Of a DNA stretch of 40,579 bases, positions 1-40,579 are shown one piece after another. The translations under genes were made by a program, and so were the position numbers. The DNA is from Candidatus Methylomirabilis sp. (GTDB lineage Bacteria > Oederibacteriota > PGYV01 > DYJU01). The notes beneath the pieces are model-generated. The model had not been told where the DNA came from. It worked only from the letters and a program-made list of their open reading frames with translations, and did not search any database. The stretch is from NCBI GenBank assembly GCA_020722985.1, contig DYJU01000012.1, positions 1 through 40,579 on the forward strand, written 5' to 3'. Every line of letters starts with the position of its first letter. The stretch's first letter is position 1.

Positions 1-1612
1 TATTTGTCCTGGTGTTGGTTGGAGTATTTGTCGGCGTATTTGTCCGCGTATTTGTCCGCGTATTTGTCCGCGTATTTGTCCGCGTATTTGTCCGCGTATA
101 AGTTGGAGTGAACGTATTTGTGGGAGTATATGTCCGTGTAAAAGTTGGCGTATTTGTTGGTGATGAAACCGAACAGCAAGCGCCATCAACTACATATGGA
201 TATGGAGCGCAGGAATGCCTGAGTTCAACTGCATCTAAATAAATTGAACCAGCAACCCCAGGTGAATTTACGTTCCTCCACCTTATCTGCGTTGCGCTCG
301 CATAAGCACCTATTAAATTCATACAAAATGTTTGGGTCTGCCCTGCATTTACTGTAAACTGATTTGTAATATCTCCGTCCCAGTTTTGATTCCATATCAC
401 CATTGTTAAATTTGCTGTATAGGTATTCCTTAATGTAAAACATATCTGGTCATATAATTGTATATCTGATGGAGATATATTTCTTACAAAAAGATCATTG
501 CTTGACCATAATGCCCCGGAGAACATCAGGGAACCTCCTCCTGTCCCATTTGCATCCCATGTATTAGTCCAACTTCCGCCTGTATATCCATTTGCCCCAC
601 TCTGAAAACATGATATTATTGGATTGTCTCCCGGATCCTTCACATTTACTCCTGGTATACATGGCGTTTGCGGTGGTGTCGGACAACATACAGGTGTATA
701 TGCATAGTCTAACATATTTTGTATCCATGGATTCATTACACCTGACGTAGTAGCCGATGAATTTAGTATTGAATCATCTCCCCAGTATATAAAATGTCCA
801 CCTGAACCATTTACATTATCCCATGCAAATCCTATTGCTTTGTTAGAATCTCCTGCTTCTATTGCCCATACATTTGCTGCTGGCAAACCGCCATATGTCA
901 TCAAATAATAACCAGAATATTCAAGTCCATTTGCATTTGATAAAGTATTATAATCACTTATTATATTCTGACTTCCTGTTGGGTTAGCTGCTGTTGGTCC
1001 CTGCGGTCCTATTCTCCAACCATGTGAATCAGGCAGAGATGTGCCGAGAACTGCATTAAATAAAACATGCATATTCTCCATCCTGCTTACAAACCCGCTT
1101 GGTCCTAAGCCACCGCAATCTCCACCGCCCGGATCCCAGTAATTATCTCCTGTTACTATCAAGTTCCCGCCATTCCTTACATAATTTGCATATTTATCTA
1201 CATCTGCCTGAACTATTGTATCTCCCCGTACATAATTCCAGCATTGTGCTCCTCCATATACATTCTGATTTGAAAATCTTAAATCTAAAACTAAACAATA
1301 ATTCTCTGGCGTAAGTGGTAACGCCTGATTAAATGATGTTGGTGCACCTGCAAAAGTTTGACCGTTGTTTGTTGCTATCGGAACACCTATTTCTTCTATC
1401 TGAAACCCAAGGTCATTTAAAAATTTTCTAAATCCAAATTGTGCTGTATATATATTTGTTGAAAATCCTACATCGCTTGTATAAATAACAAGAACTCTTT
1501 TACCAGCAGTTCCAGTTGGTGGTCCTGGAGTTGGGTCTGCCATCAATGACGAAATTAGATAAATCCCCAGCAATGCAATCATTATTAAAATTGCTTTTCT
1601 TAATTTTTTCAT
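1..1612 (-). CDS. Secreted protein with Thr-rich repeat tail (partial, C-terminus beyond window)
   Basis: The frame is open from an ATG at 1612 to the window edge (at least 537 codons), preceded by AGAGGT. Residues 1-25 form a signal peptide (MKKLRKAILIMIALLGIYLI). Residues about 36-230 begin GKRVLVIYTSDVG and look like an alpha/beta, glutamine-amidotransferase-like fold with many Gly/Asn turns. Residues about 324-467, containing DGDITNQFTVNAGQ and paired cysteines, resemble a jelly-roll carbohydrate-binding module. From about residue 485 the chain becomes a Thr/Pro/Asn/Arg linker ending in TRTN repeats. It is probably an exported or surface-attached protein. The fold assignments are inference and I do not recognise a function. 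The linker suggests a further domain or surface anchor beyond the left edge. Confidence 0.8.
   Translation of the reverse strand, partial: MKKLRKAILIMIALLGIYLISSLMADPTPGPPTGTAGKRVLVIYTSDVGFSTNIYTAQFGFRKFLNDLGFQIEEIGVPIATNNGQTFAGAPTSFNQALPLTPENYCLVLDLRFSNQNVYGGAQCWNYVRGDTIVQADVDKYANYVRNGGNLIVTGDNYWDPGGGDCGGLGPSGFVSRMENMHVLFNAVLGTSLPDSHGWRIGPQGPTAANPTGSQNIISDYNTLSNANGLEYSGYYLMTYGGLPAANVWAIEAGDSNKAIGFAWDNVNGSGGHFIYWGDDSILNSSATTSGVMNPWIQNMLDYAYTPVCCPTPPQTPCIPGVNVKDPGDNPIISCFQSGANGYTGGSWTNTWDANGTGGGSLMFSGALWSSNDLFVRNISPSDIQLYDQICFTLRNTYTANLTMVIWNQNWDGDITNQFTVNAGQTQTFCMNLIGAYASATQIRWRNVNSPGVAGSIYLDAVELRHSCAPYPYVVDGACCSVSSPTNTPTFTRTYTPTNTFTPTYTRTNTRTNTRTNTRTNTRTNTPTNTPTNTRTN
24..99 (-). repeat. 12-bp coding tandem repeat (TRTN units)
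   Basis: Five exact head-to-tail copies of CGTATTTGTCCG occupy 35-94, flanked by degenerate copies. On the minus strand each unit encodes Thr-Arg-Thr-Asn in the linker of the secreted protein. Exact repetition at DNA level suggests recent slippage expansion, so copy number may vary between strains or be mis-assembled. Confidence 0.9.
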
Positions 1613-1643
1613 TTTTTACCTCTTTGCATTGCCCCAATTTTAG

Positions 1644-1655
1644 TTTAACGTTAAA
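1644..1655. promoter_or_regulatory. Perfect palindrome TTTAACGTTAAA
   Basis: A 12-base perfect palindrome lies between the putative promoter and the start codon of the secreted-protein gene. It could be an operator for a dimeric regulator. In A+T-rich DNA a 12-base palindrome can arise by chance, so support is weak. Confidence 0.25.
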
Positions 1656-1669
1656 TATTTTATTTGTAA

Positions 1670-1697
1670 ATCATAACCTTATTTTTAGACAATTCAA
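1670..1697 (-). promoter_or_regulatory. Putative sigma-70 promoter of the secreted-protein gene
   Basis: On the minus strand TTGAAT (1692-1697) is followed after 16 bases by TATGAT (1670-1675), about 55 bases before the ATG at 1612. The match is moderate at each box. The gap 1613-1759 holds nothing else recognisable. Confidence 0.4.
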
Positions 1698-1759
1698 ACT
1701 AAAAAAAGTTTTGCGAAAACCTTTATTTTATAAAAATATAGCATAAATATATGAAAAAA

Positions 1760-4384
1760 TCAAGTATTTTTAATTTTATTTTTTAATTCCTTTAATTTAT
1801 TTAAAGCATCAATTGGCGTTATTTTATCAATATCAATGTTTATAATTTCATCTATTATTTCATTATATGTAAAATCAAAAAGATCTAATTGCTCATTATT
1901 TTTACTACTATTTTCTACTATTTTTGATTTCCCATTCCTGCCATAATTTGCTTTTTCTAAATTTCTTAATATCTTTCTTGCATTTTCTATTATAATCTCT
2001 GGCAATCCAGCAAGATGCGCAACATGAATACCATAACTTCTGTCAGTTGAACCTTTAATTATTTTTCTTAAAAAAATTATTTTATCACCTATTTCCTTCA
2101 CCTGAATATTATAATTTTTAACTCCCTTTAAATAATCTGCAATTTCAGTTAATTCATAATAATGAGTTGCAAATAATGTTTTTGATTTTAAATTATTATG
2201 TATGTATTCTGTAACTGCCCAGGCAATTGAAATACCATCAAAAGTGCTTGTTCCACGTCCTACTTCATCTAAAAGTATCAATGATTTATCAGTTGCATTA
2301 TTTAAAATATTTGCAGTTTCAATCATTTCAACCATAAATGTAGATTGTCCCCGTGATAAAAAATCAGAAGCACCAACCCTTGTAAAAATTTTATCCACTA
2401 TTCCTATTTTTGCTTCTTCTACAGGAACAAAAGAACCAATCTGTGCCATTACAACTATTAAGGCAACCTGTCGCATATATGTTGATTTACCAGCCATATT
2501 AGGACCTGTAATAATCATTATCCTGTTTTCATCACTATCTAAATAAGTATCATTTGCAATAAATTCATTGTATCCTAATGCTTTTTCAACAATCGGATGC
2601 CTTCCTTCTTTTATTATTATTTCTGACGAATCATTAATTTCTGGTTTTATATAATTATTGTTAATCGCAGATATACTTAATGAGACAAGACAATCAATTT
2701 CTGCTATTTTTTGAGAAACCTCCTGTAAATCATTTACATATTTAATTATATCATTCCTTATTTTGCAAAAAATTTCATATTCTAAATTTTTTATTTTTTC
2801 CTGAGAATTTAAAATGGTATTTTCGTATTCTTTTAATTCCGGTGTTATAAAGCGTTCGGCATTGACCAGAGTTTGTTTTCTTATATAATCATCCGGAACA
2901 TTTTTTAAATTTGCTTTACTAACTTCAATATAATAACCAAAAACAGAAGTATATCCAACCTTAAGTGATGATATTTTTGTTCGCTGTCTTTCCCTTTCCT
3001 GTAATGTTTCTATCCACCTTTTCCCATTTTGTGTTATATCTTTTAATTTTTTTAGTTCTTCATCAAATTCAGATTTTATAATACCTCCCTCTTTTATTGT
3101 TAAAGGAGGATCATCAATTATTGATTTTTCAATTAAATCTTTAATCAATACTAAATTGTTATTTATCAATTTAAATTTTTCTTTTAATGTTTTATTATCA
3201 CTTGTATCAATTTTATCCTGAAGTTTTATTGTAATCTCTATACTTTTCTTAAGCGCTATTAAATCACGTGCATTTATGTTCTCACTCCCTAATTTCCCTG
3301 CTATTCTTTCTATATCAGATATGTCATTTAATAATTCTTTTATACTTTCCCTTATATCAGAAAAATCAATAAAAAACTGAATTATTTCCTGCCTTTCTTT
3401 TATTTTTTCAATATTAGCAAGTGGCATCTGTAACCATTTTTTAAGTTTTCTTCCTCCCATTGCTGTTGATGTATAATCAAGAACGTCATATAAACTTCCG
3501 GGATTTACACCTTTTATTATTGGTTCAATAATTTCTAAATTTTTTAAACTAACTGCATCAATTTGCAATATGTCTTTGTCAGAGTAAAAAACTATTCTAT
3601 TTATATGATATAAAACAGTTTTTTGTGTATCGTAAAGATAATTTAAAATAGAACCTACTGCTGAGATTACGCTATTTTTTCCTTCCAGATTAAAACAATC
3701 AAGTGAATTAATATTAAAATGTTCTTTTATTTTTTCATAGGCAAAATCATAATCAAATTTTAAATCATCATAAAAATTAATATAAATTTTCTGTAATCTT
3801 TTTATAAATAGATTATTAAATTTACTATCGTTTTTTAAAATTTCTGGTAATAAAATTTCAGATGGTTTTATCTTTTCTATTTCATCTATCAAAATATCAA
3901 TATCTTTTTTAAAATTTATTTCCTTTACATAGAACTCTCCTGTTGAAACATCAATAAAAGCAATTCCTGCAATTATATCATTAATCACTAAAGAAAGTAA
4001 AAAATTGTTTTCTTTTTTTTCAAGTGCAGTTTCATCAATCAATGTTCCTGGAGTTACAATTTTTACTATTTCTCTTTTTACAATACTTTTTGCAAGTTTT
4101 GGATCTTCTACCTGTTCACATATGGCAACTTTATGACCACTATTTATTAATTTTAAAATGTAGGAGTTGGCAGCATGGAATGGAACTCCGCACATTGGTA
4201 TCTTTATTTTTCTATTTTCCCCAGCGCTTCTCGTTGTTAATGCAATCTGTAAAATTTTAGAAGCAATTTTTGCATCATCGCCAAACATTTCATAAAAATC
4301 ACCTAATCTGAAAAACAAAATAGCATCAGAATATTTTTTCTTAATCTCTAAATACTGCTTCATCATAGGGGTTAAATCAGACAT
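1760..4384 (-). CDS. mutS: DNA mismatch repair protein MutS
   Basis: An 874-residue MutS of normal length. It recognises mismatches and small loops in DNA and recruits MutL in an ATP-dependent way. The N-terminus has the mismatch-probing Phe-X-Glu motif within FFRLGDFYEMF. The connector, lever and clamp regions follow. The ATPase starts with Walker A GPNMAGKST at residues 627-635, followed by LILLDEVGRGTSTFDG and the ATHYYEL histidine motif. QLDLF at residues 832-836 near the C-terminus is a textbook beta-clamp-binding peptide. The gene starts 13 bases after the upstream TPR gene and probably shares its transcript. No key residue appears to be missing. Confidence 0.98.
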   Translation of the reverse strand: MSDLTPMMKQYLEIKKKYSDAILFFRLGDFYEMFGDDAKIASKILQIALTTRSAGENRKIKIPMCGVPFHAANSYILKLINSGHKVAICEQVEDPKLAKSIVKREIVKIVTPGTLIDETALEKKENNFLLSLVINDIIAGIAFIDVSTGEFYVKEINFKKDIDILIDEIEKIKPSEILLPEILKNDSKFNNLFIKRLQKIYINFYDDLKFDYDFAYEKIKEHFNINSLDCFNLEGKNSVISAVGSILNYLYDTQKTVLYHINRIVFYSDKDILQIDAVSLKNLEIIEPIIKGVNPGSLYDVLDYTSTAMGGRKLKKWLQMPLANIEKIKERQEIIQFFIDFSDIRESIKELLNDISDIERIAGKLGSENINARDLIALKKSIEITIKLQDKIDTSDNKTLKEKFKLINNNLVLIKDLIEKSIIDDPPLTIKEGGIIKSEFDEELKKLKDITQNGKRWIETLQERERQRTKISSLKVGYTSVFGYYIEVSKANLKNVPDDYIRKQTLVNAERFITPELKEYENTILNSQEKIKNLEYEIFCKIRNDIIKYVNDLQEVSQKIAEIDCLVSLSISAINNNYIKPEINDSSEIIIKEGRHPIVEKALGYNEFIANDTYLDSDENRIMIITGPNMAGKSTYMRQVALIVVMAQIGSFVPVEEAKIGIVDKIFTRVGASDFLSRGQSTFMVEMIETANILNNATDKSLILLDEVGRGTSTFDGISIAWAVTEYIHNNLKSKTLFATHYYELTEIADYLKGVKNYNIQVKEIGDKIIFLRKIIKGSTDRSYGIHVAHLAGLPEIIIENARKILRNLEKANYGRNGKSKIVENSSKNNEQLDLFDFTYNEIIDEIINIDIDKITPIDALNKLKELKNKIKNT

Positions 4385-4397
4385 GGTTGGTAATATT

Positions 4398-5279
4398 TTA
4401 ATTTTTTTCTAAAAATTTTTTTAATTTTTTAATTTTATTTTCGGCATAATTTTTCCATACAGTATCTGGATATATTTCTAACAATGATTGATATATTTCA
4501 TTAGCAAGTTCATACTCACCTGATTTAAAATTCGCTTCTGCCAGTCCAAGCATTGCTTCTTCTGAAAAGGAAGAAGTTGTTTTTAAAATTTTTTGAAAGG
4601 TATCTTTGGCTTTTTCATAATCTTTCTTCTTTATAAAAATCATCCCTTTATATAAATTAGCAAGAGAAAGCAATGCTTCATTATTTTCTTTCTTTATAAC
4701 TCTGTCATAATATTCTATGGCTTTATCAAAATCACCTTTTTCAGCATAAATATGCCCGGAATAAATTGCTGACCAGTTATAAAACCAGAAATCACTATTG
4801 TATTTTCGCAAAATATCATTGAATTTATTTAACGCTTCAGAATAATTTGCATTTTGTTTATAAATAAGAGCTGCGTTGAATATTGCTAAAATTATATATT
4901 TACCATCCGGAAATTTTTGAATATATGCCTCATAAGCTTTTACCGCATTTATATACTGCCCCATTTTTGTTCTTATTTTAGCTATATAAAAAAAGGCTTC
5001 CTCAGCATAAATATTATCTTTAAAATTAAAGATTATTTTTTTATATTCTTCTATTGCTTTTTCATTTTCTCCCCTTGCTTCATATATTTTTGCAGTTATA
5101 AAATGAGCAGACAAATCCCAATCACTTCCAGGGTAAACCTTCTTTATTTTAAGGCAAATTTTAATGGCTTCTTCATATTTCCCTTTTTGATATAAACTTT
5201 CTGCCTGATTTATTAAATCATCAGAGATTACAGGAAGGATAAAAAAAAATAAAAAACAAAAAAAAATTTTATTCCGCAT
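4398..5279 (-). CDS. Exported TPR-repeat protein (BamD/YbgF-like)
   Basis: A 293-residue protein with an N-terminal signal peptide ending near PVIS. The rest consists of tandem tetratricopeptide helices, for example YQKGKYEEAIKICLKI, GENEKAIEEYKKI and GDFDKAIEYYDRVI. Repeats with the spacing of BamD/YbgF-type periplasmic scaffolds occur about seven times. No enzymatic domain is visible, so a protein-protein scaffold role in the envelope is inferred. The ATG lies 11 bases inside the 3' end of the upstream TPR gene, implying translational coupling. The stop codon is followed 13 bases later by mutS. Confidence 0.8.
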   Translation of the reverse strand: MRNKIFFCFLFFFILPVISDDLINQAESLYQKGKYEEAIKICLKIKKVYPGSDWDLSAHFITAKIYEARGENEKAIEEYKKIIFNFKDNIYAEEAFFYIAKIRTKMGQYINAVKAYEAYIQKFPDGKYIILAIFNAALIYKQNANYSEALNKFNDILRKYNSDFWFYNWSAIYSGHIYAEKGDFDKAIEYYDRVIKKENNEALLSLANLYKGMIFIKKKDYEKAKDTFQKILKTTSSFSEEAMLGLAEANFKSGEYELANEIYQSLLEIYPDTVWKNYAENKIKKLKKFLEKN

Positions 5280-6357
5280 AAACTTTATTTTCTATTTCTT
5301 TTATATTTTTCAATGATTTAATTCTTTCTTCTGCCTGATGGACATAATCTTCTTTTGAAAAATATTCATATATAACTTTATTATATGCCTCTTTAGCATT
5401 TTTATAATCGCCTGCTAATTTATAAGTATCACCAATATGCATTGCTGCCATTGGAGCCCATTCTGTATCCTTAAATTTATATTTTATAAGTTTATATTCT
5501 TTTATTGCGCTTTTATATCTGTGGGTTTGCGCATAGGTTGATGCCAGTTGAAATCTTGCCTGTATCTCCCATAAAGTTCCGGGATAATATCTCATAACAT
5601 TTTTATAAATTACCTCTGTTCTTTTAAAATTTTCCTGTTTCATATAAATTATCGCTAATCTAAAATAAGCCCTTATGGCTTCTTCTTTTCCTTTTGATTT
5701 ACGAATAATTTCTTTGTATATTTCAATTGCATAAGGCCATTTTTCTAATTTTTCATAACAACCTGCCAATCTATATGTCGCTTCAGTTGTCAATGAAAAA
5801 CCAGGTTTTTCCGCAAGAACTTTTTGATATTCTACAATTGCTTTATCATAATCACGATTATATTCATAAGCATTGGCTAAAGCATAACGAATATCATAAA
5901 GTTGTTTGGATGTAGGATAATTTTGTATTATTCTTGCCCAGATTTCTGCTGCTCCTTCATAATCTTCTATATCATAATATTTTTTCCCTTCTTTAAATAA
6001 ATCCAGAACTTCTTTTTCCATCTCTTCTTTTGTTTTTTCTTTTTCCTGAATTGATATTGGTTCTTTAAACATTGCTTCTTTTTCAATAACGGAAGTGGGA
6101 GTATAAGTTGGGGTTGGAAGTATTTTTTTCCCTTCTAAAATTTCTTTTCTTTCTTCTTCTTTTGCTGCTTCTTGCATTGCTGGTAAAAAATTATCTTCTG
6201 GCAATGTTTCAATATCAGGAACATTTTTTAAATCTTCATTGGCATTAGATACATTTATTCTATTATTATCCCACGCAAAAGGATCTGGTTCATTTTGTGC
6301 TAAAATATTGAATAAAAAAACAAGAAAAATAATTAAAATAAATGATATGTTTCTCAT
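5269..6357 (-). CDS. Exported TPR-repeat protein with Thr-Pro linker
   Basis: A 362-residue protein. The signal peptide ends near FNILA/Q. It is followed by an acidic, low-complexity stretch with LPTPTYTPT around residue 80 and a Glu/Lys-rich segment. From about residue 110 there are five to six TPR units, such as YDIEDYEGAAEIWARII and YNRDYDKAIVEYQKVL. The arrangement matches outer-membrane-assembly or TolPal-associated TPR proteins. Partners are unknown. It is the first gene of the TPR-TPR-mutS operon. The ATG is preceded by AGGAGTG, and a TTGACA-type promoter lies upstream. Confidence 0.8.
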   Translation of the reverse strand: MRNISFILIIFLVFLFNILAQNEPDPFAWDNNRINVSNANEDLKNVPDIETLPEDNFLPAMQEAAKEEERKEILEGKKILPTPTYTPTSVIEKEAMFKEPISIQEKEKTKEEMEKEVLDLFKEGKKYYDIEDYEGAAEIWARIIQNYPTSKQLYDIRYALANAYEYNRDYDKAIVEYQKVLAEKPGFSLTTEATYRLAGCYEKLEKWPYAIEIYKEIIRKSKGKEEAIRAYFRLAIIYMKQENFKRTEVIYKNVMRYYPGTLWEIQARFQLASTYAQTHRYKSAIKEYKLIKYKFKDTEWAPMAAMHIGDTYKLAGDYKNAKEAYNKVIYEYFSKEDYVHQAEERIKSLKNIKEIENKVYAE

Positions 6358-6388
6358 AAATTCACTCCTAAAATAATTTCATATATTA

Positions 6389-6417
6389 AAATTATCACAA
6401 TATTATATATTTGTCAA
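6389..6417 (-). promoter_or_regulatory. Putative sigma-70 promoter of the TPR-TPR-mutS operon
   Basis: On the minus strand an exact TTGACA (6412-6417) is followed after 17 bases by TAATTT (6389-6394). An alternative -10, GATAAT (6391-6396), carries an upstream TG at a 15-base spacing. Either places transcription start about 20-30 bases before the ATG at 6357. Confidence 0.55.
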
Positions 6418-6484
6418 TAAATTTAACTTTTTTGTTAATGTCCAATATTGTGTGGACTTTTCAAAAGGCTAAAAATTATGGTAT

Positions 6485-6506
6485 AGACGCCCATCCATGG
6501 GCGTCT
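6485..6506. repeat. Perfect 9-bp stem hairpin AGACGCCCA/TGGGCGTCT
   Basis: AGACGCCCA (6485-6493) and TGGGCGTCT (6498-6506) are perfectly complementary around a TCCA loop. It stands out as GC-rich in an A+T-rich gap. There is only a short TTTCT after it on the plus strand and no T-run on the minus strand, so a terminator role is doubtful. It may be an independent palindromic repeat element. Confidence 0.6.
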
Positions 6507-6529
6507 TTCTAAGAAACACGCGGTGGGGG

Positions 6530-6729
6530 ACAACTAATCTTCCTTTTATTACCGATTGCCTTCTCTACTTGTACTCTTCCGTTTTCAACTGCCAGATTGC
6601 TTCGTCTGGCTCATACGGCTTTATTTTTCTCTCTGTGTTCCCATTTCGTCTTCCTAAGAATAACACCTTCAAAAATTTTCTATAAATGACCGACCTTTAT
6701 AAGATTGCTCCTTAAAACTGAACTATTAC
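6530..6729 (+). repeat. Dispersed repeat copy R1 (MITE-like)
   Basis: The core reads AATCTTCCTTTTATTACCGA, then AGATTGCTTCGTC, GCTCATACGGC and TTCCTAAGAATAACA, and the copy ends CTGAACTATTAC. The same blocks, in the same order, recur at 18845-19386 and 31962-32546. The left end is not clear in this copy. It belongs to the gene-free stretch 6358-6843. Confidence 0.75.
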
Positions 6730-6825
6730 AAAAAAAACCCGAGTTACCTAAAGACATTTACAATCTACCGCCGATTATTCTTTGCAAAATGATTTCAAAG
6801 GAGTATAACCCTGTGTCTCGGATTT
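6730..6825 (-). ncRNA. Candidate structured RNA or long-loop terminator
   Basis: On the minus strand AAATCCGAG (6817-6825) can pair with CTCGGGTTT (6735-6743). This closes a 73-base interior that includes a hairpin with CTTTG/CAAAG arms (6780-6800). The 3' strand runs straight into eight U. The stem contains one U.G wobble on the minus strand, which becomes a C.A mismatch on the plus strand, favouring transcription on the minus strand. It begins 18 bases after the stop of the 107-residue gene, so it could be that operon's terminator, an attenuator or a small RNA. I found no match to a riboswitch class I know. Confidence 0.35.
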
Positions 6826-6843
6826 CCTTTTTTTAAATTTATA

Positions 6844-7167
6844 TTATTTCAATTTCAAATCTTCTTTTTTCATCCTTAATTCCCGTGTTATAAATAAACT
6901 ACCGTCAAAATCTTCTTTTTGTTTTTGCGGATTTATTTCACCAGTTATATTAATGACAACCCCATCTTTTGCATGTTTTAACGCGTTCAATAAATCCCGA
7001 ACAAATTCTTTTGTCTTTTTTTCACTTAAATAAATAACTGGTTTTCCAGGGGGTTCCAAAAAAGTATTTGGCTTTAAAACCACAATATCAACATTCAAAT
7101 TAACAGTTGATTTATCTCTTTTGGGTTCTGTAATTTCTTTTTCCTTTTCTTCCCATCTATCAAGCAT
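6844..7167 (-). CDS. Small hypothetical protein, paralog of the next gene
   Basis: A 107-residue charged soluble protein with no signal peptide or membrane segment, which I do not recognise. Residues about 20-80 align with its 94-residue neighbour. Both have TVNL followed by a beta-strand pattern, then PVIYLSEKKTKEFVRDLL (here) against PIILLTKKKAKKFKEDL (there). Both then have [IK]N[IV][ST]GEINP. The pattern strand-helix-strand-strand suggests one small alpha/beta domain duplicated in tandem. It lies 12 bases after its paralog and is the last gene of the kelch operon. Confidence 0.7.
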   Translation of the reverse strand: MLDRWEEKEKEITEPKRDKSTVNLNVDIVVLKPNTFLEPPGKPVIYLSEKKTKEFVRDLLNALKHAKDGVVINITGEINPQKQKEDFDGSLFITRELRMKKEDLKLK

Positions 7168-7179
7168 GATATTTTACCT

Positions 7180-7464
7180 TTATTTTGTTTCAATTTTAAT
7201 AAAACTGTAATCCTTTCCTGTATCATTAACAGGATTTATTTCTCCTGAAATATTTATTTTAATATAATCACCTGTTTTAGATATATCTTTTGTTAGGTCT
7301 TCTTTAAACTTTTTTGCTTTTTTCTTTGTAAGTAAAATTATTGGCTGTACAGGTTTTTCTTGTGATGTTTTATCAATATAAATTTTTAATTTTAAATTAA
7401 CTGTTTTCTTTTTTTCATCAAAATTATTTTCTCTTTTAAAAATTTTTTCAAATATATTTTCCAT
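7180..7464 (-). CDS. Small hypothetical protein, paralog of the previous entry
   Basis: A 94-residue Lys-rich protein with no signal or membrane segment. It shares the TVNL ... PIILLTKKKAKKF ... KINISGEINP framework with the 107-residue neighbour and is clearly a tandem duplicate, although diverged to perhaps one third identity by eye. The ATG is preceded by AAGGTAG. The kelch gene is 59 bases upstream with no visible terminator between, so the three genes are probably co-transcribed. No function can be assigned. Confidence 0.7.
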   Translation of the reverse strand: MENIFEKIFKRENNFDEKKKTVNLKLKIYIDKTSQEKPVQPIILLTKKKAKKFKEDLTKDISKTGDYIKINISGEINPVNDTGKDYSFIKIETK

Positions 7465-7523
7465 AATTTTCTACCTTAAATTAATTATATATTTATTCTT
7501 TTATTAATTCAATATTTTATTTT

Positions 7524-8516
7524 TTATTGGCATTTCCATATATCATTCAATTGTCCTTTAGCATTACTCCCGCCTACAATCCATAAAAATCCATCTTTCT
7601 CAATACAATAATGATCAAACCTTTCCGAAAAAATTGTTTTTGCTGTAATTGATACCCAATTTACTCCATCTATTGACCACCATACATCATTTATTGCTCC
7701 ACTTTCTGTTTTACCACCTAAAATCCATATTCTATTTTTATATACAACGGCTGAAAATTTAGATCTTTTAGAAAATCTCGCATTATCCGTTGCTATTTCC
7801 CAGTCCATCCCATTTTCTGAATACCATACATCATTTTTAAATCCCTCATTATCTTCTCCGCCAATTATCCAGATTTTATTGTTATATGAAAGTGCCCCAA
7901 AATCAGCTCGCGGACTGAATTTCTTTCCCATATTTTCTAATTTTTTAAATTTCAATCCATCTTCAAAAACCCAAATATCATTTAAATAGCCATCTGCATT
8001 TTTTCCTGCTATTATAAATAATTTATTATTAAAAATTAAGGAAAAATGTCCATATCTTGCTGAAATATTTATTTCCGATATTGCTGTCCAGGTAATACCA
8101 TCTTTTAAATAAAAAATTTCTTGTGATTCTTTATTGTTATTTAAACCCATTATTATATATAAATTATTTTTAAAATAATTTGCTGTGTGAAAATATTTAT
8201 TCCCAAAATCCCCCTCTGCTGATTTAGTTACCCATCCATTTTCTCCATCTAAATAAATTATGTTGTTATATTTATTATTTTTATATTTACCGCCCATTAT
8301 ATGTATTTTATTATCAATTAATACACAGGCACCATTTTGTGGTATTTCTTGTTCTTCATCCAATAATAATACCTGCCAGTTTTTCATATCTGGTGTAGGT
8401 GTTGGTTTTATTTCATCAGGTGGTGGTGGACGTGTTGGGCTTTGCTGAGAAGTGCAATTATTTATAATTGATAAAAATAATAAAATAACGCAAATAACTG
8501 CTATTTCTTTTCTCAT
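7524..8516 (-). CDS. Exported kelch-repeat beta-propeller protein
   Basis: A 330-residue protein. A hydrophobic N-terminus (CVILLFLSIINNC) is followed by a Pro/Thr linker (PTRPPPPDEIKPTPTP). About six kelch-type repeats of roughly 45 residues then run to the C-terminus. Each has a hydrophobic strand ending in a GG-like turn (KIHIMGG, KLFIIAGK, KIWIIGG, RIWILGG, FLWIVGG), then NDIW or NDVW and a Trp further on. This predicts a beta-propeller outside the cytoplasm. The cysteine at the signal end could be lipidated, but INNC is a poor lipobox. The ligand or partner is unknown. It is first in an operon with two small paralogs. Confidence 0.85.
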   Translation of the reverse strand: MRKEIAVICVILLFLSIINNCTSQQSPTRPPPPDEIKPTPTPDMKNWQVLLLDEEQEIPQNGACVLIDNKIHIMGGKYKNNKYNNIIYLDGENGWVTKSAEGDFGNKYFHTANYFKNNLYIIMGLNNNKESQEIFYLKDGITWTAISEINISARYGHFSLIFNNKLFIIAGKNADGYLNDIWVFEDGLKFKKLENMGKKFSPRADFGALSYNNKIWIIGGEDNEGFKNDVWYSENGMDWEIATDNARFSKRSKFSAVVYKNRIWILGGKTESGAINDVWWSIDGVNWVSITAKTIFSERFDHYCIEKDGFLWIVGGSNAKGQLNDIWKCQ

Positions 8517-8546
8517 ATTATTCCTTTCATAAAATTTTTCTTATTT

Positions 8547-8574
8547 ATTATAATATTTATTATTGTTTTGTCAA
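8547..8574 (-). promoter_or_regulatory. Sigma-70 promoter of the kelch operon
   Basis: On the minus strand TTGACA (8569-8574), a 16-base spacer and TATAAT (8547-8552) are both exact consensus boxes. They lie 31 bases before the ATG at 8516. Confidence 0.75.
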
Positions 8575-8681
8575 ATATCATTTATTTCTAATTAACTTAA
8601 TTATAAAATTTATATTTTCTTTTTAAAAATAAGGGTTTTTTATGTTTTTTAATGTTGCACAATTTAAGCAATTCTTTAAAA

Positions 8682-8710
8682 TTGACATTTTTCCCCTATT
8701 ATGCAATAAT
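8682..8710 (+). promoter_or_regulatory. pheT: Sigma-70 promoter of pheT
   Basis: TTGACA (8682-8687), 17 bases, then AATAAT (8705-8710) with an extended TG at 8702-8703. It lies about 40 bases before the GTG start. The gap 8517-8747 is otherwise occupied by the divergent kelch promoter. No T-box leader or terminator hairpin is seen between promoter and gene. Confidence 0.75.
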
Positions 8711-8747
8711 AAAATTAATTAAAAGTATTATTTAAAAGGAGTAGACA

Positions 8748-11159
8748 GTGAAGATTAATTTAAATTTTATAAAAAAATACATAAATATTAATTTAAATAT
8801 TAATGAACTAATAAACAAAATGAATATGCATGGTTTACCAATTGATGAAGTAATAGAAAAAAAATTAAATTTTTCAAATGTTTATATTGCAAAAATTCTT
8901 GATATTCAAAAACATCCTAATGCTGATAAACTTAGTTTATGTAGAGTAACCGATGGTGAAAAAAATTATTCTATTGTATGTGGCGCCAAAAATATAAAAG
9001 TAAATGATATTGTTCCTCTTGCTCTAGATGGTGCGCAATTGCCAGATAATATCACTATAAAAAAAACAGTTATTCGTGGAATAGAGTCCGAAGGAATGTT
9101 ATGTTCTGCAAAAGAACTTGGGTTAAATGAGGACCATTCTGGCATTTTAATACTTGATCCTGAAAAAAATAAAATTGGTTCTCCATTTATTCCTTTTAAC
9201 CATGATGTCCTATTTAATATTGATATAACCCCAAATAGATCTGATTTACTCTGTGCTACAGGCATCGCAAGGTTGCTTTCAAGTATTTTAAATAAAAAAT
9301 TTGATTATCCTGATTGCCAGATAAATAAAAATTTCATTGATAAAAAATTTGATATCTATGAAAAATTAAATGTAAAAGTATTAGATTCAAAAAAATGTCT
9401 AAGATATGCTGTCCGAATGATAAAAGGGGTTAAAGTTAAAGAATCTCCCGACTGGCTTAAAGAAACACTTTTATCCTGCGGCATAAGACCCATTAATAAT
9501 ATTGTTGATATAACTAATTTTGTTATGCTTGAATTAAACCAGCCTTTACATGCATTTGATTATAATAAACTTGTAGATAATACTATAATAGTAAGATGCG
9601 CAAAGGATAAAGAAAGAATAATTGCATTAAATGGGAAAAAATATGAACTTACAGGCGATGATCTTGTAATTGCTGATGCAAAACAACCAGTAGCAATTGC
9701 AGGCGTTATGGGTGGAGAATATTTCTCAATTGATAATTCAACAACTGATATTGTTTTAGAATCTGCCTGTTTCCATTATTCAAGCATAAGAAAAACAACA
9801 CACCGCCATCTCATATCATCCGATTCATCTCAAAGATTTGAGAAAGGTATTGATATAGAAAATGTAACTAATGCTATTAACAGGGCTGTTAATTTAATTA
9901 TTCAGATTGCTGGCGGTAGAACTTCAAAAAATATCATAGATATTTATCCCAATAAAGTTAAGACTCAAAAAATTAAGGTTAGATTTGAAAGAGTCAATAA
10001 AATATTAGGAACAAATTTAAGTAATAAAAAAATAATTAAACTTATAAAACAATTGCATTTTAAAATATCAAATTTAACAAAAAAATTATTTTATGTAACA
10101 ATTCCAACTTATAGAAACGATATAAAGGAAGAAATTGATATTATTGAAGATATTGCCCAAATTTATGGATATGATAAAATTTCTTTAACTTTACCGAATT
10201 CTAATCTGACAATAGGCGCAGAAATAGAAACAGAAAAGTTTAACAAAACAATCGCTAATATTTTATTAAATTATGGCTTTTATGAAGTTAAAAATTATAG
10301 TTTTCTTAATAATACTTTGAATAAAAATTTATTAAAAAATAAAAATTTAAATTATGATATTGCAGTAAAATTAAATAACCCATTTAATGAAGAAGAAACT
10401 CACTTGAAAACTATACTTATTCCAGATCTTATTAAGAACTATATTCATAATCATAACAATGGCAACAGAAATATTCATTTATTTGAAATTGCAAATGTTT
10501 ATTCTGTTATAGAGAACAGTTTTAAACAAACACCTTACCTTGGCGTTATTTCAGGCGGTTATATAATTGACCTATCTTTTAATCATAACCAATTTTCATC
10601 TGATATTTATTATTTAAAATCTATAATAAATGATATTTCCAAATATTTAAAAAATGATAAAAATATAGAATACAGAGATATTACTTTTGATAATAACTTT
10701 TTTGATTTTTGTTCCAGTATAGTTTTAAATGGTGAAAATATAGGAAGTTTAGGTCAAATACGTAAAGATATAGTGTATGATAATAAAATCAAAAATAGTA
10801 TTTTTTATTTTGAATTAAATCTGGAAAAAATTTACAAATATTTCAATAAAAATTTCAAATATAAAAAATTCTCTCAATTCCCTTATATAAAACGTGATCT
10901 ATCAATAATTATCAAAAAAGACATTCCTTTTGATCTGGTTCATAAAATAATATCTGAATCCGGGAAGCCTTTTATCTCTAATATTTTGCTTTATGATCTT
11001 TATTATGGTGAACAGATACCGCCAGGTTATAAGAGTTTTACATTTAATATACATCTTCAGGCGTTGGATAAGACTTTATCCGAAACAGAAGCAAATGAAA
11101 TTATGAATAACATAATAAATAATTTAAAAAATAAAATATCTGCAGAGTTAAGGTCATAA
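8748..11159 (+). CDS. pheT: Phenylalanine-tRNA ligase beta subunit
   Basis: An 803-residue PheT, normal length. With PheS it forms the alpha2-beta2 enzyme that charges tRNA-Phe; the beta subunit carries tRNA-binding and editing domains. The start is GTG, seven bases after AAAGGAG. The N-terminus MKINLNFIKKYININ matches the family. An EMAP-like tRNA-binding domain covers residues about 42-150 (KHPNADKLSLCRV). The B3/B4 editing region starts near 215 (NNIVDITNFVMLELNQPLHAFD), and B5 lies near 400-470 (EEIDIIEDIAQIYGYD). The C-terminal ferredoxin-like anticodon-binding domain is about 705-803 (FSQFPYIKRDLSIII). pheS, usually just upstream, is absent: the upstream neighbour is divergent and unrelated. 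Confidence 0.97.
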   Translation: MKINLNFIKKYININLNINELINKMNMHGLPIDEVIEKKLNFSNVYIAKILDIQKHPNADKLSLCRVTDGEKNYSIVCGAKNIKVNDIVPLALDGAQLPDNITIKKTVIRGIESEGMLCSAKELGLNEDHSGILILDPEKNKIGSPFIPFNHDVLFNIDITPNRSDLLCATGIARLLSSILNKKFDYPDCQINKNFIDKKFDIYEKLNVKVLDSKKCLRYAVRMIKGVKVKESPDWLKETLLSCGIRPINNIVDITNFVMLELNQPLHAFDYNKLVDNTIIVRCAKDKERIIALNGKKYELTGDDLVIADAKQPVAIAGVMGGEYFSIDNSTTDIVLESACFHYSSIRKTTHRHLISSDSSQRFEKGIDIENVTNAINRAVNLIIQIAGGRTSKNIIDIYPNKVKTQKIKVRFERVNKILGTNLSNKKIIKLIKQLHFKISNLTKKLFYVTIPTYRNDIKEEIDIIEDIAQIYGYDKISLTLPNSNLTIGAEIETEKFNKTIANILLNYGFYEVKNYSFLNNTLNKNLLKNKNLNYDIAVKLNNPFNEEETHLKTILIPDLIKNYIHNHNNGNRNIHLFEIANVYSVIENSFKQTPYLGVISGGYIIDLSFNHNQFSSDIYYLKSIINDISKYLKNDKNIEYRDITFDNNFFDFCSSIVLNGENIGSLGQIRKDIVYDNKIKNSIFYFELNLEKIYKYFNKNFKYKKFSQFPYIKRDLSIIIKKDIPFDLVHKIISESGKPFISNILLYDLYYGEQIPPGYKSFTFNIHLQALDKTLSETEANEIMNNIINNLKNKISAELRS

Positions 11160-11163
11160 AAAT

Positions 11164-11436
11164 ATGCCACTTGTTGCACTTGATATTTTAGAAAATAAAA
11201 TAAAGGAATTACTACTTGTTTTAAAACATTTAAAAGAAGAGAATAGTAAATTAAGAAAATTATTAGATGAAAATAATAAAAACAAGATTTCTCCGGAAAT
11301 ATTGATTGAATTTGAAAAATTAAAACAATCCATATCTAAATATAAAAATGAAAAAAATATCACTGTAACAAGACTGTCTTTAATCCTTGAAAAGATAAAT
11401 GATCTTATCAGAAAGGAAGATGAAAAAAATGGATAG
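11164..11436 (+). CDS. Small coiled-coil protein between pheT and zapA
   Basis: A 90-residue protein starting four bases after pheT. It is almost entirely heptad-patterned helix (ENKIKELLLVLKHLKEENSK, EKINDLIRKEDEKNG) with no membrane segment. Small coiled coils of ZapB-like shape are commonly found next to zapA, so a division-related role is plausible by context only. The 3' end overlaps the preferred zapA start by eight bases (ATGGATAG), suggesting translational coupling. Confidence 0.7.
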   Translation: MPLVALDILENKIKELLLVLKHLKEENSKLRKLLDENNKNKISPEILIEFEKLKQSISKYKNEKNITVTRLSLILEKINDLIRKEDEKNG

Positions 11437-11812
11437 ATCAATAATAACTGTAAATATCCTTGGCAGTGAATATACAATAAAAGGTGCTGGAAAACCAGAA
11501 TATATTATTTCTCTTGCCAACTATCTTAATAACAAAATGCTTGAAATACAGGAATCTCTTGGTTTAAAAGACGAGAAAAAAATTGCAATCCTTGCAGCTA
11601 TTAATATAACTGATGAATTATTTGAATTAAGAAAAAAGGTAAAAGAAAATTTGGTTTCAAAAGAACAATTACAAACTATAAGGAACAGAGTTGAAGGGAT
11701 GATAACATCAATTGATAAAGAATTACTCGATGCACAGAAAGACGAAGAACAAAATCAAAAAAATTCTGATAATCCAGCAGAAAATCCCTCTTCGGAACTA
11801 AACAAAGAATAA
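11429..11812 (+). CDS. zapA: Cell-division protein ZapA
   Basis: A 127-residue ZapA, which binds FtsZ filaments and stabilises the division ring. The family signature is at the N-terminus: ITVNILGSEYTIKGAGKPEY followed by ISLANYLNNKM. A helix-rich dimerisation segment and a disordered acidic tail follow (NPAENPSSELNKE). Two other in-frame starts exist (11399 and 11420). I chose the ATG at 11429 because AAAGGAAG lies nine bases upstream and because it gives the usual short lead before the first strand. It is last in the pheT operon, and no terminator hairpin is visible in 11813-11882. Confidence 0.88.
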   Translation: MDRSIITVNILGSEYTIKGAGKPEYIISLANYLNNKMLEIQESLGLKDEKKIAILAAINITDELFELRKKVKENLVSKEQLQTIRNRVEGMITSIDKELLDAQKDEEQNQKNSDNPAENPSSELNKE

Positions 11813-11882
11813 TCTCATTTTTTTCTGTTAAAGTTAGAATAAGTTTTACTTTTTCCATATATGAATTATTTATCATTAGTTT

Positions 11883-12170
11883 TTAAATTATTTTTTTTGC
11901 TCTATTATTGGATTTATATATATATACTAATACTTCCGCAATAAGTTTGTATAGTTCAGGTGGTATCTCCTGCCCCAAATCAAGTTTTGATAATATTTCA
12001 ATTAGATCTGTATCTTCATAAACAGGTATATCATTTTTTCTAGCAAGTTCAATTATTTTTTCAGCAAGAACGCCTTTACCTTTAGCAACAATTTTAGGTG
12101 CGTTATCTAAATCTTTATCATAATGTAAAGCAACTGCTTTCGGTTTGTTTTTAGGTAATTTTTTTTCCAT
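11883..12170 (-). CDS. flhX: FlhB C-terminal-domain paralog (FlhX/YlqH type)
   Basis: A 95-residue protein corresponding only to the cytoplasmic domain of FlhB downstream of its autocleavage site. KAVALHYDKDLDNAPKIVAK and EIPPELYKLIAEVLVYIY closely match the same region of the full-length FlhB in this window. The export-gate membrane domain and the NP(T/Q)H cleavage motif are absent. In known cases such proteins can partly stand in for the cleaved FlhB fragment in export-specificity control. It follows the second FliK-like gene by 19 bases, the same arrangement as ylqG-ylqH in Bacillus. AAGGAA precedes the ATG. Confidence 0.9.
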   Translation of the reverse strand: MEKKLPKNKPKAVALHYDKDLDNAPKIVAKGKGVLAEKIIELARKNDIPVYEDTDLIEILSKLDLGQEIPPELYKLIAEVLVYIYKSNNRAKKII

Positions 12171-12189
12171 TTTATCATTCCTTAATTGT

Positions 12190-14742
12190 TTAAGCTTTTA
12201 AATCTATCCTGCCAATATTAATATAACCATCGCCTAATTCTTCTGATTGCTTATCAAGATCGTTTTCAACTATAATTGCAAAATTTTTTATTTTGTAATT
12301 CATTTCATCAACGCTGTGTAAAAATTCTTCTTTATTTTTGTTTAAAATTTGTTTTACCTTTTCATTTTCCGTCCGAACTATACATTCAATATCGTTCTTA
12401 TGAATAAACATTGAAACTTTTACATTACCGAGATTTGATGTATTCAGTAAAAATACTATATTCAAAGGCTCCGTTGAATCTATTTCCCGTTTTAAACTAC
12501 CTTTTTTATACCATACCTGTATTTCACCATTAAAAAATTTGTTGTTTATAAATACTGGCAATTGAGTATATAACATGTCAAACGCTAATGGCTTTTGATT
12601 AATAAATTGTAAAGCATTTAAATTTGTTAATAAATCATCTATCCCTCTTTTTAAATTATTTATTATTTCTTTATGTTCTATATTGTATTTATTAATGTCT
12701 ATCTTATTAATTAAATCTCCCAATTTTAATAATTTACTCTTTAAATTATCCTTTAATTCATTAGTTAAAGTTTTCGTATTATTTATTGTATTATTTTCAT
12801 TTTTCAAAATATTTAAAGATTTATCTTTTAAAGTATTGGTTACTGTTATATTTGGGGGATTCATAGCATCTGTATTATTGGTCAAATTATTTATATTTGC
12901 AGTATTTTGTTTTAAATCTGGTTGAAGTAAATTTTTTATTTTTGCTTCTAAATTTATACCGCTTTTTTGAATAAAATTAAATATCTGTTTTTTTATATCA
13001 TTTTGATTTAAAATATTTTCATCAGTTGATATAGCTATTTTATTAAAAATATTTTTAATATCATTTAAATTTTTAAATAAATTATTAATTTCTGAATTAT
13101 TTTTTTCTGAAATAAAATTTTTTTCAAATTTATCAACATTTATTAAAAAATATTCAATATTCTGATTTAATTTCATTCCATTCTGAAAATATTTTTGCAT
13201 TATATCAATAAAATTATTATTTTCCATTAGTAAATTTCTGGATTTTAAAAAAACGATTGATTCTATGGTAGATTCAATATCAATAAAATTTAAGATATTA
13301 TTTTGATTATTCGCATTAAAAATTTTATCATCTTTCAAAATATTCAATTCGGATAACTTATTTACTAATGTTTTTAAATTATTATGAATATCAAGCAATT
13401 CAACCGGCTTAAATTCGGATTTATCAATATCAAAATTAAAATTTTTAATATGTTCATTAATTGCAGTTAATTCATTTTTAAATTGTAAGATATTATTTTT
13501 ATTTGATGAATCTTTTATATAAAAGTTTAAATTTTTAAATAAATCATTTGATAATTTATTTAAAATTAGTACAAAATTTAAGGCATCCTTTATACTTGTC
13601 TGAATATTGGTATGATTTGTAGAAAAAATATTTTGTTTTAAATTAAAAAAATTATTTTTTAACTCATTAACTATTTTAACTCCATTATCATTTAATATGT
13701 TAAATAGTTCAGCCTGATTTTCTTTTAAAATATTAACTGACTGTTGATTATCTTTTTGTGTTATTAAAATATTTCTTATATTATTTAAAAATTGCATCAT
13801 ATCCTGACTTATCTTTTTATTTATTGATACTTGATTTGTAAAATTATTTGATATATTTTTTATAGTGTTAAAAAAATTATCAATGGATATCTTTATTGTA
13901 TTGTCACTGGTTTGAATATTAACTTTAATATTTTTAAAATTATTAAAAGAATTAATAATATTGTTAATATTATCTTTTTCTGAACTTTTAAATTCAAATA
14001 TCAAAGAATCATTATCTATTAAAAATTTAATATCTGGGATACCTTCGCTTATAATTTTACTTATATTTAAAAAATTAAAAAGACGTGTTGTTGTATCTTT
14101 AAAATTTGTATATACAATGTTTACGTTTTTGGGAGAAATTAATGTATCTACCTCTTTTAAAAATTTTATAACATTATCTGAAATTATATTTTTTGCTAAA
14201 TCCTGATTGGTAATATTTAATGCCCTTATATCTATTCCTTTTTTGGTAAAATAATTAATTAATTTATCTGATACTTCAAAAATATTTTCTTTGTTTACTG
14301 GTAATCCATAATTAATAAGTTTTTGTGCAATATATAAATTCTGTTCATTAATAGGAATATTATTTGATTTTAAAATATTAATATAATTTTCTGTTTTTAA
14401 TAATAAAGCGTTATTTGCATTTTCTAATTTTGCAAATGTAATTTCATCTGGATTCAACAAATCTGTCATTTCATTTAATATCTTCATCTGAATTTTATCA
14501 TTTATCTGGGTTACAACAACATTGATAATATCGCCTTTTGACATATTAAAATTTTCCGGGACTTGAGAAATTATATTAAATCCTTTAAAATTTATTATGG
14601 CTTTGCCTTCATTAGAAAAAAGTTCAATAATACGTCCCTTTAATACATCTCCATTTTTTACAGACGAAAAAAAATCCTGAACTTTTTTATCAGTTGATAA
14701 TAACAGTTCTAAAATATTACCATTTATTCCCTGTATAACCAT
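12190..14742 (-). CDS. Second FliK-like flagellar hook-length/export-switch protein
   Basis: An 850-residue Asn/Ile/Lys-rich protein. The N-terminus (about 1-85) looks like a small beta domain (DVLKGRIIELFSNEGKAIIN). A long helical low-complexity middle follows. The last 150 residues match the FliK C-terminal (Flg_hook) pattern: LNTSNLGNVKVSMFIHKNDI, then a helical segment ending in YKIKNFAIIV. FliK proteins are usually about 400 residues, so this one is large. It is encoded with FlhX, just as FliK acts on FlhB, and has its own sigma-28 type promoter. A role in late substrate control is inference. AAGGATA precedes the ATG. Confidence 0.75.
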   Translation of the reverse strand: MVIQGINGNILELLLSTDKKVQDFFSSVKNGDVLKGRIIELFSNEGKAIINFKGFNIISQVPENFNMSKGDIINVVVTQINDKIQMKILNEMTDLLNPDEITFAKLENANNALLLKTENYINILKSNNIPINEQNLYIAQKLINYGLPVNKENIFEVSDKLINYFTKKGIDIRALNITNQDLAKNIISDNVIKFLKEVDTLISPKNVNIVYTNFKDTTTRLFNFLNISKIISEGIPDIKFLIDNDSLIFEFKSSEKDNINNIINSFNNFKNIKVNIQTSDNTIKISIDNFFNTIKNISNNFTNQVSINKKISQDMMQFLNNIRNILITQKDNQQSVNILKENQAELFNILNDNGVKIVNELKNNFFNLKQNIFSTNHTNIQTSIKDALNFVLILNKLSNDLFKNLNFYIKDSSNKNNILQFKNELTAINEHIKNFNFDIDKSEFKPVELLDIHNNLKTLVNKLSELNILKDDKIFNANNQNNILNFIDIESTIESIVFLKSRNLLMENNNFIDIMQKYFQNGMKLNQNIEYFLINVDKFEKNFISEKNNSEINNLFKNLNDIKNIFNKIAISTDENILNQNDIKKQIFNFIQKSGINLEAKIKNLLQPDLKQNTANINNLTNNTDAMNPPNITVTNTLKDKSLNILKNENNTINNTKTLTNELKDNLKSKLLKLGDLINKIDINKYNIEHKEIINNLKRGIDDLLTNLNALQFINQKPLAFDMLYTQLPVFINNKFFNGEIQVWYKKGSLKREIDSTEPLNIVFLLNTSNLGNVKVSMFIHKNDIECIVRTENEKVKQILNKNKEEFLHSVDEMNYKIKNFAIIVENDLDKQSEELGDGYINIGRIDLKA

Positions 14743-14770
14743 AAAAATATCCTTTTTTTATTTAATTATT

Positions 14771-14797
14771 ATATCGGATGCAATATAAAAAACTTTA
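14771..14797 (-). promoter_or_regulatory. Sigma-28 (FliA/SigD) promoter of the fliK-like/flhX operon
   Basis: On the minus strand TAAAGTTT (14790-14797) matches the sigma-28 -35 box exactly. After 11 bases comes TCCGATAT (14771-14778), against GCCGATA(A/T). It equals the SigD rule TAAA-N15-GCCGATAT with one mismatch. It lies about 28 bases before the ATG at 14742, inside the 65-base gap after the DUF6115-like gene. Confidence 0.75.
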
Positions 14798-14807
14798 ATA
14801 AAGAAAT

Positions 14808-15365
14808 TTATTTTTGCTGTTTAAGATTTTTAATCAATTCTATTTCGCCTTTTGATAAACCAGTAATCTTTGATATTTCTGACACCGATAATCCGTTTTC
14901 TAGAAGATTTTTTATATTTTCATATTTATCTTTTTCATTTATTTTTTCGTTTTCTTTCTCATTAATCATAAATTTGGATACTTTAATTTTTTCAATTTTT
15001 TTTGTATCTTTCTTTATTTTATTATCGTTAACAAGAGAAGTATTTTCAACAATAGCGTTTACTTTGTTTTCATTTTGTTTCATCAAATTAACACGTTCAA
15101 TAAGGTATTTTATCTCACTTATTTTTATATCTGCTTCTTTAATTGATTTCTTAATCTGTTCATTTTTTTCATCAATTTTTTTTAAAATTTCATCAGAAAA
15201 ATTTTTAAATTCTTCTATCATCAATTTTAAGTTTTGTTGAAACTCCAATAATTCAATACCCTTCATATCTTCATTTACAATATTATCTTCTTTTTTATTT
15301 TTTTTTAAAATTAAAAATAATACTATAATAATCAATAAAATATTTATTATCAGAATAATATTCAT
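14808..15365 (-). CDS. Membrane-anchored coiled-coil protein with C-terminal HTH (DUF6115-like)
   Basis: A 185-residue protein. Residues 2-21 are a single transmembrane helix (NIILIINILLIIIVLFLIL). A Lys/Glu coiled coil occupies about 40-95, then a charged linker. The C-terminus, ENGLSVSEISKITGLSKGEI, is a helix-turn-helix-like motif typical of DUF6115 proteins found beside flagellar sigma-factor genes in Firmicutes. It may be analogous to SwrB, a membrane protein that promotes flagellar assembly in Bacillus; this is inference. It starts two bases after the preceding gene's stop with no clear ribosome binding site, so translation is probably coupled. Confidence 0.7.
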   Translation of the reverse strand: MNIILIINILLIIIVLFLILKKNKKEDNIVNEDMKGIELLEFQQNLKLMIEEFKNFSDEILKKIDEKNEQIKKSIKEADIKISEIKYLIERVNLMKQNENKVNAIVENTSLVNDNKIKKDTKKIEKIKVSKFMINEKENEKINEKDKYENIKNLLENGLSVSEISKITGLSKGEIELIKNLKQQK

Positions 15366-15367
15366 AA

Positions 15368-15685
15368 TCAGATCAAAATATCAATAATATTACTAGATTG
15401 TAATTTTTTCACTTTTATATCCTTTTCTTTCTTTTCAGTTAAGAATTCTTTTTTTTCAAAATTTTCTTTTTTCCATTGCCTTAGATGTTCTTCTCTATCT
15501 TCCACAGATTTTATTTCACGTTCTTGAGCGGTTTCCTGAATTTGTGTTCTTTTTACTTCAACATCGCTATTTAATCTAATTGCCATATGAGTTTGGGCAA
15601 CATGGGTTTGAAATTGTTGCATTTCCTGATAACGTGTTGCATAATTAGCAGCATTTATTATAACCTGAATATCATGCATACGCAC
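15368..15685 (-). CDS. Small charged protein of the fliA-fapA operon, unknown function
   Basis: A 105-residue soluble protein with no signal peptide, which I do not recognise. The N-terminal third is Gln-rich and helical (YQEMQQFQTHVAQTHMAIRL). The rest alternates Glu and Lys and is probably a long helix. Similar-looking short proteins sit at this position in other flagellar clusters, but no function is known to me. GTG at 15685 has the better distance from GGTG upstream. An ATG six bases further (15679, MHDIQV) is the alternative start. It lies 20 bases after fapA. Confidence 0.6.
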   Translation of the reverse strand: MRMHDIQVIINAANYATRYQEMQQFQTHVAQTHMAIRLNSDVEVKRTQIQETAQEREIKSVEDREEHLRQWKKENFEKKEFLTEKKEKDIKVKKLQSSNIIDILI

Positions 15686-15705
15686 TTTTTAATTCACCGC
15701 CATTA

Positions 15706-17358
15706 TTACCCCGAATATGGCAATACTTGTATTTCCCCGTTTTTTTCTACAAATGTGCAATATTTCAATTCATCGGTAATAGTTCTGCTTGCTTTATTTA
15801 TTGTTACTTTTACTCCTGTATATACCATCCCAAGACAATTTACTTTACCACGCTTTGTCGTTTGTATTTCTTTTGCTTTTGCATCCAATTTACTCTTTAC
15901 TTCTTCCCATTTTTTCTGGTCTGTCATTAATTTAAATTGAGTTCGTGTTAATTTAGCCAGTAAATCTCTTTTATCTGGTGGTAATTGCCCTCCTGATTTT
16001 TGCTGTAAATCCTTTAGAAATAAAATGCCTTTCTTAGTTTTATCCAGCTGATCTTCTATATTTTTTAATTCTGTAGTTGCCTTTTGCATTTCTTCTCTCA
16101 TCTTCGGGGTTTCACCAATTGATATTTCTGTTGGTGTTGCCATTTTAGCGCCTATTTCTTTTGCAGATACTTCATAAGCTGCTGCTATTGTTCCACCTAC
16201 CATTAGTCCTTTTGCCCCCATAACAATAATCTTTCCACCTGATATAAGTGTAGAATGCATTGCTGCTTCATTAACTATTATATTTTTTTCTGTTTCCACA
16301 TATGCATTCCTTATATATTTAGTTGTTATATCATCCTGTGCAATTACCCTTGCTTTTTTTCCAACTATACCACCTTTTGCGGTAACCTTTCCACCAGCAA
16401 TAATTTCTGTACCATCAGCCACTTCATCAATAATTACATCCTCTCCTGCTTTTATTTTAAATTCTCCAACATTGCCATGAATAATTACAGAACCTACAAA
16501 ATCAATGTTCCCGATAGAAAGATCAACATCACCATTGATTTCATATATAGCAAGAACTTCTAATTTATTGTTCTTAAAAATAACCTGCCCATCGTTTTCA
16601 GCAACATATACATCAGGATCATCAGCAGAAGCAACTACTCCTTTCCCAATAATAAATTTTACATCTTTACCAGGTTCTGCCTTAATTTCTTTCCCTGTTA
16701 CAGTTCTTCCATTGATCCCATTTGTTGGCGGAACTTTCTTTGCCAGAACCTGACCTTTTTTAACATTTAAAATACTTTTTACATTTCTATAATCAACTTG
16801 ATCTTTTTCTTGGGTTTCTGCTGGAGATTGTTCTTCTTTACTTTGTTCGGATTCAAATAATAATTCTAATTTTGCATCTGACCCGTTTTGAACGAATTGC
16901 CCTTCTGCAACAACATCTTCTATTGCTTCTAAAAATATTGTAGGATCATCTTTCGCCTTCAACCCTTTTTCTACAAGTTTTCTTATCACATCATCCTTGA
17001 TACCAAATACAATACCATGTTCAATAAGCGATGCTTTAGCAATTTCCTCTGTTATTTCTTTACCACCACCCTGTGGCGGAACAATTGTCATTTCAGCAAA
17101 CATCTCATCAGAAGATATTTTTACAAAAATTTGCCCATCTTTAACTTCAATTTTTTCTTTTGTTATTAAAATAGGCTTACCCGTGGATTCCTTAACCGCT
17201 CTTTGCACAGATTCTATATTTATGTCCTGAATATTCAAGCGTTTTATTTCTTCCATCACTTTATCTAATTCAACTGCTTTCCCTTTACCTTTGGGCGGAT
17301 AAACCGTTAAATATGTTCCGCCATCAGATTCTGTTGTTATTGTTGAATATCCATCCAT
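15706..17358 (-). CDS. fapA: FapA-family (DUF342) protein
   Basis: A 550-residue DUF342/FapA protein, a family tied to flagellar assembly and cell polarity. The N-terminal part (about 1-170) carries repeated small domains. The central part has the family's Gly-rich right-handed beta-helix repeats (VKKGQVLAKKVPPTNGINGR, AGEDVIIDEVADGTEIIAGG, SGGKIIVMGAKGLMVGGTIA). A coiled coil lies near 415-490 (MREEMQKATTELKNIEDQLD), and a closing beta domain contains MVYTGVKVTINKA. It begins 12 bases after fliA, with a GGAGG-like site before the ATG. The biochemical role remains unclear even in known members. Confidence 0.9.
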   Translation of the reverse strand: MDGYSTITTESDGGTYLTVYPPKGKGKAVELDKVMEEIKRLNIQDINIESVQRAVKESTGKPILITKEKIEVKDGQIFVKISSDEMFAEMTIVPPQGGGKEITEEIAKASLIEHGIVFGIKDDVIRKLVEKGLKAKDDPTIFLEAIEDVVAEGQFVQNGSDAKLELLFESEQSKEEQSPAETQEKDQVDYRNVKSILNVKKGQVLAKKVPPTNGINGRTVTGKEIKAEPGKDVKFIIGKGVVASADDPDVYVAENDGQVIFKNNKLEVLAIYEINGDVDLSIGNIDFVGSVIIHGNVGEFKIKAGEDVIIDEVADGTEIIAGGKVTAKGGIVGKKARVIAQDDITTKYIRNAYVETEKNIIVNEAAMHSTLISGGKIIVMGAKGLMVGGTIAAAYEVSAKEIGAKMATPTEISIGETPKMREEMQKATTELKNIEDQLDKTKKGILFLKDLQQKSGGQLPPDKRDLLAKLTRTQFKLMTDQKKWEEVKSKLDAKAKEIQTTKRGKVNCLGMVYTGVKVTINKASRTITDELKYCTFVEKNGEIQVLPYSG

Positions 17359-17370
17359 AATTAATCCTCC

Positions 17371-18129
17371 TTATTTTTCAATTTTATAAAATTTACTTCT
17401 TAATTTTAGAATTATTTTAGTATGTATCTGGCAAACTCTTGATTCTGAAATATTAAGTGCTTTTCCTATTTCTTTTAATGTCAAACTATCCCAATAATAC
17501 ATCTCTAATATAATTCTTTCTTCTTTTTCAAGTTTCTCTATAAAATCTATCAATATTTTCTTCTTTTCATCATCTTCAAATTTTTCTAAAATACCATCTT
17601 CTTTTCCAATTAAATTTATTAAACCTTTTTCTTCTCCCTCACTATTAATTATCGCATCTTCTAATGGCACTAAAACTATTCCTTTTACCTTAAATAATAT
17701 ATCATAAAATTCTTCTTTTGTCATCTTTAATTCTTTTATTATTTCATTATCATTTGCCTGTCTACCTAATTCAGATTCTAATTTTTGATAAGCCCTCTCA
17801 ATTGTTTTTACTTTATGTCTTAAACTTCTTGGCAAAATATCATATTTACGTAATGTATCATATATTGCCCCTCTAATTCTTTTAGAAGCAAATGTTTCAA
17901 ATTTTATATTTCTATTAATATCAAACCGTTCTATTGCTTCAATTAAACCTATGATGCCTTCTATATTTAAGTCTTCCTTTTCATTATTCCTGACATCATC
18001 CGGTAAATAAGCAACTATTTTTTCTACCTGATATTTAACCAATGGCAGATAGTAATTTATAATTTCTTCTCTTGCTTTTTCATCTTTATCTTTTTTATAT
18101 TTTTGCCAAATTTCATTTATTTTGTCCAT
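17371..18129 (-). CDS. fliA: Flagellar sigma factor FliA/SigD (sigma-28)
   Basis: A 252-residue sigma factor that directs RNA polymerase to late flagellar promoters. Region 2 includes LVKYQVEKIVAYLP and EDLNIEGIIGLIEAIERFD, then KFETFASKRIRGAIYDTLRK. Region 3 has LGRQANDNEIIKELKM. Region 4 ends in a helix-turn-helix (LTLKEIGKALNISESRVCQI). Length and order match the FliA/WhiG/SigD group. Only 21 bases separate it from the preceding gene. They contain no Shine-Dalgarno sequence, but do contain a GCCGATAT box ending six bases before the ATG. The gene probably responds to its own product and may be made from a leaderless mRNA. Confidence 0.95.
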   Translation of the reverse strand: MDKINEIWQKYKKDKDEKAREEIINYYLPLVKYQVEKIVAYLPDDVRNNEKEDLNIEGIIGLIEAIERFDINRNIKFETFASKRIRGAIYDTLRKYDILPRSLRHKVKTIERAYQKLESELGRQANDNEIIKELKMTKEEFYDILFKVKGIVLVPLEDAIINSEGEEKGLINLIGKEDGILEKFEDDEKKKILIDFIEKLEKEERIILEMYYWDSLTLKEIGKALNISESRVCQIHTKIILKLRSKFYKIEK

Positions 18130-18135
18130 ATTATT

Positions 18136-18161
18136 ATATCGGCATTTTTTTTATTTATTTA
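18136..18161 (-). promoter_or_regulatory. fliA: Sigma-28 promoter abutting the fliA start codon
   Basis: On the minus strand TAAA (18158-18161), 14 bases, then a perfect GCCGATAT (18136-18143). The box ends six bases before the ATG at 18129, so transcription would start at or next to the first base of the start codon. It overlaps the stop region of the small membrane-protein gene. Confidence 0.7.
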
Positions 18162-18429
18162 AATAATTATTTATTAAATCATCAGCATCGTTTATTGTAA
18201 TATCTAATTTTTTCCCTTTATTTTCATTATTTTTATATTCTGCTTTTGGGGTTTCATTTTTAAATAAAATATTTAGGATAAGAAAGAATATAAAAAATAC
18301 AATTATGCCACCGGTAATCGCTGATAAAAAAATATTTATAAGTTCATTATTTATATTAATTATTCCACCAATAAAAAAACCAAAAAGTGATACTATTATG
18401 GATGCCTGAATTTTTGTCTGTTCACTCAT
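18151..18429 (-). CDS. Small two-helix membrane protein
   Basis: A 92-residue protein with transmembrane helices at about 8-26 (ASIIVSLFGFFIGGI) and 32-56 (FLSAITGGIIVFFIFFLILN). A cytoplasmic Lys/Asn tail ends in ITINDADDLINNYLNK. It is not recognised. The ATG overlaps the PilZ gene's stop by four bases (ATGA), and fliA follows 21 bases later. The setting links it to motility, but nothing in the sequence gives a function. Confidence 0.7.
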   Translation of the reverse strand: MSEQTKIQASIIVSLFGFFIGGIININNELINIFLSAITGGIIVFFIFFLILNILFKNETPKAEYKNNENKGKKLDITINDADDLINNYLNK

Positions 18430-18806
18430 TTTGATTTATTCTTTATATTTTTTATTTTCAAATCTTCTTTTAAAATATATCTCACAAGTCTATCTCTTAC
18501 TCTTTCTTCAATATCAATAAATTTTATCCTTACCTCATATTGATTCGTATCAATCTTATTAAGACCTATTCCTTCGCCTACAAGTTCTATCCCATGTTGT
18601 TTTCCATCTGGTACTTCAATAATCATTTCAAATTTAGTTCCCTTTTCAACAGGTGTTGGTGAAAATAATGTCATTCCATTTCCACTTAATGTTTCAGTAA
18701 AAGATACATTCGGTGGCGCTTTTGTGCTCGCAAATTTATCAATAATCATTTTATATAATACTTTTATTCTTTTTTTTATTCTTACAAAATTTCTTCTTTC
18801 AGCCAT
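18426..18806 (-). CDS. PilZ-domain protein (probable c-di-GMP receptor)
   Basis: A 126-residue protein resembling the PilZ half of YcgR. The N-terminus RRNFVRIKKRIKV supplies the RxxxR element that grips c-di-GMP. The second element, normally (D/N)xSxxG, is seen as ETLSGNGMTL with Ser and Gly kept. Strands continue with KFEMIIEVPDG and YEVRIKFIDI, then a basic helix. It is probably a single-domain adaptor linking c-di-GMP to flagellar or other surface behaviour; this is inferred from the operon with fliA. AAAGGAG precedes the ATG. The promoter is not obvious and would lie at or within the repeat copy upstream. Confidence 0.8.
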   Translation of the reverse strand: MAERRNFVRIKKRIKVLYKMIIDKFASTKAPPNVSFTETLSGNGMTLFSPTPVEKGTKFEMIIEVPDGKQHGIELVGEGIGLNKIDTNQYEVRIKFIDIEERVRDRLVRYILKEDLKIKNIKNKSK

Positions 18807-18844
18807 ATAAATCTCCTTTCTTTTTTAAATAATGTCAAATTTTT

Positions 18845-19163
18845 TCGTAATAGTTTAGCCATTGGTAGAACAAAATTTGTCCAGATATAAATTTTTCATT
18901 TTGTCATTGCGAAGTTAGGCGAACGATGCCCTTTGTCTTCTATTCCACCTTAATTTCGCCTGACAAAGCAATCTTGTTTTTATTACCGATTGCTTTTTAG
19001 TCTTGCCTTCTTCCGCTTTTAACTGCGAGATTGCTTCGTCATGCTCATACGCCCTTATTTTTCCTTCTTAACTTTTCTTTCGGTTTCCTAAGAATGACAA
19101 CGCCATATATTTACTTACTAATAGCCAAACTTTTCCATGTTACTTCTGGTGGCTGAACTATTA
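18845..19163 (+). repeat. Dispersed repeat copy R2 (best-preserved, nested inverted ends)
   Basis: The outer ends are GTAATAGTTTAGCCA (18849 onward) and its near complement TGGCTGAACTATTAC (to 19163). An inner pair is TGTCATTGCGAAGTTAGG and CCTAAGAATGACA. The core between them includes CAATCTTGTTTTTATTACCG, ACTGCGAGATTGCTTCGTC and ATGCTCATACGCC. It is non-coding, and the apparent short frames here are not genes. It fills the first half of the gene-free stretch 18807-19433 between pilZ and flhG. Confidence 0.85.
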
Positions 19164-19386
19164 CTAATCTTGATTTTATTACCTAATGCCTTCTTACCTT
19201 GTCTTACAGCTTTCAATTACAAGATTGTTCGTCAATCTATGTTACCCATATTTTCCCTTCTGCCCTCCTCTTTCGGCTTCCTAAGAATAACAGTGTCATA
19301 TATTTACTTACTGGTAGCCACACTTTTCCAAGTTCACTTCTGATGGCTGAACCATTACTAAGATTACTCCTGGAGCCCGAACTATT
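19164..19386 (+). repeat. Dispersed repeat copy R3
   Basis: A direct neighbour of R2 in the same orientation: AATCTTGATTTTATTACC, then AAGATTGTTCGTCA, then TTCGGCTTCCTAAGAATAAC. Two successive right-end motifs follow (GATGGCTGAACCATTAC and CCCGAACTATTAC). It lacks a separate left end, as if it arose by tandem duplication of the right part. The remaining bases to 19433 are plain A+T-rich sequence after flhG. Confidence 0.75.
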
Positions 19387-19433
19387 ACTTTCATTTTCTT
19401 TCATAGAACTTTTAAAAATAATCCTTTTAAATT

Positions 19434-20351
19434 TTATTTAAAAAAATTAAAAATTCTTTTAAATAAACTATTATTATCTGATTTTTCTTCTTCGCTTTTT
19501 AAAGATGAAATTCGCTTTGTAATTTTTTGAGCAATTTCTTTTATACATTCTGATGCTTTTGTTGCTGGATATAATACTAAAAAGGGTTTTTGAGCCATAA
19601 CGCTATTTAATACATTTTTGTCTCTATAAATAAGCCCATAAGGTTCTACGAAAGTATTTAAAAATCTCCTTGATAATAAAACAACTCTTGACGATATCTC
19701 TTTTGCTTCTTCTTTTGAATTAACCATATTAACAATCAATTTCATCGGAACATTTTGCTTACTTAAAGTTACAACTTTTATTAAACCATAAGCATCCATA
19801 AGTGCAGTTGGTTCTGGAGTAGTAATTATAATTGAATAATCAGATGCATACATAAAACTTAATGTGTTTTTACTTATCCCTGCTCCTGTATCAATTAATA
19901 AAATATCAACCATATTTTCAATTTCTATAAGTTTTTCAATAAATTGCTGCCTTTGCTGATTACTTAAATTAACAAGTTCTTTAACACCTGAGCCACTCGC
20001 GATTACTTTTACTCCATATTCAGTTTCTGTAATTATATCTTTAATATCCTTTTCTTCCTTTATAACATGAGAAAGATTATATTTTGGATTTATTCCAAAA
20101 ATTATATCTACATTGGCAAGCCCAAGGTCAGCATCTAAAATCATAACTCTATTGCCTAACCTTGAAAGTTCTATTGCAACATTTACAGTAAAATTACTCT
20201 TTCCAACCCCACCTTTGCCGGAAGCAACAGCAATAATCTTAGCTGTTTTTTTTGATGGTAAAGTATAAATTTCTTCTCCTTTTGTTTCAATAATTTCCGT
20301 TTCACTCTTTTTAGCTTTTACTAATTCTCTTAGTTTCTCTGCTTGATCCAT
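19434..20351 (-). CDS. flhG: Flagellar number regulator FlhG (MinD-like ATPase, YlxH)
   Basis: A 305-residue MinD/ParA-family ATPase which, with FlhF, sets the number and place of flagella. The deviant Walker A SGKGGVGKS lies at residues 44-52, followed by MILDADLGLANVDIIFG and the switch DILLIDTGAGIS. An N-terminal extension, MDQAEKLRELVKAKK, resembles the segment that activates FlhF. The membrane-targeting helix expected at the C-terminus is present as SLFKRIFNFFK. It overlaps flhF by 22 bases, with AAGGAG placed nine bases before the ATG. It is the last gene of the large flagellar operon. Confidence 0.95.
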   Translation of the reverse strand: MDQAEKLRELVKAKKSETEIIETKGEEIYTLPSKKTAKIIAVASGKGGVGKSNFTVNVAIELSRLGNRVMILDADLGLANVDIIFGINPKYNLSHVIKEEKDIKDIITETEYGVKVIASGSGVKELVNLSNQQRQQFIEKLIEIENMVDILLIDTGAGISKNTLSFMYASDYSIIITTPEPTALMDAYGLIKVVTLSKQNVPMKLIVNMVNSKEEAKEISSRVVLLSRRFLNTFVEPYGLIYRDKNVLNSVMAQKPFLVLYPATKASECIKEIAQKITKRISSLKSEEEKSDNNSLFKRIFNFFK

Positions 20352-21553
20352 GTTTCAAAATCTCCTTTAATTATCAGACGCGAAATTACCTTTGAATCTG
20401 CGATCTCAATATCATCAGGAACTGTTTGTCCTGTTGTAAGATAGGATATTGGAATCCCCCCTGACGATATAGATAAATTAAGTAAAAGTCCATAATTTTT
20501 TGTTTCATCTAATTTTGTAAATAATATTCTGTGAATAGGAACTAATCCAAAATTATTAATTATACTTATTGCGTCATAATATTTAGTTACAGCGCTTAAT
20601 ACAAGATGGGTTTCTATTGGAGAATAAGATTCAATAAACTCCTTTAATTCAATCAGATGTTTTTTATTCCTTGGGCTTCTACCTGCTGTATCAAACAATA
20701 TAAGATCTTTATCTATATATTTATTTACAACCTTTTTAAAATCATTTGGTGTCATTACTATTTCAACAGGTATTCCCATTATCTCCCCATATTTTTTTAA
20801 CTGAAGATCTGCTGCGATTCTATAAGTATCACAGCTTACTAAAACTACATTTTTATTTTCAATAAGAGCAAATTTGGCTGCTAATTTTGCAAGGGTTGTT
20901 GTTTTACCAACGCCAGTAGGTCCTATAAACGCAATAATTTTTGTCATACCTTTACTTAACTTAATAGGTCCGGAAACCTGAACTAAACTGGCTATATATT
21001 CAAATAAATATTGTTCCAGATACTCTTTATTATTAATCTGCGATTCGGTTAACTGTGAATTAATATTTTGGAGAGTTCTGAATACTATACTTTCTTCCAC
21101 TCCATTTTCTACAAGCAATTTATGAATCTTTCCCATACCATTTTTTAAAGCCAAACCATTTCTCTGATACCCTGTATTTTCTTTATATGCTCTTAAATTA
21201 ATATTTGAAAATACTCTACCCTCATTTAATTCTCTGGTAAGGGATTCATTCTTAAAACTTATGTCTACCGATTTTTTATATGAATTTAAATTGTTGCTTT
21301 GTGTTATTGTAAAAAATGAATCTGAAAGTACTCTGGCAGGTTGTTGTTCTGGAGTTATATATTTTTCTTTTGTTTTTTCTATATTTATATCAATGCCCGC
21401 TATAACTTCTGCAATTTCTTTCCCAAATAAACCTAAAAATCCCCCTTTTTTATATTTCTTTGTATGTAATATAACTGCTTCAGGTCCAAAATCTTTTTTT
21501 ACTTTAGCCAGAGTTTCCTGTAATGTTTCCCCTTCAAATTTTTTTATTCTCAT
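20330..21553 (-). CDS. flhF: Flagellar biosynthesis GTPase FlhF
   Basis: A 407-residue SRP-type GTPase that recruits the first flagellar components to their site. The N-terminal segment (MRIKKFEGETLQETLAKVKK) is followed by a variable region and the NG domain. P-loop GPTGVGKTTT is at residues 211-220. VSCDTYRIAADLQLKKYGEI and LFDTAGRSPRN follow, with the base-specificity motif TKLDETKNYG near the end. All GTPase motifs are intact. It overlaps flhA by four bases and flhG by 22, so translation of the three is coupled. Confidence 0.96.
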   Translation of the reverse strand: MRIKKFEGETLQETLAKVKKDFGPEAVILHTKKYKKGGFLGLFGKEIAEVIAGIDINIEKTKEKYITPEQQPARVLSDSFFTITQSNNLNSYKKSVDISFKNESLTRELNEGRVFSNINLRAYKENTGYQRNGLALKNGMGKIHKLLVENGVEESIVFRTLQNINSQLTESQINNKEYLEQYLFEYIASLVQVSGPIKLSKGMTKIIAFIGPTGVGKTTTLAKLAAKFALIENKNVVLVSCDTYRIAADLQLKKYGEIMGIPVEIVMTPNDFKKVVNKYIDKDLILFDTAGRSPRNKKHLIELKEFIESYSPIETHLVLSAVTKYYDAISIINNFGLVPIHRILFTKLDETKNYGLLLNLSISSGGIPISYLTTGQTVPDDIEIADSKVISRLIIKGDFETWIKQRN

Positions 21554-23646
21554 AAATCAATTTTCACCACCCCAACTGAACGAACTTCAATTTTAGGTAA
21601 AATTTCATTATATGATAATATCGCGAGATTTGGTAAAATTTTTTCTATAATTTTTCTGAAATAACCCCTTATAAGTGGCGAACATAAAACAATCGGCTCA
21701 TATTCTTTACCTATATTTTTTCTATATTCTGATATTATATTATTATATATTTGCTGTATTATCTTTGGTTCTAAACCTGCTAAAAAATTCTTCTCAGATT
21801 GTTTTATTGTATCTGCTATCTTTTGTTCCAAATTATAATCTAAAGTTATTGCGTATATAATACTATCTTTTGCATATTTATTTGTAAAGTATCTTGCCAT
21901 TGCCTGCCTTACAAATTCGGTTAATAATTCAGTATCTTTAGTAACTTTTGCATTATCAGCAAGCGTTTCAAAAATTGTTTCTAAATCTCTTATGGAAACT
22001 TTTTCTTTTAAAAGATTCTGCAGAACTTTTTGTAATTCCCCAACAGAAAGTAAACCTGGAATTAATTCATCCACAACGGGCTGATTTGTTAATCTCAAAT
22101 TGTCAATCAATTTTGCCACAGTTTGCCTTGTTAATAATTCATCAGAATGTATTTTGATAACTTCTGAGAGATGTGTTGAAATAACAGAAGGCACATCAAC
22201 AACAGTATAACCATTTAACTCGGCTTTTCTTTTTTCTTCTTCTTTTATCCATTTTGCTGGAAGATTAAAAGCAGGATCTTTGGTTGGTATGCCTTCTAAT
22301 TCTTCACCTGAAGCCCCGGGCTTCATAGCAAGATAATAACCTATCTCAACTTTACCCCTTGCAACCTCTATTCCTTTAATTTTTATAACATATTCATTTG
22401 AAGCAAGTTGCATATTATCTCTTATTCTTATCGGCGGAACAACAAGCCCAAAATCAATAGCCATTTGTTTTCTGAGCATGGTAACTCTATCTAAAAGATC
22501 TCCTCCCTGACTCGGATCAACAAGAGGTATTAATGAAAATCCTATTTCCATTTCCATTGTATCAACATGAATTAAAGGCAATACGCTTTCAGGTTCTTTT
22601 TTAGTTCGTTCTTCTTTTTCACGTCTTGTGAATTCTTTTATCTTTTCCCTTGCTTGAGCCAGATTTAAAGTATAGGCAAGTATCCACATCAAAATTGCAA
22701 GAATAAAAAATGGAATTTTAACTAAAATGGACGGAAAAACGAAACCCATAAGAAAAAGAATAACTCCAACTAAAGTTATTGCTCTTGGTTGAGATAACAT
22801 CTCACCTGCAAAATCCTGTCCTAAATTTGTTTCAGATGCTGCGCGGGTAACAATAATACCAGTTCCTACAGACAATAATAATGCAGGTATCTGAGTTACA
22901 AGACCTTCACCTATGGTTAATATGGTATACCTTAAAGCTGATTCTGAAATTGTCATTGCATGAAAAATTATTCCTATAAAAAAACCAGCAACAATATTTA
23001 TAATTACAATAACTATGGCAGCAATTGCATCGCCCCTTACGAATTTTGAAGCACCATCCATAGCGCCATAAAAATCAGCTTCTTTTTCTATATCGCGCCT
23101 CCTTGCACGAGCTTCTTCATCAGTGATAAGCCCCGCATTTAAATCGGCATCTATTGCCATCTGTTTGCCTGGCATAGCATCAAGTGTAAATCTTGCTGCC
23201 ACTTCTGCAACTCTTTGTGCGCCTGATGTTATTACAACAAACTGGACAATGATTATTATTGTAAAAATAACAAGCCCAATGATAAGTCCGCTTAAATCTT
23301 TTGTTCCAACAACAAAACTTCCAAAAGTTTCTATGACCTCTCCCGCATAAGCATTGCTTAAAACCAGGCGAGTTGCAGATATATTTAATGCTAATCTAAA
23401 TACCGTTGTAACTAAAAGCAAAGACGGAAATGTAGAAAAATGTAATGGCTCCTTTGTATACATCGTTATCATTAATACAGCAAGAGCAAGTGCTATATTT
23501 ATTGTCAGCAAAAAATCAAGAAAAGCTGGGGGGATAGGAATAACTATCATTAAAACAATAACAATAATGGAAAAAACTATAATAAAATCCACAGACCTTC
23601 TCATTGTTGCAACAAATCCCACTTGCTGTTCTGCTCCATCTGGCAT
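21550..23646 (-). CDS. flhA: Flagellar export gate protein FlhA
   Basis: A 698-residue FlhA of normal length. It forms the nonameric ring of the type III export gate and docks chaperone-substrate complexes. Eight membrane helices fill roughly residues 15-330. The conserved cytoplasmic loop between helices 4 and 5 is intact (MPGKQMAIDADLNAGLITDE and ARARRRDIEKEADFYGAMDG). The C-terminal cytosolic domain starts near 350 and includes DRVTMLRKQMAIDFGLVVPP. GGAGG lies ten bases before the ATG. A 70-base gap with its own promoter separates it from flhB. Confidence 0.98.
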   Translation of the reverse strand: MPDGAEQQVGFVATMRRSVDFIIVFSIIVIVLMIVIPIPPAFLDFLLTINIALALAVLMITMYTKEPLHFSTFPSLLLVTTVFRLALNISATRLVLSNAYAGEVIETFGSFVVGTKDLSGLIIGLVIFTIIIIVQFVVITSGAQRVAEVAARFTLDAMPGKQMAIDADLNAGLITDEEARARRRDIEKEADFYGAMDGASKFVRGDAIAAIVIVIINIVAGFFIGIIFHAMTISESALRYTILTIGEGLVTQIPALLLSVGTGIIVTRAASETNLGQDFAGEMLSQPRAITLVGVILFLMGFVFPSILVKIPFFILAILMWILAYTLNLAQAREKIKEFTRREKEERTKKEPESVLPLIHVDTMEMEIGFSLIPLVDPSQGGDLLDRVTMLRKQMAIDFGLVVPPIRIRDNMQLASNEYVIKIKGIEVARGKVEIGYYLAMKPGASGEELEGIPTKDPAFNLPAKWIKEEEKRKAELNGYTVVDVPSVISTHLSEVIKIHSDELLTRQTVAKLIDNLRLTNQPVVDELIPGLLSVGELQKVLQNLLKEKVSIRDLETIFETLADNAKVTKDTELLTEFVRQAMARYFTNKYAKDSIIYAITLDYNLEQKIADTIKQSEKNFLAGLEPKIIQQIYNNIISEYRKNIGKEYEPIVLCSPLIRGYFRKIIEKILPNLAILSYNEILPKIEVRSVGVVKIDL

Positions 23647-23680
23647 AAAATAAAAACCTCCATTTAATATTTAGTAATTT

Positions 23681-23709
23681 ATTATACCATATATAATTTA
23701 AATTTTAAA
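23681..23709 (-). promoter_or_regulatory. flhA: Putative internal promoter before flhA
   Basis: On the minus strand TTTAAA (23704-23709), 17 bases, then TGGTATAAT, an extended consensus -10 (hexamer 23681-23686). It lies wholly inside the 70-base flhB-flhA gap and could supply flhA-flhF-flhG independently of the upstream operon. Confidence 0.5.
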
Positions 23710-23716
23710 CTAAAAA

Positions 23717-24820
23717 TCATGTTGCAAATTGCTCATTATCTTTTATTTTTTGCTGTTTATTTCCTTCTTTAATTTTACCTTTTGCCTGATAAACAAACGC
23801 AAGTATTTCAGCCACCACCTGAAAAAGTTCAGCCGGGATTTCCCACCCTACTTCAAGTTTAAAAAGAGCTCTTGCAACTGGCGGATTTTCAACTATTATA
23901 ATACTATTTTCTCTTGCAATTTGTTTTATTCTTTCAGCCATATAATTTACACCCTTGGCAACTACTTTAGGAGCGGCATCTACATTTTCTTCATATTTTA
24001 ATGCAACGGCTATATGCTGCGGATTTGTAATAACAACATCTGCATGGGGAATTTCCGATATCATTCTTCTTCTTGCCATTTCTCTCTGTATATTTCTTAT
24101 TCTTGCCTTAATTAAAGGGTCCCCTTCCATCTGTTTTAATTCATCTTTTATTTCCTGTTTTGTCATTTTTATGCTATCTTCAAATTCCCATTTTTGATAA
24201 ATATAATCAATTATTGAAAACACAATTAAAGCAACTATTATCTTCATACTCAAAGAATAAACAGAAGATATGGTAAAAATAAATAGTGTATTTATGTCCA
24301 TAAGCGGCGTAATAAAAATATCCTGCATAATTTTTTTTATAACATTATATAAAATATAAGCAATTATTGATATTTTAAAAAAAATCTTAAAAAGTTCAAT
24401 AAGTGAACGTCTTGAAAAAACTCTTTTAAAACCTTTAGCCGGATTTATATTATCAAATTTGGGTTTAACAGGTTCAAAAGTAACAAAAAAACCAATCTGT
24501 AAAATATTTGAAATTATTCCCGCTAAAAATACAATTATAAATATTGGCAATAAAATCAGTATAAATTTTATTATAATAAAGAAAACTAATTGTCCTATTG
24601 TATCAGGAGTTAAATCAATAACAAAAATATTTTTCCAGAAATAAACAGATATATTTTTTATTCCGTCAAGAATATAGTTACCAAAAATTTTTAAAATTAT
24701 AAATACAACTAATAAATTTATAACTGAATTTATTTCTATACTTCTTGCAACCTGACCTTTTTTTCTTACTTCTTCGCGTTTCTTAGGTGTTGCCGATTCT
24801 GTTCTACCTGGTTCTGCCAT
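23717..24820 (-). CDS. flhB: Flagellar export switch protein FlhB
   Basis: A 367-residue FlhB. Four membrane helices (about 30-215) form part of the export gate, and a cytoplasmic domain controls the change from rod/hook to filament substrates. The N-terminus GRTESATPKKREEVRKKGQV is typical. The usual autocleavage motif NPTH reads NPQH here (N266-H269): Asn and Pro are intact and Thr is replaced by Gln. The downstream part (IAVALKYEENVDAAPKVVAK) is closely echoed by the FlhX gene at 11883-12170. It follows fliR by 19 bases. Confidence 0.97.
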   Translation of the reverse strand: MAEPGRTESATPKKREEVRKKGQVARSIEINSVINLLVVFIILKIFGNYILDGIKNISVYFWKNIFVIDLTPDTIGQLVFFIIIKFILILLPIFIIVFLAGIISNILQIGFFVTFEPVKPKFDNINPAKGFKRVFSRRSLIELFKIFFKISIIAYILYNVIKKIMQDIFITPLMDINTLFIFTISSVYSLSMKIIVALIVFSIIDYIYQKWEFEDSIKMTKQEIKDELKQMEGDPLIKARIRNIQREMARRRMISEIPHADVVITNPQHIAVALKYEENVDAAPKVVAKGVNYMAERIKQIARENSIIIVENPPVARALFKLEVGWEIPAELFQVVAEILAFVYQAKGKIKEGNKQQKIKDNEQFAT

Positions 24821-24839
24821 TTTTGTTTACCCTTTTATC

Positions 24840-25625
24840 TTAAATTCTCATACTCTTTATAATAAAATAAATATCATCCCACATCGTGTTAAACAATGAA
24901 TTTAACATATTTATAATTACGGGCAAAGATAAAAAAACCGCCGCAATTCCGACCAATATATTCAATGGGAGCCCCACAATAAAAACATTTATTTGCGGTA
25001 TTGTCCTTGCTATAAATCCTAATGTTACATTTGTCAAAAGCAAAGCAACTGTTGCAGGTCCTGCTATTTTAAAAGCAATAACAAACATTCCATAAAAAAT
25101 ATCAATTAATTTTTCAACTGTTGCATTTGTTATGCCTGCTGATGTAAGCGGAATAAGAAAAAAACTATCAGTTAATGCTTTAAATAAATAATGGTGACCA
25201 TTTATTACCAAAAAAATCAATATGCCAAGAATAAATTGAAATTGTCCTATAATTGATACTTGCATATTTGAAAGTGGATCAATAACATTAACAATACCAA
25301 AACCCATCTGCAAGTCAATTATCTGTCCGGCAAGTTGAATTGCAATAAAAATTACATATGCTGTAAAACCTATCAGAACGCCAATTATAACCTGATTTAA
25401 TATTACAATAAGGAAAGAAAGTATGTCTTTCGGCAATACAATATCTTTATCAATTATAGGAAAAAGTAATAATGATATTATAAAAGCAAGCCCTATTTTG
25501 CCTATAAAAGGAAAATTTCTGCTCCCTATAATAGGCGCAGTTAAAAAAATTGATGAAATCCTTATAAATACAATTAAAAAAACTTGTGCGGTAAAAAGCG
25601 CAATATTAAAAACATCAAAATTCAT
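24840..25625 (-). CDS. fliR: Flagellar export gate protein FliR
   Basis: A 261-residue membrane protein of the FliPQR export channel. Six or so hydrophobic helices span its length. Family landmarks include RISSIFLTAPIIGSRNFP at the N-terminus, LAGQIIDLQMGFGIVNVIDP in the middle and ARTIPQINVFIVGLPLNI towards the end. Length matches the usual 255-265 residues. It sits between fliQ (17 bases upstream) and flhB, the standard order. GGAG precedes the ATG. Confidence 0.96.
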   Translation of the reverse strand: MNFDVFNIALFTAQVFLIVFIRISSIFLTAPIIGSRNFPFIGKIGLAFIISLLLFPIIDKDIVLPKDILSFLIVILNQVIIGVLIGFTAYVIFIAIQLAGQIIDLQMGFGIVNVIDPLSNMQVSIIGQFQFILGILIFLVINGHHYLFKALTDSFFLIPLTSAGITNATVEKLIDIFYGMFVIAFKIAGPATVALLLTNVTLGFIARTIPQINVFIVGLPLNILVGIAAVFLSLPVIINMLNSLFNTMWDDIYFIIKSMRI

Positions 25626-25642
25626 AATTGCTCCATAAAAAC

Positions 25643-25915
25643 TTACATTTTTATGTATTCAGGCAGATTTATAAGTAATGAAGAAGTAAAATTTAAAAGT
25701 ATACGTAAAATCCATGGACCAAAAATAATCGTTGCAAGAAAAGTTACGATTATTTTAGGAACAAAAGTCAGAGTCATTTCCTGTATCTGAGTTACTGCCT
25801 GAAAAACACTTATTATAAGACCTGTTATCAAAGTAAAACCTAACAGGGGCGATGATAAAAGTAAAACTAAAAAAAGTGCTTCTCTACCTATAGAAGTTAC
25901 AAATTCAATACTCAT
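25643..25915 (-). CDS. fliQ: Flagellar export gate protein FliQ
   Basis: A 90-residue protein with two membrane helices forming a hairpin, as in all FliQ. Conserved residues include SPLLGFTLITGLIISVFQAV, the polar turn TQIQEMTLTFVPK and the second helix TFLATIIFGPWIL. In the export channel four copies wrap the FliP5-FliR1 core. GGAGGAAAA lies before the ATG, and fliP is 16 bases upstream. Confidence 0.96.
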   Translation of the reverse strand: MSIEFVTSIGREALFLVLLLSSPLLGFTLITGLIISVFQAVTQIQEMTLTFVPKIIVTFLATIIFGPWILRILLNFTSSLLINLPEYIKM

Positions 25916-25931
25916 TTTTCCTCCTTAAAAT

Positions 25932-26684
25932 TTAAAAACTTATTGATAGTGCACGGGCAATTAAATGCCAGCCATCAACAAGAATAAATAAAAGTATTTT
26001 AAAAGGCAAAGAAATCATAACCGGCGGTAACATAAGCATGCCCATTGACATCAATGTACTCGCGACTATCATATCAATTATTAAAAAAGGAATATAAATT
26101 AAAAATCCTACAGTAAATGCAGTTTTTAATTCACTTATTATAAATGCAGGTATTAAAACTAAGGTTGGAACTTCATCCTGATTTTTTGGTCTTGGGGTTT
26201 TTGATAAATAAATAAACAATGCAAGGTCTTTTTCTCTGGTTTGTTTAAACATAAATTTTCTTACTGGTTTAACTGCTTCTGAAAGCGCCTGGTCAAGTTT
26301 TATTTTGTTATCAACATAAGGTTTCCATGCTTTTTCATATATCTCTGTTCCTACAGGTTGCATTATAAAAAAAGTCATAAAAAGAGATAAACCAATTATA
26401 ATCTGATTTGGCGGTATCTGCTGGCTGCCTAATGCCTGCCTTAAAAAAGATAAAACAATTATTATTCTGGTAAAAGATGTCATAAGTAATAAAATTGCAG
26501 GCGCAAGAGTAATAATGGTTAATATTAAAAGAATCTGTATGGTTGCAGCTACATCTTGTGGATTTTTTGCAGGGGTTATTTCAATCCCAACTTTTGGGAT
26601 TGTAACCGGCGCACCAAAAATATTACAAGTAAATAAAACAAATAAAATTGTTACAGATCCAAAAATAATAAATTTTTTTTTCAT
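25932..26684 (-). CDS. fliP: Flagellar export gate protein FliP
   Basis: A 250-residue FliP, the pentameric core of the export channel. A cleavable signal peptide (LFVLFTCNIFGA) is followed by the first helix LLILTIITLAPAILLLMTSF. The hallmark FTRIIIVLSFLRQALGSQQI comes next, then the periplasmic loop, and the C-terminal helices FLIYIPFLIIDMIVASTLMS and MGMLMLPPVMISLPFK. All signature segments are complete. The ATG overlaps the fliO stop by four bases. Confidence 0.97.
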   Translation of the reverse strand: MKKKFIIFGSVTILFVLFTCNIFGAPVTIPKVGIEITPAKNPQDVAATIQILLILTIITLAPAILLLMTSFTRIIIVLSFLRQALGSQQIPPNQIIIGLSLFMTFFIMQPVGTEIYEKAWKPYVDNKIKLDQALSEAVKPVRKFMFKQTREKDLALFIYLSKTPRPKNQDEVPTLVLIPAFIISELKTAFTVGFLIYIPFLIIDMIVASTLMSMGMLMLPPVMISLPFKILLFILVDGWHLIARALSISF

Positions 26685-27308
26685 TTTTCATTACCCTTTG
26701 AAAATTTATCCTTTATTTTCTTTACAAGTTCGTTACCTTTATTTACTAAACTCTTTGTTTGATTGATATAATTCTTTTTAAGTTCTTCAGAAAATTTTGT
26801 TTCATTTTTTAATTTTTCTTTCCGAATAAATTCATCTACATTTTCTTTTATTCTATTAACGATTTCAGGTTCTGTCACCTCAGTAATTTTACTAATATTG
26901 TCTTCTGTAACTCCTAAAAGTAATATTTTTTCTCCAAATTCAACAATATACAATGACTTTTTGGACTCAATATATTCTTTTGCTAAAATTTTAATAGCTC
27001 CCTGTCGGGTTAACGGTATTGATGTTTTAATATAAAAAAATTTAAGGGCAAGCATCATAATATAAATTAAACCAATTACAAACAATAATGATAATAAAAA
27101 ATTAACTATAGTGCCAAGAATTCCATGAGATTTAATTGGCTGGGGATTTTTAATACTATTTATTTCATGCTCTAAATATCCGGAATTTTCTTTTTCTTCA
27201 ACTTGCGTTTTAGAAGATACTTCTTTTTTAGTATCGGCAATTAAAAAACTACTGAAAAAAAAAAGAAAAAAAAATTAAAAGAAAAATACTTGATAATTTA
27301 ATCTTCAT
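26681..27308 (-). CDS. fliO: Flagellar protein FliO, interrupted by a homopolymer frameshift
   Basis: FliO assists assembly of the FliPQR channel. The reading frame 26681-27085 encodes the membrane helix and cytoplasmic domain (IYIMMLALKFFYIKTSIP, KSLYIVEFGEKILLLGV) but lacks a normal start. Extending it upstream in the same frame gives LIADTKKEVSSKTQVEEKEN and LGTIVNFLLSLL, then a stop at about 27275. In the neighbouring frame an ATG at 27308, two bases after the fliY stop, encodes a signal-peptide start (MKIKLSSIFLLIFFSFFF) and then hits TAG. Removing one base in the A10 (27255-27264) or A9 (27266-27274) run joins the two into a 208-residue FliO of classic design. It could be an assembly error, polymerase slippage or a true lesion. 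Confidence 0.85.
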
Positions 27309-27310
27309 TT

Positions 27311-28258
27311 TTATAACTTTGGTATTCTATCTGCTGGTTTAATTATATCAGTAATTCTTATGCCAAAATTTTCATCAATTACAACAACTTCTCCTTTTGC
27401 TATATATTTTTGATTTACAAGGATATCAACCGGCTCACCTGCTAATTTATCCAATTCAATAACTGATCCAGGAGATAAAGCAAGAACATCTTTTACTAAT
27501 TTATTTGTCCTACCAAGTTCTACTGTTACCTGCAGAGGAACATCAAGAACAATATCTAAACTTTGATCATATACAGTTCCGCTTTTTTCTTCCTGCATTT
27601 CACTGGTAATTATCTTTTGCGCTGAGGTTGGTCCTGCTGTTTTCATCTGTGCTCCTGCAGTCACATCAGATACAAAACCATCTTTTGAAGATTCATCTTT
27701 TGGACCAGATTTTAATTCTTCCTGTAGTTGTCCCTTTAAAATCAGTCCAATTTTGCCCGCATTAAAATCACCTATTTTAAATTCACCATCAACAATTATT
27801 ACTTCATCGCTAATTCCTGGTATAACACTTGCATTTAAATCAACAATTGTTACTTCTGTAGGATTTGCAACTATCGGCTGGGAAATTTGAGAGGCTATAG
27901 AACTTATCATAGCATCTGCTGTTTGATTCATAAGTTCTGTCACGGCACTTAAATGCAAATCTTCTAACTTTGCTGGCGGATTTGAACCATCCTGACCTAT
28001 CATAAGATCAGCCATTATTGCACCCTGACTTTCAGACACAATTAAAACAGCATTCCCTAAATTACCTAATTCCAATTGAGATACAAGATTTCTACTAGGA
28101 AACAAGCCAGACAACTCTGATGAGTCTATACTATCAACCTGTAAAATAGAGATTGCAGTGGGCTTTCCCAAAAGTTCTGAAAGCATTCTTTCACCATTAG
28201 ATATTGCATTTGTTAATATCTTTACCACATTTTCTTTTTGATTTCCTGATAAAGCCAA
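27311..28258 (-). CDS. fliY: Flagellar switch protein FliY (CheC-like domain + FliN domain)
   Basis: A 315-residue FliY-type switch component. The N-terminal about 200 residues form a CheC/CheX-like domain, which in characterised relatives dephosphorylates CheY-P. One ExxN active-site helix is visible (E108-N111, with Pro at 128). The first helix, VVKILTNAISNGERMLSELL, has no ExxN, so only one site may work. A linker leads to a FliN domain from about 230 (LDIVLDVPLQVTVELGRT, LAGEPVDILVNQKYIAKGEV) that packs into the C-ring. The start is TTG, seven bases after AGGAGG. It lies between fliM and fliO, where Bacillus has fliY. Confidence 0.95.
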   Translation of the reverse strand: MALSGNQKENVVKILTNAISNGERMLSELLGKPTAISILQVDSIDSSELSGLFPSRNLVSQLELGNLGNAVLIVSESQGAIMADLMIGQDGSNPPAKLEDLHLSAVTELMNQTADAMISSIASQISQPIVANPTEVTIVDLNASVIPGISDEVIIVDGEFKIGDFNAGKIGLILKGQLQEELKSGPKDESSKDGFVSDVTAGAQMKTAGPTSAQKIITSEMQEEKSGTVYDQSLDIVLDVPLQVTVELGRTNKLVKDVLALSPGSVIELDKLAGEPVDILVNQKYIAKGEVVVIDENFGIRITDIIKPADRIPKL

Positions 28259-28285
28259 TTTAGCACCTCCTGAAATTTTTATATA

Positions 28286-29344
28286 TTATATTTGAATAGA
28301 AAATTTCATTTCATAAGACGGATCAGATTTGCTTATAATTTTTACTATTTTAACAGCTTTTTTCTTTCCTTTAACACCTATCTTTGCATAAAATAGTGGC
28401 TTATTTTCAGCGAGAACAAGAACATCATCCTTTTTATTAGTTTCTAATTTTATTATGTCACCCGGTTTTAAGTTAATTATATCTTTAATTTTAACTTTTG
28501 CTGATCCAATATTTACCGAAATGGGAATCCATGTGTTTTTTACTTTTTCATCTAATATTTCTCTTGCTTCAACTGAAAGTTCTTCTTTTGTCAAAGTAAA
28601 CCATTGTTTAGCACTTAATTTGAATAACACTGGCTCTATAACCATATATGGAATACTCATAGACATTGCACCAACATGCTCTTTTATCTTTATTTCAAAA
28701 TTTAAATTTAAACACATTTCATTGGGGGCAACTATTTGAATAAATTGAGGATTGGTTTCTCTTGCTTTTATTTCTGGTTCAAACTCTACTATTCTATGCC
28801 ATGCATCTTTTAAATTTACAAATGCTTTTTCTATTATTTTACTTACTATTGATTGTTCAAGGTCTGTCAATTCTCTTGGTTTACTTATGGCAGTTCCTTT
28901 ACCGCCTAATACTCTATCTATAATCGGGAAAATAATACTTGGATTAATTTCAAAAACTGCCATACCTTTTAAGGGTTCAAGTGAAAAAACTGCTATACTT
29001 GTAGGCGTTGGAATTTTTTCTACATATTCACTGAATGTCATCTGTCTTACAGAAGTAACAGATACTTCTACAATAGTTCTTATATAGGCAGAAAGATCAG
29101 CACCAAAATGTCGCGCAAATGCCTCATGCATCATTTCTATAGTTCTGATCTGGTCTTTTGAAAATTTATCAGGACGTCTAAAATCATACTGTTTTATCTT
29201 GCCCTTTTTCTGAACAGGATAAGATGCTAATTTTTGTTCAGTTTCTTCTGTTTCTTTTACTTCTGAATCTTTTTTTGAAACAGAACCCTCAATGCCTGAT
29301 AATAAAGCGTCTAATTCTCCTGCTGATAAAATTTCATCTGCCAT
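28286..29344 (-). CDS. fliM: Flagellar switch protein FliM
   Basis: A 352-residue C-ring protein. The N-terminal ILSAGELDALLSGIEG is the CheY-P-binding peptide, slightly changed from the usual LSQxEIDALL. The middle domain contains MHEAFARHFGADLSAYIRTI and the GGKG loop (DRVLGGKGTAISKPRELTDL). The C-terminal SpoA domain (VNIGSAKVKIKDIINLKPGD) pairs with the FliN part of FliY. Length and domains are normal. It is followed by fliY after 27 bases and preceded by fliL after 15. Confidence 0.96.
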   Translation of the reverse strand: MADEILSAGELDALLSGIEGSVSKKDSEVKETEETEQKLASYPVQKKGKIKQYDFRRPDKFSKDQIRTIEMMHEAFARHFGADLSAYIRTIVEVSVTSVRQMTFSEYVEKIPTPTSIAVFSLEPLKGMAVFEINPSIIFPIIDRVLGGKGTAISKPRELTDLEQSIVSKIIEKAFVNLKDAWHRIVEFEPEIKARETNPQFIQIVAPNEMCLNLNFEIKIKEHVGAMSMSIPYMVIEPVLFKLSAKQWFTLTKEELSVEAREILDEKVKNTWIPISVNIGSAKVKIKDIINLKPGDIIKLETNKKDDVLVLAENKPLFYAKIGVKGKKKAVKIVKIISKSDPSYEMKFSIQI

Positions 29345-29359
29345 TTATGGCTCCTCTTA

Positions 29360-29824
29360 TTATTGAATTGCAAATGATGTAAAATAAACTTTTGCCAGTT
29401 GTCCTCTATTCAAAACAGCATTAATCTTATCTTTTAATTCCTGTTTTAATGCTTCCCTGTTTTCTGAATCATTAAGTTGAATAGAAGTTTTATTACTCAA
29501 AGATGATATTATTATATCTTTAATCTGTGGCATTCTTTTATCAACCTCTTCCGCAAGTTTTAAACTACTTCCAAAAGCAAGTTCTAAAACAACATTTGCC
29601 CTTAAATAATGTGATTCTGTAGGATCTGCTAAATTTACTATAAATTCTCCAACAGTTATTATAGGCCCTAATTCTGGCTTTTCAACTATTACCTTTTTTG
29701 TTGCTGGAGTAGTTTTTGACATAATAACAAAAAATGTTGCACCTGCTGAAATTAAACTCAAAATAAGTATAGCACTGGTTAAAATTATTAATGCCTGCAA
29801 AATTTTTCTATCTTCTGCTGCCAT
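29360..29824 (-). CDS. fliL: Flagellar basal-body protein FliL
   Basis: A 154-residue single-pass membrane protein. The helix lies at about 10-34 (ALIILTSAILILSLISAGAT), and a stomatin-like periplasmic domain contains ITVGEFIVNLADPTESHYLR and ends YFTSFAIQ. FliL surrounds stator units and supports motor torque. The order motB-fliL-fliM is standard. GGAGG precedes the ATG. Nothing unusual is seen. Confidence 0.93.
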   Translation of the reverse strand: MAAEDRKILQALIILTSAILILSLISAGATFFVIMSKTTPATKKVIVEKPELGPIITVGEFIVNLADPTESHYLRANVVLELAFGSSLKLAEEVDKRMPQIKDIIISSLSNKTSIQLNDSENREALKQELKDKINAVLNRGQLAKVYFTSFAIQ

Positions 29825-29853
29825 AAATTACCTCCTAAATAAAATTTTATTAT

Positions 29854-30693
29854 TTAATATGTTATTATTTCTAAATTTTCTTTTTCTATTTGTTTTTTTA
29901 TCTTTAAATCTGATGGTAAAGGTATTTCTTTTGCTTCTTTTTCTTTATCATTGATAAGATCTGATTTTAAAAGGACTATATCAATCCTTCTATTCTTTGC
30001 TCTCTGAATATCATCTCTGTTTGGCACAAGTGGCTTATATTCTGCATAACCCGCTGCTGATAATCTATCAGGTGATATATTTTTGCTCTCAATTAAATAT
30101 TTTACTACATTTACCGCTCTTGCTGTTGATAATTCCCAATTATCTTTATATTTTCTTTTAATTTTTGGACTTTTAATTGGTGTATCATCTGTATGCCCTT
30201 CAACAACTATAGGATTTGTGGTCTCTCTTAAAATATCAGAAATTTCAGATAAAATCCTTTTAATTGCTGGTAATAGTTCGGCGCTGCCGGGTTCAAATAA
30301 AACTTTATCAGTCATCAAACTAATTACCAGTCCTCGTTGATCAAATCTTACTTTAACTTCTCGTTCTAACCTTCTTTGTTCTATCCATTTTTGAACTTTT
30401 TGTCTTATTGTTGTTAAAACTACCTGAGATTGTTCCATTACAATTGGTTTCATATCTGTTGTTGCAGCTGACTGTATAACCGAGGTTTGGCCTGCTAATC
30501 CAAAAGCATTACCGAGTGCCATCGCAAGAGCCATTAATTTTTCCTGATCAACCTGTGATATAGAATATAAAATAACAAATAATGCAAATAAAAGTGTCAA
30601 CATATCTGCATAGGTTAAAAGCCATCTCATCATCCCAGCAGATTCTAATTCTGCTCCTTCACCTATACCAAATTCTTTACGTTTCTTGCTCAT
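29854..30693 (-). CDS. motB: Flagellar stator protein MotB
   Basis: A 279-residue stator subunit. The single membrane helix begins MMRWLLTYADMLTLLFALFV; D30 in TYADM is the ion-binding aspartate. The periplasmic part ends in an OmpA-like peptidoglycan-binding domain (FEPGSAELLPAIKRILSEIS, VVEGHTDDTPIKSP, LSTARAVNVVKYLIESKNIS). I take the ATG at 30693, preceded by GGAG ten bases upstream and four bases after the motA stop. The frame continues 15 codons further upstream, but those lie within motA. It forms the 5:2 complex with MotA. Coupling ion (H+ or Na+) cannot be told from the sequence. Confidence 0.95.
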   Translation of the reverse strand: MSKKRKEFGIGEGAELESAGMMRWLLTYADMLTLLFALFVILYSISQVDQEKLMALAMALGNAFGLAGQTSVIQSAATTDMKPIVMEQSQVVLTTIRQKVQKWIEQRRLEREVKVRFDQRGLVISLMTDKVLFEPGSAELLPAIKRILSEISDILRETTNPIVVEGHTDDTPIKSPKIKRKYKDNWELSTARAVNVVKYLIESKNISPDRLSAAGYAEYKPLVPNRDDIQRAKNRRIDIVLLKSDLINDKEKEAKEIPLPSDLKIKKQIEKENLEIITY

Positions 30694-30697
30694 TTTC

Positions 30698-31537
30698 TTA
30701 TTTCTCCGTTCCACCTGTAGCAGTTTTAGCACCACCACCTACATTTTCTTCTGCTGCTTCTTTTGCAATCTGTTCTTTTGGCGATAAGAATGCTTTTAAT
30801 TTTTCTTCTACGATTCTTGGATTATCACCTGCTGAAATTGAAAGAATACCTTCTATCATAACTTCTCTTAATAAAACTTCCTGGGCTGTTTTTGCTTTTA
30901 ATTTAAATGCTATAGGTAAAAAAATAAGGTTAGCAAATGAAATTCCGTAAAATGTTGCTATAAAAGCAACTGATATTGCATGTGCTGTTTTTGAAGCACT
31001 TTCTATCTGAGCAAGAGCATTAACAAGCCCCATAACTGTTCCTATAATACCAAGTGTTGGTGCAAAACCACCCATTGTATTATAAATACCTTCTCCTAAT
31101 TTATGCCTTGTCTCTAAAAAAGCAAGGTCTGTTTCTAAAATGCTTTTTACAAGTTCAATATCTGTTCCATCAACAACTAACTGTATTCCTTTTTTTAAAA
31201 AATTATCATCAACATTAGCAATTTCATCTTCTAAACCAAGTAATCCTTCTCTTCTTGCTTTTGTCGCAAAACCAACCAGGGTTGTTATAACCTGATTCGG
31301 ATCCATCTGTCTTTGTAAAAATGCCTGCTTTGTAACAGCCCAGATATTTGCTATGGTTGACCAAGGATAACTGATAATTGTTGCACCTAAGGTTCCTCCA
31401 AAAACAATAAAAAATGCAGATAATTGCAAAAACATAATAACTCTATGGAATTCTCCACCACCTTCAATTAATAGGGCTATGAAAAGTGAACCCCATCCAA
31501 CAACAAGTCCTAAAATTGTAGATAAATCAATAGTCAC
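30698..31537 (-). CDS. motA: Flagellar stator protein MotA
   Basis: A 279-residue stator subunit with four membrane helices. The cytoplasmic loop keeps the charged pair used in torque generation within TKARREGLLGLEDEI. The channel proline is in GGFAPTLGIIGTVMGLV, followed by the last helix AISVAFIATFYGISFANLIF. The start is GTG at 31537, overlapping the flbD stop by four bases (GTGA). The C-terminal tail is Ala/Gly/Thr-rich and variable. It acts with MotB, encoded immediately downstream. Confidence 0.96.
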   Translation of the reverse strand: MTIDLSTILGLVVGWGSLFIALLIEGGGEFHRVIMFLQLSAFFIVFGGTLGATIISYPWSTIANIWAVTKQAFLQRQMDPNQVITTLVGFATKARREGLLGLEDEIANVDDNFLKKGIQLVVDGTDIELVKSILETDLAFLETRHKLGEGIYNTMGGFAPTLGIIGTVMGLVNALAQIESASKTAHAISVAFIATFYGISFANLIFLPIAFKLKAKTAQEVLLREVMIEGILSISAGDNPRIVEEKLKAFLSPKEQIAKEAAEENVGGGAKTATGGTEK

Positions 31538-31761
31538 TGGGTCACCCCCTGATTAAAATTTTCGTTTTTCAAAACTAATGGTTTATTTATATCTTTTTTA
31601 TATATTTTCACTTTTTCAACTACCTCGTTAATTTTTTCTTTTACAACTATTTTTTTTCCTGTTATTGTTGTAATCATTGTTTCGGGTGTCTCTTCAATTA
31701 TTTCTATTAATTCGGCATTTACAACTATTTTTTTTCCATCTATTCGTGTTACAAAAATCAT
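31534..31761 (-). CDS. flbD: FlbD-family flagellar protein (SwrD)
   Basis: A 75-residue protein with the FlbD signature MIFVTRIDGKKIVVNAELIE followed by IEETPETMITTITGKKIVVK and a charged tail. In Bacillus the homolog SwrD raises motor torque by supporting stator function, in line with its place before motA. It is first in the long operon running to flhG. AGGTGG lies five bases before the ATG. Confidence 0.92.
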   Translation of the reverse strand: MIFVTRIDGKKIVVNAELIEIIEETPETMITTITGKKIVVKEKINEVVEKVKIYKKDINKPLVLKNENFNQGVTQ

Positions 31762-31786
31762 TTTTCCACCTTTTAAATTTTAAATA

Positions 31787-31815
31787 ATTTTACAATTTTT
31801 ATTATTTTATGTCAA
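31787..31815 (-). promoter_or_regulatory. flbD: Sigma-70 promoter of the flbD-flhG operon
   Basis: On the minus strand TTGACA (31810-31815), a 17-base spacer and TAAAAT (31787-31792) lie 25 bases before the flbD ATG. No sigma-28 type box is present, so this operon appears to be expressed before FliA acts. Confidence 0.75.
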
Positions 31816-31871
31816 TAAAAAAATAAGTTTTTTTTGTTTCACAATCTAAATTTATGTTTTAATTTTTTAAA

Positions 31872-32013
31872 AGTAATAGTTTAATAACCACCTGTAAAAT
31901 AAAAATTTCTTGTAATAGTCTGGCTAACAGTGGAACAAAATTAATCCATATATAAATTTTTCGTAATAGTTTAGCCACCAGTAAAACAAAATTTATCAAT
32001 AAATAAATTTTTT
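31872..32013 (+). repeat. Tandem end-units of the dispersed repeat
   Basis: Three successive units begin at TAATAGT (31874, 31913 and 31964). The last two are 51 bases apart and share the pattern GTAATAGT-GGC/GCC-CAGTGGAACAAAATTAAT, then an A+T-rich run ending AAATTTTT. They match the left end of copy R2 and look like repeated duplication of one element end. Confidence 0.65.
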
Positions 32014-32283
32014 GTTCCGTCATTTTAAAGTCAGGCGAATAATTCCTTCTATTTTTTATTTCACCGTTCAATGAGCCTTACAAAAAAATTTTGCTTTTAT
32101 TACCGATTACCTTTTTCTCTTGTCTTCTTTCGTTTTTAAACTGCAAATTTGCTTCGTCATGCTCATACGCCCTATTTTTCTTACTATACGCATCTTTCGG
32201 TTTCCTAAGAATGACATCGTCACGTGTTGCCCTGCCAGTATCTCCACTTCTACAAGTTTGCTTCTGGTTGATGATCTATTACA
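31962..32283 (+). repeat. Dispersed repeat copy R4
   Basis: The left end is GTAATAGTTTAGCCACCAG, and the right end is CTTCTGGTTGATGATCTATTAC, an inverted match. The inner pair is CCGTCATTTTAAAGTCAGG and TTCCTAAGAATGACA. The core includes TTTTATTACCGATTACC, CAAATTTGCTTCGTCATGCT and CATACGCCC. It lies in the gene-free stretch 31762-32607 between the flgE terminator and the flbD promoter. Confidence 0.82.
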
Positions 32284-32546
32284 ATTTTTTTATTTTGTCA
32301 TTGCAAAATTAGACTAATGATAACTTCTGCTTTCTGTAATCAAGTTAATTCCTGCCTGATAAAGCAATCTTGTTTTTATTATCTGTTGCTTTTTCGCCTT
32401 GTCTGCTTCCAACTTTCAACTGCGAGATTGCTTAGTTAATCCTCATATTATTTATATTTTTTTCGGCTTCCTCGCAATAAAACTTTCCAAAGTCTTATAC
32501 TAATATATGAACTTTTATAACTTACTTCTGGCATCTGAATTATTAC
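32284..32546 (+). repeat. Dispersed repeat copy R5
   Basis: In the same orientation directly after R4: TTGTCATTGCAAAATTAGAC, AAAGCAATCTTGTTTTTATT, ACTGCGAGATTGCTT, then TTCGGCTTCCTCGCAATAA. It ends CTTCTGGCATCTGAATTATTAC. Its inner right end is closer to the widespread TCGCAATGA form than in other copies. It abuts the flgE terminator. Confidence 0.8.
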
Positions 32547-32584
32547 AAAAAAAGAAGGGACCGAAAATTTTCAGTCCCTTCTTT
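32547..32584 (-). terminator. Rho-independent terminator after flgE
   Basis: On the minus strand AAAGAAGGGACTGA (32571-32584) pairs with TCGGTCCCTTCTTT (32551-32564) with one mismatch around a short A/T loop. It is followed by seven T. It lies 24 bases after the flgE stop and ends the fliK-flgD-flgE operon. Confidence 0.92.
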
Positions 32585-32607
32585 AAATTTATTGATTATC
32601 TATCTTA

Positions 32608-34551
32608 TTACCTTCCAACATTAACAAGTGTATCTAACATATCTGCAGACGTTGTGATGATACGAGCATTAGATTCAAAACCTCTCTGGGCAAGTATCAT
32701 GTTTGTTAATTCAGAAGCAAGGTCAACATTTGATGCTTCTAAAGCACCTCCAATTGTTGTTCCTGAACCACCCTGACCTGCAACATTCATTCTTGCTGTC
32801 CCTGAGTTAGATGTAATTGAATATAAAGAATCTCCTGACTTTGCAAGTCCCTGCGGGTTAAGGAATGTTGCTAATGCTACTTTTGCAATTGTTATTGATT
32901 TTTCATTTGTAAACTGTCCCACTATACCGCCAACAGAGTCAACAGAAATACCAATCAAATCACCTGACCTGTATCCATCCTGTTCTTTTCCATAAGCAGT
33001 TGAATTCGGGACATAGGTTTGAACTCCACCAATTATCTGGAAACTACCAGTAACATCACCTGTTACTCCATCTCTTAACCCTGGCAATGCCGAATTGATA
33101 GGTGTATTATTATTATCATTTACTCTTAATACGCCATCAGCTGAACCTACAGGGTTATTAGCATTTGTAAAATCCCATGAATTTGGAGTTCCAAAATCAA
33201 GAACTATTGACCATGGAGTAGCAGCACCATCAGGAGAAAGACCCTGAGCATTTGGCAACTGCCGGAAGAAAAGCTGAGGTCCATAATGAATAACTCCATC
33301 ACTTCCTGTCATTGACGCACTTGTCATTGCATAACCATCAATAGGTCCTGCTCCTGCTCCCCAGTATGAACCATTGCTCGCAAGAGAACCATCCTGATTA
33401 AACCATATCGCTGACCATACTTCCTGATTTTCATTTGCAGCTTTTGCAACAACGCCAGTATCAGCCAAATCCATAGAAATATTTGTCCCACCTATGCAGT
33501 TAAAATAATCCGGTTCACCAGTATAAATAGAATTTCCCTGGACATAAGTGGTATCAAAAGCATACCAATCCCATACAGGACGGACATTTGCTCCTGTCCC
33601 GGTATAGTCTACTCCATGCTGGAAAAACCAGAGTGTAATATTTCTCGGGTTTCCAAGTGCATCATATACTGTCATTGTTGCAGTATGGTCTGGTGTTACT
33701 TTTGCGCTATTAGGATTTGTAGGATCCACATGAAAGAAAAAGCAAGTATTATTTAAGGCATCCCTTACTCCATTTGTAGGACCAGGAGAAGGAGTGGCAG
33801 GATCAGCCCATGGCGTTCCCTGCGAAACTGCGTTACCACCTGTTACTGATGGAAAACCAGATGGTGAATAGTTAGATGGAAGCACTGTGGCCGTTCCTAC
33901 AGGAACAGGGGTTGCAGCAGCATAAGTATTCACTGGTGTATTTGAATCTAAATTCCCCGCAAATTTTATATAACTTGTCATCTGTGCTGCCATTCTTAAA
34001 TCTCTGGGTATGTTGATGTTACCAATCATTGAGACATCAGAAGTATCAATTGTATATGTTGCTTCTCTGATCTGAGTTTCAGGATTTTCAATAACACCAG
34101 GAATATCACTGATTGTTCTTTCAAGCATCCCCATCCAGCCCTGTAAAATCATACCAGAAGAATTAACTACATTACCTTTGTTATCCTGCAAAAAATTTCC
34201 AGCTCTTGAATAATATGTGGTTGCTCCCTGTTTTACTGTAAAGAAACCTTCGCCCTGAATAGCAATATCAAGCGAATTACCTGTTGTGGTTATAGCTCCC
34301 TGCGTCATTATAGTATCTATTGACCCCAAAGCACCACCTAAACCCATCTGCATTGGATTTTTACCACCAATATTTGCAGCCATATCAGCACCTGATGCTG
34401 CTCCCATACTCTGTGTAATCTGTTCCTTAAATGTAATTCTCTGATACTTATAACCAACTGTGTTAACATTTGAAATATTGTTACCAATTACGTTCATCCA
34501 GGTTGAATGCATTCTCAAACCTGAAATAGATGAAAAAAGTGACCCCATCAT
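32608..34551 (-). CDS. flgE: Flagellar hook protein FlgE
   Basis: A 647-residue hook subunit. The N-terminus has the rod/hook signature (SLFSSISGLRMHSTWMNVIG, NNISNVNTVGYK) and the C-terminus the paired helix ASNVDLASELTNMILAQRGF ending in DMLDTLVNVGR. Between them are FlgE core domains (GEGFFTVKQGATTYYSRAGN) and a large Gly/Asn/Pro-rich exposed insertion (about 190-520). This makes it longer than enteric FlgE (about 400), though similar to other long hook proteins. I chose the ATG at 34551, nine bases after GAGGAGG; an ATG codon follows immediately. Two hairpins lie in the leader. Confidence 0.96.
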   Translation of the reverse strand: MMGSLFSSISGLRMHSTWMNVIGNNISNVNTVGYKYQRITFKEQITQSMGAASGADMAANIGGKNPMQMGLGGALGSIDTIMTQGAITTTGNSLDIAIQGEGFFTVKQGATTYYSRAGNFLQDNKGNVVNSSGMILQGWMGMLERTISDIPGVIENPETQIREATYTIDTSDVSMIGNINIPRDLRMAAQMTSYIKFAGNLDSNTPVNTYAAATPVPVGTATVLPSNYSPSGFPSVTGGNAVSQGTPWADPATPSPGPTNGVRDALNNTCFFFHVDPTNPNSAKVTPDHTATMTVYDALGNPRNITLWFFQHGVDYTGTGANVRPVWDWYAFDTTYVQGNSIYTGEPDYFNCIGGTNISMDLADTGVVAKAANENQEVWSAIWFNQDGSLASNGSYWGAGAGPIDGYAMTSASMTGSDGVIHYGPQLFFRQLPNAQGLSPDGAATPWSIVLDFGTPNSWDFTNANNPVGSADGVLRVNDNNNTPINSALPGLRDGVTGDVTGSFQIIGGVQTYVPNSTAYGKEQDGYRSGDLIGISVDSVGGIVGQFTNEKSITIAKVALATFLNPQGLAKSGDSLYSITSNSGTARMNVAGQGGSGTTIGGALEASNVDLASELTNMILAQRGFESNARIITTSADMLDTLVNVGR

Positions 34552-34589
34552 GATAAGTCGCCTCCTCAATTAAATTTTTTTAACTTTTA

Positions 34590-34610
34590 GAAAACACATT
34601 CGGTGTTTTC
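34590..34610 (-). promoter_or_regulatory. flgE: Hairpin GAAAACAC/GTGTTTTC in the flgE leader
   Basis: An 8-bp perfect stem with a 5-base loop lies between the GC-rich hairpin and the flgE ribosome binding site. No T-run follows. It could affect flgE mRNA stability or initiation. Confidence 0.5.
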
Positions 34611-34612
34611 CG

Positions 34613-34645
34613 GAGGCCTCTTCTTTTTAAAAGAAGTCCGGCCTC
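34613..34645 (-). promoter_or_regulatory. flgE: GC-rich hairpin with GGA internal loop, flgE leader
   Basis: On the minus strand GAGGCC (34640-34645) pairs with GGCCTC (34613-34618). A GGA/A internal loop follows, then CTTC/GAAG with a T/A-rich apex. CGGAAAA comes directly after it. The fliK leader contains a hairpin of the same plan. There is no T-run, so it is not a simple terminator. Confidence 0.55.
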
Positions 34646-34689
34646 AAATGTATTTACAATTTACGTCTTACGCTTTCCATTTTAAAAAA

Positions 34690-35088
34690 TTATGCAAAAA
34701 CCGCACTGTCAATATTCGTAAAAACATTCTCTTTCATTCCCTGATTATCAATTGCAGTTATTACTGTATTATTTTTAACGCTGACAATCAGAGAAAAATT
34801 CTCAAAGATCATCAAAGTTTCCTGAGCTCCTTTTTCTTTTGCCTTTGCTACAGCATTTTGCAGGCGATTCATAATCTCAGGCGTCATCTGAATGTTTCTT
34901 GAGTTTAACCTTTTTTCTGCATGAGAAGAAAATCTTATTTCTTCCTTTGCTTCAGATACCTTTTGTTCTAAAAATTGCCTAAAAGATGGCGCGGTTACAT
35001 TGGTATTCTTTGCAATATTCTGTTTTATCTTTTGCGCTTGTTCAATCTGTGATAACTTTTGAATCTGTCCATTTATATTGTTAACCAC
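34690..35088 (-). CDS. Flagellar operon protein of the TIGR02530 type
   Basis: A 132-residue protein found between flgD and flgE in many Gram-positive-type flagellar clusters. The family pattern is visible: FRQFLEQKVS, then FSSHAEKRLNSRNIQMTPEI, an amphipathic helix, LMIFENFSLIVSVKNNTVIT and a final NVFTNIDSAVF. Its biochemical role is not known. Links to hook assembly come from context. The start is GTG at 35088, seven bases after AGGTGG. Confidence 0.88.
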   Translation of the reverse strand: MVNNINGQIQKLSQIEQAQKIKQNIAKNTNVTAPSFRQFLEQKVSEAKEEIRFSSHAEKRLNSRNIQMTPEIMNRLQNAVAKAKEKGAQETLMIFENFSLIVSVKNNTVITAIDNQGMKENVFTNIDSAVFA

Positions 35089-35103
35089 TTAAACCACCAC
35101 CTT

Positions 35104-35577
35104 TTATGCTTGAATTTCTTTTACGTAACTCAACGCATATTCATTACCATCAACTACTATCTTTGGCTGTCCATCTACAAACCTTACAATACTGACTACA
35201 CCTGTTACATAATTATACGTTCCATCGCCCACCGGGACTTCTAATTTTACTGTTTTCCCGATTAAACTCGCTGCCTGTGTTGTATTCTGCATCAGGATTA
35301 GAGAAATCAAATTTGTATTTAAATCTTCCATCGTTGACGCCTGTTGTGTAAATGCAGTATTCAAATTCTGCATCTGTTCCAGGGATGAAAATTGTGCTAA
35401 ATCAGCAATAAAACTCTCATCAGTCAATGGCTTTAAAGGATCCTGGTATTTTAACTTTGTAACAAGCAGCTGTAAAAAATCTGTTTTTCCGAGAGCGCTA
35501 TCCGGATTATCAATGTAAGAAGTAAACAAATTATTCAAATCACTCCCGCTTCCCGCACCACTTATAGAAGAAACCAT
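35104..35577 (-). CDS. flgD: Flagellar hook-capping protein FlgD
   Basis: A 157-residue FlgD, shorter than enteric forms because the outer fibronectin-like domain is small or absent. The conserved N-terminal export and cap region is [20 protein letters not shown] followed by [15 protein letters not shown]. The C-terminus has the core [16 protein letters not shown] and YALSYVKEI. FlgD caps the growing hook. I chose the ATG at 35577, eight bases after AGGAGG. A GTG at 35586 overlaps that site and is unlikely. Confidence 0.94.
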
Positions 35578-35597
35578 TTTATTCACCTCCTTTCTTT

Positions 35598-37913
35598 TTA
35601 AGCTAAATAATTAAGGTAACTGAAGCTTTCATTATATATATCGGTTGAATCAACAGTTTCTTGAATATTATTATTAATAACCGCTGCTCCTTCCCATTCT
35701 TTATATATATTCTTTGAGGCATCTGAAAGATTATTACCGATATTCTGATTCATCATTAATATTTGAAAATCTTTAACGTCAAAACCTGAATTATTTAAAT
35801 AATTTTTTAATTCTACAATGTTTGCCTTTAATATATCTTTAACCTCATTACTTAAAACCTGTATATTTGCTGATATTTCTTTGCCTTTATTTTCTATTTT
35901 TATTAATACAGGACCTAAATTTTCTGGTTTCAAATGAATTTTTATTTCAATTTTTTTATTAATTGATAAATTTTCAGGAATTTTTTCAACTATCTGCCTA
36001 ATAACTATGTCCTGTTTTATTTTAAACCCTGTTTCAATAATGTCTTTGAAAAAGTTAATCTTATCCGATTTATCAGCAATATAATTTTTATTTTTAATAA
36101 AATCTGAAATATTATTCATTATAAAAGAAATTTCGTCTTTATTTTTATATATCATATCCTGTTTTAAAGATAAATTGTTTAATTCAGATTTAATATTAAT
36201 TTGTTTATTAAATCCTGCCGCCAGATTCTGCTGGATAATATTGTATTCTACCTTATTATTATTCAAATCCGCTTGATTAATATTATTATTATTTACTGAC
36301 GTTTGAACTATTGTTAATTTGCTTATTTCATTATTATTAGAAATTTTAGATGTATTTACTGTGCTTATTATTGGCTGTAAGATTTGCAACTTACCATCAG
36401 TTTTGTCTATCGGTGAAAGATTAATAAGCAAAACTCCATCCGGTGTTATTGTTGATGTTCTGGTTGTATTTGGTTGATATACATATTCAATCTTCCTATA
36501 AATTTGCATTTCGCCATTTAATTCTTTTAATAATTTAAAAATCTTTAAAACAGAATTTTTTAATTCATTAAATAAGGTTCCACTTTGATATGAACGGCTA
36601 TTATTTTCATTTTCAAAACCAGAATTAATTATCTGGTGCAAATTTGTGTTTACTGCTGGCAAACTTTCAGTCTCTATTTTATTATTTATAATTGCTACAA
36701 AATTATTCTGCGCACTTTCCTTATTATTATAATTATATATAATATTCTGAATAGCGGGTAATATACTTATTATTTCTCTTATTATAATTTCCGCATTTTC
36801 TTTAATATTTTGATTTATATTTATATCATCCGCCAAACCTAACCTTATTTTATTGATTAAATTGATAATATTGTCAATTTTAATATTCAAATTATCAATA
36901 ACAACATCAAGGTTATTCTTATAAGTGATATTCTTGCCATTTTTTATAGTATCTATAAAAATTTTTATGTCAGATATAGTATTTTTAATGTTATCTAAAA
37001 TTTTTCTTGCAGCATCCGTTATTACTGTCATATTTTGAGTAGATTTTAAATTTATGTTATCTGCATTTATTTCCTTTGAAATATTTATTTTAACATTATC
37101 TAATTGGGAATTATTTGGTATATTATTATCTAATAAAGATTGATTTAAAACAATTTTTTGAGAATTAATTACACTATCTTTTGTATCTAAAACTGCAATG
37201 GAATTGTTTTGATTTATTTCTCTTATGCCAATATTTCCATTGTCAATGGTTTGTGATTTTGTTATTACTGGAATATTCTGTAAAACAGTATTTTTAATAA
37301 CAGCATTTTCTTTACCAGTTTCAACTAAATTTGTATTAATTGTGAAAGGAGTAGATGAGGAAATTTTATTTAAAATATTTATTTCATCTTTATTTATAGA
37401 ATAATTATTCTGAACTGTAAAATTATTTGTTTTTAGTTGTGGATTGGATTTTTCAATATTTAATTGCTGAATGTCTTGTAAACTTGGAATTGAATCCTCT
37501 ATATCATTTGATGCAGTAGAAATTTCAATTGCACTGATTTTTAGTGCTTTTATTAATAAATCTTTCTCCTGTGGATTTAAATTACTTGAAAAAGATATTT
37601 CATTAATTACATTATTATTTTCTAATTCAATATCAGAAATAAAAGGAATATTTTTAATTTCTCCTGTTATTACAAAAAATGCCACTGCCTGATTAAGTGA
37701 ATTATATAATTTTTCATTATTTAAAATATTTTCTATAATTTTTATTTTTTCCTCTGAAAAATTTTTATTTAATAATTCTGTTATTAATTGTTGGAAATCA
37801 GAAGAACCATTTAGTTGAATAGAATTATTATTATCAACCAATTTAGTATTTGTTGCTGCTAAAGATAGAATTTGTGCGTAATCTGAATTTATATTCACAT
37901 TCAAATTGACCAC
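35598..37913 (-). CDS. fliK: Flagellar hook-length control protein FliK
   Basis: A 771-residue Asn/Ile-rich ruler protein. The long, low-complexity N-terminal two thirds would be the unfolded ruler. The Flg_hook domain near the C-terminus is clear: [20 protein letters not shown], then [20 protein letters not shown] and [12 protein letters not shown]. It stops hook growth by acting on FlhB. Enteric FliK has about 400 residues, so this is nearly double. I chose GTG at 37913, five bases after AGGAGG. The frame extends 21 codons upstream, but those codons lie across the leader hairpin. It is the first gene of the operon to flgE. Confidence 0.88.
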
Positions 37914-37931
37914 AATTTCCTCCTGAATTTT

Positions 37932-37965
37932 CCGAAGGCCCCCCTTGCGGTCCGGGCCTTTTCGG
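37932..37965 (-). promoter_or_regulatory. fliK: GC-rich hairpin with GGA internal loop, fliK leader
   Basis: On the minus strand CCGAA pairs with TTCGG and GGCCC with GGGCC. A GGA/G internal loop follows, then CC-GCAA-GG, a GNRA tetraloop. CGGAAAA follows and the AGGAGG site begins eight bases after the stem. The transcript predicted from the upstream promoter starts about 16 bases before it, so it occupies most of the 5' leader. Confidence 0.6.
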
Positions 37966-37987
37966 TTACTTCTCAATTTTTATATAA

Positions 37988-38016
37988 ATTATACTTATCA
38001 ATTATTAATTTGTCAA
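37988..38016 (-). promoter_or_regulatory. fliK: Perfect sigma-70 promoter of the fliK-flgE operon
   Basis: On the minus strand TTGACA (38011-38016), 17 bases, then TATAAT (37988-37993): both boxes and the spacer are exact consensus. Predicted transcription start is near 37981. The rest of the 243-base gap to fliJ (37966-38156) is A+T-rich with nothing else recognised. Confidence 0.85.
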
Positions 38017-38156
38017 GTATTTTTTTTAAAAAATTTTTTTATAAATACATAAAAAATTCATTATATGGTGTAATTCTTTTATTTCACTTATTTTAAAGAA
38101 CTTTTAAGGATACTAATAACTTTACTAGTTTCGCAATATAAAACCAAAAATTAAAA

Positions 38157-38612
38157 CTAATAACTTTTTTGTTCGCCCCTATTATACTTATTTACTGCGG
38201 CTTCATCTAAAATCTGTTGCTCATTTTTTAAAACAAGGGCTTTAAATTTTTGAAAATCGCTTTGTTTTAATCTTTCAAATATCTTTTTTTGTTTTGATGC
38301 TTCTATTAATTCTTCTCTTTTTATATCGGCTTTTTCCTGTAATTCTTTAATCTTTTTTTCTGTTAAATTTATTTCTTTGCGTAAAAAATTGCAGTATTCT
38401 TCATAATATATGAGTGTTTGAATGTCGGTTCCTGTCTGTTTTTCATCAAATTTTTCTTTTATTATTTTTTTCTTTTCTTTTTCAATTTCTTTTAATAAAT
38501 TTTCCTGCTGGATTTTTAATGCAATAAGTTGCATGAATTCTCTTTTTAATTGTTCTTCCTTTTTTTCTTTTACTCTTAATACTGTATCAAAACGAAATTT
38601 GAATTTTTTCAA
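38157..38612 (-). CDS. fliJ: Flagellar export chaperone FliJ
   Basis: A 151-residue, almost wholly coiled-coil protein starting MKKFKFRFDTVLRVKEKKEE, the standard FliJ opening. FliJ is the central stalk of the FliH-FliI export ATPase. The start is TTG, preceded by AAGGAG. The usual upstream partners fliH and fliI are not adjacent. Instead the gene follows an anchored protein of unrelated type by 61 bases. A motE-like gene, often between fliJ and fliK, is also missing. GCCGATAT with TAAA 15 bases away occurs inside the gene but reads as ordinary codons. Confidence 0.88.
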   Translation of the reverse strand: MKKFKFRFDTVLRVKEKKEEQLKREFMQLIALKIQQENLLKEIEKEKKKIIKEKFDEKQTGTDIQTLIYYEEYCNFLRKEINLTEKKIKELQEKADIKREELIEASKQKKIFERLKQSDFQKFKALVLKNEQQILDEAAVNKYNRGEQKSY

Positions 38613-38673
38613 TTTCTATATCTCCTTATATTTTTTATTTTATCATTAAGAATATTTTATACAATAAAAAGTA

Positions 38674-39606
38674 TTACATTTCAATCTCTAACATTTCCCA
38701 TCCGTTTAACTTTTTCAAATCTTCCCAGTAAGGGCTTGTTGTTAAATGTTCTTTAAATGCTTCTAAAAATTCATATTTATCAGATATCTTTTTACCTTCT
38801 TTGTTTTCAAGGATGCCTTCTTCCCATTCAGAATTCCATTCAACACGTTCATAAAATGACCATGCGAGTTCACCATTACCTGTATAAATTAAATCAAGCA
38901 TATATTTCCAGATATAAGTTATAAAACTATTTTTATTATCTTTTATTATTTTATTTATTTCATTGTCAGATGGCGGACTTTTTCGCATCAAATTTTCCGC
39001 CAATTTATATTCGCCATATTTTAATTTTAAAATTACTTGTGGTGCAAAATTTTCTCCAAAAGATCCCCACCAGTTTAAAAATGTACAATCATTTGCAATA
39101 AGTTCCGGTATTGAATCTCCATCTAAATCCTGAAATTTAATATCGTCGGCAAGTCCCTTTAATTCTGCAAGTTGTTTAAAATTATCTTCCATTGAATAAA
39201 TCGCAAAAATATTAGAACAACTATTTTTTTCAGATTTTAATTGTAAGACAAAATCTTTTTTTCCATCGCCATTTATATCCTGTCCGAATTCTGGTAAATT
39301 TTTATTTTTACCATCTAAGTTTGCAATAAAACTAAATTTGTCCTTTACTTCTTTTTTAAAAATTTCTTTACCTTCTTTTAATATCTGAAAAACCATGCCG
39401 CCATCCTGGGTCTTTAAAATTTTTGATTCATATTTTCCAGTTTTTTTTATAGTTTCAATTATAGTTGGCGTTACACTTATGGTTTCTGTAATAATTTGAG
39501 TTGGTTCTATTATAATCGACTCTTTTTTTATTTTTTTCTTTGGAATCAGTAATATTAACAATAATAAAAGTATTGCGATAGATATAGCAATTATTTTATT
39601 TTTCAT
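38674..39606 (-). CDS. Membrane-anchored protein with DxDGDG-type calcium-loop repeats
   Basis: A 310-residue protein. Residues 4-21 form an N-terminal anchor (KIIAISIAILLLLLILLIP), followed by a Thr/Pro/Ile linker (EPTQIITETISVTPTI). The exported part contains two FG-GAP/integrin-like loops: DINGDGKKDFVLQ (D110) and DLDGDSIPELI (D160), each at a strand start as in beta-propellers or calcium-binding VCBS-like folds. The C-terminal 100 residues are Trp/Glu-rich and not recognised. The ATG overlaps the upstream protease gene by four bases, implying joint expression. No function can be assigned. Confidence 0.72.
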   Translation of the reverse strand: MKNKIIAISIAILLLLLILLIPKKKIKKESIIIEPTQIITETISVTPTIIETIKKTGKYESKILKTQDGGMVFQILKEGKEIFKKEVKDKFSFIANLDGKNKNLPEFGQDINGDGKKDFVLQLKSEKNSCSNIFAIYSMEDNFKQLAELKGLADDIKFQDLDGDSIPELIANDCTFLNWWGSFGENFAPQVILKLKYGEYKLAENLMRKSPPSDNEINKIIKDNKNSFITYIWKYMLDLIYTGNGELAWSFYERVEWNSEWEEGILENKEGKKISDKYEFLEAFKEHLTTSPYWEDLKKLNGWEMLEIEM

Positions 39607-40409
39607 TTTATCCTTCCTTTAATTTTAATAAAGTTATCTGAATTTAAGTTATCCCCTTTTATATTTGTAATTTTAATATATTCTTTTATATGCTCTATTC
39701 TATTTTCTGATATGGGATGGGTTGATAAAAATTCCTCTAAGGCGTTTGGTTTACTTTTTCTTAATTTCATAAGATGTTCCTGAACTCCTATCATAGCCCC
39801 AGGATCATACCCCAATTTAGAAATTAAATATGCACCTTGTTCATCTGCTTCATACTCATTTTCTCTGGAGTTTTTAAGAAATAAAAAATTAATACCTATC
39901 GTTGAAATTATTTTTGTTATTTCACTTTTTCTATTTTTACTTTTAATACCCATTAAATTTGTTAAAAATTCAATACCATAATTTGCTATAATTGCTCTCT
40001 GTAAAAATTTTACGCTATGCTTTTTTGCTATATGCCCTATTTCATGACCGATAACTGCAGCAAGTTGCGCTTCATTATCTAATTCTTTTATAATACCAGT
40101 CGTAACATAAATAAATCCGCCAGGAACAGCAAATGCATTTATTTCTTTTGAATCTACAACATAAAATTCATAATTTAAATTTGGTCTTTCTGAATGAATA
40201 GCAATCTTTTGTCCAAGGCTATTTATATAATTTTGCACTACATCATCATTATATATTTTATATTGTTTTTCCACCTGTATTTTTGTTGATAATCCAAATT
40301 GTAATTCCATAAAATCAGGCATAATGACAGGGTCATAACGTGTCGTGGTAATTGTTGCACAAGAAAAGAATATAAAGTAAATTATAAAAGTCAAAACTAC
40401 TTTTTTCAA
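39603..40409 (-). CDS. M48-family metalloprotease lipoprotein
   Basis: A 268-residue zinc protease of the periplasmic M48 type (BepA/LoiP-like), which degrades or helps fold outer-membrane proteins. The signal peptide ends in a lipobox (IYFIFFSC). The zinc site is HEIGH (H122, E123, H126), with the third ligand in NEYEADEQGAYL. The conserved INAFAVPGGFIYVTTGI and LSTHPISENRI flank it. I chose TTG at 40409, because GGAGG lies five bases upstream and gives MKKVVLTFIIYF. The ATG at 40421 would place that site inside the gene. It is first in an operon with the anchored loop protein. Confidence 0.92.
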   Translation of the reverse strand: MKKVVLTFIIYFIFFSCATITTTRYDPVIMPDFMELQFGLSTKIQVEKQYKIYNDDVVQNYINSLGQKIAIHSERPNLNYEFYVVDSKEINAFAVPGGFIYVTTGIIKELDNEAQLAAVIGHEIGHIAKKHSVKFLQRAIIANYGIEFLTNLMGIKSKNRKSEITKIISTIGINFLFLKNSRENEYEADEQGAYLISKLGYDPGAMIGVQEHLMKLRKSKPNALEEFLSTHPISENRIEHIKEYIKITNIKGDNLNSDNFIKIKGRIK

Positions 40410-40442
40410 TTTTTCCTCCATTTTATTTAAATTATTATTAAT

Positions 40443-40471
40443 ATTATATTAAATGAAAAATTAAATTTCAA
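40443..40471 (-). promoter_or_regulatory. Sigma-70 promoter of the M48 protease operon
   Basis: On the minus strand TTGAAA (40466-40471), 17 bases, then an exact TATAAT (40443-40448). It lies about 30 bases before the TTG start. Bases 40472-40579 hold no gene I can support; short open stretches reach the window edge and may be the tail of another gene. Confidence 0.65.
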
Positions 40472-40579
40472 ATATAAAAATTTTTGTAGTTCCCCATTTT
40501 TTTTAGTAGTATCCGTATGTGCCGTCATGTGAAATTGAAAACCATTTGTTTCCCAACATTCTTCACTTCTCCCTTTATC

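Follow-up and report, generated by a model that had tools for sequence, protein, structure and literature searches.

Results

Genomic context of fliK2 and flhX

The window, by which we mean the whole stretch of 40,579 nt analysed here, encodes a FliK-like protein (FliK2) and, directly behind it, a stand-alone paralogue of the FlhB C-terminal domain (FlhX) (Table 1). The gene order on the minus strand is fliA, fapA, a small ORF, a DUF2802-like gene, fliK2 and flhX. Beyond flhX lie zapA and pheT, in the opposite orientation. An initial annotation of the window had described the FliK-like protein and the FlhB paralogue, and both ORFs were found as described, with matches to Flg_hook and Bac_export_2. 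Two Flg_hook proteins are encoded in the whole genome, FliK2 and the canonical FliK, and there is one full FlhB. The presence of both canonical proteins in the window was confirmed, with the ORF of canonical FliK giving 792 aa from its TTG start and not the 771 residues first reported.

Table 1 Features of the fliK2-flhX locus and canonical counterparts in the window.
Feature	Position	Strand	Description and basis
fliK2	12190..14742	(-)	850 aa FliK-like protein; OB-fold, long variable middle, T3S4/FliK switch domain and tail
OB-fold-like N-terminal domain, FliK2 residues about 21-90	14473..14682	(-)	AlphaFold2 and weak Foldseek matches; without Pfam family
Flg_hook / T3S4 substrate-specificity switch domain, FliK2 residues 761-823	12274..12462	(-)	Pfam, 2rrl, 5cuk
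FliK2 C-terminal tail IDLKA (last five residues)	12193..12207	(-)	Pattern hydrophobic-[DN]-hydrophobic-x-[AVG]
flhX, 95 aa stand-alone FlhB C-terminal-domain paralogue without NPxH	11883..12170	(-)	Bac_export_2, flhB_rel
Predicted sigma-28 promoter TAAAGTTT-N11-TCCGATAT, inside operon	14771..14797	(-)	Scan and 8/8 order members
DUF2802-like gene, immediately 5' of fliK2	14808..15365	(-)	Operon context
fapA	15706..17358	(-)	Between fliA and the small ORF
fliA, sigma-28 factor expected to read the fliK2 promoter	17371..18129	(-)	FliA_WhiG E 1.4e-65, above cut-off
Canonical FlhB, full length, cleavage motif NPQH	23717..24820	(-)	
Canonical FliK, 792 aa from TTG, tail LNYLA	35598..37976	(-)	

Three further observations concern the surroundings of the pair. 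At residue 266 the window FlhB reads NPQH where NPTH is customary; among the relatives, NPNH occurs once and the rest have NPTH. In the order, the DUF2802-like gene stands 5' of fliK2, and a Poribacteria genome (L118 3852-4388) holds what looks like a similar gene. No Flagellin_N match was found in the genome (G000, 84% complete), in which export apparatus genes are present; missing contigs are the probable cause.

A sigma-28 promoter upstream of fliK2

The predicted promoter ends 28 nt before the fliK2 ATG at 14742. The motif TAAAGTTT-N10..12-CCGATAT has two occurrences in the 2.13 Mb genome, the second of which precedes flgM-flgN-flgK, a classical sigma-28 operon. When three mismatches were allowed in the genome scan, the number of matches was about that of the controls, that is, background, and just perfect or near-perfect sites were used. 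A second sigma-28-like site, with one mismatch, lies ~270 nt before the flgM site (L166 1501-1527; G000:C40:24784-24810) and precedes a 75-aa ORF resembling a small regulator.

Seven same-order relatives had the fliK2 start present, and in all of them the box T[AC]AAG-N14-[AT]CCGATAT starts 66-101 nt 5' of fliK2. The box is thus kept in 8/8 order members, including the window, from five families. In six of these loci, 159 kb with both strands counted, the order-type box had no occurrence other than the one before fliK2. In a named genome collection, CCGATA[TA] occurred within 150 nt of the start at 43 of the 64 fliK2 loci with sufficient upstream DNA, compared with 5 of 381 control ORF starts at the same loci; these counts include related species, which are not independent, and so overstate the number of separate events. 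An A-rich -35 element was present at the correct distance from CCGATA[TA] in the fliK2 loci of this collection. Paenibacillaceae contributed 38 of the 43 positives (38 of 53 fliK2 genes, counted by hand), and their fliK2 neighbourhood, read from the sequences as rnhB-fliK2-flhX-yraN, is unrelated to that of the window. The independence of the box occurrences rests on these differing lineages and neighbourhoods. In a phylum sampled around a Geobacteraceae genome, boxes of the TCAGTTTT...ACCGATAA type were found at a few loci. No sigma-28 box was found before the pair in 26 Nitrospirota loci, nor in most other Bacilli.

A chance promoter was rejected on account of the rarity of the motif in the genome scan, its conservation in the order and its excess over the control starts. 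A conserved upstream promoter of the TAAAGTTT-N11-GCCGATAA type is a mark of sigma-28 (class 3) genes, and fliK2 has it. Judged from the sequences, the sigma-28 promoter before fliK2 is real, as the initial annotation had proposed: it has one other exact copy in the genome and it recurs in several lineages. Since the box is present in the order and in Paenibacillaceae, and absent from Nitrospirota and most Bacilli, the predicted late control of the pair is recurrent yet lineage-specific.

That the pair is under sigma-28 control was the wording of the first description; the promoter stands, but purely late control is doubtful. The DUF2802-like gene and fliK2 lie 65 nt apart, a gap in which no terminator-like site could be identified on the minus strand. 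Because no terminator separates fliK2 from the fliA-fapA genes, expression of fliK2-flhX is unlikely to be confined to the late stage. The probable pattern is read-through out of the fliA-fapA genes with a late boost for fliK2-flhX, and a late function of the pair is plausible.

The same arrangement fits a pair that serves as a general export factor at all stages, with the sigma-28 box merely a boost in some lineages: fliK2 is contiguous with fliA, fapA and the DUF2802-like gene, and many lineages have no box. We regard this explanation as unlikely, given that the order keeps the box without exception and that the box occurs independently at another locus, in Paenibacillaceae, both of which argue that timing matters there.

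FlhX is a stand-alone relative of the FlhB C-terminal domain

FlhX matched the Pfam family Bac_export_2 at the C-terminal end only (262-335, E 9.3e-21). Its match to the NCBIfam family flhB_rel (TIGR00789) had an E-value of 5.9e-32 and 109.7 bits, below the cut-off of 117.35 bits, which was passed in 0/41 genomes; by the cut-off rule, the protein is FlhX-like and not a formal member of TIGR00789. Its homology is to the FlhB C-terminal domain alone, without the membrane part. The alignment to FlhB begins just past the NPxH cleavage motif, approximately at the start of the autocleaved FlhB-CC. FlhX lacks the two hallmarks of FlhB, the NPxH autocleavage motif and the membrane domain, both of which the window FlhB has.

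In Salmonella, FlhB residues A286, P287, A341 and L344 form the early-substrate pocket (PMC13344023). The corresponding FlhX residues, A24, P25, A78 and L81, were invariant in 13 FlhX sequences. In a tree of 27 FlhX and 12 FlhB proteins, from which Campylobacterota were left out, the two groups formed separate lineages (support 100/99). A recent local duplication of FlhB as the origin of FlhX was rejected on this split. Phylogenetically, FlhX is a separate old lineage and, since it stands apart from FlhB, not a local duplicate.

A pocket kept invariant after loss of both the cleavage site and the membrane anchor, together with a late promoter, could mean that FlhX is a late cytoplasmic decoy. 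It would bind left-over rod and hook substrates and end their competition at the gate, and FliK2 would regulate or displace it. This is improbable to about the same degree as a general export factor. A sink seems redundant, as early substrates cease docking after the loss of FlhB-CC (PMC13344023), and, going by the title of Wand 2006, FlhX of Helicobacter is able to act at the gate.

FliK2 combines an OB-like domain with a FliK-type switch domain

The C-terminus of FliK2 has the Flg_hook/T3S4 switch domain of the FliK family. The Pfam Flg_hook match (residues 761-823, E 2.4e-6) scored 27.7 bits, just below the 29.8 cut-off, and 24 of 27 family members had a Flg_hook match. When the AlphaFold model of the C-terminus was searched with Foldseek, the top-ranking solved structure was 5cuk, the PscP switch domain (probability 1.00, E 1.5e-3), and FliK 2rrl was found at probability 0.97. 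A sequence search with the family profile likewise retrieved 2rrl (E 7e-5). A structural match to FliK Flg_hook, on which the initial annotation had staked its proposal, was thus obtained. A phmmer search of the C-terminus against the PDB gave chance matches to viral glycoproteins alone and was superseded by the profile and fold searches. The proline of the canonical P-x-x-L-G motif was absent from all FliK2 rows (0/27), whereas the window's canonical FliK (KPENLG) and Salmonella FliK (HPEELG) have it.

The last five residues follow the pattern hydrophobic-[DN]-hydrophobic-x-[AVG] in 92 of 95 upstream proteins, and one of the three exceptions is an unrelated gene. Beside IDLKA in the window, VDIRV, VDFRA and LNVRG occur elsewhere, all similar to the LNYLA and VDLLA tails of canonical FliK. 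In Salmonella, it is the final five residues of FliK that have been proposed to engage FlhB-CC (PMC13344023).

The N-terminus was modelled by AlphaFold2 as a beta-barrel, with a pLDDT of about 87-95 over residues 21-90. Foldseek returned S1, RuvA and cold-shock OB folds, all with weak E-values, and no Pfam family covers the domain. A profile of it had 0 matches among seven canonical FliK entries, two of which are the window's own and several of which are truncated at locus ends. Between the conserved pieces at both ends, the family alignment has a hypervariable middle. The total length ranges from 203 aa (L044) to 1582 aa (L070) across the phylum, and the shortest forms (203-220 aa) consist of the N-terminal domain, the switch domain and the tail, without the middle. 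FliK2 as a decaying gene was rejected, as its ORF is open and both terminal domains are conserved in many genomes.

The five loci with FliK2 of just 203-220 aa (L044, L130 and L048-L050) belong to one family of the phylum. Located 3' of FlhX in these loci are large proteins that have fibronectin-type-III domains and whose PorV/TraF-like and FlgD-Ig-like matches are weak; an FlgE-like gene follows.

The first description called FliK2 ruler-like and considered a second substrate switch, in which FliK2 would be secreted, measure a structure and flip FlhB or FlhX again late. The switch domain and tail are FliK-like, and 850 aa would be long enough in the window protein. In addition, the N-terminal 36 residues (108 bp) of Cj0849c drove secretion of a reporter by a Yersinia flagellar system (PMC2764114); from its neighbouring locus number, we take Cj0849c to be the FliK-like partner that goes with flhX (Cj0848c) in Campylobacter. 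FliK is marked by a secreted N-terminal ruler whose length is tied to that of the hook. For FliK2 the ruler-like label is not supported: a folded OB-like domain occupies the position of the FliK N-terminus, and the wide length range includes proteins with no middle at all. Because the middle is missing in some relatives, FliK2 is probably neither a hook ruler by design nor a second ruler, and we consider a second ruler-type switch very unlikely.

Co-occurrence of fliK2 and flhX

In all loci of the window's own phylum with FlhX and sufficient sequence, a FliK2-type gene lies directly upstream. In three other samples, FlhX immediately follows FliK2 in 12/14, 17/26 and 21/24 testable loci, with group labels being approximate; the group called Bacilli also contains named genomes of several phyla (L203-L208), and its counts are approximate. 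The co-occurrence survey called for at the outset thus bears out the pairing throughout the testable own-phylum loci and in most testable loci elsewhere. The two genes usually overlap by 4 nt in Paenibacillaceae, which suggests translational coupling. FlhX was not found in some flagellated relatives (G014, G019, G024, G028 and G040).

Two loci depart from the usual arrangement. In L068 (5962-6258), flhX directly follows a seryl-tRNA-synthetase-like gene without FliK2 alongside, and the FliK2 N-terminal domain of this genome is at another place (G047:C403). In L131, small, foreign-looking ORFs (4419-5926) that resemble a toxin-antitoxin pair split fliK2 from flhX, apparently having been inserted into the operon.

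A small partner encoded directly behind, often overlapping, and the secretion-competent N-terminus of Cj0849c (PMC2764114) would suit a FliK2 that is itself a late exported protein with FlhX as its dedicated docking factor or chaperone, but this is the least probable explanation, as FlhX resembles the gate domain and not known export chaperones, and FliK2 is hypervariable in its length and middle.

Discussion

Proposed role of the pair

Recent work on Salmonella, in which alone FlhB-CC ejection is reported, provides the setting: early substrates depend on FlhB-CC, and its loss coincides with the onset of sigma-28 gene expression (PMC13344023). The fliK2-flhX genes form a conserved pair paralogous to the switch partners FliK and FlhB. 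We tentatively favour, without holding it to be probable, the reading that FlhX replaces the ejected FlhB-CC and that FliK2 controls FlhX. FliK would eject FlhB-CC from the gate, and sigma-28 would turn active. More FlhX would then be made and fill in for the lost FlhB-CC at the vacated position. FliK2 would bind FlhX in the way FliK binds FlhB-CC, by means of the switch domain and the tail, and would set if and when FlhX occupies the gate, so that export specificity might be kept or retuned after hook completion. We infer the binding of FliK2 to FlhX, and the site of action. A sigma-28-driven replacement for FlhB-CC with a FliK-type partner that needs no measurement would be best read as a module acting after the switch.

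The promoter in several lineages, the pairing of the genes, the switch domain, the conserved tail, the retained pocket and the old FlhX lineage speak for this replacement of FlhB-CC, and so do the timing of FlhB-CC loss in Salmonella and the spare-part role that the title of Wand 2006 gives to Helicobacter HP1575. Other points count against it. Once the switch is made, FlhX would restore a site for early substrates, and this could do harm if nothing held it in check. Late control cannot be a requirement for the basic function of the pair, because many lineages with the pair, including many Bacilli and Nitrospirota, have no box. FlhX is also missing from some flagellated relatives, and read-through from the upstream operon is likely.

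The broader form of the proposal is a post-hook layer of export control, in which FlhX made under sigma-28 would be fitted to gates whose FlhB-CC is gone, with a non-ruler OB-fold/T3S4 protein in control, and the 'irreversible' switch would be tuned or partly reset in several phyla. This extension is possible but doubtful. Its interest lies in the Salmonella work, in which FliK ejects the FlhB tail as sigma-28 genes start; the pair would supply a new copy of that tail. Whether the switch is final can be put to a direct test in Paenibacillus or Geobacter species that grow in culture.

Comparison with known systems

The injectisome switch proteins (PscP and relatives) resemble FliK2 in their C-terminal fold, the best-matching solved structure being that of the PscP switch domain. 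These proteins act on SctU and carry rulers, whereas FliK2 needs no middle region. With Salmonella FliK and FlhB-CC, the pair shares a T3S4 switch domain and a last-five tail facing an FlhB-CC with the same pocket. FliK2 differs from Salmonella FliK in its OB-like N-terminus and in lacking the proline of P-x-x-L-G and, it seems, an obligatory ruler; unlike Salmonella FlhB, FlhX has neither a membrane anchor nor an autocleavage motif.

Bacillus has a pair whose names we presume to be ylqG/ylqH, for which no literature was found. The literature searched, which omits most subscription journals, yielded no function for the fliK2-flhX pair. Helicobacter FlhX (HP1575) is likewise a stand-alone FlhB-CC domain and, to judge by the title of Wand 2006, 'acts as a spare part' for a deleted FlhB-CC. 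The window FlhX, by contrast, comes with a FliK-like partner and stands behind a sigma-28 box.

The closest counterpart is flhX-fliK, a named gene pair in Campylobacterota (PMC9321776), where flhX is Cj0848c in C. jejuni (PMC9321776, PMC4894983). In Nitratiruptor and others, an FlhB-CC paralogue is encoded beside a FliK-type protein, as in the window (PMC9321776, PMC4894983), but the window pair lies within the fliA-fapA operon and has its own late promoter. No analysis of a sigma-28 promoter, OB-domain or tail was found in the Campylobacterota flhX-fliK literature searched, which excludes most subscription journals. The gene pair itself is known and widespread; its late control and domain make-up appear to be undescribed. 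To these known systems, the present analysis adds a conserved late promoter, an OB-like domain, ruler-free minimal forms, a shared tail and a retained pocket.
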